Source: Desulfotomaculum sp.
GTDB taxonomy: Bacteria; Bacillota; Desulfotomaculia; Desulfotomaculales; Desulfallaceae
Length of the DNA stretch: 64,000 nt
Direction of reading: 5' to 3'
Assembly: GCA_016841675.1 (NCBI GenBank)
Contig: JAENYQ010000002.1
Location: 62,001-126,000, forward strand
The notes under the pieces were generated by a model. The model saw only the letters and a list, made by a program, of their open reading frames with translations, was not told the DNA's origin and made no database searches. Each line of letters begins with the position of its first letter. Position 1 is the first letter of the stretch. The translations under genes and the position numbers were made by a program. Positions 1-64,000 of this stretch are shown here, one piece after another.

Positions 1-108
1 ACCACCTGGCATTAACGGAAAATCGGAAACTTGGAAATGCTCTAAATCAAAATTTTCTTGAAGGTATTGAAGTACATTTTTGGTATTAGAATCTTGTTTT
101 ACGGACAA
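1..108 (-). CDS. Hypothetical protein, 5' end only (runs off window)
   Basis: TTG start at 108 preceded by AGGAGGTG; open frame LSVKQDSNTKNVLQYLQENFDLEHFQVSDFPLMPGG to the window edge. Confidence 0.4.
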   Translation of the reverse strand, partial: MSVKQDSNTKNVLQYLQENFDLEHFQVSDFPLMPGG

Positions 109-191
109 AAAAACACCTCCTGTATATGGGATAGATTTATTGTACAGGAAGTTAAATACATTGTCAATGTATTTATTACAATAACATGAAA

Positions 192-422
192 TTATTTATC
201 AACATACTGTACATGAAACAATTGTTCTACAGGTACATCTAAGGTTTCAGCAACTCCAATCATGAGTATGCCTGTCCAATTACTATATCCACGATATAGA
301 TTATAGAAATTCTGATATGAGCATTTATATCCATTTAATTGTAATTCTTCAACAAATTGTGTTAGTGGTTTACGTCCAAGCAACCTATCAAATTCTTCTT
401 TGTCTAAAATGACTTTTTTCAA
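192..422 (-). CDS. Small hypothetical protein, possibly HTH/XRE-like
   Basis: 76-aa ORF in AT-rich accessory region; 'GVAETLDVPVEQLF' resembles the end of XRE-type HTH domains. Confidence 0.45.
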   Translation of the reverse strand: MKKVILDKEEFDRLLGRKPLTQFVEELQLNGYKCSYQNFYNLYRGYSNWTGILMIGVAETLDVPVEQLFHVQYVDK

Positions 423-1080
423 TTTATATCCTCTCCTAAATTTTATATTTTCATCTTAGTATAATAATTTAACTGTTAATAAATATTTTACATTAACAAT
501 GAAAATATTTCAATAGGAATTGAACATATTTTTGTAAATTTGTTATATAATATATAGTTTGGTATATTTTATTAAAAACGTTATCCCGGCTCCTAAAACC
601 TTATCCACGTAAGGTTTGAGGTTATTTGTATTCATAAAAATAGGTATCTCAGTCCAGGGTATTAATATCAGCAACAAACCAGGCGATAGTATCGCTATCA
701 GGTTAAGGTGATTGTATTAAACAACTACCTTTAAGCCATTTAAGCGGTTTTTAATGCGTTCATATCTACCCGGTAAGGTGTTTATACCAAAATCAAATTT
801 AAACGCCAAATAGACCTTTTTTATAGCCCTAAAAGCCATTATATTGCTTATAAACCCTTGTATTTATTAGGTTTGTTGGCTTATATTCTGAAACTGTTGG
901 TATCATTAGGTTTGTTGGCATTATTAAAAATGATTAAATTGGGTCGATAAAGCAATACAGCAATACCCTAAAACCCCCGACAACTTAATTATGAAAATAA
1001 TCAGATATTATGTGGCATTTTGTCGAATGACAATATGTTGCCCGATACAAGTGGTAAAATGAAGAAAAATTTTAGGGGGT

Positions 1081-1953
1081 ATGGGTATGAAAAAATACTT
1101 TGGATGGGGGATTATTGTCGGTCTACTTGCAGGTTTTATTTTAGCAACCACTACTTTTGCTGTTGCTTCCCAACAAATTAAACTCATTATTAACGGTCAG
1201 GAAATACAGTGTGATTCTCCACCACAAATGTTAGGTGGTAGGGTTATGGTTCCGGCTAAATATGTTGCTGAATCATTGGGGGCTAGTGTTGAATGGGATG
1301 GACAAAAAAGAGCAGTAATTATCACAGGTAAGGATTCGGTTGAAACAACTGAAATCAGAAATCAAACTTCAAACAATAAAGAAATAACCCAAATTGATGG
1401 ATATACTATCAAATATAATAATAACATTTACTATACTTTAGCAGAATGGGCAAATAAACATAACTTATCTAAAAATGATATAGAATGGGATCAACAAAAT
1501 AATTCTGTTATTATACAAAAAACTAAAATAGTTAAAGTAGATGGTGTCAATGCAATTAACTATCAAGGGATAACCTATCTTTTGAACTCAATTTCTGTAA
1601 ACATTGGTGATATTAGTGAAGAAGAATATAAAAAATTTAAATCCATGTTTACTATATCAAAACTAGAATTCGACAGTGATGGAATAGCTGTATTAGCTAA
1701 AGCAGCATATAACGGAACAATTAATCTAAATAGTTTTTGGTCAAAATGGAGTGCCATGGAAAATAAAGAGGTTTATGCAAAAAGGTTAGGAAGCGAAATT
1801 CAAGCAAAAAATCCAAAGCATGATTTATCATTAACATTTTATTTTAAAGATATTAGATTAGGTTACGTTTTAGCATATGTAGATGATTATCAACTATCGT
1901 CTTTTATAGAAAATCTACCTGGAAATCCAAATGACATAAAACAATATAATTAA
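1081..1953 (+). CDS. Secreted protein with copper-amine-oxidase-N-like (stalk) domain
   Basis: Signal peptide, then 'IKLIINGQEIQCDSPPQMLGGRVMVPAKYVAESLGASVEWD', typical of this domain. Confidence 0.75.
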   Translation: MGMKKYFGWGIIVGLLAGFILATTTFAVASQQIKLIINGQEIQCDSPPQMLGGRVMVPAKYVAESLGASVEWDGQKRAVIITGKDSVETTEIRNQTSNNKEITQIDGYTIKYNNNIYYTLAEWANKHNLSKNDIEWDQQNNSVIIQKTKIVKVDGVNAINYQGITYLLNSISVNIGDISEEEYKKFKSMFTISKLEFDSDGIAVLAKAAYNGTINLNSFWSKWSAMENKEVYAKRLGSEIQAKNPKHDLSLTFYFKDIRLGYVLAYVDDYQLSSFIENLPGNPNDIKQYN

Positions 1954-2048
1954 TAACTCTTAGTGTATTCTACCTGCTAATAGAGCAGGTTTTTTTATTC
2001 CTAATTTTAAGGAGGTACAATTTATGACCAATATATAACGCTTACAAA

Positions 2049-2264
2049 TGGAGACAAAAGAAATAACCCTTACCCCTGAAGAACTAAACATTTACTTATA
2101 GGAAAATGGCCTTGCTTTTAATGCTGATTATGATCCCACCAGCAACACAAATAAAAGGAATATATTAAAGGCAGCCCTAGCAATATTAGAATCAATAGCA
2201 AAATCAGCCGGAATTAATGAAAAACTATAAGCAAGATGATATTACTATCTCTCAATTCGCTTAA
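2049..2264 (+). pseudogene. Decayed small phage-type protein
   Basis: METKEITLTPEELNIYL*ENGLAFNADYDPTSNTNKRNILKAALAILESIAKSAGIN then a frame change to MKNYKQDDITISQFA; coherent coding interrupted by TAG and a frameshift. Confidence 0.4.
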
Positions 2265-2459
2265 AACCACTTTAAAAAGCGTTTAAATTTACCCGGCAAG
2301 GTTTGTACCTAAATTAAATTTTAATTTGATACGGGCCATTTAAATTAATTGTAAGAATTGGATGGTAACCTTGTTTATATACAGGGTTAAGTAATTTTAC
2401 TATAATATTCTTGACTAATATTCGTTATCCTTTTATAATATTGACATATCTTAAAAGGG

Positions 2460-4019
2460 GTGAGCATATTGTTAATACCTGCTGTGGGTTATTGCCGGGT
2501 CAGTTCCAATTCCGATGATCAAAAACGTAGCTACGATGCACAAATTAAGGACTTTAGGGAGAATGCTAAAAAACTTGGATATGAACTTGTTCAGGGTATA
2601 GGCACATTCGGTGATGGAATATATGCAGATAGAGGTTTAAGTGGTAAGGCACTCGATAAAATACCTGAATTGAACAGAATGTTTAAAGAAGCCGAAAAAG
2701 GACAATTTGAGGCAATATTGGTTTCAAATGTTTCAAGGTTTGCAAGAAATGCCGCACAAGGTATGGATAAAATTAGAGATCTCAAAAAGTACAATGTCTA
2801 TTTGCATTTTATTACACAAAATATTAAATCCTGTAACCATTCAGACGAATTTTTAATTGACTTCTTTTTGGTATTTGCACAAAACGAGCTTCGTGAAATG
2901 AGTAGAAAAATACAATCAGGAATTAGAAAGGCGCAGAACTCAGGTGTCTGGACGAGTCAACCACCGTATGGATATGATAAAATTAATGGTTATCTTAAAA
3001 TTAATAATAAAGAAGCAGAAAATGTTAAAAATATTTTTGATATGTATGTTAATCAAAAAATGTCTATTAACAAAATTAGTCAATATTTAAATGAAAACAA
3101 TATTACAACTAAAAAAGGTAAGATGTGGCAACATACTACACTAAGACATATATTAACCAATTTAATATATACAGGTAAACAAATTGGTCACCAGAGGGAA
3201 ATGGATGATATTTTTGCTAATGAAATAAGGATAACAGATGAAGATGAATGGATAGAGAATAATATTGAAGCAATTATTGACAAAGAAACATTCCAAGCTG
3301 CACAAAACGAATTGAATTATAGGAAAGAGTTTTTTGAACACAAAAAGAAATACTCAAGTGTAAATATTTTAAGTAATATTTTCTACTGTGAATGTGGTTC
3401 AGCAATGAAGAGAATGCAAAGAAGTGATAAAAAAGGTGTATTCTACTACGTTTGTAGTGGTAGGCATAAGGATAAAACTATTTGCAATGACTATCATTAC
3501 ATCAAAGAAGAAGAAATATTTGACATGCTTAGTAAGTTATTTGCAAAATTTGCTACAGATGAAAGATCAGGTCGTGCTTTCTATACTTTTAAATATACAT
3601 TTAAAGAATTTTATCAAATGTATATTGAAAAGTATTTAAGCGATGAAGAATTAAATAAATTGCCTGCACTTGAAGAGAAGATTAAAAAACTTGAAAATAG
3701 AAAGTCAAATCTTAATATAATGTTAGCCGATGGCGATATTGATAAAAAAGAATATAGGAAGTTAAAACAAAAAACAGAAAATGAATTAAAGGAATTAACA
3801 ACTAAACAGAATATGATTCTAAATCTGAAAAATGAGATTAATAAGGTTTGGAGAACTTATCAAGAGTTTGTAAAAGCATTGGAAAATTTTGATATTGATA
3901 AATCTACCAATACAGAACTTAGAAAGATAATAGAAAAAATAACCATCCTTGCTAAAAAGGATAGTTCGAAAGAATTTGTTGTGGATTGGAACATTGATAT
4001 CAAAGACTTAGAGTTATAA
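2460..4019 (+). CDS. Large serine recombinase (resolvase + recombinase + zinc-ribbon domains)
   Basis: 'GYCRVSSNSDDQKRSYDAQ', 'DRGLSGKALDKIPELNRMF', 'GVWTSQPPYGYDK', zinc ribbon 'FYCECGSAMKR...YYVCSGRHK', C-terminal coiled coil. Confidence 0.95.
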   Translation: MSILLIPAVGYCRVSSNSDDQKRSYDAQIKDFRENAKKLGYELVQGIGTFGDGIYADRGLSGKALDKIPELNRMFKEAEKGQFEAILVSNVSRFARNAAQGMDKIRDLKKYNVYLHFITQNIKSCNHSDEFLIDFFLVFAQNELREMSRKIQSGIRKAQNSGVWTSQPPYGYDKINGYLKINNKEAENVKNIFDMYVNQKMSINKISQYLNENNITTKKGKMWQHTTLRHILTNLIYTGKQIGHQREMDDIFANEIRITDEDEWIENNIEAIIDKETFQAAQNELNYRKEFFEHKKKYSSVNILSNIFYCECGSAMKRMQRSDKKGVFYYVCSGRHKDKTICNDYHYIKEEEIFDMLSKLFAKFATDERSGRAFYTFKYTFKEFYQMYIEKYLSDEELNKLPALEEKIKKLENRKSNLNIMLADGDIDKKEYRKLKQKTENELKELTTKQNMILNLKNEINKVWRTYQEFVKALENFDIDKSTNTELRKIIEKITILAKKDSSKEFVVDWNIDIKDLEL

Positions 4020-4045
4020 TTTTTTTGTTGTCCTTTAGTTATACT

Positions 4046-4108
4046 GTCTCTCGACATTTCCGGGCAGTGGCTTGTGTCTGTAGAGTAACCTCACCTAACG
4101 AAGAATGC
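4046..4108 (-). ncRNA. Truncated M-box (ykoK leader, Mg2+ riboswitch), 5' half only
   Basis: Minus strand reads ATTCTTCGTTAGGTGAGG...CACTGCCCGGAAATGTCGAGAGAC, matching the conserved 5' half of M-box RNAs; homology stops where the canonical GCCAAUGGGUCAACAG should follow. Confidence 0.78.
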
Positions 4109-4131
4109 TGTTTTAATTATGCTTACACTAC

Positions 4132-4161
4132 ATCATATTACTTGCCCGCGAGATGTGTCAA
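4132..4161 (-). promoter_or_regulatory. Putative sigma-A promoter for the truncated M-box
   Basis: Minus strand TTGACA - 18 nt - TATGAT, about 25 nt upstream of the M-box start. Confidence 0.5.
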
Positions 4162-4224
4162 TCAATTTTGTGGGAGGTACTTAATATGTAAAATAATGTG
4201 AGCAAGGGCTATAAGAACAGTTTT

Positions 4225-5121
4225 TTAACTATCCATTAACCCGAAATTCTTCATATAGTTCTCCCGGTTGCGCCAGTCTTTCTTCACTTTAACCCATAGC
4301 TCCAGGTAAATCCGTGAACCCAGCAGGGCTTCTATTTCTTCCCGGGCCAACTGGCCCACCTGCTTGAGCATCCCTCCCCCTTTACCGATTAGGATCCCTT
4401 TTTGGCTGTCCCGCTCAGTGTAGATGGTGGCGCTTACCGCCAGCAGGTCGTTAGGGCGTTCCTCGACTTCTTCAACCACCACGGCTACCGAGTGAGGTAT
4501 TTCCTGACTGGTCAGGTGCAGCACTTTTTCCCTGATGATTTCGGACATGATGAACCGCTCCGGTCTGTCCACTACCATATTGTCGGGGTAATACTGGGGA
4601 CCTTCGGGTAGGTAAGCGGTAATTATTTCAGGCAGGCGCTGGACGTTTTCACCATTTAAGGCCGAAACGGGCACAATTGCCGCAAAGCTGTGTGCCTTTT
4701 GGAAAGTGTCTATAATCCCCAACAGTTCATTCTTTTCCACCAGGTCAATTTTGTTGATTACCAGCATTACCGGATTCTTGACATGCTTAATTTGCTCCAA
4801 CATGTATCGGTCGCCGGGGCCGGGCATGGCCGCTTCCACTATCAACATTACCATGTCCACTTCCCGCAGTGTGTTCAGCGCCAGTTTAACCATGTGCTCG
4901 CCCAAGCGATGCTTGGGTTTGTGGACACCGGGGGTATCCAGAAAAACAATTTGAAAGCCGTCCCCGGTAAGCGCGGCCTGGATTTTGTGCCTGGTAGTCT
5001 GAGGCTTGTCGGACATTATGGCCACTTTTTGCCCTACCATTCTGTTCAGCAAGGTGGACTTACCCACGTTGGTGCGGCCTACAATGGACACAAAACCGGA
5101 TTTAAAACCTGATTCAAGCAT
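4225..5121 (-). CDS. era: GTPase Era
   Basis: 'GFVSIVGRTNVGKSTLLNRMVGQKVAIMSDKPQTTRHKI', C-terminal KH domain. Confidence 0.97.
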   Translation of the reverse strand: MLESGFKSGFVSIVGRTNVGKSTLLNRMVGQKVAIMSDKPQTTRHKIQAALTGDGFQIVFLDTPGVHKPKHRLGEHMVKLALNTLREVDMVMLIVEAAMPGPGDRYMLEQIKHVKNPVMLVINKIDLVEKNELLGIIDTFQKAHSFAAIVPVSALNGENVQRLPEIITAYLPEGPQYYPDNMVVDRPERFIMSEIIREKVLHLTSQEIPHSVAVVVEEVEERPNDLLAVSATIYTERDSQKGILIGKGGGMLKQVGQLAREEIEALLGSRIYLELWVKVKKDWRNRENYMKNFGLMDS

Positions 5122-5174
5122 AAGCTATCAAAACCTCCGGGTCGCTTAATTTTATATAATCATATTGTAAGGAG

Positions 5175-5561
5175 CTACTTTGTTAGATTAAACGCTGCCG
5201 GCAACAGCTCGGCCACGGTCATTTCGCGGTATTCACCTTTACAGTTGGCCATGTACACTTTGGTGCTGCCGCCGAATTCGGCCAGCACTTGGCGGCAGGC
5301 GCCGCACGGACTGCAGTAATCACTAGTACCGGCGGCGATAGCAATGGCGGAAAAGCTGCGCCTGCCCATGGTCACTGCCTTAAACAGCGCCACCCGCTCG
5401 GCGCAAACCGTCAGACCATAGGAGGCGTTTTCCACGTTGCAGCCGGTGAATACTTCCCCGTCAGTGGAAAGTATGGCCGCTCCCACTTTAAAATGGGAGT
5501 AGGGGGCGTACGCTTTTTCCCTGGCCTTCAGGGCTCGTTGCACCAGCTCTTCAGGCTTCAT
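5175..5561 (-). CDS. cdd: Cytidine deaminase
   Basis: 'GCNVENASYGLTVCAERVAL', 'SPCGACRQVLAEF'. Confidence 0.96.
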   Translation of the reverse strand: MKPEELVQRALKAREKAYAPYSHFKVGAAILSTDGEVFTGCNVENASYGLTVCAERVALFKAVTMGRRSFSAIAIAAGTSDYCSPCGACRQVLAEFGGSTKVYMANCKGEYREMTVAELLPAAFNLTK

Positions 5562-5565
5562 ACCA

Positions 5566-5964
5566 TCACCTCAATATTTGGTTTCTTAGGTGGGGCCAGA
5601 TCAGCAAGTAGGCCACCACAACAGCATTTAAAGCGGTAAGCAGCACCGCCCCGGCGGCAGCGTCCTTGGTCACCTTGGCCAGCGGGTGCCTGCGGGTGGT
5701 TGTAAGGTCAACCGCTGCCTCGAGGGCGGTGTTGAACATTTCCGCCGCTAGCACCATGAAGATAGCCAGGATTACAATGGCCAGTTCCAGGGCCGGCATG
5801 TGCAGCAATGATACACAAACTATTATAACCAGCAAAGCCGCTGTCAGGTGTATTTTCATATTTGGTTGGGTCATTGATACCTGTCGAATACCCGACAAAG
5901 CCCAGCCAAAGCTTTTTAAAATTCTAAACACGCCTTCACCCTTCCCTAGGCTTTCGATAAGCAC
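5566..5964 (-). CDS. dgkA: Diacylglycerol/undecaprenol kinase family
   Basis: 'AAEMFNTALEAAVDL', three TM helices. Confidence 0.9.
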   Translation of the reverse strand: MLIESLGKGEGVFRILKSFGWALSGIRQVSMTQPNMKIHLTAALLVIIVCVSLLHMPALELAIVILAIFMVLAAEMFNTALEAAVDLTTTRRHPLAKVTKDAAAGAVLLTALNAVVVAYLLIWPHLRNQILR

Positions 5965-6017
5965 CGCCGAGTTCCCCTGTCATAATGAAGGCAGCCTGCT
6001 TGCCGGCCTTTAGAATG

Positions 6018-6491
6018 TCAGGTTTTAGATCCACCGCTGGGCAAGACGCGGTTTAGAATGGCTTCTTCCCGTTCCCTCATTTGCTGCTTTTCAGGCCCGG
6101 TGCCATGGTCGAATCCTAAAAGGTGCAGTACGCCGTGCACCGTCAGGTAAGCGGTTTCACGCTGGAAGCTGTGCCCGTACTCTCCGGCCTGGCGGGTGGC
6201 CGTTTCCAGCGATATAACCACATCCCCGAGCATGGGGCCTTCTTCTTCACCGCCCGGCATGGGTTCACCCTCCTGCAGGGCAAAACTAAGCACGTCCGTC
6301 GGACCTTCCACCGACCGATACTGCCGATTTAAATCGGCAATGTATTCGTCGTCAACAAACACCAGGCTGACCTCGGGGTCTCCGGCAATGCCGGAATCGC
6401 GCAGCGCTTCGTCCACCACTGCAATGAGCAGTTCCTCAAGCCCGTCTTCAATGGATACCTTATCTTGTAGGTTGTTTACGAAAACCGGCAT
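6018..6491 (-). CDS. ybeY: Endoribonuclease YbeY
   Basis: 'LTVHGVLHLLGFDHG', 'NRQYRSVEGPTDVLSFAL'. Confidence 0.96.
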   Translation of the reverse strand: MPVFVNNLQDKVSIEDGLEELLIAVVDEALRDSGIAGDPEVSLVFVDDEYIADLNRQYRSVEGPTDVLSFALQEGEPMPGGEEEGPMLGDVVISLETATRQAGEYGHSFQRETAYLTVHGVLHLLGFDHGTGPEKQQMREREEAILNRVLPSGGSKT

Positions 6492-6669
6492 ATTTACCAG
6501 CCCCTCTTTTGAAAAGATGTTTTGAGAAATTTGGTTTAACTATAGTTTGGGATGATTATAAAAATTTTAGTATGACAATCTAGAATCGTGGCGTCAATTG
6601 GCAAAATAAAAAAGAGCAAAATGCTAAAAATAATTATGAAGTTAAAACTATATCAAGGAGGGACAAAAT

Positions 6670-6921
6670 ATGAATCAACAGCACATCCACTGCCTTGTTG
6701 ATACCTGCCACTATTATGCCCAAGGCAACAAGTGCGTTGCCAACGAGATTATAGTTACTAACGACGAGTTCGGCAGTCAACAACCCGACCGGATTGACGC
6801 CACCATGGCCAAGCAACTGTCGCCTACTCCGGCGGACACTTGTATGGCTACCTGCTGCAAAACATTCGTACCCAAGGAATCCAACAAAATTAACGCTGAT
6901 AACGTCCAAAAATTGTCTTAA
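6670..6921 (+). CDS. DUF1540 domain protein
   Basis: Small Cys-rich protein 'HCLVDTCHYYAQGNKCVANEIIV...DTCMATCCKTF'. Confidence 0.75.
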   Translation: MNQQHIHCLVDTCHYYAQGNKCVANEIIVTNDEFGSQQPDRIDATMAKQLSPTPADTCMATCCKTFVPKESNKINADNVQKLS

Positions 6922-6945
6922 ATATCTAATTCTAATGAATTAAAC

Positions 6946-6979
6946 AAAGACCCGGCCCCTGATAGCGGCACGGGTCTTT
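6946..6979. terminator. Bidirectional intrinsic terminator between convergent genes
   Basis: AAAGACCCG...CGGGTCTTT hairpin. Confidence 0.75.
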
Positions 6980-6985
6980 GTACGT

Positions 6986-9217
6986 TTATCCGATACTCTG
7001 CAAACCTTTGCGGCGTTTGGCTTTCTTGGCTGATTCTTTGTGCTGCAGCGATTGCGGGTCGGGGTACTCAATCCGGTTGTGGAATATTCCCGACAATACC
7101 CTGATAAAGGCACTGGCAATGATATCTAAATCCTTCAGAGTCAAGTCGCATTCATCCAACTGGCCGTCCATCAGCTTATCTTTAATAATCTTCCGCACAA
7201 TCCCTTCCACCCGGCCGGATGTGCGGTTTTGTAATGATCGGACCGCCGCTTCAATTGCATCGGCCAGCATAACCATAGCTGCTTCCTTGGTTTGGGGTTT
7301 GGGACCTTCGTAGCGAAACTCTTCTTCGGTGACGTTTTCATTTTTATTGTTTTCCATAGCCTTATGATAGAAAAAACTACACACGCTGTTACCGTGGTGT
7401 TGTTCAATTATTTCGGTAATACCCTCAGGCAGTTTTTGCTCCCGGGCCAGTTCCACCCCGTCTTTAACGTGCGAGGTTAAAATCAGGGTGCTCAGCGTGG
7501 GCGCTATTTTATCATGGGGGTTGTCGCCCATTTGGTTTTCAATAAAAAAGTACGGTCTTTTTATTTTGCCAATGTCATGGTAATAAGCAGCCACTCTCAC
7601 CAGCAGCGCATCACCGCCCACGGCGTTTGCCGCTGCCTCGGCCAGGTTGCCTACCAGCAGGCTGTGGTGGTAAGTACCCGGCGCCTCAATCTGCAGCCGC
7701 CTAAGCAGTGCGTTACCCGGGTTGGACAACTCCAGCAGCCGTACTGACGAGGTAATTCCGAAGGCGCTTTCCAGGTAAGGTATGGCTCCGTTGGTTAAAA
7801 TGGAAGACAAAATACCGTTTACAGAACCAAGTATCAGGCTGGATGTTATTACCAGCCCAATGGATATTTCACTTAACAGACCCATGGAGAATATGGCAGC
7901 CATGCCGGCAGCGCCGGCATAAAAACCAGCCCGGGCCAGGTCGCTGCGCTGGCTGAGCTTGCTTACCCCGTAAATCCCGGTGATACCGCCGATCAGGCCC
8001 ACCACTGCAAATTTAATTTCACCGCCGGTCATTAATCCCAGCATGAAGCTCATCACGGCCACCACCAGCACGGCCAGGCGAGAATCCAGCAGGATGGCGA
8101 TTAGCATCCCTGCTGCCGCAATAGGCGCCAGGTAGCCGAACAAGGCACCAAATTCAGGCCATTGGCCTATGTTAATGGCAATGATAGCCTTGGCCACCCC
8201 CAAAACACCCAGCACAATAATACCCAGCAGGTACAGGTGGCCGGCATTGCGGTATATTTCCCTATTTTGTTGGTACAGGTAAAACAATACCACCACCATC
8301 ATCAAGCCCACCAGCAAGGCCGAGCCCAGCACGGATGATACCGGCAATGTGGGGCGGGTCAAGTTCAGCGCGTCCAGTTTGGCCAGGTGTTCATCGGTGA
8401 CTATTTCACCCACACCAATTATCTTTTCATCCTTTTTAACGGTAACCATCACCGGGTTAACCGCTTCCCGGGCCGTATCTTTTAAACGTTCTGTTTTATC
8501 GGAATCATAAAAACGGTTCGGCCGCAAGAAATTACGCACCATGCCAGCGGCCAGTTCATTATAAGCACCGGACAGCTGTAAAGACGGTAGCCCTTCGATA
8601 AGTTCTTTTTCTGCATCAGACAAATTTTCTTGAGCCACACCTTCCGGTGTTCCCATTACCCTGACTACCATGGCAGTAAGGCCAGTCTCCAGGCGGTTTA
8701 GGTTTTGTTCTTGATCGGGCTGAGTCAGCGATTTAATTACATCGTCAGACAAATTGAATGGAATGATATCTCTTAGCTGCTGCACCTTTTCCGTTTCAGC
8801 CAGCTTCTCGGCAGTTTCATCAGCCTGTTCCCCTTCGGTTGCAACCAATTCCTCGTTTGCCTGAACAGCTATGATGGATTTAACCAGTTCGGAAATATTC
8901 TGCTGCACATCCACACTAACGCGCGGGTCCACGATATACTGTCGTTCAATCCTGGTTGCCGCCAATGACCGGGCCTCTTCAGTGCTGACCTTATCCTCAA
9001 AAGTTACTCCTTGAGGGGCATGAATATCCCTCGGTGAGACTTGGCCCACAACCAGGTTTACTTTTTGAGGCATAAAATCCACGGCTATAATTAGGGTCAG
9101 GGCAATAAAAAAAACTATAGCGGCCAAACCCCGGCGCACTTTCCTTTTACCGGCCAATTGACTGAAGCTGTCCACGATTCTTCCCTTAAACTTAACTGGA
9201 GGGCGCATGTTATCCAC
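6986..9217 (-). CDS. pgpH: 7TM-HD family phosphohydrolase (YqfF/PgpH)
   Basis: Extracellular domain, 7 TM helices, HD motif 'YYHDIGKIKRPYFFIENQ'. Confidence 0.93.
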   Translation of the reverse strand: MDNMRPPVKFKGRIVDSFSQLAGKRKVRRGLAAIVFFIALTLIIAVDFMPQKVNLVVGQVSPRDIHAPQGVTFEDKVSTEEARSLAATRIERQYIVDPRVSVDVQQNISELVKSIIAVQANEELVATEGEQADETAEKLAETEKVQQLRDIIPFNLSDDVIKSLTQPDQEQNLNRLETGLTAMVVRVMGTPEGVAQENLSDAEKELIEGLPSLQLSGAYNELAAGMVRNFLRPNRFYDSDKTERLKDTAREAVNPVMVTVKKDEKIIGVGEIVTDEHLAKLDALNLTRPTLPVSSVLGSALLVGLMMVVVLFYLYQQNREIYRNAGHLYLLGIIVLGVLGVAKAIIAINIGQWPEFGALFGYLAPIAAAGMLIAILLDSRLAVLVVAVMSFMLGLMTGGEIKFAVVGLIGGITGIYGVSKLSQRSDLARAGFYAGAAGMAAIFSMGLLSEISIGLVITSSLILGSVNGILSSILTNGAIPYLESAFGITSSVRLLELSNPGNALLRRLQIEAPGTYHHSLLVGNLAEAAANAVGGDALLVRVAAYYHDIGKIKRPYFFIENQMGDNPHDKIAPTLSTLILTSHVKDGVELAREQKLPEGITEIIEQHHGNSVCSFFYHKAMENNKNENVTEEEFRYEGPKPQTKEAAMVMLADAIEAAVRSLQNRTSGRVEGIVRKIIKDKLMDGQLDECDLTLKDLDIIASAFIRVLSGIFHNRIEYPDPQSLQHKESAKKAKRRKGLQSIG

Positions 9218-9261
9218 TCCCCTTATTGTAGCGACCCGGTATTATACAAAAGCTGCCTACG

Positions 9262-10230
9262 CTACTCAACCGGTGCGCTTTCATCGCTGTAAGCCTGTAC
9301 AATCTCCCGCACCAGTGGATGCCTGACGATGTCCTGGCTGGATAATTCTTGGAATGATATGTCCTTAATGTTTCTCAATACCTGCCGGGCGTGAATCAGA
9401 CCGGATTGCTGCCCCTTGGGCAGGTCCACCTGGGTGACGTCCCCGGTGATCACCGCCCGGGCACCATACCCCAGGCGGGTAAGGAGCATTTTCATTTGCT
9501 CCGGGGTGGTATTCTGGGCCTCATCAAGAATGACAAAGGAATCCTCCAGCGTCCTGCCCCGCATATAAGCCAGGGGCGCAATCTCAATAATGTGCCGTTC
9601 CAAGTATTTTTGCGTACTTTCAAAGCCCAGCACATCGTAAAGACTGTCATATAAAGGGCGCAGATAAGGATCCACTTTCTCTTGCAAATCGCCGGGTAAA
9701 AATCCTAGTTTTTCTCCGGCTTCAACCGCCGGCCTGGTCAAAACGATCCGGTTTACGTTGCGGTTGCGTAGTGCCCGAATGGCCATCACCACTGCCAGGT
9801 AAGTTTTCCCGGTACCGGCCGGGCCAACGGCGAAAACAATATCATATTTTTGCAGGGCCTCAATATACTTCTGCTGGCCCACCGTCTTGGACTTGATTTT
9901 CTTACCCCTTGGGGTTACCAGTACCACATCCCTGGCCAAACCCTGGATGACGTCAGTTTGGCCTGCTTTTACAGCGTCAATGGTATAATTAATCTCATGG
10001 GTTGTCAACCGGTTTCCGGCTCGGTAAAATTCTTGCAGTTGACCGATAACCACCCGGGTCGTTTCCACCTGCTCCCGGTTGCCCATAATTAACAATTCTT
10101 CACCCCGGGCCACCATCTTAACACCCAGAGTCTGCTCTAAAAGGGATAAATTTTGATCATGCCGGCCGAATATCTCCGCCGCGGCACCTAAATCATCCAT
10201 TATTACTCGGTCTTCCAAGTTATCCGTCAA
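9262..10230 (-). CDS. phoH: PhoH family protein
   Basis: 'FAVGPAGTGKTYLAVVMAI', 'FVILDEAQNTTPEQMKMLLTRLG'. Confidence 0.95.
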   Translation of the reverse strand: MTDNLEDRVIMDDLGAAAEIFGRHDQNLSLLEQTLGVKMVARGEELLIMGNREQVETTRVVIGQLQEFYRAGNRLTTHEINYTIDAVKAGQTDVIQGLARDVVLVTPRGKKIKSKTVGQQKYIEALQKYDIVFAVGPAGTGKTYLAVVMAIRALRNRNVNRIVLTRPAVEAGEKLGFLPGDLQEKVDPYLRPLYDSLYDVLGFESTQKYLERHIIEIAPLAYMRGRTLEDSFVILDEAQNTTPEQMKMLLTRLGYGARAVITGDVTQVDLPKGQQSGLIHARQVLRNIKDISFQELSSQDIVRHPLVREIVQAYSDESAPVE

Positions 10231-11495
10231 GCGCCGGAACCTCCTCCGCGGTATTGATAAGGCTTGTCAATGCCAATATCCTCAAGTGTCTCAACTATGG
10301 CCCTGACACGCACCGTGCCGGAACCGGTTGTTTCCACTTCTTCAAGCCGTTCATTAACTATTTTTGCGCCTTCGGGCAGTTGCTCGCGAATGCTGTCCAG
10401 TACGTTCCGTCCGGCCAGGCGCCGGGCCTCATCCCTAGTGTAACTTCTAGTGTAAAGTTTTTCCTCATAGTACCTCACCGTTAGTAATTCGACGGGCAGG
10501 TTTATATTCCTCCAAACAGGTGCCCGTTTAACCTCAATGTCCAGTGCGTAATGCTCAAAAGGAAGTTTTCGCGGCCCTATTAGAATTATTTCCTTACTCC
10601 CTAATTTAATGCCAAATCTGGTAGTTTCACGACCGGTAATCTCGGCGCCTTTTTCCATCAGCTTCATATTTGCCACGCCCTCGTACCAAACCCTGGCCCT
10701 GACGATCCCCCGAGCGTGGACATAACGAAGCGGCTGTTGCTCTTTGGGTTCCAGGGCGTCTTCCCCGTCTGGGGCTTCTTTTTCTTCATCTATTACCGGG
10801 GGCGGGATAGCGGCTGATATCAGTACCTGTCCGGAAGTAACGGTATCTCCCTCTTTAACCTCGGGGTGCCCGCTGAGCACCAGTATCTCTTTAACCAGTC
10901 CGTCCTTGACTGCCACCACATCCACCGGATGCCCGGTTTCATCCGGGGGCGGCAATTTTTTCTCTACCACCTTGATGTACACTCTGGTGCCTTCAACGTA
11001 TACACCAACCCAGGACAAACCCGGCACTTGGTCCAGTATGGTTTCCTCCAAGGTGGGTACGTCTAGTGTCCACCGGGGCACTCCTTGTTTCAGACCAGCC
11101 TGGCGGGCCACTTGCTCGACCGCCTGGTCGGTTACCAGCTTATTGCCAGTGACCTCGATGAACCACACAAATGACGACAGCACGTATAGCGCTGCCACAA
11201 ATATCAGGGCACCTGCTGTCATAGCCTGGCGCCGCTTCATCCGACTGACTAAAAAGGGCAGACCATGCCGACCGATTATTTTAAACCGGCAGCCCGTCAT
11301 CCGGGCCACGTGACGCAAGGCTTGTACACCACTTAATCGCACTTTCATGGCCACCCGACCGGTGCCTATGCCGGTTACATCCCATAAAAACACCCCTCGG
11401 GAAACGGCCAGGTTGATGAATTTTTCCAGGCACCCCTCGGGCAGCGTTATAGTAACGTACCCACCTAAGCGGGACAGAAATCTAAACAACAGCAT
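10227..11495 (-). CDS. yqfD: Sporulation protein YqfD
   Basis: YqfD-type domain organisation, in the yqfC-yqfD-phoH-yqfF order. Confidence 0.9.
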   Translation of the reverse strand: MLLFRFLSRLGGYVTITLPEGCLEKFINLAVSRGVFLWDVTGIGTGRVAMKVRLSGVQALRHVARMTGCRFKIIGRHGLPFLVSRMKRRQAMTAGALIFVAALYVLSSFVWFIEVTGNKLVTDQAVEQVARQAGLKQGVPRWTLDVPTLEETILDQVPGLSWVGVYVEGTRVYIKVVEKKLPPPDETGHPVDVVAVKDGLVKEILVLSGHPEVKEGDTVTSGQVLISAAIPPPVIDEEKEAPDGEDALEPKEQQPLRYVHARGIVRARVWYEGVANMKLMEKGAEITGRETTRFGIKLGSKEIILIGPRKLPFEHYALDIEVKRAPVWRNINLPVELLTVRYYEEKLYTRSYTRDEARRLAGRNVLDSIREQLPEGAKIVNERLEEVETTGSGTVRVRAIVETLEDIGIDKPYQYRGGGSGA

Positions 11496-11512
11496 TACAG
11501 GTCGCCTCCTAA

Positions 11513-11872
11513 TTAATTGTAAAAGGACAGAGAGTTAATTTGACCTTCCACACATATTTCATCAGGCAAAATATTGCGCAAAGTCAGATTCTCGCCGGTG
11601 ACTTCTACAACCTTGTCGTTAACGACGACCCGGACCAACTGCGGGTTATATTCCTGGATCCCACGATGATTTTCAATAAACACTTGCAGGTTGCCCACTA
11701 GCACAATTTTGGGCAAATCAAGCATGATATCACCGGGCAACTCCAGGTAATCAGAGAATTGCCTTTTAAAACGGTTTTTTAAATCCTTCCAGGCCATAAA
11801 AATCCCCTCCTTGCCACTAACTTTATGCGGCCCGGAGGGGAAAAATAACGCTTTTAAGGTTATTTTTACCAA
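11513..11872 (-). CDS. yqfC: Sporulation protein YqfC
   Basis: Real start probably internal (MAWKDLKNRFKRQFSDYLELPGDIMLDLPKIVLVGN); upstream of yqfD. Confidence 0.88.
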   Translation of the reverse strand: MVKITLKALFFPSGPHKVSGKEGIFMAWKDLKNRFKRQFSDYLELPGDIMLDLPKIVLVGNLQVFIENHRGIQEYNPQLVRVVVNDKVVEVTGENLTLRNILPDEICVEGQINSLSFYN

Positions 11873-11888
11873 TTATATTTGCTACCTT

Positions 11889-11980
11889 GGGACATTATAC
11901 GTTGGGGACATTCATAAGTTGGGGACATTCCTCCGCAGGAGGTGTGTCGCCTTTCCGCTACAGGAGGTGTGTCCCCTTTC
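11889..11980. repeat. 'ggacattcataagttgg / aggaggtgtgtcccctttcc' repeat segment
   Basis: Inverse complement of the sequence around 32727-32805. Confidence 0.7.
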
Positions 11981-11988
11981 CCTTTTTA

Positions 11989-12333
11989 TTACTCTGCCTT
12001 TTGCTGCATCTCTTTCAGAGCGTTGGTAATTACATCGGCCGATATACCGCCATGAAAACGGGGTTCATTGTTAATTACCGTCAGCGGCAGTCTTACCTTA
12101 CCCAGGATGGCCGTGATGTTAGGGTATTGGTTAACTTCCTCAGTGGATACGTCCACGAATTTGGTAGTTACATCGTCCCCGAAATCGCCCTTCAGGGTTG
12201 TACCTAGTTCCTCGGCCTCTTGTTTCATAGTTTTTTCTGCTCCGCACCCGGCGGATGGCCTCGGCCCTCAACCACCAGAGCTGGCGGCCGGAGCGTTAAG
12301 TCCAAAAACAATCACTTCAAATGGCTGCTCCAT
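11989..12333 (-). CDS. Candidate selenoprotein with thioredoxin-like fold (in-frame UGA decoded as Sec)
   Basis: ATG at 12333 with strong SD (GAGGAGGAAAC); MEQPFEVIVFGLNAPAASSGG-U-GPRPSAGCGAEKTMKQEAEELG...LPLTVINNEPRFHGGIS...; TGA at 12270-12268; SECIS-like hairpin follows; divergent from selD. Confidence 0.8.
12241..12255 (-). promoter_or_regulatory. Putative bacterial SECIS apical stem-loop
   Basis: Minus strand TCCGC-CGGGU-GCGGA: 5-bp perfect stem with GGU-containing loop, loop 17 nt after the UGA. Confidence 0.7.
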
Positions 12334-12562
12334 GATTAAGTTTCCTCCTCTGTAAAATCTGGCTTGTACACAATCATTCAGATTTTATCATATTTTTACT
12401 CAAGAAGTACACCTTTATGTTCGGTCATAAATGAAAATACATAAAAATATTTTTTTGATGCCCGGGCTTCCATAAAAATATTATATAAGAATAATAAAGG
12501 AAACAAAAATGTAAAAATTGAATAATTGCACATGCTAATGAAAAGAGAGAAGAGGATATTAC

Positions 12563-13666
12563 ATGCCTGATTCTAAAAAAAACATGAAGTTAACCGGGCT
12601 GACCCAGGTTCCCGGGTGAGCTTCCAAGGTGGGTCCCCACACCCTGTCGCAGGTACTGCGACATATACCAGTCTCCAATGACCCGCGCCTGATGGTCGGC
12701 CTGGAAACCTCGGATGATGCCGCTGTTTACAAGTTAAACGACGACCAGGCACTGATCCAGACGGTAGACTTTTTTACACCCATGGTTGACGATCCCTACC
12801 TGTACGGCCAAATCGCGGCCGCCAACGCACTGAGCGACATCTATGCCATGGGTGGCAGACCGCTTATGGCGTTGAACATAGTATGCTTCCCCGACTGCCT
12901 GCCTCATACGATACTGGAAGAAATATTACGGGGGGGGGCTGAGAAAGTACAGGAAGCGGGCGGCATTATTGCCGGCGGACATACAGTGCGCGATGCCGAG
13001 CCCAAGTACGGACTTACCGTGACCGGCTTGGCCCGGCCCGAACAAATTACCGCCAATGCCGGAGCCAGAGCAGGTGACTTACTGGTGCTTACCAAGCCGC
13101 TGGGTACCGGTATTATCATTACCGGTATCAAAGCGGAAATGGTATCAGAAGCGGCAGTAAGTGTAGCCGCCCAAAGCATGTCCGCTCTGAACAGAGAGGC
13201 ATCCGAAGCCATGCTGCGGCATGGCGCCAAGGCTTGCACCGATATCACCGGGTTTGGACTGTTGGGTCACGCTTCCGAAATGGCCGGCGCCAGCGGGGTG
13301 ACCCTGGAGATTGATTACTCATCTCTGCCGCTGCTGCCCGAAACCATGAACATGGCCCGGATGGGTCTGATCCCCGGCGGAGCTTACGACAACCGGGAAT
13401 ACCTGCGCGGCCGGGTTGAGCTGGACGAGGGTCTTAAGCCCGAGGAACAGATGCTGCTCTTTGACCCCCAAACATCCGGCGGGCTGTTGGTGTCCATCCC
13501 CGCCCCCGGCGCTGAAAAAATAATCAGCGAGCTGGCCGGGGCAGGCATCCATGCCGCTATCATCGGCCGGGTGCTGCCCCGGGAAGAAAAATTAATCAGA
13601 GTGGTGCCTAGTGGTGATAAAGAAGAAGTGGGCACCAAGGCGAAAGGAGAAGTAGGCACCCAATGA
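12563..13666 (+). CDS. selD: Selenide, water dikinase (selenophosphate synthetase), Sec-containing
   Basis: MPDSKKNMKLTGLTQVPG-U-ASKVGPHTLSQVL...; in-frame TGA at 12617-12619 at the catalytic Cys/Sec position; the ORF track starts downstream of the UGA. Confidence 0.94.
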
Positions 13667-14280
13667 ATCATAAAACAGTGGACTGCCGTGGGCTGGCCTG
13701 CCCGCAGCCGGTATTAAATACTAAAAAAGCTATGGAAACAGAAGGTATTGCATCAATAATTACGATCGTTGATAACGATGTTGCCCGCCAAAATGTCATC
13801 TTGTTCGCTAAAAACGCCGGTTATGAGGTGACTGAAGAAGCAAAGGACGACGCATTTCACCTAAATATCAGCCACCCGGGTGAAGCCCTGCCCTCAAAAA
13901 CAGATGGCGGTTATAAACAGGAAACCACACGGTCTGCCGAGTCGGGTCCGGTTTACTTTATCACCACCAACGCCCTGGGGCAGGGTTCCCCGGACCTGGG
14001 CCAGGTGCTTATAAAAAGCCTGTTCACCACCCTGGCGGAGATGAATCCGCCGCCGGCAGCACTGCTGTTTCTTAATACCGGTGTTTTCCTGACCTGTGCC
14101 GGCTCAGATGTGATGAATCAGCTGGAAAAGATGCATGCCTCCGGCACCAGCGTACTTTCCTGCGGCACTTGCCTGGACTATTACAAAATCAATGACAAAC
14201 TTAAAATCGGCTCTGTCTCCAACATGTTTGAAATAAACAACTGGCTTAGCGGACCACACATGGTCACTACCATCGCCTGA
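13663..14280 (+). CDS. yedF: Selenium-metabolism protein YedF (TusA domain + DsrE-like domain)
   Basis: 'VDCRGLACPQPVLNTKKAME' plus C-terminal DsrE-like region; overlaps the selD stop. Confidence 0.92.
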   Translation: MNHKTVDCRGLACPQPVLNTKKAMETEGIASIITIVDNDVARQNVILFAKNAGYEVTEEAKDDAFHLNISHPGEALPSKTDGGYKQETTRSAESGPVYFITTNALGQGSPDLGQVLIKSLFTTLAEMNPPPAALLFLNTGVFLTCAGSDVMNQLEKMHASGTSVLSCGTCLDYYKINDKLKIGSVSNMFEINNWLSGPHMVTTIA

Positions 14281-14310
14281 AGCTGCAACACCTTCAAAAA
14301 CCCGTCCTTA

Positions 14311-14334
14311 ATCCTTGCCAGATCTGGCAAGGAT
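14311..14334 (+). terminator. Intrinsic terminator of selD-yedF
   Basis: ATCCTTGCCAGATCTGGCAAGGAT then TTTATTTTT. Confidence 0.75.
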
Positions 14335-14389
14335 ATTTATTTTTAGGCTGCATGCCGGGGCTTAGCGGTCCACTAAAAAGCGCGCCCTT

Positions 14390-14713
14390 TTAGCGTGTAG
14401 GAGAATTGTTATTTCTTCCTTCACATTTAATTCGAACGGCTTCCGTCGGAGGGCGCTGCGGGGAGTGCACTATAGTCAGGCTGTTATAAATTATTTCTTT
14501 CTCGTATTGTAAACCTTCGTTGTTGTAATACCTTTTCCTTATTTCCACCCTGGGGATAAATACTGAAAACTCGTGGGGCACCGGGATATTTACTCGACGG
14601 GCTAATGTGACCTTCATTTCACCTATTTCGATACTAGCAAAATCATAATTGTTTTGTTTTTCAATATTGTTTTGATATTTAAGCAGAGCCCTTTTTATTT
14701 TAGAAAAAAACAT
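14390..14713 (-). CDS. Hypothetical protein
   Basis: 107-aa ORF with no overlapping competitor; family not recognised. Confidence 0.5.
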   Translation of the reverse strand: MFFSKIKRALLKYQNNIEKQNNYDFASIEIGEMKVTLARRVNIPVPHEFSVFIPRVEIRKRYYNNEGLQYEKEIIYNSLTIVHSPQRPPTEAVRIKCEGRNNNSPTR

Positions 14714-14977
14714 ACTATCTATCTCCCGGCAAATAACACATTTTTAGATGGTTATATTTTATATTTATATAATATTCTATTTACAAGGAAATAGTTACCA
14801 TTTAAAAATTAATCACCAACATTCATCTATTCCTTATTACATTTTCTTATACCCGGCCACATAATTATAAATGACTAGATACCTTATTTAGCTTAAGCTT
14901 TAGCTTAAGCATATTTACAATTCGAAACACTTATGGCATACTTAAAAATAAGCAAATCAAATAATCATTTCGTTTGA

Positions 14978-15080
14978 CCCTGGGAAAAGGGTGCAAGGCA
15001 TGGGACGACTAATAACTGTATAAAGGTAATTTTCGGGTGGGGTCGATACCGGCCACTGCGGAATTTTCCGGCTGCCAGGG
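14978..15080 (+). ncRNA. Candidate riboswitch/structured leader upstream of ion transporter
   Basis: Long-range CCCTGG (14978-14983)/CCAGGG (15075-15080) closing stem around about 90 nt, directly abutting a strong terminator. Confidence 0.5.
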
Positions 15081-15120
15081 GGGGCAGCCAGCATTTGTGC
15101 TGGCTGCCCCTCTATTTTTG
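15081..15120 (+). terminator. Intrinsic terminator / attenuator in leader
   Basis: GGGGCAGCCAGC-ATTTGT-GCTGGCTGCCCC (12-bp perfect stem) then TCTATTTTTG. Confidence 0.85.
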
Positions 15121-15157
15121 TGTCTAATTTTGGTAAGTATTGAGAGGAGAGAAACAC

Positions 15158-16552
15158 ATGACCGAAAGCGTAACTTACTGGGCTATCGCGGTATTTTTAA
15201 TTACCTACGCTATTATTGTATCGGAGAAAATTCATCGAACCGTGGCGGCTTTTGCCGGTGCTGCCTTACTAATGGTTTCAGGGACATTATCCCCTGATGA
15301 TGCGGTACACTATATCGATTTTAATACCATCGGGCTGCTCATCGGTATGATGGTCATTGTCAGTATTACCCGTCAAACCGGAATTTTTGAATTTGTGGCC
15401 ATTCGCGCCAGTAAAATGGCCGGCGGGGAACCACTCAGGGTGATGGCTTCGCTGGCACTGTTAACGGCCGTTTTTTCTGCCCTGCTGGATAACGTCACCA
15501 CGGTACTGCTGATTGTGCCCGTGACACTGGCTATAACCAGAAAACTCATGGTAAACCCGATACCGTTTTTAATTACTGAAATTATGGCCTCCAACATTGG
15601 GGGCACAGCCACGCTAATTGGTGACCCGCCTAACATCATGATTGGCGGGGCAACGCATCTTGGATTTCTGGATTTTTTAATTAATCTGGCTCCAATTGTA
15701 ATTGTGATTTACCCAATTACCTTGCTTATCCTGCTACGTATTTATGGCAAGGAACTTAGAACCACCCCGGAACTCCAACAGCAGATATTAGCAATGGACG
15801 AAAACAAAGAAATTAAGGACCCTGCTCTGCTTAAAAAAGCTGCCTTCGTAATGGCTCTCACAGTTTTAGGCTTTACTATCCATCAGGTGGTGCACCTGGA
15901 GAGTTCAGTTATTGCTTTAGCCGGAGCCGCCCTCTTACTGGCCATATCACGGTTTGACCCTGAACATGCCTTCCATGGGGTGGAATGGCCTGTAATCTTC
16001 TTTTTCGTCGGCCTGTTTATTGTGGTTGGCGGTCTTGAAAAAACGGGTGTAATCGCGGCCGTTGCCCTGTTAGCGTTGGAAACCACGCAAGGCGCTTTAT
16101 TACCGGCAGGCATGTTCATACTGTGGCTATCGGCGCTTGCTTCTTCCTTTGTGGATAATATCCCCTTTGTGGCAACGATGATCCCACTAATTAATGAAAT
16201 GGGCCGTTTGGGATCAATTGAAAATATTGATTTTCTGTGGTGGTCTTTAGCCCTGGGTGCTTGCCTGGGTGGAAACGGTACTATCATCGGTGCTTCTGCC
16301 AACCTGGTAGCGGCCGGTATGGCTGAAAGAAGCGGTGTGCACATTAGTTTTATTGGGTTTTTTAAAGTTGCTTTCCCGCTGATGATCCTATCTATTTTTA
16401 TCGCCATGTTTTATCTTTTAGCCTGGTACCTATATAACCCGGTTACAGTCCGCATCGTTACATTAGCCATCGGTGTCTGTTTATCCCTGATAATCATGAA
16501 GGTAAACGAGCGCTACAAGTCGCAAAGCGCCAAGAGTGATCTTTCAGCCTAA
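15158..16552 (+). CDS. ArsB/NhaD (ion transporter) superfamily permease
   Basis: 'LLDNVTTVLLIVPVTLAI', 'SNIGGTATLIGDPPNIMIG', 'SSFVDNIPFVATMIPLI'; start MTESV chosen over the upstream Met. Confidence 0.88.
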   Translation: MTESVTYWAIAVFLITYAIIVSEKIHRTVAAFAGAALLMVSGTLSPDDAVHYIDFNTIGLLIGMMVIVSITRQTGIFEFVAIRASKMAGGEPLRVMASLALLTAVFSALLDNVTTVLLIVPVTLAITRKLMVNPIPFLITEIMASNIGGTATLIGDPPNIMIGGATHLGFLDFLINLAPIVIVIYPITLLILLRIYGKELRTTPELQQQILAMDENKEIKDPALLKKAAFVMALTVLGFTIHQVVHLESSVIALAGAALLLAISRFDPEHAFHGVEWPVIFFFVGLFIVVGGLEKTGVIAAVALLALETTQGALLPAGMFILWLSALASSFVDNIPFVATMIPLINEMGRLGSIENIDFLWWSLALGACLGGNGTIIGASANLVAAGMAERSGVHISFIGFFKVAFPLMILSIFIAMFYLLAWYLYNPVTVRIVTLAIGVCLSLIIMKVNERYKSQSAKSDLSA

Positions 16553-16577
16553 GGACGTCAGTATATGAACAGTTTAA

Positions 16578-16638
16578 AAACAAGGGGACATTAAAGAACC
16601 AGCAATTGCAGCGGTTCTTTAAATGTCCCCTTGTTTGA
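16578..16638. repeat. Palindrome/terminator-like inverted repeat
   Basis: AAACAAGGGGACATTAAAGAACC...GGTTCTTTAAATGTCCCCTTGTTT. Confidence 0.8.
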
Positions 16639-16785
16639 TTCTGTTATTTGTTAACCCAAGCTTTCTTTTATGTGCTACATTTCTAGTATCTATGGTGTAT
16701 TTTATACCTGAGGTTGTAACATTTTCCTTAAAAAAGAATAGTTATATAGCGTAAGAGTTGTAAAATAAGGAGGGATAAATTAATA

Positions 16786-16893
16786 ATGGCTTATGGTAGC
16801 GGTGGCTCAAGTGGTGGTTTTATACTGTTTTTGATTCTGATATTGTTGGTATTCGGCACAGGGTTCTTCGGGGGCGGGGTCAAAAAAGTTTAA
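16786..16893 (+). CDS. YjcZ-family small sporulation-associated protein
   Basis: 35 aa MAYGSGGSSGGFILFLILILLVFGTGFFGGGVKKV, with AGGAGGG SD; absent from the ORF track because of size. Confidence 0.7.
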   Translation: MAYGSGGSSGGFILFLILILLVFGTGFFGGGVKKV

Positions 16894-16977
16894 CATGATT
16901 ATACCGTTAACCTCAGTCAAGTCATTGTAGAACGTAGTGAAGAATCTAAATCCTTCGCTAATGCTCTTAGATGACAG
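16894..16977. repeat. Dispersed intergenic repeat, copy A
   Basis: ATTATACCGTTAAC...GTCATTGTAGAACGTAGTGAAGAATCTAAATCCTTCGCTAATGCTCTTAGATGACAG; matches copies at 38739 and 51391. Confidence 0.8.
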
Positions 16978-17212
16978 TTCTCGCTGTGGTTAAACAATTG
17001 TTTATGAAAATGTTTTCTCACAATCATGAAGTTTAATTAAGTTAGGCTAAAGAGCATTTAACTTGCCAAAAAGCCAGGGTCAGCAAGGGTACTGAAAAGT
17101 CAAGGCTATTTGCCATATTAATTGACTTTAATAAGTACCCTCTCAATACCCTGGCTTTTATTTTAAAACCACTGCAAATTATTGTTATCCAAAAATAAAA
17201 GCTGTTAAATGC

Positions 17213-17779
17213 TTAGAATTTTTTTAACGGTTGCTTCTTTCGCTCTCCTGCAAGACCGCCGCGGATTCCCAGCACCTGCCCCAGGACCATACTGCCAACC
17301 AGTGTCGATTGAGAGTCCAGAACCGCCGTTAGCGGGTTTACCCGTCCTTTACGACGCCTTCGCCTGCAAGGCGCCTGCATGGCAGCCGCCTTGCGGCCCT
17401 GCGGGCTTACTGCTTCACATTCACCTGGCGTACCCAAATCTATACTCCGGCACGACTCCGGAATCCTCACCTGTTCAACAGCCGCCCTGTCGCGGGGCCT
17501 TGCTTCGGGCTTAGGTTGCTGCCGTTTACCCCCAACCGGCCCTGGTTCATAGGCTGGTTGGGGATCAGGTTCAAATTCAGACTCCCAACCGGATTCCGTT
17601 TTGGCTTCCACAGGCCGTTCTCGGGATGAGCTATTATCCCAGGGACCGGACAGCGGAACATCTTCACTGGAACCATGGTATTCCGGCAAGTCCTGCCGGG
17701 GCTGCTGCTGTCCTTGAGCAGCCCTTCTAAGTAGCTGCATTACAAAATAGATAACCATGATAATAATTACCGTTTTCAT
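17213..17779 (-). CDS. Hypothetical membrane-anchored protein downstream of floA
   Basis: N-terminal TM then low-complexity Pro/Arg-rich region; same strand as floA-nfeD. Confidence 0.5.
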   Translation of the reverse strand: MKTVIIIMVIYFVMQLLRRAAQGQQQPRQDLPEYHGSSEDVPLSGPWDNSSSRERPVEAKTESGWESEFEPDPQPAYEPGPVGGKRQQPKPEARPRDRAAVEQVRIPESCRSIDLGTPGECEAVSPQGRKAAAMQAPCRRRRRKGRVNPLTAVLDSQSTLVGSMVLGQVLGIRGGLAGERKKQPLKKF

Positions 17780-17798
17780 GGGTTATATCTCCCCAATC

Positions 17799-18803
17799 TT
17801 ATCTTGACGGCTGTGTGCCTTCAACATCTTCCTCATTTAATCCCATCTTGGAGATTTTGCTCCGCATGGTGGTGTCTGCCATCAGGTTTTGCATGTTATA
17901 GTAATCCATAACGCCTAGATTGCCATCCCTGAGGGCATCGGACAGAGCCAGCGGCACCTGGGCCTCTGCCTCCACAACCTTGGCCCGCATTTCTTCCACC
18001 GAAGCTTTCATTTCCTGCTCCCGGGCCACAGCCATAGCGCGCCGCTCTTCTGCCTTGGCCTGGGCAATACGCTTGTCGGCCTCGGCCTGGTCGGTCTGCA
18101 ATATGGCGCCAATGTTACGTCCCACGTCCACATCTGCGATATCAATGGAGAGAATCTCAAAGGCAGTCCCGGAATCCAGGCCTTTGGCCAGCACCACTTT
18201 GGATATGGAGTCGGGGTTTTCCAGTACCGCCTTGTGGGTAATGGAACTACCTACGCTGGTAACTACGCCTTCACCCACCCGGGCCAGGATAGTCTCTTCA
18301 CCTGCACCGCCCACCAGACGGTCTATGTTGGCCCGTACGGTTACCCGGGCGACTACCTTGACCTCAATACCGTCTTTGGCCACGGCGGAAATCCAAGGTG
18401 TTTGAACAACCTTTGGATTAACACTCATCTGGACAGCTTCCAGTACATCCCGCCCGGCCAGATCGATGGCAGCCGCGCGTTCAAAGGGCAGTTTAATATC
18501 AGCTCTTGCCGAGGCGATTAGCGCGTCTACCAAACGGTCCACGTTACCGCCGGCCAGGTAATGGGCTTCCAACTGGTTCACACTAATGTCCAGTCCTGCC
18601 TTGTCCGCCTTGATTAACGGGTTTACGATCCGCGCCGGCGGTACCCGGCGCAGCCTCATCCCGATCAGGGTCATGATGCCCACGCGGACACCGGCCGCCA
18701 GGGCGGAAATCCACAAACCCACAGGAATGAAACTAAATATGGTGACAACGACAATTAACCCCAAAATAAACAGGATAAGCATGGCAAAAAATTCAACGGG
18801 CAA
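17799..18803 (-). CDS. floA: Flotillin-like protein FloA (YqfA)
   Basis: '[47 protein letters not shown]'. Confidence 0.95.
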
Positions 18804-18857
18804 ATTATTTCAACCTCCTTTTGGTTCTAGCGCACTTGCGCCGATTCATGGCAACTT

Positions 18858-19346
18858 TTACAGCGGACGGACAACTATTCGTCCACCTTCCACCTTGACT
18901 ATGATGATTTTTGCCCCGGTCGGGACGTAGCCACCCTCGGTAACAACGTCCAGGCGTTCACCGTTAACATCAGCCGTTCCCGCCGGGCGCAGCGGGGTGA
19001 CAGTAACCCCTTTAAGGCCGGCATATTGCCTGAGTTCATCCAGGGGCGCGATGTAACCGGTGTTTTTCTCTTGCCGCGTCCCCAGGGTAAACCGCTGCCA
19101 GAAATTTAACCGGGTTAATATTTTTATCCCAGCAATAAACACTACCACGCTGATGGCCACGGCTATGACCATGGATTGCAAGGTAACGGCAACATCTACG
19201 CTTAGTAAAAATATGCCCCAACCGAAAAGAATAATGCCAATCATTCCAAAAACGCCAAAGCCAGCAATAAACACTTCCAGTACCAGAGCCAGTAAACCTA
19301 ATAAAAAGGCCAATGCGGCCAGCCAGGGAAGCATTTCGGGTGCCAT
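18858..19346 (-). CDS. NfeD family protein
   Basis: TM helices plus C-terminal OB-like domain; start MAPEMLPW preceded by GGGGGGTG; operonic with floA. Confidence 0.85.
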   Translation of the reverse strand: MAPEMLPWLAALAFLLGLLALVLEVFIAGFGVFGMIGIILFGWGIFLLSVDVAVTLQSMVIAVAISVVVFIAGIKILTRLNFWQRFTLGTRQEKNTGYIAPLDELRQYAGLKGVTVTPLRPAGTADVNGERLDVVTEGGYVPTGAKIIIVKVEGGRIVVRPL

Positions 19347-19556
19347 GATGGTTACACCCCCCAATAAATTTATACTTTTATTATTTACCTCAAAGTCATT
19401 AAATAATGTAAATGCCCGGCACACCAAGTACCGGGCAACTTTTGGACAGCTAGATTAGTCAATTCGAGAAATTAGCGCGGGATCTACTTCGAAATTTTTA
19501 GTTGACTCGATTTTCTCGTGTCTCTCGTGCTCATTTACGAATATACTCTATAATGT

Positions 19557-19739
19557 TTACCGGAACTTTGTTTTACGTTTCCGGGCGGCTTCGGACTTTT
19601 TCTTTTTCTTAACGCTAGGCTTTTCAAAATGCTCGTGCTTTCTGGCTTCAGCGAGAACTCCCGCCTTTTGGCAAGTACGTTTAAAACGCCGGAGGGCACT
19701 GTCCAGGGTCTCATTTTTGCCTACTTTAACTTCTGCCAA
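19557..19739 (-). CDS. rpsU: 30S ribosomal protein S21
   Basis: (TTG)[55 protein letters not shown]. Confidence 0.93.
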
Positions 19740-19860
19740 TGAATTTTCCCTCCCCTCCGCTGAAGCGCAAATAAAGTTTTTGCGACAACAAATCAGATAC
19801 AACCCCCAAAGAAAAAATACAACACTGCGCTATTATATAACAGCTCCCACGGGTAGTCAA

Positions 19861-20205
19861 TTAGCCTGGGGGCCATTGCAGCGGTCTACCGGCCAGCATG
19901 TGGTAATGCATATGGAAGACTAACTGGCCCGCATCTTCCATACAGTTTGATACCAGCCTGAATCCCTTTTCCGCAAGCCCCATATCCCTGGCTACGGTGG
20001 CAGCCGCCCTCTGCACCTCGCCTATTATTTGGCTGTCCTCTGGTTGCAGGTCAAAAAATGTGGGGATATGTTTTTTGGGTATAAGTAAAAGGTGGATCGG
20101 AGACGCCGGCTTAACATCCTTGAATACCAGAACGTGATCATTCTCGTATACTATCTCGGCCGGTATTTCCTTTTTGACAATCTTACAAAAAATACAGTCC
20201 TGCAC
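19861..20205 (-). CDS. hinT: HIT family protein
   Basis: 'DCIFCKIVKKEIPAEIVYENDHVLVFKDV', 'HMHYHMLAGR'. Confidence 0.95.
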   Translation of the reverse strand: MQDCIFCKIVKKEIPAEIVYENDHVLVFKDVKPASPIHLLLIPKKHIPTFFDLQPEDSQIIGEVQRAAATVARDMGLAEKGFRLVSNCMEDAGQLVFHMHYHMLAGRPLQWPPG

Positions 20206-20301
20206 CTATTCCACCTCCTCCCCTTTAAAACCATAAAAATAAAGGGCATTTCAGGCCGATTATATATTTCAACACCAGTAAAGCAAATCCCTGCATTATT
20301 A

Positions 20302-21633
20302 TTAAATTATTCTTGCGTTTAAAAAGGTGTCACTAATTTCAGTTATTTTGACCTGAATTTGTTCCCCCACAACTTGCTGCGGACCAGAAAAGATAACCCG
20401 CAGGTAATTGTCTGTCAAACCATCCAGTTGGCCGCCGCTGTCAGCGGAAATGAATTGCTCAGCCAGTACATCCACTGTTTGCCCTAGATACGTGGCCGCA
20501 AACCGGCTGGCCATTTCCTTGCCCAGCGCAATCAATCGCCGGCTGCGTGCTTCCTTAGCCGCCGGGCTCACCTGTTCTGGAAAATCCGCCGCCGGAGTAC
20601 CGCGGCGGGGCGAGTACTTAAAGACATGCAGGCCGGAAAACTGCATTTCAGTAACAAATCTTAAGGTATGCTCAAAATGCTTGTCGGTTTCGCCGGGAAA
20701 GCCAACCATCACGTCGGTGGTAATACCGCAGTCGGGTATCTTTGCCCTTACCCTGGCTGTTAGACGGCGAAAATATACTGTGTCATAAGTGCGGCGCATG
20801 GATTTAAGAATTTCATCGTCACCGCTCTGTAATGGTATATGCAGGTGCCGGCAAAAAGGGGGCCCCGCAGACAACAGTTCCAGTATTTCCGGGGTAACGT
20901 CATGGGGTTCCAGCGAACTGAGCCGAAGCCGCAAAAGCCCCGGCAAGACAGCTAGTTTCTCCAGTAATTCCGCCAACCCCATACTGCCACCGGGTTCCCG
21001 GCCGTAAGCGCCGGTGTGGATCCCGGTCAATACAATCTCCTTAAAACCGCGCGTCAAAAGCTCGGCAGCACCGGCCAAAACATTCTCCGGTGTCCTGCTG
21101 CGCAACGGCCCCCGGGCATAGGGCACAATGCAGTAGGAGCAAAAGTTCTGGCAGCCTTCCTGAATTTTAAGATAAGCCCGCACCCGGCCTTGTTTAGTTT
21201 CGCCGGGCAGCTCCTCGTAGTCCCGGTCCCCTGAAATGTCCCGAACCGCCACTGTTTGGCGGCCTTTGACCGTGCCTTCCACCAAGTCAACGATACCCGC
21301 GCGGTTGCCGGCCCCGATAACCAGGTCCACCCCTTCGATGCCCAGCACCTCGTCGGAGGCCGTTTGGGCGTAACAGCCTGTTACTGCCACCACCGCTTCC
21401 GGATTGGTCCTGGATGCACGCCGAATCAGCTGCCTGGATTTGCGATCCCCCAGATGAGTGACAGTACAAGTGTTGATTACATAAACATCTGCCGGCTGAT
21501 TATAATCTACCACCTGGTAACCGCGCCGGCGGAACAATTCTTCCAAGGCGGCCGATTCGTACTGGTTTACTTTGCAGCCCAGAGTGGTAAAAGCCACCCT
21601 CTTATGATTCATTAGACGATTCCCCCAGGTCAC
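20302..21633 (-). CDS. mtaB: tRNA threonylcarbamoyladenosine methylthiotransferase MtaB
   Basis: 'TLGCKVNQYESAALEELF', radical SAM 'CQNFCSYCIVPYARG'. Confidence 0.94.
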   Translation of the reverse strand: MTWGNRLMNHKRVAFTTLGCKVNQYESAALEELFRRRGYQVVDYNQPADVYVINTCTVTHLGDRKSRQLIRRASRTNPEAVVAVTGCYAQTASDEVLGIEGVDLVIGAGNRAGIVDLVEGTVKGRQTVAVRDISGDRDYEELPGETKQGRVRAYLKIQEGCQNFCSYCIVPYARGPLRSRTPENVLAGAAELLTRGFKEIVLTGIHTGAYGREPGGSMGLAELLEKLAVLPGLLRLRLSSLEPHDVTPEILELLSAGPPFCRHLHIPLQSGDDEILKSMRRTYDTVYFRRLTARVRAKIPDCGITTDVMVGFPGETDKHFEHTLRFVTEMQFSGLHVFKYSPRRGTPAADFPEQVSPAAKEARSRRLIALGKEMASRFAATYLGQTVDVLAEQFISADSGGQLDGLTDNYLRVIFSGPQQVVGEQIQVKITEISDTFLNARII

Positions 21634-22360
21634 CCCACTGGTAAAGTACCATACTTATCACCGCCAACCCGGCGGTTTCCGTGCGTAATATACGCGGACC
21701 CAGGCTGACCGGTACAATACCCCGGCACCGGGCTTCATCTACTTCATCAGATTCCAACCCGCCCTCGGGCCCAATCATTATGTAAACTTCAGGCGGTGCT
21801 GGTCGAGAGTGTAGTTCTTGTTTTAGTGAGCGCCCCGATTCTTCCTCCCAAGTCAAAAAAGCCGGTGCACCCGGTGGAATAAAGTTCAGCGCATTGCCCC
21901 AGGTCACCGGTTCGTAAACTTCCGGCACCAGTGCCCGCCGACATTGCTTGGCGGCCCCGGCGGCAATACGCTGCCAACGCTCCCGCCGGGCCGCACCCTT
22001 GGCGACATCCAAACGCACCACGCTGCGCCGGCAGTGCACAGGCACAAACACCGACGCGCCCAGCTCCGTACCTTTTTGAATTATGGTATCCATCTTGTCA
22101 CCCTTGGCAATGCCCTGCAGCAGTACTAACCGCAACGGCGGTTCCCCTCCCGCCGGGAGCGTTTCCAGCACCCGGCATTGCACAGTACCTGACGCTTTCT
22201 CCTCAATCCGGCACTGGTACAGGCTGCCTTTTCCGTCCAGTAATGTAATTATATCCCCAGGACCAAGACGCAATACCCTACTAATGTGGTGCGCCTCTTC
22301 ACCAGTAACGGTAACGGTATCACCTTGGACATCGCCCGGGTCAATTAAAAACCTAGCCAT
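21602..22360 (-). CDS. rsmE: 16S rRNA (uracil1498-N3)-methyltransferase
   Basis: 'MARFLIDPGDVQGDTVTVTGEEAHHISRVLRLGPGD', 'IGPEGGLESDEVDEA'; upstream Met belongs to a repeat. Confidence 0.93.
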   Translation of the reverse strand: MARFLIDPGDVQGDTVTVTGEEAHHISRVLRLGPGDIITLLDGKGSLYQCRIEEKASGTVQCRVLETLPAGGEPPLRLVLLQGIAKGDKMDTIIQKGTELGASVFVPVHCRRSVVRLDVAKGAARRERWQRIAAGAAKQCRRALVPEVYEPVTWGNALNFIPPGAPAFLTWEEESGRSLKQELHSRPAPPEVYIMIGPEGGLESDEVDEARCRGIVPVSLGPRILRTETAGLAVISMVLYQWGDLGESSNES

Positions 22361-22373
22361 CAAAACACCCCCT

Positions 22374-22464
22374 GGTGCCAGGTGTTGCAAGTTGATTTTG
22401 TTGCAAGTTGTGTAGGCTTTGGTGCCAGGTGTTGCAAGTTGATTTTGTTGCAACACCTGGCACC
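22374..22464. repeat. Direct + inverted repeat between prmA and rsmE
   Basis: GGTGCCAGGTGTTGCAAGTTGATTTTGTTGCAA occurs twice in tandem orientation and ends in the inverse arm TTGCAACACCTGGCACC. Confidence 0.85.
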
Positions 22465-23378
22465 TAACGTTTGACACCGACCAGGGCCACCCACTCATCG
22501 TCTTCTTTTGTGGATAGCGGTTCCAGGCCGGCAGCAAGGAAAGTTTGGCGCACCTCTTCCGCCCGATCCCGAATAATCCCTGAAGCGATAAACAGACCGC
22601 CTGGTTTCAGTGCTGCGAATGCATCCGGCGCCAGGCGGATGATGACATCGGCGATGATATTGGCCACTAAAACATCGGCTTTAACGCCGGCCAGGTTGTT
22701 TAACAGGTCGCCGCCAAGCACCGTTACCCTGTCGTCCACACCATTACGGGAAATATTCTCCCTGGCGGTACGTATGGCCACTTCATCCAAATCCACGGCA
22801 ATAACCTGCCCGGCGCCCAGCAGCGCCGCTGCCACCGCAAGGATACCCGAACCAGTACCAACGTCACAAACCGTCTCGCCGCCCCGCAGGTGTTCTTCCA
22901 GCAGCGCCAGACACATGGCAGTGGTGGCATGGGTACCGCAGCCAAAGGCCATGCCGGGGTCCATTTCGATCACTATGTCACCGGGCGCGGTATTATATTC
23001 CTCCCAAGATGGTTTTACTACCAGGTGCCGACCCACTTGCACCGGCTTGTAATATGATTGCCAAGAGGTGGCCCAGTCTTCCTCGCATACCTCCCCTGTT
23101 TGCCAGCGCAGGGACAATTCGCCCAGTTGTAGGGATATAGTTTCCAGCCTTTCGGACAAAGAATCATCGCAAGGGAAATAAGCTTTCACCGCAGTTTCCT
23201 CGTCGGTTGGGACCAGGGTAGGGGCAATGGTTTCAGTGTTACCCAGTCTGATACATTCTAAAATAAAAGCGGGGTCCTCAATGACCACCCCGCCTGAACC
23301 CAACTCATGAAATATGGCCGCCACGTTATCCAACTGCTCCCGGGGAGTGAACACCGTTATCTCCCGCCATTTATTCAA
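22464..23378 (-). CDS. prmA: Ribosomal protein L11 methyltransferase
   Basis: 'WATSWQSYYKPVQVG', 'IEMDPGMAFGCGTHATTAMCL', 'DVGTGSGILAVAA'. Confidence 0.95.
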   Translation of the reverse strand: MNKWREITVFTPREQLDNVAAIFHELGSGGVVIEDPAFILECIRLGNTETIAPTLVPTDEETAVKAYFPCDDSLSERLETISLQLGELSLRWQTGEVCEEDWATSWQSYYKPVQVGRHLVVKPSWEEYNTAPGDIVIEMDPGMAFGCGTHATTAMCLALLEEHLRGGETVCDVGTGSGILAVAAALLGAGQVIAVDLDEVAIRTARENISRNGVDDRVTVLGGDLLNNLAGVKADVLVANIIADVIIRLAPDAFAALKPGGLFIASGIIRDRAEEVRQTFLAAGLEPLSTKEDDEWVALVGVKR

Positions 23379-23399
23379 GCCAAGTACCTCCGTTGTTTA

Positions 23400-24524
23400 T
23401 CAGCCCATAAAGGCATCGCGAACTTTTTTGAAGAAACCTTTATCCTCACCCTGGGCCTTTTGCCCCTCAATGATAGCGAACTCTTGTAGCAATTCCTTTT
23501 GTTTATCTGTTAACCGTGTGGGTGTGAGCACCCGCACTTGCACAAACTGATCACCGCGGCCGTAACCCCGCACGTCGGGGATACCTTTACCACGCATGCG
23601 CAGTATAGTACCGGACTGGGTTCCTTCGGGAACGTGAAGCTTAGCTTCCCCGTCAATGGTGGGTACCGTAATATCATCCCCCATCGCGGCCTGGGCAATA
23701 TTTATATCGGCCTCAACCACTACGTGGTTGCCGTCCCGTTTAAATACCGAGTGCGGTTGAACGTGGATAAAAACAATCAAGTCTCCCCGCGGACCGCCCC
23801 GACTGCCCGGTTCGCCCTCGGACGCTAAGCGCAACCTGGCGCCGTTGTCTACCCCGGCGGGGATTTTAACTTTGATACTCCTGGTACGCCTTACCCGGCC
23901 TGCGCCTCGGCAGGTGGAGCAGGGTTTTTCAATAATTGTCCCGGTACCGTGACAGCGATCACAGGTACGTGTTTGCACAATGCGGCCAAATGGGGTGCTC
24001 TGAGCGTACTGTATCTGTCCGCTGCCTCTGCATTGGTCGCAGTTTTTCTTGCTGGTGCCCGGCGCCGCGCCGCTGCCGCCGCAAGTGCCGCACTCTTCTG
24101 TGCGGGGAACCTTGATGTCCTTCTCCAGGCCAAAAGCAGCCTCCGCAAAAGTCAGTTCCACGTCCACCCGCAGGTCTGCACCCTGCTCCGGCCCTCGCCG
24201 CTGCCTACCGCCGCCGCCGCCGAAAAACATGTCAAAAATATCGTTGATACCACCGCCACCGAAATCAGTGCCGAATCCACCAAACCCATTAAACTGTCCG
24301 TCTGTGGCCGCATGGCCAAAACGATCATAAGAATCCCTTTTTTCAGGGTCACTTAACACGCTGTACGCTTCGGACACTTCTTTAAACTTTTCCGACGCAT
24401 TTTGATCATCTTTATTGGCGTCGGGGTGGTATTGACGTGCCAGCTTGCGGTAAGCCTTTTTTATTTCATCATGGGTCGCTTCCCGGGAAATCCCCAGAAC
24501 CTCATAGTAGTCCCGTTTAGACAA
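23400..24524 (-). CDS. dnaJ: Chaperone DnaJ
   Basis: '[33 protein letters not shown]', CxxCxGxG zinc fingers. Confidence 0.97.
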
Positions 24525-24731
24525 GGAATTACACCACCTTACTATTCAAAACACCGTCAGGAGGGCCACCTGCAGCCCTCCCAAATTACAGCTTATTTTA
24601 TAATTTCATAACCATCCATGTATTCTACGTGCATGCATAAAATCCTGTTACAAAATTTTTTTTGTTGCCCTCATGCGGGGGGTGCCCCTACGATTTAGAT
24701 TCCTATGGCTACCCAAATAAGTTTTTAGAGC

Positions 24732-24792
24732 TGTCATCCTGAACCTAGCGAAGGATCTTAAAACAAGATTCTTCACTTCGTTCAGAATGACA
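24732..24792. repeat. Dispersed intergenic repeat, copy D (short form)
   Basis: TGTCATCCTGAACCTAGCGAAGGATCT...AGATTCTTCACTTCGTTCAGAATGACA. Confidence 0.75.
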
Positions 24793-24842
24793 TTCAAATT
24801 GTTAGGATTATTTGATTACTGACTTCTGACTTCTGTGAATAA

Positions 24843-26702
24843 TTATTTATCCTTTTTCTGGTCGCCGTCAACTTCATACTCGGCATCCACTACATTTTCT
24901 TTGTCATTGGCTGCGCCCGCAGCGCCGCCTTCCTGGTCGCCGGAGGGATTGGCCTGCTCCTGGGCGGCTTGCTGTTGTTGGTATAGGGCAGTGGTCAACT
25001 CGTAAAGAGGCTTGGTCAGCTCCTCAACAGCGCTCTTGAGCTTTTCACTGTCATCGCTTTGGAGGGCTTCTTTTACCTTCTCCGCTGCGTTATTTACCTC
25101 GTCTACTTTAGCCTGGTCGGCTTTGTCACCCAGGTCCTTAATTGTTTTCTCGGCCTGGTAAATCATAGTGTCTGCCTGGTTGCGAAGTTCCACCAACTCT
25201 TTGCGCTTAAGGTCAGCATCGGCGTTTTTCTCGGCTTCTTTAACCATTTTTTCAATATCTTCGTCACTTAAGCCCGAACCGCCAGAAATTGTAATGCTTT
25301 GGCTCTTGCCGGTACCTTTGTCTTTGGCTGATACATTGACAATACCGTTTACATCAATGTCAAATGAAACTTCGATTTGAGGTACACCCCGGGGCGCCGG
25401 TGGTATGCCGGCCAGTTGGAAACGCCCCAGTGTCTTGTTGTCTGATGCCATGGAACGCTCGCCCTGCAGCACATGAATTTCCACCGTGGTCTGTCCGTCA
25501 GCGGCGGTGGAAAAGACTTGGCTCTTAGAAGTCGGTATCGTGGTGTTACGGTCAATGAGCTTGGTCAACACGCCGCCCAAGGTCTCAATACCCAAGGATA
25601 GCGGGGTTACGTCAAGCAGCAGTACGTCCTTAACCTCACCGGCCAATACGCCGGCCTGGATGGCTGCACCGATGGCCACGCACTCGTCCGGATTAATCCC
25701 CTTGTGTGGATCTTTTTTTAAGTATTTTTTAATCTCTTCCTGCACCGCCGGTGTTCGGGTTGACCCGCCCACCAGCAGAATCCTGTCTATATCCTTTGGT
25801 TCCAGTCCGGAGTCGGACATGGCTTGTCTGGTGGGACCCATGGTTTTTTCCACCATGTCGGCGGTAAGTTCGTCGAACTTAGCCCGGGTAAGGTTAATGT
25901 CCAGGTGTTTGGGGCCGTTGGCGTCGGCGGTGATAAAGGGCAAGTTGACGTTGGCGGTGACCACGCCGCTCAGTTCAACTTTAGCCTTTTCGGCCGCATC
26001 TTTCAGACGCTGCATAGCCATCCGGTCTTTTTTCAGATCAATACCGGATTCCTTTTTAAACTCGCTCAGCAGGTATTCGACAACCCGCTGGTCAAAATCG
26101 TCCCCGCCCAGGCGGTTATTACCGCTGGTGGCTTTAACCTCAAACACCCCTTCACCCAGTTCCAGAATGGATACATCGAAAGTGCCGCCACCCAGGTCGA
26201 ATACCAGAATGGTCTGGTCTTCACCCTTTTCCAACCCGTAAGCCAGGGCTGCCGCCGTGGGCTCGTTGATAATGCGCAGCACTTCAAGGCCGGCAATCTT
26301 GCCGGCGTCTTTGGTGGCCTGGCGCTGGGCGTCAGTGAAGTAGGCCGGCACCGTAATAACCGCCTGGGTCACTTTTTCGCCCAGGTATGCTTCAGCGTCG
26401 GTCTTTAGTTTTTGTAGTATCATAGCCGAAATTTCCGGCGGTGAATAATCTTTTCCATCTATATTTACTTTGTGGTCGTTGCCCATATACCTTTTAATAG
26501 ATGATACTGTCCGGTCATAATTGCTAACCGCCTGGTTTTTGGCTACCTGGCCCACCAGACGCTCACCGGTCTTGGAAAATCCCACCACGGACGGAGTAGT
26601 ACGTCCGCCCTCGGCATTAGGTATAACCACCGCTTCGCCGCCTTCCATGACGGCCATACAGGAGTTGGTGGTTCCCAGGTCGATTCCCAGCACTTTGGCC
26701 AT
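24843..26702 (-). CDS. dnaK: Chaperone DnaK
   Basis: '[38 protein letters not shown]'. Confidence 0.98.
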
Positions 26703-26740
26703 TTTAAAATATCGCCTCCTGTTAAAATTCAGGTATCAGA

Positions 26741-26914
26741 ATTCAGTAGTCAGAAGTCAGAATTCTGAATTCACAATGCCCTGATAATTGCTCCTGCCAT
26801 TAAAACACAAACAGGTTCACTTTCTGAAATACCAGTAAGTCTTCAAATCTTGTCGTTTGTTCTCTCATTCTGACTACTGACTACTGACTACTGACTCCTT
26901 ACTACTGACTACTG
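26741..26914. repeat. Heptad (TGACTAC)n repeats in inverted arms between grpE and dnaK
   Basis: Left arm ATTCAGTAGTCAGAAGTCAGAATTCTGAATT; right arm ATTCTGACTACTGACTACTGACTACTGACTCC...ACTGACTACTG. Confidence 0.75.
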
Positions 26915-26917
26915 CAT

Positions 26918-27532
26918 TCATTCCGCCTTCGCCACCGTGACCATGGCCGGCCGCAGCAGTTTATCCTTGAGGTAATAACCTCGACGCAACTCGGAAATCA
27001 CCGTATTATCAGGATACTGATCGGTACTTTCCTGCATCGCCGCCTCATGCTTGGTGGGATCGAACTGCTGGCCCTGGGCTTCCACGGGTGTAAGTCCCTC
27101 CTTTTGCAGCACATCCAACAGCTGTCGGTAAATCATTTCCACACCCTCTACCACTTTGGTCGGATCCTGACCTTTAGCACCTAGGGCCAATTGAAAGTTG
27201 TCCAACACCGGTAGCATGGACTCGCAAAGAGTCGCCGATGCGTACCTGGCAAAGTCTTCCCGTTCCCTGGCTGTTCGGCGGCGATAGTTATCAAAGTCGG
27301 CCTGCAATCGCAGCAGTCGGTTGTAGTGTTCCTCAGCTACAGCCTTTTGCTCTTGCAGTTCCTTTTGCAGCCGCTCAATTTCAGACTGTTCACCGGATTC
27401 TTCGTGAATTAGTTCCCCTTCCACAGCTTCTTCAGTAGCCAAATTTTCATCCACCGGAATGTCTTTTACCTCGGCATCCGGCTCCCCCAAAGACTGCTCC
27501 CTGGCTTGCTTGTTTTCATTCTCCTTGGACAA
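26918..27532 (-). CDS. grpE: GrpE nucleotide exchange factor
   Basis: 'RLQADFDNYRRRTAREREDFARYA', 'PDNTVISELRRGYYLKDKLLRPAMVTVAK'. Confidence 0.96.
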   Translation of the reverse strand: MSKENENKQAREQSLGEPDAEVKDIPVDENLATEEAVEGELIHEESGEQSEIERLQKELQEQKAVAEEHYNRLLRLQADFDNYRRRTAREREDFARYASATLCESMLPVLDNFQLALGAKGQDPTKVVEGVEMIYRQLLDVLQKEGLTPVEAQGQQFDPTKHEAAMQESTDQYPDNTVISELRRGYYLKDKLLRPAMVTVAKAE

Positions 27533-27592
27533 TAGTAGTCACCCCCGTTCCCGCTACTAAAAACGACCGGTACAGCTTAAACAATCAAAACC

Positions 27593-28645
27593 TTACTTGC
27601 CTCGGCCGCGTAATAATCGTTCCATCACCAGCGACAGGTTGCTGGTAATATACTCCACTACTGCATAAGCCCTGGCGTAATCCATCCTGGTGGGTCCCAA
27701 CAGACCGATACCCCCCACTGGTTTCCCGTCCATACCATAACTGGCCATCACCACACTACAGTCTTTAATGCGTTCATTATCCAACTCTTCGCCAATACGC
27801 ACCGTCACACCACGCGCATCAAAAACGCCTTCAATAATGTTGGACAGTTCTTTTTCCTGCTCTAAGAGGCTAAGCAGTGTTTTAACCTTTTCCACATTGT
27901 GAAACTCGGGCTGATTCAGGATATTGAATATCCCGCCCAGGTATACCTTTTCCCCGGTCTTGACAGTCAGACTTTCCTGGATTAGGTCCATGGCCATATT
28001 CAGCACATGCTTTTGCCTGGCCAGTTCAAAATAAATTTCTTTAATCAGCGTCAGGCGAATGTTCTTAATAGACTTGCCCTGCAGTTTGTGATTTAAAACT
28101 CTGGATATTGTATCCAAATCATCCGGACCAATGGTGTCGGGTACATCAATAATGCGGTGCTGCACGGCGCCGGAATCGCTGACCAATACCACCATAGCCT
28201 GACCCGGCCCCATATGAATGATCTGGATGTGTCTAAAAGTGCCCTTGCCGTAGTGAGTGGTCAACACCACTGCCGTATAATTGGTGATCTGGGACAACAA
28301 ATTACCGGTGCGTCTAAGTACTTCGCCTACATCCTGCACTTTGGTCAAGTAGCTGTTCAGGACCATTTTTTCTTCATCCAGCGTCAGTTCTTCACGTTTC
28401 ATCAAATGATCTACGTAATATCGGTAACCCCTGTCTGATGGAACCCGGCCGGCGGATGTGTATGGTTGTTCAATAAAGCCCATTTCCTCTAGATCAGCCA
28501 TTTCGTTGCGGATGGTAGCGGGGCTAACGCCTAGTTTGTATTTCCTGGCAATGGTACGCGAACCCACCGGCTCGGCAGTAGCGATGTAATCCTGCACGAT
28601 AGCCAATAACACGTTCTTTTTCCTGGCGTCCAGCACTGCAAACAC
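27593..28645 (-). CDS. hrcA: Heat-inducible repressor HrcA
   Basis: 'VQDYIATAEPVGSRTIARKYKLGVSPATIRNEMADLEEMGFIEQPYTSAGRVPSDRGYRYYVD'. Confidence 0.97.
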   Translation of the reverse strand: MFAVLDARKKNVLLAIVQDYIATAEPVGSRTIARKYKLGVSPATIRNEMADLEEMGFIEQPYTSAGRVPSDRGYRYYVDHLMKREELTLDEEKMVLNSYLTKVQDVGEVLRRTGNLLSQITNYTAVVLTTHYGKGTFRHIQIIHMGPGQAMVVLVSDSGAVQHRIIDVPDTIGPDDLDTISRVLNHKLQGKSIKNIRLTLIKEIYFELARQKHVLNMAMDLIQESLTVKTGEKVYLGGIFNILNQPEFHNVEKVKTLLSLLEQEKELSNIIEGVFDARGVTVRIGEELDNERIKDCSVVMASYGMDGKPVGGIGLLGPTRMDYARAYAVVEYITSNLSLVMERLLRGRGK

Positions 28646-28652
28646 CCCCTTG

Positions 28653-28679
28653 TTAGCACTCTATTATATTGAGTGCTAA
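28653..28679. promoter_or_regulatory. CIRCE operator
   Basis: TTAGCACTC-N9-GAGTGCTAA upstream of hrcA. Confidence 0.97.
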
Positions 28680-28716
28680 CACCTACTTAAAAACATAGCA
28701 CCGTTAAATCCATTTG

Positions 28717-29913
28717 TCAAGATTTTGTAAAGGGTACGAACTCAGCCATTACCGTATTAGCCACCGCCAGACCGCGGCGGGTCAGGCGCAGGTGATTTGC
28801 ATTTATTTCTAATAAATTAGCCCCTGATAACCGCGCCACCAGTTCGGGGTATACCTGATCCAGGGTAACGCCAAAACGCTCCCGAAAACTATCCAGGTCA
28901 AGCCCCGTAGACAGCCGCAGCCCCAAGAAAACTGTTTCAAATATGTCGTTTTGTTCACTAAGCTCTTCGCACCGGATTATCGGCAAGGACCCGCCGGCCA
29001 GCACAGCCAGGTAATTGTCCAGCCGTTCTTCGTTAGCCAGGCGCCGCATGTCCAGACGGGAATGGGCGGCAGGACCCAGGCCCAGGTAACCGCCGTTGTG
29101 CCAATAAACCAAATTGTGCCGGCACTCCCGGCCCAAACGCGCGAAATTGGATATCTCATAATGCTCGAAACCGGCGTGTTGCAGCGTATCAATAGCCGCA
29201 TAGTACATATCCAACTGCAAATCCTCATCACAGGGCTGCAAAGTACCGTCATCCACCATGGCGCAAAGTGGGGTCCCGGTTTCCAATTGCAAACCGTAAG
29301 CAGATATGTGTTCGGGCCGCAGCGCAATTATTTTTTCCAGGCAGCCCAGCCAGCCAGCCCGGGTTTGGCCGGGCACCCCGAAGATTAAATCCAGGTTGAT
29401 GTTGTCAAATCCGGCTTCCCGAGCCTGCCGCACCGCTTCCACGGTCTGCTGATGGGAATGAATACGACCCAGGGTTCGCAGCGTGTTTGAGCAACAGGCC
29501 TGAGCGCCCAAGCTTAGTCTATTAACTCCACTGCGGCGCAGTGCCTCCAACCCGGCCCGGTGCACAGTGCCGGGATTAGCCTCCACTGTGTACTCCAAAT
29601 CCGGGGCCAGATTAAAATGCCGCTCCACATTAGTTATTATTTCCCCCAACCCGCCTGATGATAAGCAAGTAGGCGTACCGCCACCGATAAAAACGGTGGA
29701 CAATGTCCACCGTTCACCGGCCACGTTTTTTTCCCACAGTGCCATTTCCCGTTCCAAGCCGGCCAAATACTCACTTTCGCCATCACTGCTGTACGGATAA
29801 GAAATGAAATCGCAGTACAGGCACTTACGGACGCAAAAAGGTACGTGGATATATAATGAAGATGGAAGATCAGGCGTGGATAACAGCAGTTCTTCAGGCA
29901 TTATCAGCGGCAC
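28717..29913 (-). CDS. hemW: HemW-type radical SAM protein
   Basis: 'SLYIHVPFCVRKCLYCDFISY', 'FIGGGTPTCLSSGGL'. Confidence 0.93.
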   Translation of the reverse strand: MPLIMPEELLLSTPDLPSSLYIHVPFCVRKCLYCDFISYPYSSDGESEYLAGLEREMALWEKNVAGERWTLSTVFIGGGTPTCLSSGGLGEIITNVERHFNLAPDLEYTVEANPGTVHRAGLEALRRSGVNRLSLGAQACCSNTLRTLGRIHSHQQTVEAVRQAREAGFDNINLDLIFGVPGQTRAGWLGCLEKIIALRPEHISAYGLQLETGTPLCAMVDDGTLQPCDEDLQLDMYYAAIDTLQHAGFEHYEISNFARLGRECRHNLVYWHNGGYLGLGPAAHSRLDMRRLANEERLDNYLAVLAGGSLPIIRCEELSEQNDIFETVFLGLRLSTGLDLDSFRERFGVTLDQVYPELVARLSGANLLEINANHLRLTRRGLAVANTVMAEFVPFTKS

Positions 29914-30127
29914 CTATTTTTTCGCGCAGGCGTACGACCAGCTTTTCTTCGCCCGCAGGTTCTTGAAGCTGTTTCTTAACCTCTCGCCAAACTTCCGGGC
30001 ACTTGGCGTCAGTAACACCAACGATCTCCCGCACCGCCCGGTCCACCCGGCGTCTTTCTTCCTTGGTTGTGGGGGTAACGCCCGCCTTCTGCATCACCCC
30101 ACCCAGGTGACGTAAGTAGCAACTCAT
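29894..30127 (-). CDS. Small conserved-looking hypothetical protein
   Basis: MSCYLRHLGGVMQKAGVTPTTKEERRRVDRAVREIVG...; upstream Met in the ORF track lies in a palindrome. Confidence 0.6.
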   Translation of the reverse strand: MSCYLRHLGGVMQKAGVTPTTKEERRRVDRAVREIVGVTDAKCPEVWREVKKQLQEPAGEEKLVVRLREKIGAADNA

Positions 30128-30148
30128 AACAACACCTCTTTCTTTAGG

Positions 30149-30220
30149 GTGTGTCAGGGGGACGGTTTCTTTGACACACATGGTTTAAAGTGTGTCAAAG
30201 AAACCGTCCCCCTGACACAC
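30149..30220. repeat. Perfect 31-bp inverted repeat downstream of lepA
   Basis: GTGTGTCAGGGGGACGGTTTCTTTGACACAC / GTGTGTCAAAGAAACCGTCCCCCTGACACAC with short spacer. Confidence 0.92.
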
Positions 30221-30228
30221 CAGCTTGA

Positions 30229-32037
30229 TTATTCGTCGCGGATATTTAGTACGGCCATGAAGGCTTCCTGGGGTATCTCTACGTTACCCACCTGCTTCAT
30301 CCGCTTCTTGCCTTCTTTTTGTTTTTCCAGCAGCTTGCGCTTGCGGGTGATATCACCGCCGTAGCACTTGGCCAGCACATCCTTACGGCGAGCCCGGATG
30401 TTTTCCCGGGCAATAATTTTGTTTCCAATGGCGGCCTGGATCGGTATTTCAAACATTTGACGGGGAATTAACCCCCGCAATTTTTCCACCAGGGCGCGAC
30501 CACGGTGGTATGACTTTTCATGGTGCACTATGGTGCTTAAGGCGTCCATCGGCTCACCGTTGACCATGATATCCATCTTCACCAGGTTGGACGCCCGGTA
30601 GCCGGCTACTTCGTAGTCAAGTGAGGCGTAACCACGGGTCCGGGACTTCAAATGGTCAAAGAAGTCATATATTATTTCGCTCAATGGTAGCTCGTACTTG
30701 AGCATTACCCTACTAGTACCCATGTAAACCATGTCTTTATACGTACCCCGGCGGTCCTGGCACAGTTCCATCACCGCCCCCACAAATTCATGGGGCACCA
30801 TCACGGTAGCCGACACAATCGGTTCTTCAACTGACTCTATGCTGCCACTGACTGGCATTTTATTGGGGTTGTCAATTTCGATTACTTCGCCGGTAGTGGT
30901 GTTGACCCGGTAAACCACGCTGGGGGCGGTGGTAATTAGGTTTAACCCGTACTCCCGTTCCAAACGTTCCTGGACTATCTCCATGTGCAGCAGCCCCAGG
31001 AAACCACAGCGAAACCCGAATCCCAGGGCGTCAGATGTTTCGGGGTCGTAAATCAGGGAGGCGTCGTTCAGCTTCAGCTTGTCCAGGGCGTCCCGCAGCT
31101 CCTCGTACTCCGCCGACTCCACCGGATACAAGCCGCAGTAAACCATGGGCTTGACTTGGCGGTAGCCCGGCAGCGGGGCGGCGGCGGGCTGAGCGGCATT
31201 AGTGACGGTGTCACCCACCTGGGTATCTTTCACGTTTTTCATGCTGGCATTTAAAAAACCTACCTCGCCAGGTTTTAGTTCATCTACTACTACGGGAGCA
31301 GGCCTGAACACGCCCACTTCGTTAATCTCAAACTCTTTGCCGGTGGCCATCATTCTAATTTGCATCCCCTTGGTAATGCGGCCATGCACGACCCGGATAT
31401 ACGCAATCACACCTTTGTAAGGATCGTAGTGGGAATCAAAGATTAGCGCCTGCAGCGGGGCATCCTCGTCGCCCTGGGGCGGCGGGATCCGGTGTACTAT
31501 CTGCTCCAGGATATCCTCAACCCCGGTGCCGGTTTTTGCCGAAGCAGAAATAGCATCGGAGGCGTCCAGTCCGATTACTTCCTCAATTTCCTGCCGCACC
31601 CGCTCGGGCTCGGCGGCGGGCAGATCAATTTTATTAATCACCGGAATAATTTCCAAATCGTGATCTAAAGCCATATACACATTGGCCAGAGTCTGGGCCT
31701 CGATGCCCTGGGCTGAATCCACCACCAACACAGCCCCTTCACAGGCTGCCAGACTTCGGGATACCTCATAGGTAAAATCCACGTGACCCGGTGTGTCAAT
31801 CAAGTTCAATACATACTCACGGCCATCCCTAGCTCGGTATTCTAGGCGCACAGCCTGTAGTTTAATAGTGATGCCCCGTTCACGTTCCAAATCCATATTG
31901 TCTAATACTTGCTCGGTCATTTGACGCTGGGACAGAGCCCCGGTAATCTCCAACAACCTGTCCGCCAGGGTAGATTTACCGTGGTCGATATGGGCTATAA
32001 TACAAAAATTTCTAATACGTTCCTGGTCTCTCTCCAA
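30229..32037 (-). CDS. lepA: Elongation factor 4
   Basis: '[28 protein letters not shown]', '[23 protein letters not shown]'. Confidence 0.97.
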
Positions 32038-32233
32038 CGGAAAGCTCCTCTCCCTCTGTTCATGGCAGTTAAAACATTCATCATATTATAGCATTTGACG
32101 GGGGAGCATGAAAAGGACGTTAAGCTTAAAAGGGGGCACCCTTCAGGGCCCCAAAATGTGCAATATGGTTTATATAATGAAGACAAAAATTAACTTAATT
32201 AATACCATTAACGGATCGACATGCTTGATATTG

Positions 32234-32635
32234 TTAATCCTGCAGCCATTTTTTAAACTGATTTAAAGTTTCCAGAGTGATGTGCCTGGCTTCTTGGGCA
32301 GCGTTTACGGCTTTCTCCAGCCAATTATTTGTACTTATCTCCTGCTTTACTACGGCAGTCCACCCGTTTATTTCGTACATGACCGGTTTTGCTTTTTCAC
32401 CCAACTGCTGCGCCAGTTGGCCCGTTTGTTCCCTATCTACTCGAAAATGCAGATTTTCGCCCAGCAAACGAATACCCAGTTGTTCTTTTTCCAATTGCCA
32501 TTCCAACAAATGCAATGGATGTTGAGGATCAACAAGCCGGTTAAAATGGGTCAACGAAACACTGACACCAAAAAGCACCAGGCCAAGAAAAACACCCAGG
32601 CTGGCTATAATTACTTTATTGGTTAGATCCGCCAT
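32234..32635 (-). CDS. Hypothetical protein, single N-terminal TM
   Basis: 133-aa ORF in the lepA-spoIIP interval, same strand. Confidence 0.6.
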   Translation of the reverse strand: MADLTNKVIIASLGVFLGLVLFGVSVSLTHFNRLVDPQHPLHLLEWQLEKEQLGIRLLGENLHFRVDREQTGQLAQQLGEKAKPVMYEINGWTAVVKQEISTNNWLEKAVNAAQEARHITLETLNQFKKWLQD

Positions 32636-32779
32636 AAAATCACCCGATTAATTACGTTTTTAAACTTTGCTTCGTTACTACTTGTATTATTGCCACTTGT
32701 TCAACCGGGTAATCCACCGGGTTATAGCGGAAAGGGGACACACCTCCTAATTAGGAAAGGGGACACACCTCCTGCGGAG

Positions 32780-32940
32780 GAATGTCCCCAACTTATGAAT
32801 GTCCTCAACTTATGAATGTCATTAATTTATGAATGTCATTAATTTGTGAATGTCATCAACGTGAATGTCCAATTTATGAATTCACTAATGGAATGTTTCT
32901 CAACTCGTGTATGTCCGCAATTATATGTCCCTAATTTATT
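32780..32940. repeat. Degenerate 17-bp tandem repeat (gaatgtccccaacttat)
   Basis: About 9-10 diverging units: GAATGTCCCCAACTTAT/GAATGTCCTCAACTTAT/GAATGTCATTAATTTAT/GAATGTCATTAATTTGT/... Confidence 0.85.
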
Positions 32941-32947
32941 GTGATGC

Positions 32948-34060
32948 TTAGTTTTCAGTATTAGCTTCCAGGCTGCGTTTGACCATCTCAGCTACCGGGC
33001 CGGCCAGCAGACGGCCGGTTCGTACGGCCTCTTCGGTGGAATTGCTGACGCTGCCTACCTCCAGCAATATGGCGCCGGGATGCAGAAACTGGTTGTAACG
33101 ACCTTCTTTAATTTGCACACCAAGGCACAGCCCCGGGTGCTGTTTTTCCATCTCGGCAGCCAGTTCCCGGGCAAAATCATAATTTTCTCGCCAGGCGGGA
33201 AAAGGAGAGCGGGCATCTGAACCGACCACGATCAGCACAGGTGCCACTTCCTGCCCGTGGACAGTCACTAGGCTGTTTTCCCTGGATTTGCCGGCATCCC
33301 GGTGAATATCCAGCACCACTTGAAGTGACGGGTTATTCTCTAAGAGTTCGGTTAAGGTTTCCTGTGACCGGACATAAGACTCGGCATAGATGTTGTCATT
33401 TATGGTATCTGAGCGGGCCACCCGAATGCCATGGTTTTCTTCCAACTCCTGCTGCAGAGCCTCGCCCACTTTAACCACACCGCCCTTTTTGCCTTGCAAA
33501 CGTTCCATGCCGTCTGTCAGTGCATACGTCTCACCGGTATGGGTAAAGTACACGGCTACCAGGTTTTCTTCCGAGAGGTTGGCGGTGGCTGTATTTTCTT
33601 CTGCCTCGTCATCAGACAGCGGCACTACAGAGGGTTCCGGTGCGGCTACAGCCACCGATTCCTGATCCGAAACAAAAAATTTGGCATCTAAAAGCGGCAT
33701 TTGCGACTGCAGTATGTGCAATGGCTGCTCCCTATCCAATGTGAACAAGCCAAGCAAGGGCTTGACCGTCTCGCTCGGGGAAACCAATCGGGGCAGACTT
33801 TCTGCCTCACCTGCCCAGGCCATCATGGGTATCCCGGCTTGTAAGATATTACGAAGACTGCTATCACTCCAATTAATAATTGAACTGGTTAAAACGGGCT
33901 TGTCCGCTTTGTCCGCCCCTGTGGTCGGTGTGCAGTCGGCCAGATACAATAACAGCCTGAAAAGCACGGCCAGCAAAAAAAATATTGCTATTGCCGGCCC
34001 GATTAACCGTCGCCACCAGTTACGGCGGTAACTATAAGAATAACTAGTATACATAAACAT
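32948..34060 (-). CDS. spoIIP: Stage II sporulation protein P
   Basis: 'VAVYFTHTGETYAL', 'VVLDIHRDAGK', 'HPGAILLEVGSVSNSTEEA'. Confidence 0.92.
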   Translation of the reverse strand: MFMYTSYSYSYRRNWWRRLIGPAIAIFFLLAVLFRLLLYLADCTPTTGADKADKPVLTSSIINWSDSSLRNILQAGIPMMAWAGEAESLPRLVSPSETVKPLLGLFTLDREQPLHILQSQMPLLDAKFFVSDQESVAVAAPEPSVVPLSDDEAEENTATANLSEENLVAVYFTHTGETYALTDGMERLQGKKGGVVKVGEALQQELEENHGIRVARSDTINDNIYAESYVRSQETLTELLENNPSLQVVLDIHRDAGKSRENSLVTVHGQEVAPVLIVVGSDARSPFPAWRENYDFARELAAEMEKQHPGLCLGVQIKEGRYNQFLHPGAILLEVGSVSNSTEEAVRTGRLLAGPVAEMVKRSLEANTEN

Positions 34061-34244
34061 ACCCCCAGTGGGACATGTTTAATCTTATGTTCCTGACGGG
34101 TTATTTATTACTCACTTGTACAGTGGCGAAACTAAAATAAACACAATTCGACACCCTCATGGATAAAATTACAATATATAATGCACATTACATAGCACAT
34201 CACCCTAACTTTTAACGGACCCCAGTCAGGCATTCTTTGACACA

Positions 34245-34292
34245 AAAAAAGAATCAACCCCGCCGGGGTAAAAGGGCGGGGTTGTTCTTTTT
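34245..34292. terminator. Intrinsic terminator
   Basis: AAAGAATCAACCCCGCC...GGCGGGGTTGTTCTTTTT. Confidence 0.8.
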
Positions 34293-34632
34293 AGCGCAGT
34301 ACCGTGGGGACAACAGCATCTATAAGGCCGATTACGAATGCCGCAATTAGCGCCCCGATTAAGCTGACGCTAAGCATGTTGGGGATAATAAACTGGGCCA
34401 GATAAATAACTACGGCGGCAGTGATGAACCCTACAATACCCCTGTTTTGCGGAGATATCCTGTCGCCTAACAGTGCCTCGGCCACGTAACCGAGCACAGC
34501 GATCACAGCTGCGGCAATAAGCGCACCCACGATTCCGCCATGCACTACAAAGCCGGGAGCGAGCCAGCTTACCACTATTAGCACAAGCGCTGAAACTACA
34601 AAACGAATAATTAAACCAATCCACTGGGTCAA
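34291..34632 (-). CDS. Phage holin family 4-like (YvlD-type) membrane protein
   Basis: Four TM segments, 'MTQWIGLIIRFVVSALVLIVVSWLAPGFVV'. Confidence 0.75.
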   Translation of the reverse strand: MTQWIGLIIRFVVSALVLIVVSWLAPGFVVHGGIVGALIAAAVIAVLGYVAEALLGDRISPQNRGIVGFITAAVVIYLAQFIIPNMLSVSLIGALIAAFVIGLIDAVVPTVLR

Positions 34633-34759
34633 GTCAGATCACCTCCTTCGTACAAATCTATATTTATAATTAACCAAAAAATCCGGGCGTATACGGGTGA
34701 TGCTTGCATTTTTTTTCAGAGCATGGTAAAATTGAGCCTGTTGAGGAGGTGAGAATACT

Positions 34760-35032
34760 ATGCCTAATATTAAGTCTGCCGTCAAGCGTGTACGCATTAT
34801 TGAAAAAAGGACCGAACGCAACAGACAAATTAAGTCCAATTTGCGCACTGCCGTACGCAAGTTTCACGAAGCTTTGACCGGTAAGAATATGGAAGAAGCC
34901 CAACTGAGACTGCACCGGGCGCTTGTAATTATAGATAAGGCCGTGACCAAGGGCGTGATTCACAAGAATAAAGCCGCCCGGACCAAGTCCCGCCTGACCA
35001 AGTTTCTCAACAAAAATAAAATTGCCGGCTAA
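34760..35032 (+). CDS. rpsT: 30S ribosomal protein S20
   Basis: 'MPNIKSAVKRVRIIEKRTERNRQIKSNLRTAVRKF'. Confidence 0.97.
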   Translation: MPNIKSAVKRVRIIEKRTERNRQIKSNLRTAVRKFHEALTGKNMEEAQLRLHRALVIIDKAVTKGVIHKNKAARTKSRLTKFLNKNKIAG

Positions 35033-35063
35033 TCGGGCACATTGACTTTTAAAAAAATGCTAA

Positions 35064-35092
35064 AAAGAACCACCCTACAGGGTGGTTTTGTT
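35064..35092 (+). terminator. rpsT terminator
   Basis: AACCACCCTACAGGGTGGTTTTGTT. Confidence 0.75.
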
Positions 35093-36108
35093 CATCTTCC
35101 GGCACAAATTTTTATGATTAGTGTTTCCATGGCCGGGTAAAATACAGACTGACCGGTTTTTATATGATAATCCAGTTCGGTTAGTCGGTTAATAATGCCC
35201 ACCAACTGCGCCCGGTCGAAATTTTTGCGCTGGCGGTAAATTTTCTGGTAAACAAAAGGATGCATTTTTAAGGCCGCAATAATCTGCTCCCGGGTATCTC
35301 CCCCGGCCGCCAATTCCCGCACCTGCAAGATCAGCCTGAACTGCCGGGCCACCATGCCAATAATTTGCTGCGGCTGTTGTTTCTGCAGCAGCAGATTGCG
35401 AATGCCGGACAGCGCCCGCAAACAGTCTTTTTCCCCGGCGGCATCCACCACTTCAAAGATATTTTCATCCACCCGGCCGGCCACCATTTCTCGCACCGGC
35501 CCCGGGCCGATACTCTTCCCGGGGCCGGAGAAACAGGTAAGCTTCTTTATTTCATTATACAGGGTGTACATATCCCGCCCACAGCGGGACAACAATTCGT
35601 CCGCAGCCTCCCGGTGCAGGGAGCAGCCTTCCTCCCCGGCCTGCTTGGCCAGCCATTTGACCAGTTCAGCAGGCTTTAGCCGGGTGAAGTCCACTGCATA
35701 ACCTACCTTGGCAGCCTCTTTGTACACCTTACGCCGTTTGTCCACCCCTTTGTCGGTGTCAAATACCAGGCAAGTTCCGGTGCAAGGCTGAGCCAGGTAA
35801 CCCATGATACCGCTTTCATCGTCCGGTTTTTTTCCGTCTCCCTTAAACAGACTGGTGCCCCGCACCACCACCAAACGCCGACTGGCCATTAAGGGCGCGA
35901 ATGACGCGGCGGAAAATATATCCTGCGCGGAAGCAACTTCACCGTCCAGCACGTGATAATCAAACTCTTGAGCGCCAGGTGGCAGCAGGTGCTCCCGAAG
36001 CCGCCGAACAGCCTGGTCCCGCAGGTAATTTTCGGGTCCGTAAAACAGGTAAACTGGAGCGATTGCGCCTTTTTTTAGATGAGCCAAAAAATCCAGAAAA
36101 TATTTCAC
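35092..36108 (-). CDS. holA: DNA polymerase III subunit delta
   Basis: 'PVYLFYGPENYLRDQAVRRLREHLLP'; position next to rpsT. Confidence 0.93.
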   Translation of the reverse strand: MKYFLDFLAHLKKGAIAPVYLFYGPENYLRDQAVRRLREHLLPPGAQEFDYHVLDGEVASAQDIFSAASFAPLMASRRLVVVRGTSLFKGDGKKPDDESGIMGYLAQPCTGTCLVFDTDKGVDKRRKVYKEAAKVGYAVDFTRLKPAELVKWLAKQAGEEGCSLHREAADELLSRCGRDMYTLYNEIKKLTCFSGPGKSIGPGPVREMVAGRVDENIFEVVDAAGEKDCLRALSGIRNLLLQKQQPQQIIGMVARQFRLILQVRELAAGGDTREQIIAALKMHPFVYQKIYRQRKNFDRAQLVGIINRLTELDYHIKTGQSVFYPAMETLIIKICAGR

Positions 36109-36219
36109 AGTCTAAAACACCGCCGTTATCATAATTACTACCTCATGCGGAACAATTAGCTTAATGTTATAATAATAACCGACAATCATTGCCACATCAA
36201 TGATAACGACTTGATCATT

Positions 36220-37104
36220 TTAACCGTCCAACCGGTCGGCAAAGAACAGTGGGCTGCCGTACTGGTCAACACCAAATTTGCCGATTGTTTTCTGAGTATC
36301 CTTGTTAATCATGAAATCCACGAATGCTTTGCCGCCTTCGGCGTTAATTTTCTGACCCTCAAATTTCTCAGGGTTGACGTTCATTACGTGGTAAATGTTC
36401 ATCAAGTCCTCATCGCCTTCATTGACGATTTGCATGTCAACGTTTTTAGCCAGGGCCAGGTAAGTGGCGCGGTCGCTCATGGTGTAACCCTGCTTTTCGT
36501 TGGCTATGTTAATGGTGGCGCCCATGCCCTGGCCGGCTTCCTGGTACCACTGCTGCCCCTTGGGCTCCAGGCCGGCTATCTTCCAGAGGGAAAGTTCCTT
36601 CTTGTGCGTACCGGAATCGTCACCGCGGGAAACAAAGGTAGCGCCACTGTCGGCTATCTTTTTATAAGCTTCCTCAACGCTGGCGGTCTCCTTAATTCCA
36701 GCCGGGTCGCTATTCGGTCCCAGTATTACAAAGTCATTATGCATAACCAGTTCGTAATTGATGCCCACACCGCTGTCCACCAGTGGTTTTTCCGCCTCCG
36801 GTGCATGCACCAGTAGCACGTCGGCGTCGCCTTTTACGCCCATTTCCAGAGCCGCTCCGGTACCTACTGCAATGGTTTTTAACCTGTAGCCGGTCTGTTC
36901 TTCAAACATCGGCACCAGGACATCCAGTAGTCCGCTGTCCTGGGTGCTGGTGGTAGTGGCCAGGATAATGTCCTTGTTGGCGGGCTCAGCAGCCTCCTGT
37001 TTTTGCTCTGTTCCTTCCTGGTTGTTACCGGCGCAACCGGTTAGCGCTACAAATATGGTTAGTACAATGAGCATTATTAAAGACTTCATTAGCTTTTTTT
37101 TCAT
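36220..37104 (-). CDS. tupA: Tungstate ABC transporter substrate-binding protein (TupA-like)
   Basis: 'IILATTTSTQDSGLLDVLVPMFEEQTGYRLKTIAVGTGAALEMG', 'FVSRGDDSGTHKKEL'. Confidence 0.92.
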   Translation of the reverse strand: MKKKLMKSLIMLIVLTIFVALTGCAGNNQEGTEQKQEAAEPANKDIILATTTSTQDSGLLDVLVPMFEEQTGYRLKTIAVGTGAALEMGVKGDADVLLVHAPEAEKPLVDSGVGINYELVMHNDFVILGPNSDPAGIKETASVEEAYKKIADSGATFVSRGDDSGTHKKELSLWKIAGLEPKGQQWYQEAGQGMGATINIANEKQGYTMSDRATYLALAKNVDMQIVNEGDEDLMNIYHVMNVNPEKFEGQKINAEGGKAFVDFMINKDTQKTIGKFGVDQYGSPLFFADRLDG

Positions 37105-37222
37105 TTAATAAACCTCCCTATGTAATATTTGAATATTTTTTTACCTTAACACCCCAAAAAATTAAGATAAGAGTACTGCTACCCTGAAAGTACTTTTAAG
37201 CGTTACTGGTATCTGGCGCTTC

Positions 37223-37500
37223 GGTGGTATCGCTCCGGTCGCTCTTGCAATTCTACTTGTTGTGTTTGGCAATGCTGTTAGTGAACGCGCCGGCCAAACT
37301 GCCTAACCTTAATTACGCCCTAAGCAGCCATGAATTCGGGGCTATGACGAGGCAAGCGCCTGCGGCGCTTGCCATTATTAAAGCGTGCAGCTTTAACGCA
37401 AAAGCGCCCAAACGTTTGTATCTACAGCAGGTTAATTCTTGCTTGTGCGTTGCTGCACGATTCAACGCAGTCAGGTGCACCGCTCCCTCCGGATACCACC
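37223..37500. repeat. Inverted-repeat-flanked unassigned segment between riboswitch and tupA
   Basis: GGTGGTATC (37223-37231) and GATACCACC (37492-37500) in similar GC-rich contexts; internal palindrome GGCAAGCGCCTGCGGCGCTTGCC (37351-37373). Confidence 0.4.
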
Positions 37501-37613
37501 GGATCGCCTCCGTACGTTTGATTTTTCATACACATGATGGTGCCGCGACAGCTGCATAGTGGTCTACCCCTAGATTTTGTACATTAATCACCCCTTTAAC
37601 AACAAACTTTTAA

Positions 37614-37660
37614 GCAAAAAAAGCCGGGTTTATGCGGAAATACACATAACCCGGCTTTTA
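37614..37660 (-). terminator. Intrinsic terminator (riboswitch expression platform)
   Basis: Minus strand AAAAGCCGGGTTATGTGTA...TAAACCCGGCTTTTTTT. Confidence 0.88.
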
Positions 37661-37672
37661 AACCGCTCGTTA

Positions 37673-37778
37673 CATTCTCCTTTCCGCACTGGGAGGCACG
37701 CCGGTTTCCCACCGTACCCTGTCGGCCCGAACGCCCTGGCGGATCCCGCTTTAGGCAAACTGGGCTCGGAGATTATTT
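37673..37778 (-). ncRNA. Moco/Tuco riboswitch (molybdenum/tungsten cofactor RNA motif)
   Basis: Minus strand CTCCGAGCCCAGTTTGCCTAAAGCGGGATCCGCCAGGG...GGTGGGAAACCGGCGTGCCTCCCAGTGCGGAAAGGAG, followed by terminator and tupA. Confidence 0.85.
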
Positions 37779-37873
37779 AGTTTGTCAATATCAATCCATA
37801 ATCTGTATCATTTTAATCTGAATCATTCAATTTATGGCATGCTTAATGTATACTCAATTAGCATTATTATGGA

Positions 37874-38647
37874 CTAGGACATGGCACCGCAAACGGGGCA
37901 GGATTGGTCGCGCCTAATTTCGATGTCGTAAAACCGCATAGTCAGCGCGTCGTAGGTCAAAAGTCTGCCCACCAGCGGTTCACCCAAGTCAAGGATTACT
38001 TTTACCGCCTCGGCGGCCTCCGCTGTACCAATCATGCCCGGCACCGCACCCAGCACCCCGATGCTGGAACAAGAGGGGGCGCTTTCCGGCGGCACGTCCC
38101 TAAAAATGCAGGCCAGGCAAGGGCCGCGGCCCGGGATTATGGTCATCACTTGGCCTGTATAGCCCAGCACCCCGCCAAAAATATATGGTTTGCGCTGCTC
38201 CACGCAGGCCCGGTTGATTAAGAACCGGACGGCAAAATTATCCGTTCCGTCCACCACCAAATCAAATCCGGTGATTAGCTCCCGGTAATTATCTTCACCC
38301 AGCCATTCCCCAATAGCAGTAACATTCACATCGGGATTCAGCGCAATTAGTTTATCCCGGGCAGACTCGGTCTTTGGGCGTCCCAAATCTGAGGTGGTGT
38401 GCAGAATCTGCCGCTGTAAATTGGACAGGTCCACCCTATCCCCATCCACCAGGCCGATATTACCGACACCCGCTGCGGCCAAGTAATATGCCGCCGGCGA
38501 GCCCAGCCCACCGCTACCCACAACAAGCACCTTGGCTTGCAGTAGTTTTTCCTGACCTTCCAGCCCCACGCCGTCCAGCAGAATGTTGCGCTTATACCGC
38601 TCAAGCTGTTTTTTGGTTAGAACACTCACTAAATCCCCCCCCGGCAC
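37874..38647 (-). CDS. moeB: MoeB/ThiF family adenylyltransferase
   Basis: 'RNILLDGVGLEGQEKLLQAKVLVVGSGGLGSPAAYYLAAAGVG', Zn-binding CxxC pairs. Confidence 0.92.
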   Translation of the reverse strand: MPGGDLVSVLTKKQLERYKRNILLDGVGLEGQEKLLQAKVLVVGSGGLGSPAAYYLAAAGVGNIGLVDGDRVDLSNLQRQILHTTSDLGRPKTESARDKLIALNPDVNVTAIGEWLGEDNYRELITGFDLVVDGTDNFAVRFLINRACVEQRKPYIFGGVLGYTGQVMTIIPGRGPCLACIFRDVPPESAPSCSSIGVLGAVPGMIGTAEAAEAVKVILDLGEPLVGRLLTYDALTMRFYDIEIRRDQSCPVCGAMS

Positions 38648-38738
38648 CCTAATATATTTTCATGATTTCCCTTTACTCAGTAATCGCCATTGATAAGATA
38701 AACATTTTTAATAAACAATTGTGCACCGCGAGGGGAGA

Positions 38739-38836
38739 GCTGTCATCTAAGAGCGTTAGCGAAGGATCTAGATTCTTCACTTCGTTCTACAATGACACGA
38801 CGCTGTACCACTTACTGAGTTAACGGTATAACCATG
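38739..38836. repeat. Dispersed intergenic repeat, copy B
   Basis: Inverse complement CATGGTTATACCGTTAACTCAGTAAGTGGTACAGCGTCGTGTCAT... identical to the start of copy C at 51391. Confidence 0.92.
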
Positions 38837-38885
38837 TATATTTTTTATCGTTAACAAGTTAGTTTTTAGGACCGGTGGTTCCTGT

Positions 38886-39401
38886 TTATTTTTGCAAATA
38901 ATTAGCCTCTATAAAATCTGCCAGGCCACTGGCATCATTGATGTTGAAACAGGGAATTCCCTCGCAGCAGGACAGTTTGTCACCCACCAGGGCTACCAAT
39001 TGCCCGTCTTTGGCAGCGGGCCGCTCTTCGCCGCACCCGGCTCGACGCACTTCTATCTGGGGCAAACACTCCTGTTTGTAACCTTCGGTAATGACAATAT
39101 CCATGCCAGGCATCAGGGCGGCGATTTCCCCAGGCCGCATATCTTCTTCGGTTTCCAACACCAGGCCCACCTTGCCCGGACCGGCAATAGCGGTACATAC
39201 GGCACCGGCCCTGGCCATGCGCCAGGTATCCTTGCCGGGTTTATCGATTTCAAATGGTCCCCGGTGATGCTTGATAATTCCCACCCGGAAGCCCCGCTCT
39301 TTAAGCTCGGTGACCAATTTTTCCAGAAAAGTAGTCTTACCGGAATTGGCCCAGCCCACCACGGATATAACCGGAACAGCACGATTACTGTTCAAGTACA
39401 C
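38886..39401 (-). CDS. mobB: Molybdopterin-guanine dinucleotide biosynthesis protein MobB
   Basis: 'VISVVGWANSGKTTFLEKLVTELKERGFRVGIIKHH'. Confidence 0.93.
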   Translation of the reverse strand: MYLNSNRAVPVISVVGWANSGKTTFLEKLVTELKERGFRVGIIKHHRGPFEIDKPGKDTWRMARAGAVCTAIAGPGKVGLVLETEEDMRPGEIAALMPGMDIVITEGYKQECLPQIEVRRAGCGEERPAAKDGQLVALVGDKLSCCEGIPCFNINDASGLADFIEANYLQK

Positions 39402-39822
39402 GCACCTCGTCGCCCACCTTAATGGTACCGCCCTTTAAAACTCGGATGAAGATACCTTCTTTGGGCATTACGCAGTCCCCGGCCTGGTAGTAAATAGCAC
39501 AGCGGGTATGGCATTCTTTGCCGATTTGGGTGACTTCACCCAGCGCTTCGGCACCAAACGCGATATGCGTGCCTATAGGCAAGGAAACCAGGTCCACACC
39601 CACGGTGGTAATATTTTCAGCAAAATCACCCGGGTTAACGTCCAACCCAACATCCCGCATTTTTTGCACGCTTTCTAGAGCCAGCAGGCTTACCTGCCGG
39701 TGCCAGGGGCCGGCATGGGCATCGTTTTCCAAGCCATGTTCCAATACCAGTTGGCCGGTGCCGATGTTTTTCTTGCGCATGCTCTTTTTGGGACTGGTGC
39801 AAACTGCTACTATATATCCCAT
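39385..39822 (-). CDS. MOSC domain protein
   Basis: '[24 protein letters not shown]', '[13 protein letters not shown]', '[26 protein letters not shown]'. Confidence 0.92.
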
Positions 39823-40319
39823 TCTTGTTCATCCTCTCTTGTAAAAGTGCCGCTTTTGCCGCCTGTTTTTCTGATCAATCTAACGCTGCCCACAACCATT
39901 TCCCGGTCTACGGCTTTACACATGTCATATATGGTAAGCCCGGCGACAGCTACCGCCGTCAGCGCTTCCATTTCCACCCCGGTTTTACCGGTAGTGCGCA
40001 CCCGGGCCTGAATTTCTACCCGGTCCGGTTCCCGCAGGCGAAAGTCCACGTTAACCCCGGTAAGATTGATCGGATGCGCCATGGGTATAAGTCGTCCCGT
40101 TTCCTTGGCGGCCATAATACCTGCCACCCGGGCCACCCCCAGCACGTCACCCTTGGCCACTCGGCCGGCTGTAATCAACTGCAGCGTTTCGGGGCGCATA
40201 ATCACCTCGCCACGGGCAATAGCCTCCCGGGCAGTGACATCCTTGGCACCAATATCCACCATCCGGGCGGCACCTTGCTCATCAAAGTGGGTTAAACCCC
40301 TGTATCCGTTTTCGCTCAT
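39810..40319 (-). CDS. moaC: Cyclic pyranopterin monophosphate synthase
   Basis: '[34 protein letters not shown]', '[30 protein letters not shown]'. Confidence 0.96.
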
Positions 40320-40326
40320 TTTAGCA

Positions 40327-41319
40327 TTAACCTCCGATTTGCGACATAACCCGGTCGTCATCCTGCCACCGGGCCGCCAGATCATGTTGGTCCGGTTTAT
40401 TTAAAATAGCTTCCCGGAAAATTCGCGTTAGTGCTTCCCTGCCAACCCCGGCCCGCAGCGCCTGTTTAATATCTACCTCCTGGCTACTAAACAGACAAGG
40501 CCTTAGCTGGCCTGTAGCTGTTAGTCGCAACCGGTTACACCGGGCACAAAAGTGGTTGCTGACCGCGGAGATAAAACCTACAGTACCCCGGGCGCCGGGC
40601 AGGCGGCCATAGTAAGCAGGACCGCTTCCGGTAACCAGCTTTTCCTCAGTAAGATTGCCCAGGGCATCGGTAATCAATTCCTGTACCTCACTGGTGGGTA
40701 TATACCTGCCTCCGGCCCAGTTGTCAGATGTACCGATGGGCATCAACTCGATAAAACGTACATGCAGCGGTTGTCCGATGGTCAAGCGGGCCAAGTCTAC
40801 CAGCTCATCATCATTAAATCCTCTAATCGCCACGGTGTTTATTTTCACCGGCTGCAGCTTTTTGTCCAGGGCGGCGTTGATTCCACGCCATACTTGGTCC
40901 AAGTTGCCACCTCTGGTAATCTTCCGAAAACGGGCTGGTTTAAGGGTATCCAGGCTAATGTTAACCCTGTTCACTCCCGCCTCTTTTAATCCGCCAGCCA
41001 TCTTTTCCAGTAGAATGCCGTTGGTGGTTAGAGCGATGTCATCAATTTCCGGAATTTGGTGCAGTTTTTGGACCAATTTTAAAATTCCGCGCCTAACAAG
41101 GGGCTCACCGCCTGTAAGCCGTACCTTTCTAATACCCAGCGGAACCCCTGCCGCCACCACTTCAACTATTTCTTCGATGGTTAAAACTTCTTCGTGGGGG
41201 ACGCTCTTAACCCCACCGTCAGGCATACAGTAAACACAACGCAGGTTACATCGGTCTGTCACCGAAATACGTAGATAATTAATTTGGCGTTGAAATTGAT
41301 CATGCATAACGTTTAGCAC
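40327..41319 (-). CDS. moaA: GTP 3',8-cyclase
   Basis: '[24 protein letters not shown]', '[22 protein letters not shown]'. Confidence 0.97.
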
Positions 41320-41474
41320 CTTCCTTAATCAGTCAGGTTACCTATTCAGTAGTCAGAATTCATAAACGCCCCGCGCAGTATGCTGCCAGTAATTTACCAA
41401 CCTTTTGCCGAATAAGTTTTATTTTAGTAAATACCACTGTATCTCCTGGACTCCTGACTCCTTTGCTTATCCTT

Positions 41475-42158
41475 TTAAATATAACGACCCTTTTGCTGTG
41501 ACAATGTCAAAAGTGCGGTAACAATGAACGCCAGTAGCAACAATATAGTTCCCAGGGCAATGGCTACGTCAAAGTGCCCCTTGTTCACTTCGAGTACGGT
41601 CGCCGTGGTAAGCGTCCTGGTGTAACCGGAAATATTTCCGCCCACCATCATGGCGGCACCAACCTCCGAAATTACGCCGCCAAAGCCGGCAATTACCGCA
41701 GCCAATAAACCCAACCTGGCCTCACGAATCATCAGCCAGATTAACTGCCAACGTGAAGCGCCCAAAGCCATAATTTGCATTTGCAGCTTGGGATTAATCT
41801 GACCAATGGCGGCCGTGCTAAAACCTGTAACAATGGGTGACGCAATGATACCCTGGGCAATTATAATGGCTATCGGTGTATACTGCAGACCCAGAGCACC
41901 CAGCGGCCCTGAGCGCCATAAAAGCAGGCTCACCCAAAGACCTACCACCACCGGAGGCAGACCCATGCCAAGGTTTACAACACTCATGATTAAATTGCGA
42001 CCCGGGAAAACCTTGGTGGCCAGGAAAAAGCCCACCGGTACACCGATTAAAACGCTGATTATAGTGGCGATTCCGGATACCTGCAGAGTAAATAAGGTAA
42101 TTTCCAGTACCTGTGGGTCGCCCCATACCTTGGCCAAACCTTGTAGTAACAGTTCCAA
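41475..42158 (-). CDS. tupB: Tungstate ABC transporter permease (TupB-like)
   Basis: 'LGASRWQLIWLMIREARLGLLAAVIAGFGGVISEVGAAMMVGGNI'. Confidence 0.92.
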   Translation of the reverse strand: MELLLQGLAKVWGDPQVLEITLFTLQVSGIATIISVLIGVPVGFFLATKVFPGRNLIMSVVNLGMGLPPVVVGLWVSLLLWRSGPLGALGLQYTPIAIIIAQGIIASPIVTGFSTAAIGQINPKLQMQIMALGASRWQLIWLMIREARLGLLAAVIAGFGGVISEVGAAMMVGGNISGYTRTLTTATVLEVNKGHFDVAIALGTILLLLAFIVTALLTLSQQKGRYI

Positions 42159-42181
42159 AGAATACCCTCGCCTTCAAGTTG

Positions 42182-42211
42182 ATGTTCGAACAATCACTGC
42201 TAATGTTCGAA
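42182..42211. promoter_or_regulatory. Paired ATGTTCGAA operator-like sites
   Basis: Two exact ATGTTCGAA copies 21 bp apart (42182, 42203); the first sits in palindrome TGTTCGAACA. Confidence 0.45.
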
Positions 42212-42254
42212 ACCATATCAATATGTTTAACTGAGCATAACGGGGGTAAAAAAA

Positions 42255-42620
42255 TTAATCGATAAAATCACGTTTAAATATTTTCGCTATTTCTTGATCA
42301 ACATCCTGCCTGAACCTAAAAAATCGCTGCAACAAGTTTAAAGCTTGTGGTGTAAGGCTAGCCCCCCCGCCGGTGTCACCGCCCACTTTGGTTGTAACCA
42401 GGGATATGCCCCACTGCTTTTCCGTCTTCTTGATTTTGCCCCAAGCAGCTCGGTAGGACATCCCCATGGATTCGGCGGCTGCGGCTATGGTACCGTTTTT
42501 TTCTATTTGCTCAAGCAGTTGAAAAAAACCGTCACCCTGAACGCCATCATCTTTTTCCAGCCATATTTTATAACCGGGTTTAAATAAACAACCGCAATCA
42601 ATGTTATTATACTGAGCCAA
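42255..42620 (-). CDS. ModE-type N-terminal (LysR-like) HTH regulator, no ligand domain
   Basis: 'LLEQIEKNGTIAAAAESMGMSYRAAWGKIKKTEKQWGISLVTTKVGGDTGGGASLT'. Confidence 0.9.
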   Translation of the reverse strand: MAQYNNIDCGCLFKPGYKIWLEKDDGVQGDGFFQLLEQIEKNGTIAAAAESMGMSYRAAWGKIKKTEKQWGISLVTTKVGGDTGGGASLTPQALNLLQRFFRFRQDVDQEIAKIFKRDFID

Positions 42621-42621
42621 A

Positions 42622-42849
42622 CTATCCGCCCCCTACCGGTGGAAAAAGTGATACTCTTTCTCCCTCGTTCAGGACGTTGTCAAAAGTCTGGTGCCGGCCG
42701 TCCACCAGTATGTTAAATACCTGGTCTTGGGGTATCCCCATTTTTTCCAACAGGTCCTTAATGGTGCTGCCGTGCTCCAGCTCAACCCCCAGAGGTTCTC
42801 CAAAACGTTTGTGGGGCATGAATTTTTCCAGACCGCTAAAAACTCGCAA
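42622..42849 (-). CDS. MoaD/ThiS family ubiquitin-like protein
   Basis: 75 aa ending 'GERVSLFPPVGGG' (C-terminal GG). Confidence 0.9.
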   Translation of the reverse strand: MRVFSGLEKFMPHKRFGEPLGVELEHGSTIKDLLEKMGIPQDQVFNILVDGRHQTFDNVLNEGERVSLFPPVGGG

Positions 42850-43302
42850 CTCAACTTTGATGTTTTTCCACCCCGTTTTTTGGGAACAATTGTTCGCTAT
42901 TGGAACAGTTTTATGGTCATTAACAACATGTACTAGCGTTAAAAACCATATTAATGAGTCTTTCTTGTATTATACTTAATGTTATGATGCCAGTCCAGTG
43001 CACATTTAATTACATTTTAAATACAATTCCAACCAATTTGCTCACGCCTGCCAGTTAATTCGCAGCAAAGTACTCCGCCCTTCCTTTTACTGAGGAAAAA
43101 GGTATAATTATTGCATTAGTCGTTAGTACTGTAATACGAAGTTACCCTTGGGCTAGCATCCTTCATGCTCGGTTGTGAACCGGCCCATGTTAGTTTAATG
43201 AGAAAATAGCTTTTGACATGAGGCTGTCATGAAATAGTTTTTAATGGAGAAATAGCCATATTCATGGAGGTTTAAAATGGACCGGAGGGGTGCAGCCTTG
43301 TT

Positions 43303-43785
43303 ATGGATCAAGTGAACTTCATCAGGGATAACGTACGGGTTTTAGAGACAGCCATAGACGACATGAACCCGGAATTTTACCCTTACATCATAGATAAACT
43401 GTTGGCTGAAGGGGCACTGGACGCCTACCTCAAGCCGATAATTATGAAAAAGGGGCGCCCCGGTGTTATGCTGACTGTACTTGCCCCGGACGATGACCGG
43501 AATCTGGAACACATCCTAACAGTCATCCTCACCGAAACCACCAGTCTGGGGATACGCATGCGTACTGAACAGCGGTTCCTTCTGCGGCGGGGGTTTTCCA
43601 CGGTGCAAACCGGGTACGGTCTGGTACGCGTTAAGGCTGCTTTCACCACAAACCTGCAAAAACCGGCCCGGTACATGCCGGAATTTGAAGATTGCAAAGC
43701 CCTGGCGCTGGAAAAAGGCGTACCCCTGCGTCAAGTATACAATGCCGCCCTGCTGGCTGCGGAAAAACTCACCGATAAGTGGTAG
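43303..43785 (+). CDS. LarC C-terminal-domain (LarC2) protein, standalone
   Basis: 'LETAIDDMNPEFYPYIIDKLLAEGALDAYLKPIIMKKGRPGVMLTVLA' typical of the LarC C-terminal half; no LarC1 coding upstream. Confidence 0.85.
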   Translation: MDQVNFIRDNVRVLETAIDDMNPEFYPYIIDKLLAEGALDAYLKPIIMKKGRPGVMLTVLAPDDDRNLEHILTVILTETTSLGIRMRTEQRFLLRRGFSTVQTGYGLVRVKAAFTTNLQKPARYMPEFEDCKALALEKGVPLRQVYNAALLAAEKLTDKW

Positions 43786-43972
43786 ATTTTAAGGATAGGG
43801 CACCAAGTAGCCGTTATGACACCGGCAGTAGTGAAAATATATGCTCAGAAATTGCCTCCTGTCATGCGTTAGCGAAGTGACTAACGCGCTTAGATAACAT
43901 CACAGTAGGGTTTTTAATCGTACCCCTACGACAGCGATTAGGGTAATTTTTAGCTAGGAAAGAAGGGTATTA

Positions 43973-44614
43973 ATGCGTTATATAGATTTAACCCAAACCA
44001 TATCGCCGGGTATGCCGGTTTACCCCGGTACCGAACCACCATTAATCAGCCAGCCGTGCACCATTGAGCAAGATGGCTTCAACGAGCGCAAGCTGACGCT
44101 ATATTCCCACACCGGCACCCACCTGGACAGCCCGGCCCATATACTAAAAAACGGTGTAACCCTGGACCGCCTGCCCCTGGAGCATTTTTGCGGATCGGCG
44201 ACGGTCATTGACGCCACCGGCACCCCGGGACTGGAAATACCTTTACAACTGCTGGACACTTTGGGTGAAGACAAAGTAGATTTTGTTATCTTTTACACCG
44301 GGTGGTATCATAAATGGAGCGAGCCCGACTACTTTGACGGTTTTCCCGTTCTGGCACCGGAAACAGCACACCAACTGGCGGCGCGGGGGATTAAAGGTGT
44401 TGGTATTGACGCCATCTCGGTTGACCCAGTGCACACCACCGAATTTACTATCCATAAGATTCTGCTCAACCGCGGTATGGTGATCATTGAAAACCTGACC
44501 AATCTAAAGAGTCTGGCAGGAAAAAAGTTTACCTTGTATTGTTTCCCGTTAAAAATAGAAGCGGCCGACGGTTCCCCGGTACGGGCGGTGGCTGTCCTCG
44601 ACGTAGTGCTTTAA
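43973..44614 (+). CDS. Cyclase family (kynurenine formamidase-like) protein
   Basis: 'IDLTQTISPGMPVYPGTEPP', 'SHTGTHLDSPAHIL'. Confidence 0.92.
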   Translation: MRYIDLTQTISPGMPVYPGTEPPLISQPCTIEQDGFNERKLTLYSHTGTHLDSPAHILKNGVTLDRLPLEHFCGSATVIDATGTPGLEIPLQLLDTLGEDKVDFVIFYTGWYHKWSEPDYFDGFPVLAPETAHQLAARGIKGVGIDAISVDPVHTTEFTIHKILLNRGMVIIENLTNLKSLAGKKFTLYCFPLKIEAADGSPVRAVAVLDVVL

Positions 44615-44648
44615 TAATAGTTAAACTTGCGGGAGAGGTGTTCACAAC

Positions 44649-44951
44649 ATGAAATATCTTAATTTAGACCAAAACCCGGGTAATCGTGTAATCGTCACTG
44701 TCATCGGTCCTGACCGGGTCGGTATAATCGCCGGGGTCACCGGCATAATGGCGGAAAACAACGTCAATATATTGGATATCAGCCAGACCATCATGCAGGA
44801 ATTCCTGGTTATGGTACTAATAGGAGACATGGGCAAAAGCACCACCGACTTACTGGAGCTTAAAGACCGCCTTAACGCCAAGGGGACTGCACTAGGCATT
44901 CGCATCGACGCCCAACACGAAGACGCATTCAAATTCATGCACAGGTTATAG
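44649..44951 (+). CDS. ACT domain protein (UPF0237 type)
   Basis: '[44 protein letters not shown]'. Confidence 0.93.
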
Positions 44952-44964
44952 GGGGCTGGCTGTT

Positions 44965-46323
44965 TTGCTAACCGTACAAGAAATAATGGAAACCGTTAAA
45001 ATGGTTCAGGAAGAGCACCTGGATATCCGCACCATCACCATGGGCATCAGTTTGCGTGACTGTGCCGATGCAGATCCCCGGGCCGCATGTGACAAAATTT
45101 ATGAAAAAATTACCCGCCTGGCCGGCAACCTGGTGTCTGTGGGGGAATCGATCGCCAGGGAATACGGACTGCCCATCGTAAACAAACGCATTTCCGTCAC
45201 GCCTATTTCAATTGTGGCCGAGTGCAGCCGGGCTGACCATTACATGCTGTTTGCCGAAACCATGGACCGGGCGGCAGCCGAGGTGGGAGTCAACTTTATC
45301 GGCGGGTTTTCCGCCCTGGTGCACAAGGGCATCACCGGGGGTGACAGTAAACTGCTGGCCACCATCCCCGCAGCCCTGGCGGGCACCGAGCGGGTGTGTG
45401 CCTCGGTAAACGTGGCCACCACCAAGGCAGGCATCAACATGGACGCCGTGGCCCTGATGGGCCGGATAATTAAGGATACCGCCGGGCGAACTGCGGACCG
45501 GGACGGCCTGGGCTGCGCCAAATTGGTGGTTTTCGCCAATGTCCCGGAGGACAACCCTTTCATGGCCGGCGCCTTTCACGGAATTGGAGAACCGGAAGTG
45601 GTAATTAATGTGGGCATTAGCGGCCCCGGAGTAGTCAAGCGGGCGGTGGAGCGCCTAAACGGGGCGGACTTCGGTGCCCTGGCCGAAACCATCAAAAAAA
45701 CGGCTTTTAAAATTACCCGCATGGGTGAGTTGGTGGGCCGGACAGCCGCCGAGCGGCTGGGCATGCCCTTTGGTATCGTGGATATTTCCCTGGCCCCCAC
45801 TCCGGCGGTGGGTGACAGCGTGGCCGAAATACTTGAGGCTATGGGGCTGGAAAGGTGTGGTACCCACGGCACCACAGCGGCGCTGGCCCTTTTAAATGAT
45901 GCGGTGAAAAAGGGCGGCGCCATGGCGTCTTCCTATGTGGGCGGGCTGTCCGGCGCTTTTATCCCGGTCAGCGAAGACGCCGGGATGATTAGGGCGGTGG
46001 AGGAAAATGCACTGCACCTGGACAAGTTGGAAGCCATGACCTGCGTTTGCTCGGTGGGGCTGGACATGGTTGCCGTTCCCGGCGACACCAGCGCCGATAC
46101 TATATCTGCCATCATCGCCGATGAGATGGCCATCGGGGTGATTAACCAGAAAACCACCGCGGTGCGGATTATCCCCGCACCGGGTAAAAAGGTGGGTGAC
46201 TACGTGGAATTTGGAGGTCTGTTGGGCCGGGCACCGGTAATGTTGGTGCATCCTTTTTCCGCCAGCATTTTTATCGCCCGCGGGGGCAGGATCCCGGCCC
46301 CGATCCACAGTTTGAGTAACTGA
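44965..46323 (+). CDS. PFL family / UPF0210 protein
   Basis: '[41 protein letters not shown]'; next to ACT protein as usual. Confidence 0.93.
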
Positions 46324-46378
46324 TCACATTAAATAGGCACTAAGGTCAGAAAAGGTAAAAAGTAGCCTGTCCCCTTTT

Positions 46379-47290
46379 TTATGGGGTGCTGGTGAGCAGG
46401 TGCCGGTAAGCTCCTATAGCGGCCTTGGCACCTTCGCCGGCGGCTACGATGACTTGTTTTTCCGGTATATTCGTTACGTCTCCGGCAGCAAAAAAGCCTG
46501 GCACGTTGGTGTTACAGCTGCAGTCCACCTCTATTTCGCCCAGTTTGTTTATTTGCACCAATTCCTTAACCGGTGCGTTGCTGGGCATCGTACCTATTTC
46601 GACAAACACCCCTTCCACCGCCAATTCCTTCTCCGCTCCTGATGCCAGGGAGCGGATCGTGATGCTGCGCACGTTCCGCTCACCATTAATGGAAAGTGTC
46701 TGGTACCCCTTTAGCACCGTAATGTTTGGGGCTTGTAGGGCCCGCTCGGCAAGCACCGGGTCCGCGCTCCAATCTTCAATTGACACCACGTAAACGTGTA
46801 CAGCTATTTTAAGCATATCAATTACGGCCTCCAGGGCGGAATTGCCGCCTCCGATAACCGCCACCGATTTGCCCTCGAAAAATGGCCCATCGCAGACAGC
46901 GCAGTAACTCACGCCCTGGCCGGTGAATTTTTTTTCCCCGGGGACGTTCAACCGGCGCGGATACTTCCCGGCCGAGTAAATCACAGTGCGGCACCGGTAT
47001 TCCTCTCCATCCTTGCACCGGACGACAAAATGGTCACTCTCTTTTTCAACCCGGATCACTTCCGACTGTTTTCTTTCCACCGGGTAGTGCTTCACCTGTT
47101 CTTCAAACTTATCCATCAGCCCCGGACCGCTAATCATCTGGAAACCCATATAATTTTCCACTTCCGAGGTCCAGGCCACCTGACCTCCGTACTCCTTGCC
47201 CACCAGCATGGTGTTCATTTTTTTACGCGCTGCGTAAACCGCAGCCGTCATTCCCGCCGGGCCCATACCTATGATGACAGTATCGTACAC
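46379..47290 (-). CDS. Thioredoxin-reductase-like NAD(P)/FAD-dependent oxidoreductase
   Basis: 'DTVIIGMGPAGMTAAVYAARKKM', 'CAVCDGPFFEGKSVAVIGGGNSALEA'. Confidence 0.92.
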   Translation of the reverse strand: MYDTVIIGMGPAGMTAAVYAARKKMNTMLVGKEYGGQVAWTSEVENYMGFQMISGPGLMDKFEEQVKHYPVERKQSEVIRVEKESDHFVVRCKDGEEYRCRTVIYSAGKYPRRLNVPGEKKFTGQGVSYCAVCDGPFFEGKSVAVIGGGNSALEAVIDMLKIAVHVYVVSIEDWSADPVLAERALQAPNITVLKGYQTLSINGERNVRSITIRSLASGAEKELAVEGVFVEIGTMPSNAPVKELVQINKLGEIEVDCSCNTNVPGFFAAGDVTNIPEKQVIVAAGEGAKAAIGAYRHLLTSTP

Positions 47291-47349
47291 GAAGAATCCC
47301 TCCGTTGTTTTTACATGCTTAGATTAGTGCCATTGAAAACCATTTCGGT

Positions 47350-47433
47350 GGGGTTTGGTGTTATCGGAAGGATGCGTAGGAGCTCGTTCAAGTATAAAAG
47401 CCGAGTAGCATCCTGTAGATAACACCAAGCCCC
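47350..47433. repeat. Long imperfect inverted repeat
   Basis: GGGGTTTGGTGTTATC...GGATGC / GCATCC...GATAACACCAAGCCCC. Confidence 0.8.
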
Positions 47434-47499
47434 TAACCAATCCTTTTTCAGGAGACACTAACTACTAACTAGGTTGCCCCGGACGAGATAAAATTAGTG

Positions 47500-49890
47500 T
47501 CAATTCGATGGCGTTTTAGCAGTCTGCACTTTAAAACTTTCTCCCTGAGTGGTAATCAGTACGGCTCCGTGCCTGTCGGTACGCAGTACCATAGTGTCAG
47601 TGGACATCAATGTCTCAATGGTGACCGCCGCCGGGTGACTAAACCGGTTATTTTCACCCACCTGGATGACCGCAAAATCGGGAGCTACTTCATTAAAAAA
47701 TCGGGGTTCATAAAAACGGCTGCCGTGATGGGGGACCTTAAACACGTCTGACTGCAATTCCGCACCACTGGCCAAAAGCAGCTGCTGAGCTTGTTCCTCT
47801 ATATCCCCGGTTAACAAAAAAGAACTGTCTCTGTAATCCAGACGTAAAACCAGGGAAGCGTCGTTAGAGCTTAGGCCGGTCACAGCATCGCCCCGGCCCG
47901 GGGCCAGCACCAGAACATCCACCATTTCATCCAACTGCAGCGTTTGGCCGGTACCGGTACGATATACAGGTACCCGGAAACTTTCGGCCAGGGCAATAAT
48001 ATCATCATAGCCCGGGGCATCAGTAATAACCAGGGCATCGACTTTAAGCTTTTCCAACACCGCCGGTACGCCACCGGCGTGGTCTTCATGAGGGTGGGTA
48101 ATCACCAGCGCGTTCAGCCGGTTAATCCCCAGGTTGTGCAGGTACGGCACCACTACAGCATCTCCTGTCATCCGGACTTCATCCGGTTCACCCGGACGAC
48201 CGCCAGTATCCACCAGCATTGCTTTGCCGCCCGGGAAACGGACCAGTATACTGTCTCCCTGCCCCACATCCAAAAAATGCACCTGCATCCGACCACCGGT
48301 TCCGCTCCAGGGCCAAATTAAGACAAGCATCAGCAAAACCCCGGCCACCATCGGGCCGATTTTTCCCAGCCGATTGATACCGGGGAGTTTAATCCGGCCC
48401 CGCACCGTTTCCACCACCAGCACCAGGCCTAGATACCACAGCGGCACCGCCAGCCAAGGTGGAGTGGCCACATAGGCAGCTCCGCCCGGTATACCATTCA
48501 ACAGTCCGGCCAGGGCCAGGAAAAGGTCAATAAGTGCACCTGTACTGGCATTGATTAATTCCGCGGCCGGCAGAAAAATCAGCCCCGCAACGCACCCCGT
48601 AAATCCGGCCAGCATTATTACCCCCACCAAAGGCACCAGCAGCAGGTTAGCCAATGGGGCAATAAACGAAATCAAGTTGAAATGATATACTAACAGCGGC
48701 ATGGTGGCTAACTGGGCGGCCATAGTAACTTGCAAAGGAATAGCCATCCAATGGGGTAGCGAAAATCTGATTCTAAAAAATTCTCCCAGCAGCGGGCCCA
48801 GATACAGGATCCCCCAAGTGGCGGCGAAGGAAAGTTGAAAACCCAGTTCATGTATGTACAGAGGGTTAATCAATAACAGAAGGCCCGCCGCCAAAGCCAA
48901 GGCGGTGGGCCAGTCCCTTTCCCTACCCAGCAGCGCCGCTGCCAGCACCAGCACCGCCATGACGCTGGCCCTGAACACTGCCGGCCCCAACCCGGTCATT
49001 ACGGCATAAAAGGTCAGCACCGGCACCAGGATCAATAAATAGGCGCGCCTAGGTAGACCGAAGGCGGCGGCAACCAAAAACACCCCGGCCAGCACAAAGC
49101 CAACGTGCAGGCCGCTGACGCAGAGTACATGAGCCACTCCGGTTTCGGCAAAAATATCATTTGTCGCCCGGTCTATGCGATCCCGGCTACCAAAAAGCAT
49201 ACCGCCCAGCACTGCCGACTGTCTTGGATCCAGGGTAGCGTCGGCTACCTGCCACAGAGTGCTTTTAGATTCCAGGGCCAATCCCATCAGTGATACCCGG
49301 CCCCCCTCGCTCGCCACAATGCGGATATGTTCCGGTCCCATTACCGTCATCAGGCAGTGGATGCCGCGTCGTTCCAGGTAATCCCGGTAATTGAACGCCC
49401 CAAAATTGCCCGGTTCCCGGGGCCGGTAAACAAAACCATCAGCCCTAAGTTGCTCGCCGTAACTGAAAACCGGCCCGCCGCCCTTAACTTTAACCTGGAC
49501 CAGCCCTGTGGTTTCCACCCGACGCTCACCCAGGTACACAGCCCTGGCCGCCAATATATAAACAGCATCCTCCCCACCGCTGCCATATTGGGGTTCGGAG
49601 TCCACAGTCCCTTCGAGGGTAACATAATGACCGGCATATTGTTCCGGCCCCTGGCCGGCGGTCTTTTCACCTACACCGGCCCAAAACCACCCCAGAAACA
49701 AAAAAAGCAGCCATATTACCACTACCCCCTCACGCCGGTGCAGGACATAACAAGCCAGGGCCAGGCAGCAGGCAACCAGGACCGCGGCAAGAACTATTCC
49801 AGACTCTACCGCTAACAGGGAATTGAACAACACACCCAGGGCGAAGCATATGGTTATTGCTAGCAAGGGCCGGTTCATTTGCGCCTCCAA
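47500..49890 (-). CDS. comEC: DNA internalization-related competence protein ComEC/Rec2
   Basis: Competence TM domain plus metallo-beta-lactamase domain 'VHFLDVGQGDSILVRFPGGKAMLVDTGG', 'THPHEDHAGG'. Confidence 0.95.
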   Translation of the reverse strand: MEAQMNRPLLAITICFALGVLFNSLLAVESGIVLAAVLVACCLALACYVLHRREGVVVIWLLFLFLGWFWAGVGEKTAGQGPEQYAGHYVTLEGTVDSEPQYGSGGEDAVYILAARAVYLGERRVETTGLVQVKVKGGGPVFSYGEQLRADGFVYRPREPGNFGAFNYRDYLERRGIHCLMTVMGPEHIRIVASEGGRVSLMGLALESKSTLWQVADATLDPRQSAVLGGMLFGSRDRIDRATNDIFAETGVAHVLCVSGLHVGFVLAGVFLVAAAFGLPRRAYLLILVPVLTFYAVMTGLGPAVFRASVMAVLVLAAALLGRERDWPTALALAAGLLLLINPLYIHELGFQLSFAATWGILYLGPLLGEFFRIRFSLPHWMAIPLQVTMAAQLATMPLLVYHFNLISFIAPLANLLLVPLVGVIMLAGFTGCVAGLIFLPAAELINASTGALIDLFLALAGLLNGIPGGAAYVATPPWLAVPLWYLGLVLVVETVRGRIKLPGINRLGKIGPMVAGVLLMLVLIWPWSGTGGRMQVHFLDVGQGDSILVRFPGGKAMLVDTGGRPGEPDEVRMTGDAVVVPYLHNLGINRLNALVITHPHEDHAGGVPAVLEKLKVDALVITDAPGYDDIIALAESFRVPVYRTGTGQTLQLDEMVDVLVLAPGRGDAVTGLSSNDASLVLRLDYRDSSFLLTGDIEEQAQQLLLASGAELQSDVFKVPHHGSRFYEPRFFNEVAPDFAVIQVGENNRFSHPAAVTIETLMSTDTMVLRTDRHGAVLITTQGESFKVQTAKTPSN

Positions 49891-50042
49891 ATATATTTTA
49901 ACTAGTTAATGTACAGTAAAAATTAACAAAATTATACTATGAATCATTAATGGATTTCAAATTTGCATAAAATTAAAACAAAAAGGGGATAGGCATCTTC
50001 TTTCAAAAACCGAAAAAAGCAGCCTGTCCCCTTTAACGATAA

Positions 50043-50073
50043 AAAGGCGGGTATAAAAATAATACCCGCCTTT
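50043..50073. terminator. Intrinsic terminator
   Basis: AAAGGCGGGTATAAAAATAATACCCGCCTTT. Confidence 0.75.
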
Positions 50074-50126
50074 GTGAAGCCGTAACTTTATTTATAGGTT
50101 GTAAGAATTACCAGGTATCCTTATAC

Positions 50127-51008
50127 TTAAACTTCGGAGGTAGCACGAAGTTGAACCAATGTAGATGGCTGGGCGTCTTTGTATTTGACCATCGGACATT
50201 TCTTACAAACATGCAGTCCCGGCCATTCCTGTCCCGGGGAGCCAATCATGGAAGCACCGCCGTAATTAGCAATCCGCCGGGCTAATTGTTTAACCACTGC
50301 AGCGATATCTTTGCCGGGAATGTACAGGTTTACTTCACCTTTTTCAGTCTTGCCGGAGGTGTAACTACCGGCGCACATTGTGTTCATGTTGGGCTTTTCT
50401 TCTTTATAAGACCATACCATGCCGCCGCATACAGCCGAGTTTACCGTGTGGTTGAACTGTAAGGTGGGGCTGGACTTGGTCCCACCTATGTAATCGTTTA
50501 GGATATGGTAAGCTTGCAGCGGATTAACCACCATGAATACCACGTCGGGTTCATACGGTGACTTATGCAGCGGGGCCATGGCAAAACCTTTTAGCTGCCC
50601 CACCGGCAGCATCGGTTTAGCCAGCAGGCATTCCTTGGCCCAATCCCAGTCCGCGGTATACTTCACATGACCTTCAACTTCCTCATCGCTGGCCTCACGA
50701 AAACCCAAACAGGTTTTGGCGTTACCGCACAACAGGTTTTCCTCATCGGCTTTGATGATATAGTCGTTCATCCGGGCAGCCAAAGCAATCTGGCAAACTG
50801 TCATTTTGGGACCGGGTAGTTTCTCAGCCTGAAAATTATCGTACTCTTCACGATTCCAGAAAAATTTTACAGCTACCGGATGGTAATCCAGCTTGTATAA
50901 ATACTCAAGGGCCTCACCCATTTCAGAATAGGTTAGCTGTTCCTTTTCAGACAAACCTTTAACATTTAGCAGCAACCGAAATCCCCCCATTTTAAATAAT
51001 CTGTCCAT
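50127..51008 (-). CDS. DUF169 family protein
   Basis: 'YSEMGEALEYLYKLDYHPVAVKFFW', multiple conserved Cys 'LCGNAKTCLGF', 'HVCKKCPMVKY'. Confidence 0.85.
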   Translation of the reverse strand: MDRLFKMGGFRLLLNVKGLSEKEQLTYSEMGEALEYLYKLDYHPVAVKFFWNREEYDNFQAEKLPGPKMTVCQIALAARMNDYIIKADEENLLCGNAKTCLGFREASDEEVEGHVKYTADWDWAKECLLAKPMLPVGQLKGFAMAPLHKSPYEPDVVFMVVNPLQAYHILNDYIGGTKSSPTLQFNHTVNSAVCGGMVWSYKEEKPNMNTMCAGSYTSGKTEKGEVNLYIPGKDIAAVVKQLARRIANYGGASMIGSPGQEWPGLHVCKKCPMVKYKDAQPSTLVQLRATSEV

Positions 51009-51390
51009 CTGCTTTGTTTCACCACGTCCACGCTCTCCGGTAAGTGTAAAATTTAAATATAGTTTTTAAGTAGTTGTATTACCTTCGGTTATCTTATAAA
51101 TAACTTATTGTTATAATAAAAAATATCAAATTTATGGCTTCCCCGATGTCAGCGCAGTGACAAGAAAATTGTCACTGTGCCGACAAAAAAATGTTTACTA
51201 CACGACATCTTATAAAAGGGCAGGAAAAAGAACCGGGCATAATTGCTCCCCCGGCTTGATTCTATTACATTTATCAACATTGTTCCCCTTCCCCCACCAT
51301 AAAAAAACCCCCGGCGCCAAGTGCGCAGGTAGTTTTTGTTACCTTTGGTAATACTACGGAAGTTCCCTCTAAACTCCCGTCAAAACTATG

Positions 51391-51490
51391 CATGGTTATA
51401 CCGTTAACTCAGTAAGTGGTACAGCGTCGTGTCATTCTGAACGAAGTGAAGAATCTTAAAACCAGATCCTTCGCTGCGCTCAGGATGACA
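51391..51490. repeat. Dispersed intergenic repeat, copy C
   Basis: CATGGTTATACCGTTAACTCAGTAAGTGGTACAGCGTCGTGTCATTCTGAACGAAGTGAAGAATCTT...AGATCCTTCGCTGCGCTCAGGATGACA. Confidence 0.92.
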
Positions 51491-51578
51491 AACTTAATTT
51501 GAACAGAGTGAATAATTTTGTCAATTATAAATAACAACCAGTAAGTTGTATTCGTTTATCGTGGTGCGGGTACGCGTG

Positions 51579-51630
51579 GTAATTCTGAACGAAGTAAAGA
51601 ATCTAAATTCTTCGTTAACGCTCAGGATGG
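51579..51630. repeat. Dispersed intergenic repeat, copy E (degenerate)
   Basis: GTAATTCTGAACGAAGTAAAGAATCTAAATTCTTCGTTAACGCTCAGGATGG. Confidence 0.7.
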
Positions 51631-51718
51631 CTGTTTGCCTCTGTAGGGCACTAAAAATAAAAATTGTAAGGGATTACGCACCATTACTAAACCTTTTCAG
51701 GAGATACTACGGTAGGCT

Positions 51719-52474
51719 TCAATAAACGGTTATTATATCTTTGAGCTGTTCATAGCGTTTTTCACCAATCCCTGAAACAGCCATTATATCTTCAGTAGAA
51801 AGGAAGGGCCCGTTTTTAGTCCGGTGGTCAATAATCCGTTGAGCCAACGCAGGGCCAATACCCGGCAGTTCTTCGAGCTGTGCCTGCCCGGCAGTGTTGA
51901 TGTTAATCAGCCCTGATGAATCAACAAACCCGGCCAATTGTTGTTTTGGCAAGGGTGAACCTGCCGGCAAGGCCTGGTTACCCAACTCATCCTTGCCGTA
52001 CACTATAATTTGACTGCCGTCCTGCAACGGCGCAGCCAGGTTCAGGTAATCCAATGCTGATGCATCAGTGGGTCCGGCCAGGTTGACTGCATCCACCACC
52101 CGGGAATCGGCAGTAAGACGGTAAACACCCGGGTGTTGTACTTGCCCTGCCACGTGAACCATGATCTCCTGTGGTTTAAGCTCCTTCTCGTCCACATGGT
52201 TTGTTTCCCCGGCACCGGATGCACTGACATCAGTAACTATTAGGTTGTTATTTGCCTGGTCTCCGCGAACCTGTGCGTATTTGAAACCGGCGCCAAACAG
52301 TATCAGGGCTGCCATGATTAATAAAACCAGCTGATGTTTTCTTTCCATTTCAAACAAGGCCAACACCTTCTTGTTCCTTATAGCTCGTACCCAATTGGTT
52401 ATTAGGCCCCTTGCAGAAAAAACTACCGGGAAATTTCTACCTTTACCGGTAATTATCCTCTTTTTACTATGCAA
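51719..52474 (-). CDS. comEA: Competence protein ComEA (SLBB + helix-hairpin-helix)
   Basis: 'IMVHVAGQVQHPGVYRLTADSRVVDAVNLAG', 'ININTAGQAQLEELPGIGPALAQRIIDHR'. Confidence 0.95.
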   Translation of the reverse strand: MHSKKRIITGKGRNFPVVFSARGLITNWVRAIRNKKVLALFEMERKHQLVLLIMAALILFGAGFKYAQVRGDQANNNLIVTDVSASGAGETNHVDEKELKPQEIMVHVAGQVQHPGVYRLTADSRVVDAVNLAGPTDASALDYLNLAAPLQDGSQIIVYGKDELGNQALPAGSPLPKQQLAGFVDSSGLININTAGQAQLEELPGIGPALAQRIIDHRTKNGPFLSTEDIMAVSGIGEKRYEQLKDIITVY

Positions 52475-52541
52475 AAAATCCTAAATTTTTTAAAGCATAG
52501 TTTAATAGCCAGGCCTAATAAATGGAACAAAAAGTGCTGCC

Positions 52542-53564
52542 TTATTTGCCGGCCTTGATCAACGCCTGCTGGCTGGACCGCACCACACCGGATGAACCAC
52601 GGGATGATGCGTAGACAAAGGGTTTGCGGTGTCTTTTGCACATTGACTCGATATCCGGCAGGCGATGTGAGGCCATGTCCGTCACCAGCACCGCCACGTT
52701 AGCCGACCGCACCTTGGATTCAATGTTTTTACCTTGGCCACCCTGGAAACCGGTTTCCCAGAGTAGTTTGGCGCCCCGGCGTTCGAAGTTTAGCCGGTAC
52801 GCATCTTTATACAGATCACCACCCACCACCAGCACCGTTTTACCGGCCAACACCGGGTCGGCTACGTCTCTGGGCAGCTGTTTTTTAACCGTGCGTTTAC
52901 GGGGCCCGGGGCCCGGCGCTAGATCGTCCAGGTATGGGTCGTCCGGGTCAAATTTCCAAGCCACCCGGGCAGCGGATATATCGCCGTCCGGGTACGCCAC
53001 CTCCACCAAATCACCTTCGTACAGTCCCAGGCTGCGCACTTCCTTAGGTTTTAGCGTAATTAATTCTTCCTCTTCCGCACTGTAAACAAACCATTCGCCA
53101 CCGTGGAACGATACAGGGCCAATCAAACTAATCCGGTCAGATTCATAATCCAAACCACGGCGCTCCTCAACGGTAAACTCAAACAGCGGCGACTGACCGA
53201 TCATACCCAGCGGGACGGCAGAAACGATGTCTCCGTGATCCATGCCCAGGTTACGTACCCATACCTCGGGAACAAATACTTCACGGCCATCATTGCTAAC
53301 AATTACGCCACCCTTGGGCAAACGGCGCAACTCACCAAACACCCGGTCCTCATCCTCTTCCTCGCCCTCTTCCAACACCTCAGGTACATGATTCTTAACC
53401 TGCCTCCTGGTAACCTCGGCCATAAAGCTGTCCCGGCACATCAGCATAATGTCGTGCAGCCCGGCCAAGTCGTCACTGCCCGAATCAGACGTCTCTTTTT
53501 CCGCCAGAAAGCTAATTACCTTGTCAAAAGCAATGTCCGGCATCCTAGAAAACCTCCCGTCCAT
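52542..53564 (-). CDS. DUF2325-domain protein
   Basis: C-terminal 'KTVLVVGGDLYKDAYRLNFERRGAKLLWETGF...ANVAVLVTDMASHRLPDIESMCKRHRKPFVY'. Confidence 0.75.
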   Translation of the reverse strand: MDGRFSRMPDIAFDKVISFLAEKETSDSGSDDLAGLHDIMLMCRDSFMAEVTRRQVKNHVPEVLEEGEEEDEDRVFGELRRLPKGGVIVSNDGREVFVPEVWVRNLGMDHGDIVSAVPLGMIGQSPLFEFTVEERRGLDYESDRISLIGPVSFHGGEWFVYSAEEEELITLKPKEVRSLGLYEGDLVEVAYPDGDISAARVAWKFDPDDPYLDDLAPGPGPRKRTVKKQLPRDVADPVLAGKTVLVVGGDLYKDAYRLNFERRGAKLLWETGFQGGQGKNIESKVRSANVAVLVTDMASHRLPDIESMCKRHRKPFVYASSRGSSGVVRSSQQALIKAGK

Positions 53565-53628
53565 TTAAAACAGGAATAAATATCTGGCCCAGCGAACAAT
53601 AATATTAACCAATTTTACCACGGGAAGG

Positions 53629-54501
53629 ATGGAAAGTCACATGACCATGCTCAGATGCCTTTTATTTGCTCCCGGCATAGACCGGAGAAAAATTGACCAA
53701 GCGTTTTTATCGGGTGCCGATGCTGTCATCCTGGATCTGGAAGATGCCGTAGCTCCCGGTGAAAAGGACCGGGCCAGGCAGGTGGTGCAAGAAGTGTTCC
53801 AATCACCCGGGTTACCGCCTACCTATGTACGAATTAACGGCGTAGAAACCAGACACGGACTGCGGGACTTGCAGGTAGTGGTCCGCACCGGTCTGGCCGG
53901 AATAATGCTCGCCAAGGCCGAAACAGCAGAAGACGTGCGTAAGGTGAGCTGGCTCACGGGGCTGTTGGAAGAGGAGCGGGGCCTGGTACGCGGCAGCACG
54001 GAACTCGTGCCATTTATTGAAAGCGCCCGCGGTATCGAAAACGCGGGCGCCATCGCCTCAGCTTGTCCCAGGGTAAAAAAGCTGGCTTTTGGCGGCAATG
54101 ACTACACTGCAGACATCTGGACCAGCTATTCCGGGGACGGTACCGAGCTGTTTTACGCCCGGGCCAAACTGGTTAATGCTTCCCGGGCGGCAGGCATCGA
54201 AACGCCGCTGGATACTGTCTGCCCCTTTATCAAAGATACTGATATCCTGCGGGAAGACGCTAAAAGAGCCAGGAAAATGGGATTCCAGGGTAAACTGGTG
54301 ATTCACCCGGCCCAGGTGCGACCGGTACTGGAAGTGTTTAGCCCCACAGCTGATGAAGTGGCCGCAGCGCAAAAAATAGTAGCCGCCTACGAGGCAGCCA
54401 AAGCCGCAGGTACCGCCGTTATCCAACTGGAAGGCCAAATGGTGGAAGCCCCCATCGTAGCCCGGGCCAAACAAATCATGAGGGGGTCAGGCCTGTCGTA
54501 A
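53629..54501 (+). CDS. CitE/HpcH family (citrate lyase beta-like) aldolase/lyase
   Basis: 'LFAPGIDRRKIDQAFLSGADAVILDLEDAVAPGEKDRAR', 'KLVIHPAQVRPV'. Confidence 0.92.
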   Translation: MESHMTMLRCLLFAPGIDRRKIDQAFLSGADAVILDLEDAVAPGEKDRARQVVQEVFQSPGLPPTYVRINGVETRHGLRDLQVVVRTGLAGIMLAKAETAEDVRKVSWLTGLLEEERGLVRGSTELVPFIESARGIENAGAIASACPRVKKLAFGGNDYTADIWTSYSGDGTELFYARAKLVNASRAAGIETPLDTVCPFIKDTDILREDAKRARKMGFQGKLVIHPAQVRPVLEVFSPTADEVAAAQKIVAAYEAAKAAGTAVIQLEGQMVEAPIVARAKQIMRGSGLS

Positions 54502-54522
54502 CTATACGACAGGCCTGACCCC
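54483..54522. terminator. 18-bp palindrome spanning the citE-like stop codon
   Basis: GGGGTCAGGCCTGTCGTA/TACGACAGGCCTGACCCC. Confidence 0.75.
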
Positions 54523-54527
54523 TTAAC

Positions 54528-56099
54528 TTAATTGATTTTGACTACGCGTTGGCTGGAGTCCCAGTCTACCTGCGCACCGAGGAATTCGCCTACGTAGCGG
54601 GCGGGTACCATGGTGCGGCTGTTTTTGATCACCGGGGTGGTGTCCATTGTTTTACTTACCCCGTCAACCACGGCGGTTCTGCTGTTCAGGGTGAACAGCA
54701 CTGACTTGCCGTGGCCGCCAATGTAAATTTCCTTCGCCACCTGGTCGTACTGAACATGAGCACCCATAGCTTCGGTAATAGCCCGCAGCGGCACTATTAA
54801 CCGGTTGCTGCTATCTACGAAAGGCGGGGAGTCAAACAGCACCTGGTTACCTCCGACAAAGACGAGAATCCCGGCTTGGTCGACCGGATGGTCCGGTGGC
54901 GTATCAGTGCCGTAAATAAGGTATTTTTTCCTTTCTTCCTGGAATTGGTTTAAAGCCGGGGTGTATTGCTGCACTAATTGTTGCGGGGTCAGCCCCTGCT
55001 CCAGCCACTGGCCTACTTTGTTGGTGCCCATAATTTTATCAAACATAACCATGGTCTGACCACTCTTGGGCACCGTAAAATTATTCAAAGAGTGAGCATA
55101 GGCCAGAGCATAAAAGCCTGTTTTAGCGGGGTTGAATTGGTGGTAATCAGTGATATTCAACCTAACACCACCTCTTTCCCCCCGTTGTTCAGGCTTAAAG
55201 ACCACCCCGGGCAAGCCAGCCCCGTTCATTAAAGTGGCAAACTTAGATGCGTCAATCCCCAGGCCGCCAATCCACTTGAAATAGTCTTGCTGCCCTACAC
55301 CCGTACCTTCTCCCAAACCGGTGGCCATGTACCCGAATAACGCATCAATATCCCCGTCCTTGATGCTCGGTGAAGATCCGACCCAGGATAATCCAGTATC
55401 TTGGAAGATCATTTCCCTGGTCCAGCCCTCCATAGGTATTATTTGCAGGTTGGCCCCGATTTTTCGGTTGAAAAATTTAGCCAACTCACCGGCCGTCATA
55501 CCGTGGGCCATCGGCAAGTTATCCACACCCACAAATGTTTCGTAACCTGCTTCCAAAACCGGTCCTTCAACAATTACCCCGCCCATCGGGTTGGGACGAT
55601 CCAGCACAATAACCTGTTTACCATTCTCCTTGGCCGCTAGCATACAATAATTTAGTGTGGACATGTAAGTGTAAGTCCGGGAGCCAATGTCCTGAATATC
55701 AAAAAGAAGCACATCAATGTTTTTTAACATCTCTGCAGTTGGTTTCCTGGTAGTACCATAAAGACTGTACACCGGGATACCTAATTCAGGATGGGTATAA
55801 GAAGATACGTAAGCACCTGCAACGGCCTTACCGTCAATACCATGTTCCGGCCCGTAAAGCGCCTTCAGCCGTACCGACCGGTCTTTCGCCAACACATCAA
55901 TGGTGGTATCCCCCTTGCTGTTAACTCCGGTCTGGTTGGTCACCAAACCCACATTCTTACCTTCAATAAGGTGACGGTAATTGTCGAGCAACACCTCGTT
56001 GCCCAGTTTAATCTTGGGCGTATCCGCTAGGACCGCGCCTGGTGCCAGCAACCCTAATACAGTCACCACTATAACCAGCATAAAAATTCTTTTCACCAA
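54528..56099 (-). CDS. DUF1343 (NamZ-type exo-muramidase) fused to C-terminal copper-amine-oxidase-N (stalk) domain
   Basis: 'KNVGLVTNQTGVNSKGDTTIDVLAKD', 'ALYGPEHGIDG', 'DIQDIGSRTYTYMSTL'; C-terminal 'SNRLIVPLRAITEAMGAHVQYD...RTMVPARYVGEFLGAQVDWDSSQRVVKIN'. Confidence 0.92.
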   Translation of the reverse strand: MVKRIFMLVIVVTVLGLLAPGAVLADTPKIKLGNEVLLDNYRHLIEGKNVGLVTNQTGVNSKGDTTIDVLAKDRSVRLKALYGPEHGIDGKAVAGAYVSSYTHPELGIPVYSLYGTTRKPTAEMLKNIDVLLFDIQDIGSRTYTYMSTLNYCMLAAKENGKQVIVLDRPNPMGGVIVEGPVLEAGYETFVGVDNLPMAHGMTAGELAKFFNRKIGANLQIIPMEGWTREMIFQDTGLSWVGSSPSIKDGDIDALFGYMATGLGEGTGVGQQDYFKWIGGLGIDASKFATLMNGAGLPGVVFKPEQRGERGGVRLNITDYHQFNPAKTGFYALAYAHSLNNFTVPKSGQTMVMFDKIMGTNKVGQWLEQGLTPQQLVQQYTPALNQFQEERKKYLIYGTDTPPDHPVDQAGILVFVGGNQVLFDSPPFVDSSNRLIVPLRAITEAMGAHVQYDQVAKEIYIGGHGKSVLFTLNSRTAVVDGVSKTMDTTPVIKNSRTMVPARYVGEFLGAQVDWDSSQRVVKIN

Positions 56100-56416
56100 C
56101 CATACCTCCCGAAGCTGAATTTATACTGCCAAGTAAATCTCGGCCCCTTTTTAAGTTGTACGTTAATTAACTAATTATAATGTTGTTTTTTATAAGACGT
56201 ACCTGACCAGGCAAAAGTTCCGGCATTTCCTGAAACAAAGCATAGTAGCTTCCCCATTATTTATTACAATTGTAAAATTCATATAATGTTAAAATAAGGC
56301 CCAAAATTAAGGGTTTAGCATCTGCCAGTAAGTGTTATTCTTCGGTTGTTTGTTTTCAAATCATGGATATACTATTATAATAAGTTCATACATCCAAACT
56401 ATTAGAATGAAAGGGT

Positions 56417-58867
56417 ATGTTCTTGATGGAAATAGGCAGAAATAAACGTATTGTTTTGAAGCCATCCAACGATATATATAATGATATACTGTTGCCATTA
56501 AAAGAACGTTCCCTGGATAATGACAAAAGATATGTTTACTTTTATAGAATAATAGGTTTCCAAAACCAAACTGAGTTTATCAACAAAACAGTCCTACTAC
56601 ATGAAAAACTAGCAAATTTGGGTAACCTTTACCTATATTTTATCGATAAAATTCCGCTTCCTTTTAATAAACAACTTACCGATAATATAAATAAAGCTTT
56701 TGCTTCATTAAACGTTCCGGCTAATAATTCGCAGGCGGAAAACATATGTAATATCATGGAAACAAATAATTTATACCCTACACCGGCCGTAGAAATAAAA
56801 AATTCTTTTAAAATTGTCCTGGACGAGTATCTAAAAAAAGAAAATACTGCCAATGCAGGTATGACTAAAAATTTTGTTTCTAAATTAATTCTTTGGATGC
56901 ACGAGTATATCCCGGAACTATATAAAACCAAGTCCCCCTGGAATCCTAAAATACTATATTACGGTGACATTAAAAAACACTCGGTTTACTTCTTGATTTT
57001 GTTATCACAAATTGGTTGTGATGTTTTATATATCAGCTCATACTCCGATCAAGGTTACCGAAAGGTAGACCAAAATAACCGGTTCTCCATGCTCCGGGAA
57101 GGAAATATAAAGATTAAGCTTAACAGCCCGCCAATAAAAGCAATTAGCAAACCTAGACAGCCGATCAATATGGAGCTATTAAGCCAAATAGTGCCCACAA
57201 CGGGTCATGCCGCTGTGGTTAAACTAAAAAACTCCAGCGATATATTTAAAGACATACTGGTGCCGTTAAATAAAAGAAGTGGCTACCTAGGTCATGTTGC
57301 GCCAATTATACCGGTTTATTTTTACCGCTACATTGGCATAAACGGGACAACCGACACAGCAGTTGACGAATATTATAATAACCTTTACCTGTTGAATAAA
57401 GCTTTAAGCAGCAGACCAAATGGATTTTTAAAATTTACAAATCAATTAGCCATACCAGATAATAATGAAATTACCATTTACAAGTCTAAACTACATCACG
57501 CCAGAGCAACACTTCTATATGGCAATGATAAGGATATTTTAATCAATAGGGTAATTAATGCCGGAATCTTACCCACCACCATCAGCCAACCATTAAACAA
57601 TACCATAAAAACAGCTTTTCAAGAAATAATGGACCTTTTTAGTACCCAAGAGCCCAACAGTAACACAGCCAAACTAGAAAATTTTGCTTTGAAAATAATT
57701 GGCTGGATTAATATTTACTTTAAATACCTTTATAAATCATTTGATTTTAAAGATAACCCCCAAATTTTATATTACGGGGATATTAAAAAACACGAGATAT
57801 ACTTGTTACTTTATTTTTCAAAAATCGGTTGTGATGTTTTATATATTCATTCAAACATAGAAAAAGATGATTTCTTTAAACAAATTGATGTTAAGCAAGA
57901 ATTCACCAGACTTATTCAAAATGAGCACAGTAAGAAGTTGGAACAGTTTCCGGAACATGAACGTAAAGTTAGAAAAACTACCGTTGCCTACAAGGCATCC
58001 CAGGAAATACAACAGGTTATTTACAACGGGGATGCGGGGTTGTTTAAACCCTGGCAGTTTGAGAACAGCCTGACCAAACCGGTAACACTAAGAACCACTT
58101 ATGATGAATTAAAAATCCTTTGGTCCGAAGAAGCCAGAATTAGACCCGAGTTTAAAGTGGTCGATAACAAAATAAATGTGCCCAACCTTTTTGCCAAGAT
58201 AAAAGGTACCCATACAGAGTTAAACCAATATTGGCATGATTATAGGCAGCTGGCGACTAGTAAAAATACGCACGTAATAACCAGTGTTCCCTTCACGAAG
58301 ATAAGTTACAATAAGCGGGACTTATATGCATCCGCATTTTTAATCAATGATACCGGTTTAATCGATAGAGAGAAACTATTTAAAAGTGATTTTTACCGAT
58401 ACGGATATTTAAGAACCTCATTGCAAGAACTAATCGTCAACAAAATTGAAAAGTTAATTAAAGCCGATGTATTTCTTAATCACAATAAAGAATTGCCACT
58501 AAAAATACTAATGACCATTATGACTTTGGACGAAAACATATTAAACCTGGTCGAAACCTTTGATTATCCAATGGAAATACCCAAACTTGTTATTTACGAT
58601 GGCACCAAAGATGTTTTTAGCACTGAAGATGCAATAATTATAGCCTTTTTAAACATCGTTGGCCTAGATATTGCCATTTTTACGCCAACCAACTATAACA
58701 ACATTGAACTCAAATTGAAGCAGGAAATATTAGATGTCCATCAGCTGCCATCAATACAATTGGATTTAATAGCACCTGATATTACCATAGAGCAGCCCAG
58801 TGAAGAAAATAAACTTAGTGCTATCCTAAACAATTTCTCACAAAAGATAAGGAGGAAATTTAATTGA
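56417..58867 (+). CDS. yceG: YceG-like protein (tellurite/stress 'biosynthetic module' family)
   Basis: 816 aa with internal duplication 'PKILYYGDIKKHSVYFLILLSQIGCDVLYIS' / 'PQILYYGDIKKHEIYLLLYFSKIGCDVLYIH'; directly upstream of telA. Confidence 0.8.
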   Translation: MFLMEIGRNKRIVLKPSNDIYNDILLPLKERSLDNDKRYVYFYRIIGFQNQTEFINKTVLLHEKLANLGNLYLYFIDKIPLPFNKQLTDNINKAFASLNVPANNSQAENICNIMETNNLYPTPAVEIKNSFKIVLDEYLKKENTANAGMTKNFVSKLILWMHEYIPELYKTKSPWNPKILYYGDIKKHSVYFLILLSQIGCDVLYISSYSDQGYRKVDQNNRFSMLREGNIKIKLNSPPIKAISKPRQPINMELLSQIVPTTGHAAVVKLKNSSDIFKDILVPLNKRSGYLGHVAPIIPVYFYRYIGINGTTDTAVDEYYNNLYLLNKALSSRPNGFLKFTNQLAIPDNNEITIYKSKLHHARATLLYGNDKDILINRVINAGILPTTISQPLNNTIKTAFQEIMDLFSTQEPNSNTAKLENFALKIIGWINIYFKYLYKSFDFKDNPQILYYGDIKKHEIYLLLYFSKIGCDVLYIHSNIEKDDFFKQIDVKQEFTRLIQNEHSKKLEQFPEHERKVRKTTVAYKASQEIQQVIYNGDAGLFKPWQFENSLTKPVTLRTTYDELKILWSEEARIRPEFKVVDNKINVPNLFAKIKGTHTELNQYWHDYRQLATSKNTHVITSVPFTKISYNKRDLYASAFLINDTGLIDREKLFKSDFYRYGYLRTSLQELIVNKIEKLIKADVFLNHNKELPLKILMTIMTLDENILNLVETFDYPMEIPKLVIYDGTKDVFSTEDAIIIAFLNIVGLDIAIFTPTNYNNIELKLKQEILDVHQLPSIQLDLIAPDITIEQPSEENKLSAILNNFSQKIRRKFN

Positions 58868-59973
58868 AAATTTCAAGGTCGCCAAAACAGCCCGAACAGC
58901 CGGTGGAAGCGGTTCCTTTTGACTTGGAAAAGCAAAAGCAGGAAGTAGCGGTTAAAGTACAACAATCACCGGAAGTGGATAACATTTTGGCCCAAATAGA
59001 TCTTGACCAGGCCAGTACAATTATGACCTTTGGAGCAAACATTACTGAGGAAATAGCCAAGTTTTCCGATCAGATTCTGCACAGCATGGAAACCACCAAA
59101 GTGGAAGATTCCGGCGATATGCTGATGCAACTTAACCAGATCATGGACAAGTTTGATATCAAGGATTTTGAAGAAAAGAAACAAGGGTTATTAACCAAAT
59201 TGTTTAACAAAGCCAAAGACTCCATTGAAGCATTGTTTAAGAAGTACCACACCATGGGTGACGAAGTAGATAAGATTTACGTTACTTTAAAGCAATACGA
59301 GTCTGAAATTAATAAAACCAATGATACTCTGGAAGAAATGTTTGGTAAAAACCTGGAATACTACGAAATGTTAGAACAGTACATCTTCGCCGGGGAATTG
59401 GCTATTTATGAAGTAAGAAGCAACATAATTCCGGAAATGCAAAGTAAAGCCGATACCAGTGGTAACCAGCTTGATCAGATAGCCGTAAACAATGCTAATC
59501 GGATGTTGGAAATGATGGAACAGCGGGTTCATGATTTAAAGTTAGCTGAAAATATCGCTATTCAAACCATGCCCAGTATTAAGGCTATTCAAAACGGCAA
59601 TTATAATTTAGTTCGTAAAATAAATTCGGCCTTTATTATTACGCTGCCTATATTTAAGCAGTGTTTAATCCAATCAATCATGCTGAAAAGACAGGCGGTA
59701 CAAGCCAAAGCTATGCAAGCTTTGGATGATAAAACAAACGAAATGCTTTTAAGAAATGCCGAGAATACTGCTTTACAGTCTAAAATGACCGCCAAACTGG
59801 CTTCCGGTAGTTTTGTCAGTATTGAAACACTGCAAAAGTCATGGGAGACAATCGTCAAAGGCATTGAAGAAACCAAACAAATTCAAGAGGATATGCATCA
59901 AAAAAGGATTGAAGACAGTAAAAAATTACTGGCATTTAAGCAAGAGTTTGAAAATAGTAAAATGCTTAATTAA
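58864..59973 (+). CDS. telA: Toxic anion resistance protein, TelA family
   Basis: 'ISRSPKQPEQ...', 'NRMLEMMEQRVHDLKLAENIAIQTMPSIKAIQNGNYNLVRKINSAFIITLPIFKQCLIQSI'. Confidence 0.92.
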   Translation: MKISRSPKQPEQPVEAVPFDLEKQKQEVAVKVQQSPEVDNILAQIDLDQASTIMTFGANITEEIAKFSDQILHSMETTKVEDSGDMLMQLNQIMDKFDIKDFEEKKQGLLTKLFNKAKDSIEALFKKYHTMGDEVDKIYVTLKQYESEINKTNDTLEEMFGKNLEYYEMLEQYIFAGELAIYEVRSNIIPEMQSKADTSGNQLDQIAVNNANRMLEMMEQRVHDLKLAENIAIQTMPSIKAIQNGNYNLVRKINSAFIITLPIFKQCLIQSIMLKRQAVQAKAMQALDDKTNEMLLRNAENTALQSKMTAKLASGSFVSIETLQKSWETIVKGIEETKQIQEDMHQKRIEDSKKLLAFKQEFENSKMLN

Positions 59974-59982
59974 ATATGGATC

Positions 59983-60023
59983 TAAAAAAAAGCGCGATCA
60001 AACCAAACTTTGGCGCGCTTTTT
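59983..60023 (+). terminator. telA terminator
   Basis: AAAAAAGCGCG...CGCGCTTTTT. Confidence 0.75.
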
Positions 60024-60164
60024 GACAGGCTGAGATAAACTTTGCTAGACAGGTCTTTACAGCGTTATAAAGACATTGTCTTCAAATCATGCAATCCCAG
60101 TTTTTTTTAATATTCCTTTCCCGGCGTTATGGCACAACTCCAGGTTCTTTATAGCGCTACTTAC

Positions 60165-62294
60165 CTATACTACAGCCATAGCGTCTACAGCATAGGCCCC
60201 CTGACCCTGTGGCATAAGATAGATTGGATTTATATCCAACTCGGCCAGTTGAGGCCAGTCCATACCCAACCTGGCTACTCCACGCATAACCCGTACCAAC
60301 GCATCCAGATCATACGGGGCACTACCCCGGGCACCGGCCAACAGCGGGTAGGCCTTTATTTCACGAATCATGTCCCTAATATCATCTTCTGACACCGGTA
60401 GTAAACGTAAAGATACATCCCGCAGCGTTTCCACCCAAATGCCGCCCAAACCAAAGGTTAGGGTTAACCCAAAAACCGGGTCCCGGCTAAGCCCCACCAG
60501 TACTTCCAGGCCACCCTGCAGCATATTTTGCACCAAAACACCCCGAATAACAGCACCGGGGCAGTGTCTGGATGCCTCTCCGGTTACATCGGCGAAAGCT
60601 CGGCGTACCTGGTCCGGATCTGTAAGGTTAAGCCGCACACCGCTTACTTCCGTTTTATGGGCAATATCCGGAGAATCAATTTTCAATACCACAGGGTAGC
60701 CCAACCTGGCGGCCGCTTGCACTGCCTCTTGGGCCGTAGCCGCTGCAACTTCTGCCACAGATGGAATTCCATAGGCACCAAGCAACTCCTTGACCTCCCG
60801 CTCTCCCAGCAGGGTTCCCTCTTTTAAAGAACGAAAACCAGCCACTAATTCAGGAGGTGCTTCACTGGTCAATAAAACACTGGCCTGATGCTTTACCTTT
60901 TGTTCATAACGGGCCACGCTGGCCAGCGCCCTGATCCCGGTTTCAAAATCATCAATAAAGGCTATACCGCTGGTTACTATTTTGGAAACCACCTCCGGCG
61001 TAACATAATCTGGAATAAGGCCGGCCCAAACCATTGGTTTATCGGTATCCTTAGCCAAGCTAAGCAACTGGCCTACTGGATCCACCTCTTCGTTAAACCA
61101 GTTCAGTAAGAGCAGCACATCAACAGACGGGTCCACCGCCGCTATAGCAGCACACTGTCTGAATAATCCAGGGGTTACTATATCCACGCCAGTGAAATCC
61201 ACCGGGTTAACCGAAGTTGCATAACCTGGTAGGTACTCCGCCATTTGGCGGCTTGTTTCCGCGCCTAGTTCTACCACTTCCAGCCCTGTCCCCGCGCACT
61301 TGTCGGCTGCCATCACTGCATAGCCTCCGGAAGAGGCTATAATAGCCACCCGACCGCCGTCAGGGCGTCTTCCTGTGGCCAATAAACTTATCACACCCAT
61401 CATATCTCTAATGTTTTGTACTTCGATAACACCTTGTTGTTGAAAAAAAGAACTGTACACCACCGCTGAGCCAGCCAGGGAGCCGGTGTGAGAGTGGGCA
61501 GCCCGGGCCGAAATTTCGCTCCCGCCGGTCTTCATAATTACCACTGGTTTGCCGGCTGCCCGGGCTAGGTCAATGGCTTGGCCAAGTTTTTTCCCATCCC
61601 GAACACCTTCCATATAAGCGGCAATTATCTTCACCCCGGGATTGTGAACCAGGTAAACTAAATAATCAGCAAAGTCTGTGACAGCCTCGTTGCCGGTGCA
61701 TACATAGGCGGACACATCCAATCCATGCCCAGCGCATGCCGCCAGCATTCTGCAGCCTACACCACCGCTTTGACTGATTAGTGCAATACCAAAGTTCACC
61801 GTCCCGTCCCAGGACGGTAAAATATCACCTAATACAAAATTTGCATGCATATGGTGCATATAGTTGATAATCCCCATAGTGTTAGGTCCGCATAAACGTA
61901 CACCATAGCGGTTAGCAACTTTTTTTAACTGGTGCTGCAACGCAGAGCCGGACTCATCAGTTTCACCGAAGCCAGCGCTAAAAACAATAGCGGCTTTAAC
62001 TCCCCTGGAACCACATGCTTCTAATGCGGTTAGCACCAATGGGGTTTTCACAGTGATTATGACCAGGTCCACTGGACCGGGAACCGAATCAATGTCGGGA
62101 AAACAGCTCCAGGCGCCCAATTCCTGGTACTTGGGGTTAATCGGATAAATTGCTCCGTTAAAACCGCCGGCTTTCAAACTATCCAGTACAATACCGCCAG
62201 GCTTACGATGGTCTTCAGAAGCCCCAATTACCGCTATGGACCCGGGGTAAAAAAGTGCATCCAAATCCGGGTAGCTCATATTCTTAGTGCTCAT
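60165..62294 (-). CDS. Acetate-CoA ligase (ADP-forming), fused alpha/beta (acyl-CoA synthetase NDP-forming)
   Basis: 'FYPGSIAVIGASEDHRKPGGIVLDSLKAGGFNGAIYPINPKY', ATP-grasp 'GYPVVLKIDSPDIAHKTEVSGVRLNL'. Confidence 0.94.
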   Translation of the reverse strand: MSTKNMSYPDLDALFYPGSIAVIGASEDHRKPGGIVLDSLKAGGFNGAIYPINPKYQELGAWSCFPDIDSVPGPVDLVIITVKTPLVLTALEACGSRGVKAAIVFSAGFGETDESGSALQHQLKKVANRYGVRLCGPNTMGIINYMHHMHANFVLGDILPSWDGTVNFGIALISQSGGVGCRMLAACAGHGLDVSAYVCTGNEAVTDFADYLVYLVHNPGVKIIAAYMEGVRDGKKLGQAIDLARAAGKPVVIMKTGGSEISARAAHSHTGSLAGSAVVYSSFFQQQGVIEVQNIRDMMGVISLLATGRRPDGGRVAIIASSGGYAVMAADKCAGTGLEVVELGAETSRQMAEYLPGYATSVNPVDFTGVDIVTPGLFRQCAAIAAVDPSVDVLLLLNWFNEEVDPVGQLLSLAKDTDKPMVWAGLIPDYVTPEVVSKIVTSGIAFIDDFETGIRALASVARYEQKVKHQASVLLTSEAPPELVAGFRSLKEGTLLGEREVKELLGAYGIPSVAEVAAATAQEAVQAAARLGYPVVLKIDSPDIAHKTEVSGVRLNLTDPDQVRRAFADVTGEASRHCPGAVIRGVLVQNMLQGGLEVLVGLSRDPVFGLTLTFGLGGIWVETLRDVSLRLLPVSEDDIRDMIREIKAYPLLAGARGSAPYDLDALVRVMRGVARLGMDWPQLAELDINPIYLMPQGQGAYAVDAMAVV

Positions 62295-62503
62295 TTTAAC
62301 TCCACCTTTTTATAAAATTCTTTTTAAAAGAGCATTAGCACAATGTGCTCAGGCTAAACAAAGAAAATGACTAATATGTTCGTTCAAAGATAGGGGGCTT
62401 GTTCAGCGCCGGTTGTCAAATCCTCTGCTGCAACTAGCTAATCTAAGTTTATTTTGACACGACAACCGAGCGTTTTGCAAGTCTGATTGGTAAATTGTAG
62501 ACC

Positions 62504-62758
62504 TTGAACATGGCAGTAGAGAGAAACAATGGTTTAGATCTGTTGAGTGTGATTATGAAACTTGATATCAATTTTCATTTAGTATTTAAACTTACTTATC
62601 ACCTTGTTCTCGTGGTCAAATACCGCCGTAAGGTGATTAACGAACATATTGCGGAACGGATCAGGGAGATAGGCGAATATATAAGTCACATTTTCAATTT
62701 TGGCAATATGCTTGAACATGTCAATAATAAGCACCCCCAATATTCTCAAATTAATTAA
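62504..62758 (+). mobile_element. Truncated IS200/IS605-family Y1 transposase (TnpA) remnant
   Basis: 'FKLTYHLVLVVKYRRKVINEHIAERIREIGEYI' matches the TnpA N-terminus; HUH and catalytic Tyr regions missing. Confidence 0.8.
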
Positions 62759-62778
62759 ATTGAGAATATTGGGGGTGC
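62731..62778. repeat. Palindrome at the 3' edge of the IS200-like remnant
   Basis: GCACCCCCAATATTCTCAAATTAATTAAATTGAGAATATTGGGGGTGC. Confidence 0.9.
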
Positions 62779-62831
62779 CTAAATTTAATAACTATGTGAG
62801 AGTTCGTTAAGACCTAACCACTATTGTTGCC

Positions 62832-63803
62832 TTATTTAATATACTGCCATATATATTGCAAGGCCAGGGCGGTGATCAGCAGGCCCAAAACGCCCCGCAC
62901 GATACGCTCGGGCAGATATTTTTGGATGTAAGCGCCACAGTAGGTGCCCAAAAGTCCCCCAACGCCGAACAGCGCACCTAACATCCAGTCCGGGGACACG
63001 TTTACCGATGCCCCAACGGCGCCGGAAACGTCTAGGATGGCGTAAAAAATGACGCCGGCAATAGAGGTTAAAAAGGTTCCCGCCAGGGCTGCCCCGGCCA
63101 CCGTGTACACCGGCAAACCAAGTACCGACACCACAAAGGGAGCAATGATAGCCCCGCCGCCAATACCGTATATGCCGCCTACCAGGCCCACCGCCAAAGA
63201 AAGAATAAATATCACCGTGGTGCTGAAAGAAAAAGTTTCCCCCCAGAATTCATACTCAATTTTCTTCCAAGTAAAGGATTTGGATTTGACCACGGCGTCT
63301 TCAGGCAAGCCTGCGGCGATACGCGAATTATTCTCTGCTTTTAACTGCGCCACCCTAGCTTTAAATTTCTGTTCCACCGCCTTGTTCTGATCCTTACTTT
63401 TCAGGTAGCGTCCCGATAACTCGTAAAGCAGCCTGGCCCCCAAATATAACAGCACCAATCCGGCGAAAAGCTTGAAAGCTCGGGGGTCGGGCAAATAATT
63501 AATCCTGATCCAGGCCCCCACAAATACACCCGGCAGCGTCCCCACACACACCACCCAGGTTAAAGGCCAGGCCATTCGGCCATCCCGAATAAACCTGGCC
63601 AGGCCGCCCGGTATGGCCACAATATTATAAATCAGGTTGGTAGGGCTCACCGCCGGGCTGGTAAAGCCAAGCACGCTCATCTGGAAGGGCAACAGTATAA
63701 AAGCGCCCGAAACGCCCGCTGAAGCGGTCAGCGAAGAAACCAAAAAAGCAACCAGCGGCGGAATTATCGGTGACACCTCAACGCCCGATACGGGAAAATA
63801 CAT
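62832..63803 (-). CDS. TauE/SafE family sulfite exporter-like permease
   Basis: 'VGLVGGIYGIGGGAIIAPFVVSVLGLPVYTVAGAALAGTFLTSIAG'. Confidence 0.92.
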   Translation of the reverse strand: MYFPVSGVEVSPIIPPLVAFLVSSLTASAGVSGAFILLPFQMSVLGFTSPAVSPTNLIYNIVAIPGGLARFIRDGRMAWPLTWVVCVGTLPGVFVGAWIRINYLPDPRAFKLFAGLVLLYLGARLLYELSGRYLKSKDQNKAVEQKFKARVAQLKAENNSRIAAGLPEDAVVKSKSFTWKKIEYEFWGETFSFSTTVIFILSLAVGLVGGIYGIGGGAIIAPFVVSVLGLPVYTVAGAALAGTFLTSIAGVIFYAILDVSGAVGASVNVSPDWMLGALFGVGGLLGTYCGAYIQKYLPERIVRGVLGLLITALALQYIWQYIK

Positions 63804-63848
63804 TCTTTTAACCTCCTATTAATCAATCCATCTTTGGCAGTACATGAC

Positions 63849-64000
63849 TTAACAAGGGATCAACCCGTTATCCTCCAGCACTAATTCACCTCTTGGACCG
63901 GTTAATATTTCTATAAATTCCCGGGCCAGCTCTTTTTGGTTTGAGTTTTTAGGAATCGCCACCGCAAACTCAATTGGTGCCCCGGTAATCTCGGTCTCCA
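63849..64000 (-). CDS. ModA/WtpA-type molybdate/tungstate-binding protein, C-terminus (partial)
   Basis: ...ETEITGAPIEFAVAIPKNSNQKELAREFIEILTGPRGELVLEDNGLIPC*. Confidence 0.65.
   Translation of the reverse strand, partial: ETEITGAPIEFAVAIPKNSNQKELAREFIEILTGPRGELVLEDNGLIPC

Follow-up and report, generated by a model that had tools for sequence, protein, structure and literature searches.

A rearranged leader of probable Na+-I (DUF1646) riboswitch lineage before a selD-yedF-linked transporter gene in Desulfotomaculum, and nested c-di-GMP-I/Na+-I leaders in its relatives

Introduction

What kind of RNA precedes the CitMHS/ArsB-type transporter gene in this Desulfotomaculum genome, and which of its helices competes with the terminator? 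A sequence-only reading of the window (the whole analysed stretch of DNA, 64 kb) described a riboswitch-like leader of unassigned class defined by a long-range CCCTGG/CCAGGG stem, and gave Na+-I (DUF1646) as a guess. The aptamer of Na+-I riboswitches overlaps the terminator, and Na+ binding prevents terminator formation, so that the gene is switched on (White et al. 2022, PMC9337991). In a census of tandem riboswitches, Na+-I was found combined only with c-di-AMP riboswitches (PMC9481103). The analysis reported here indicates that the leader is probably a rearranged member of the Na+-I lineage that acts by transcription attenuation, and that its ligand may have changed.

Results

Anatomy of the leader and the downstream gene

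The leader contains a promoter-like site, a folded RNA and then one strong intrinsic terminator before the transporter gene. The features listed below refer to the homologous leader L010 of the sister genome G002 (the window genome is G000), to the alignment A2 of 27 Na+-I sequences from related genomes, and to R1, the covariance model based on A2.

14914..14942, + strand: probable promoter (TTTACA, 17 nt, CATACT), from a consensus scan
14971..14998, + strand: remnant of a first Na+-I P1 (CGU-UUGACCC...GGGUGCAAGG), from alignment with the first aptamer of L010 and the invariant columns of A2
15032..15119, + strand: second element and terminator, a block conserved in L010 (~94% identity)
15037..15059, + strand: P1-like hairpin of the second element (GUGGGGUCG-AUAC-CGGCC-A-CUGC), from folding; L010 is predicted to have the same fold
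15070..15089, + strand: Na+-I-type P2 hairpin (GGCUGCC-AGGGGG-GGCAGCC), predicted antiterminator, from the R1 match (-13.6 kcal/mol)
15078..15119, + strand: intrinsic terminator with a U-rich tail (stem 15078-15113, -34.3 kcal/mol)
15158..16552, + strand: CitMHS/ArsB-type transporter, 464 aa (PF03600, 321.7 bits)

The -10 region is kept in the sister genome, where pairwise alignment with L010 reveals the conserved block CTTATGGCATA.TTAA.AATAAG.AAATCAAATAA. The sequence-only reading had the CCAGGG strand abut a terminator with a 12-bp stem; a strong terminator is indeed located there and overlaps this strand from position 15078; its stem has 16 pairs, closed by a 4-nt loop and followed by the U-tail. 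The entire leader including the terminator folds more stably than shuffled sequences (z -4.0) because of the terminator; the part upstream of it, which holds the CCCTGG/CCAGGG stem, does not exceed shuffles in stability (z -0.03). The transporter scores below every NCBIfam equivalog cut-off and is therefore not to be named 'ArsB' or 'NhaD'. A 107-aa reading frame on the minus strand (14390-14713) has no NCBIfam match and shares 64% identity with a frame in the corresponding position of G002.

The selD and yedF genes lie directly upstream of the transporter in all five genomes of its clade (G000, G001, G002, G008, G013; window 12560-14277, L315-L318), and this gene linkage suggests a selenium-related role of the transporter. 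In the window, an upstream ATG and an in-frame TGA (..LTQVPG-TGA-ASKVG..) are found at 12561-12629, hence SelD itself is probably a selenoprotein, with the listed start at 12629 placed too late.

The helix predicted to compete with the terminator

CCCTGG and CCAGGG are present at 14978-14983 and 15075-15080, respectively, as originally described. A GC-rich stem of six pairs at such a distance occurs in 0.8% of composition shuffles, thus its presence is mildly unusual and not decisive. The counterparts of both strands in the sister genome are C and G runs (CCCCCU/AGGGGG), so that conservation of the stem cannot be judged. Over simulated transcript lengths, the stem is negligible for transcripts ending up to 15101, reaches P 0.03 at 15104, rises to 0.99 at 15110 and is down to 0.04 in transcripts with the complete terminator. 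The P2 hairpin, in which GGCUGCC (15070-15076) pairs with GGCAGCC (15083-15089), has a probability of 1.0 to transcript end 15101 and of 0 from 15108 in the folding model.

These profiles bear on the original proposal, in which the long-range stem encloses an aptamer and is a competitor of the terminator. The stem is real and predominates in transcripts ending near 15108-15112; however, the terminator core has already formed at these lengths, the stem is absent before that and displaced afterwards, it coexists with the 12-bp terminator core instead of competing with it, and P2 takes the segment first. We consider this proposal hardly credible. According to the folding model, the stem is only transient, and the helix that truly competes with the terminator is P2 (15070-15089).

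Once RNA polymerase has passed position 15090, the P2 hairpin forms first in the folding model and holds the 5' arm of the terminator (15078-15093), which makes the two structures mutually exclusive. An overlap of this style, here between P2 at 15070-15089 and the terminator at 15078-15113, is characteristic of Na+-I riboswitches; from this analogy we infer the sign of the response, namely that the window leader would also follow their ON logic.

Relationship to Na+-I riboswitches

Leaders of homologous transporters fall into RF03071 (Na+-I) and RF01051 (c-di-GMP-I) in Rfam scans. The scan with Rfam models that the sequence-only reading had called for identified no known class in the leader: window positions 14700-15400 gave no RF03071 match at E up to 10, only sub-threshold noise, and the same threshold gave only sub-threshold noise in the L010 leader. 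The relationship to Na+-I emerges with the clade-specific covariance model. In the underlying alignment A2, double-sided changes in both helices occupy 53 cells compared with 21.9 in shuffles, and covariation is 0.394 compared with 0.190 in shuffles and 0.08-0.19 in slid controls. Two MAFFT sets made without L010 (A4, A5) were left unused, as their CAAG columns were misaligned.

The best R1 match in the 64 kb is at 15034-15089 (16.0 bits, E 0.0026), followed by a match of 10.0 bits, and no match was found in 159 kb of control loci that included ordinary c-di-GMP-I riboswitch loci. The model matches L010 twice, at 40.9 bits in the first aptamer, which is part of the training set and hence not independent, and at 15.2 bits in the second unit; the latter and the window are outside the training set. 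The invariant GGGNGGG loop of the Na+-I P2 is present in the window hairpin at 15070-15089 (GGCUGCCAGGGGGGGCAGCC), and we regard the two P2 hairpins as homologous. The P1 helices have diverged. The base of P1 is GUUG/CAAG in all 27 sequences of A2, compared with GUGG/CCAC in the second unit; the first unit has UUUG/CAAG, in which the invariant G of GUUG is gone, and R1 has no P1 match at 14971-14998. The segment GGGUGGGG at 15035-15042 was considered as a second Na+ loop and rejected, having neither an R1 match of its own nor a stem common with L010.

The window leader thus resembles Na+-I riboswitches (RF03071, PMC9337991) in a P2 with a C-N-N-GGG-N-GGG loop that overlaps the terminator, in its location before an ion transporter gene and in its match to the clade model. 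It differs from them in the GUGG/CCAC base of P1, a longer linker, the lack of an Rfam match and the wrecked first copy. The Na+-I guess was therefore right as to lineage, given the RF03071 leaders of homologues, the Na+-I-like aptamer of L010 and the P2 retained at the terminator. The window copy nevertheless departs from the standard Na+-I riboswitch. The proposed unassigned class gives way to a rearranged, Na+-I-derived leader whose long-range stem is not the regulatory helix.

Several observations speak against the Na+-I lineage. Besides the missing Rfam match and the missing invariant P1 nucleotides of the second unit, the R1 match consists mostly of P2, which partly doubles as a terminator arm, so some of the likeness could be convergent, and the form is known from two genomes only. 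The G-rich arms of terminators easily give P2-like hairpins, and a plain intrinsic terminator that happens to follow a chance hairpin, with no riboswitch ancestry, would also agree with the lack of an Rfam match. The Na+-I-like aptamer in the sister leader, the specificity of R1 and the conservation of the whole block make such an origin very unlikely.

Comparison with the sister genome and close relatives

The sister leader begins with an apparently intact Na+-I-like aptamer, which has P1 and P2 as well as a separate terminator (-10.9 kcal/mol); the second unit and its terminator come next. In this order, it resembles the tandem Na+-I/c-di-AMP arrangements (PMC9337991, PMC9481103), in which a second regulatory unit likewise comes after Na+-I and brings a terminator of its own; the second unit of L010 and of the window, however, is no c-di-AMP riboswitch but another Na+-I-like element. 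As seen from the alignment with L010, the window has retained the second unit and lacks P2 and the terminator of the first. The remaining first P1 has changed from GUUG to UUUG and from UCAAG to GCAAG, with loss of the near-invariant U before CAAG. Most likely, two consecutive switches existed in the ancestor of the genus, first Na+-I and a terminator belonging to it, then a second P1-P2 unit with the present terminator; having lost P2 and the terminator of the first unit, the window leader would rest its control on the second.

Both P1 copies have lost invariant nucleotides, which makes Na+ binding by the window leader doubtful. The leader could still be a functional Na+ sensor, for example if P1 of the first unit (14974-14996) and the P2 located far downstream (15070-15089) built a single Na+ site, with a hairpin inserted between them. 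Such a site would have CAAG as well as the P2 loop GGGNGGG at its disposal, and homologous transporters are preceded by Na+-I, but the lost G of GUUG, the lost U before CAAG and a distance of ~73 nt between P1 and P2 render this arrangement unlikely.

Between positions 15032 and 15119, the window differs from L010 by a few substitutions and two indels of one base each (~94% identity by our own count on the alignment). Elsewhere, G000 and G002 are 86.3% identical in coding DNA and 69% identical at four-fold sites, a contrast that points to selection on the second unit. In G001 the leader is reduced to hairpins resembling an antiterminator and a terminator, and the orthologues in G008 and G013 have no such leader. 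A DNA search with the leader in 100 relatives yielded a convincing copy in G002 only; other matches of 17-47 nt are due to chance, and the best of them (L041) proved on inspection not to be a leader of this kind.

The pattern of loss fits decay as well as function. A dying riboswitch, in which P2 and the terminator survive as an attenuator that acts constitutively and ligand sensing has ceased, is compatible with the Na+-I lineage and denies present sensing only; the transporter adjoining selD-yedF may have left sodium control. The wrecked first aptamer, the lost P1 invariants, the series G002 > G000 > G001 > G008/G013 and the selD-yedF synteny in 5/5 genomes agree with this scenario, which is a real possibility; conservation of the second unit far above that of four-fold sites argues against it.

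Nested c-di-GMP-I/Na+-I leaders in relatives

Leaders in the nearest transporter clades are c-di-GMP-I riboswitches according to Rfam, and all of them finish on the 3' side with CGACUGCUGGGGGGGGUAGUC or a closely similar sequence. This tail is a Na+-I P2 with G in the loop, a G that also occurs in the Na+-I forms L082 and L087. L020 and L096 align over their full length to R1, a model trained exclusively on Na+-I sequences; the P1 loop then accommodates an insertion of 67 nt, which is the c-di-GMP-I core. R2, a model of the composite leaders of the nearest clades, found one copy in each of 16 genomes at 117-140 bits, with the next matches at 90, 77 and lower; every 117-140-bit locus also encodes a transporter homologue. 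Among ordinary c-di-GMP-I loci read from the R2-carrier genomes, none has a CGACUGCUGGGGGGGGUAGUC-type tail.

The form in these 16 genomes (L014-L017, L019-L021, L023, L026, L093, L095, L096, L119, L169, L239-L254) is derived. It has an extra base in the c-di-GMP pocket (GACGCUAAAGC), AAC in place of CAAG, a run of about eight G in the loop, and C, U or A at the C next to the base of P1, which we take to be position 92 in Vc2 numbering. The ligand may have changed.

The lower R2 matches include an intact nested form, in which a c-di-GMP-I core is flanked on both sides by the signature nucleotides of Na+-I, as in L263: CGUGUUGGGC-[AAACC...GCCAGGC]-GU-CAAGG-AAAUUGACUUUACUGGGGUGGGUAUAGUC. Its carriers are L263, L257, L269, L271, L272, L256, L258, L278, L274 and L255, and in another family of the phylum L295, L296, L312 and L314; the P2 loop of L312 and L314 is more divergent. 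In an alignment of 11 intact nested sequences from several genera (A6), CAAGG and GG.GUGGG are invariant and GUUG is nearly so. The structure is supported by 15 double changes compared with 6.0, and by covariation of 0.198 compared with 0.136 and with at most 0.08 in slid controls. The pattern GUUGRGCAAA...GCCAGG..AAGG has nine matches in 113 genomes, against one for the reversed pattern. Local R1 alignments miss P1 of most intact composites because of the 70-nt insertion, and the evidence for P1 in the nested RNAs comes from the conserved columns of A6 and from the alignments of L020 and L096, which span P1. The phylum scan scored only 8 candidates per genome, so that absence outside the class is not evidence.

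Genes downstream of the nested loci encode the following products; those of L269, L272, L274 and L295 were named by eye via similarity to scanned proteins.

L257, L269, L274, L312: CitMHS/ArsB homologues
L258, L310: TrkA_C and Na+/H+-exchanger family
L255: Na+/H+ exchanger family
L296: NhaB (L295, a close homologue)
L266, L272: formate/nitrite transporter
L271: hydrogenase small subunit
L263: small ion channel

In L204 (G046:C1:1700493-1701128), three consecutive Na+-I aptamers precede one transporter gene, each above the Rfam cut-off.

Since a common UUG/CAA base of P1 and a single P2/terminator serve both nested aptamers, formation of the Na+ site should be favoured by c-di-GMP binding; one would naturally predict an AND-type device.

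Origin of the second unit

In a tree of 72 proteins, the transporter clade of the window (support 100) clusters with both composite clades (21 rows, support 92), and carriers of plain Na+-I stand apart. On this grouping, a plausible origin of the second unit is a composite leader from which the c-di-GMP-I core has been lost; alternatively, the unit may always have been short. The composite-type 3' tail with P2 and terminator is present in the window and scores 18.7 bits, a value attained by 1 of 1000 shuffles, compared with 12.6 bits for the next best site in the 64 kb. The 5' edge (TTTTCGGGTGGGG) is matched in score by 100 of 1000 shuffles with a position matrix and is not significant alone. 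The tail thus supports a composite origin, the edge only weakly. R2 aligns to the edge and the tail only (20.9 bits), and R3, the model of the intact nested form, has no window match at E <= 0.1. The three-helix c-di-GMP-I core (GGCAAA...GACGC.AAAGC) is absent from 14971-15113, with no RF01051 match in Rfam. The window therefore resembles the c-di-GMP-I leaders (RF01051) of the nearest transporters in a weakly similar 5' edge and the same 3' tail, and differs from them in lacking the whole core, which in the relatives sits inside a Na+-I-like P1.

Discussion

We favour a rearranged switch of the Na+-I lineage, in which the second unit is probably a shortened descendant of a nested c-di-GMP-I/Na+-I composite, the c-di-GMP part having presumably been lost. 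More specifically, the second unit could be a compact new aptamer that arose from the two-input riboswitch by loss of the c-di-GMP-I core and change of the P1 half of the Na+ site, with a different ion or anion that matters to the selD-yedF-linked transporter as its present ligand; we regard this as a speculative and rather unlikely outcome.

The nested architecture is apparently undescribed: no published description of Na+-I combined with c-di-GMP-I was found in the open-licence literature, and an earlier report elsewhere is possible. It is not among the two-input arrangements of the census (PMC9481103). The window leader would represent a riboswitch rebuilt between close relatives, with terminator and antiterminator kept and the sensing half changing. 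The nested RNA of the relatives would be a single-platform, two-input device that joins sodium and c-di-GMP signals.
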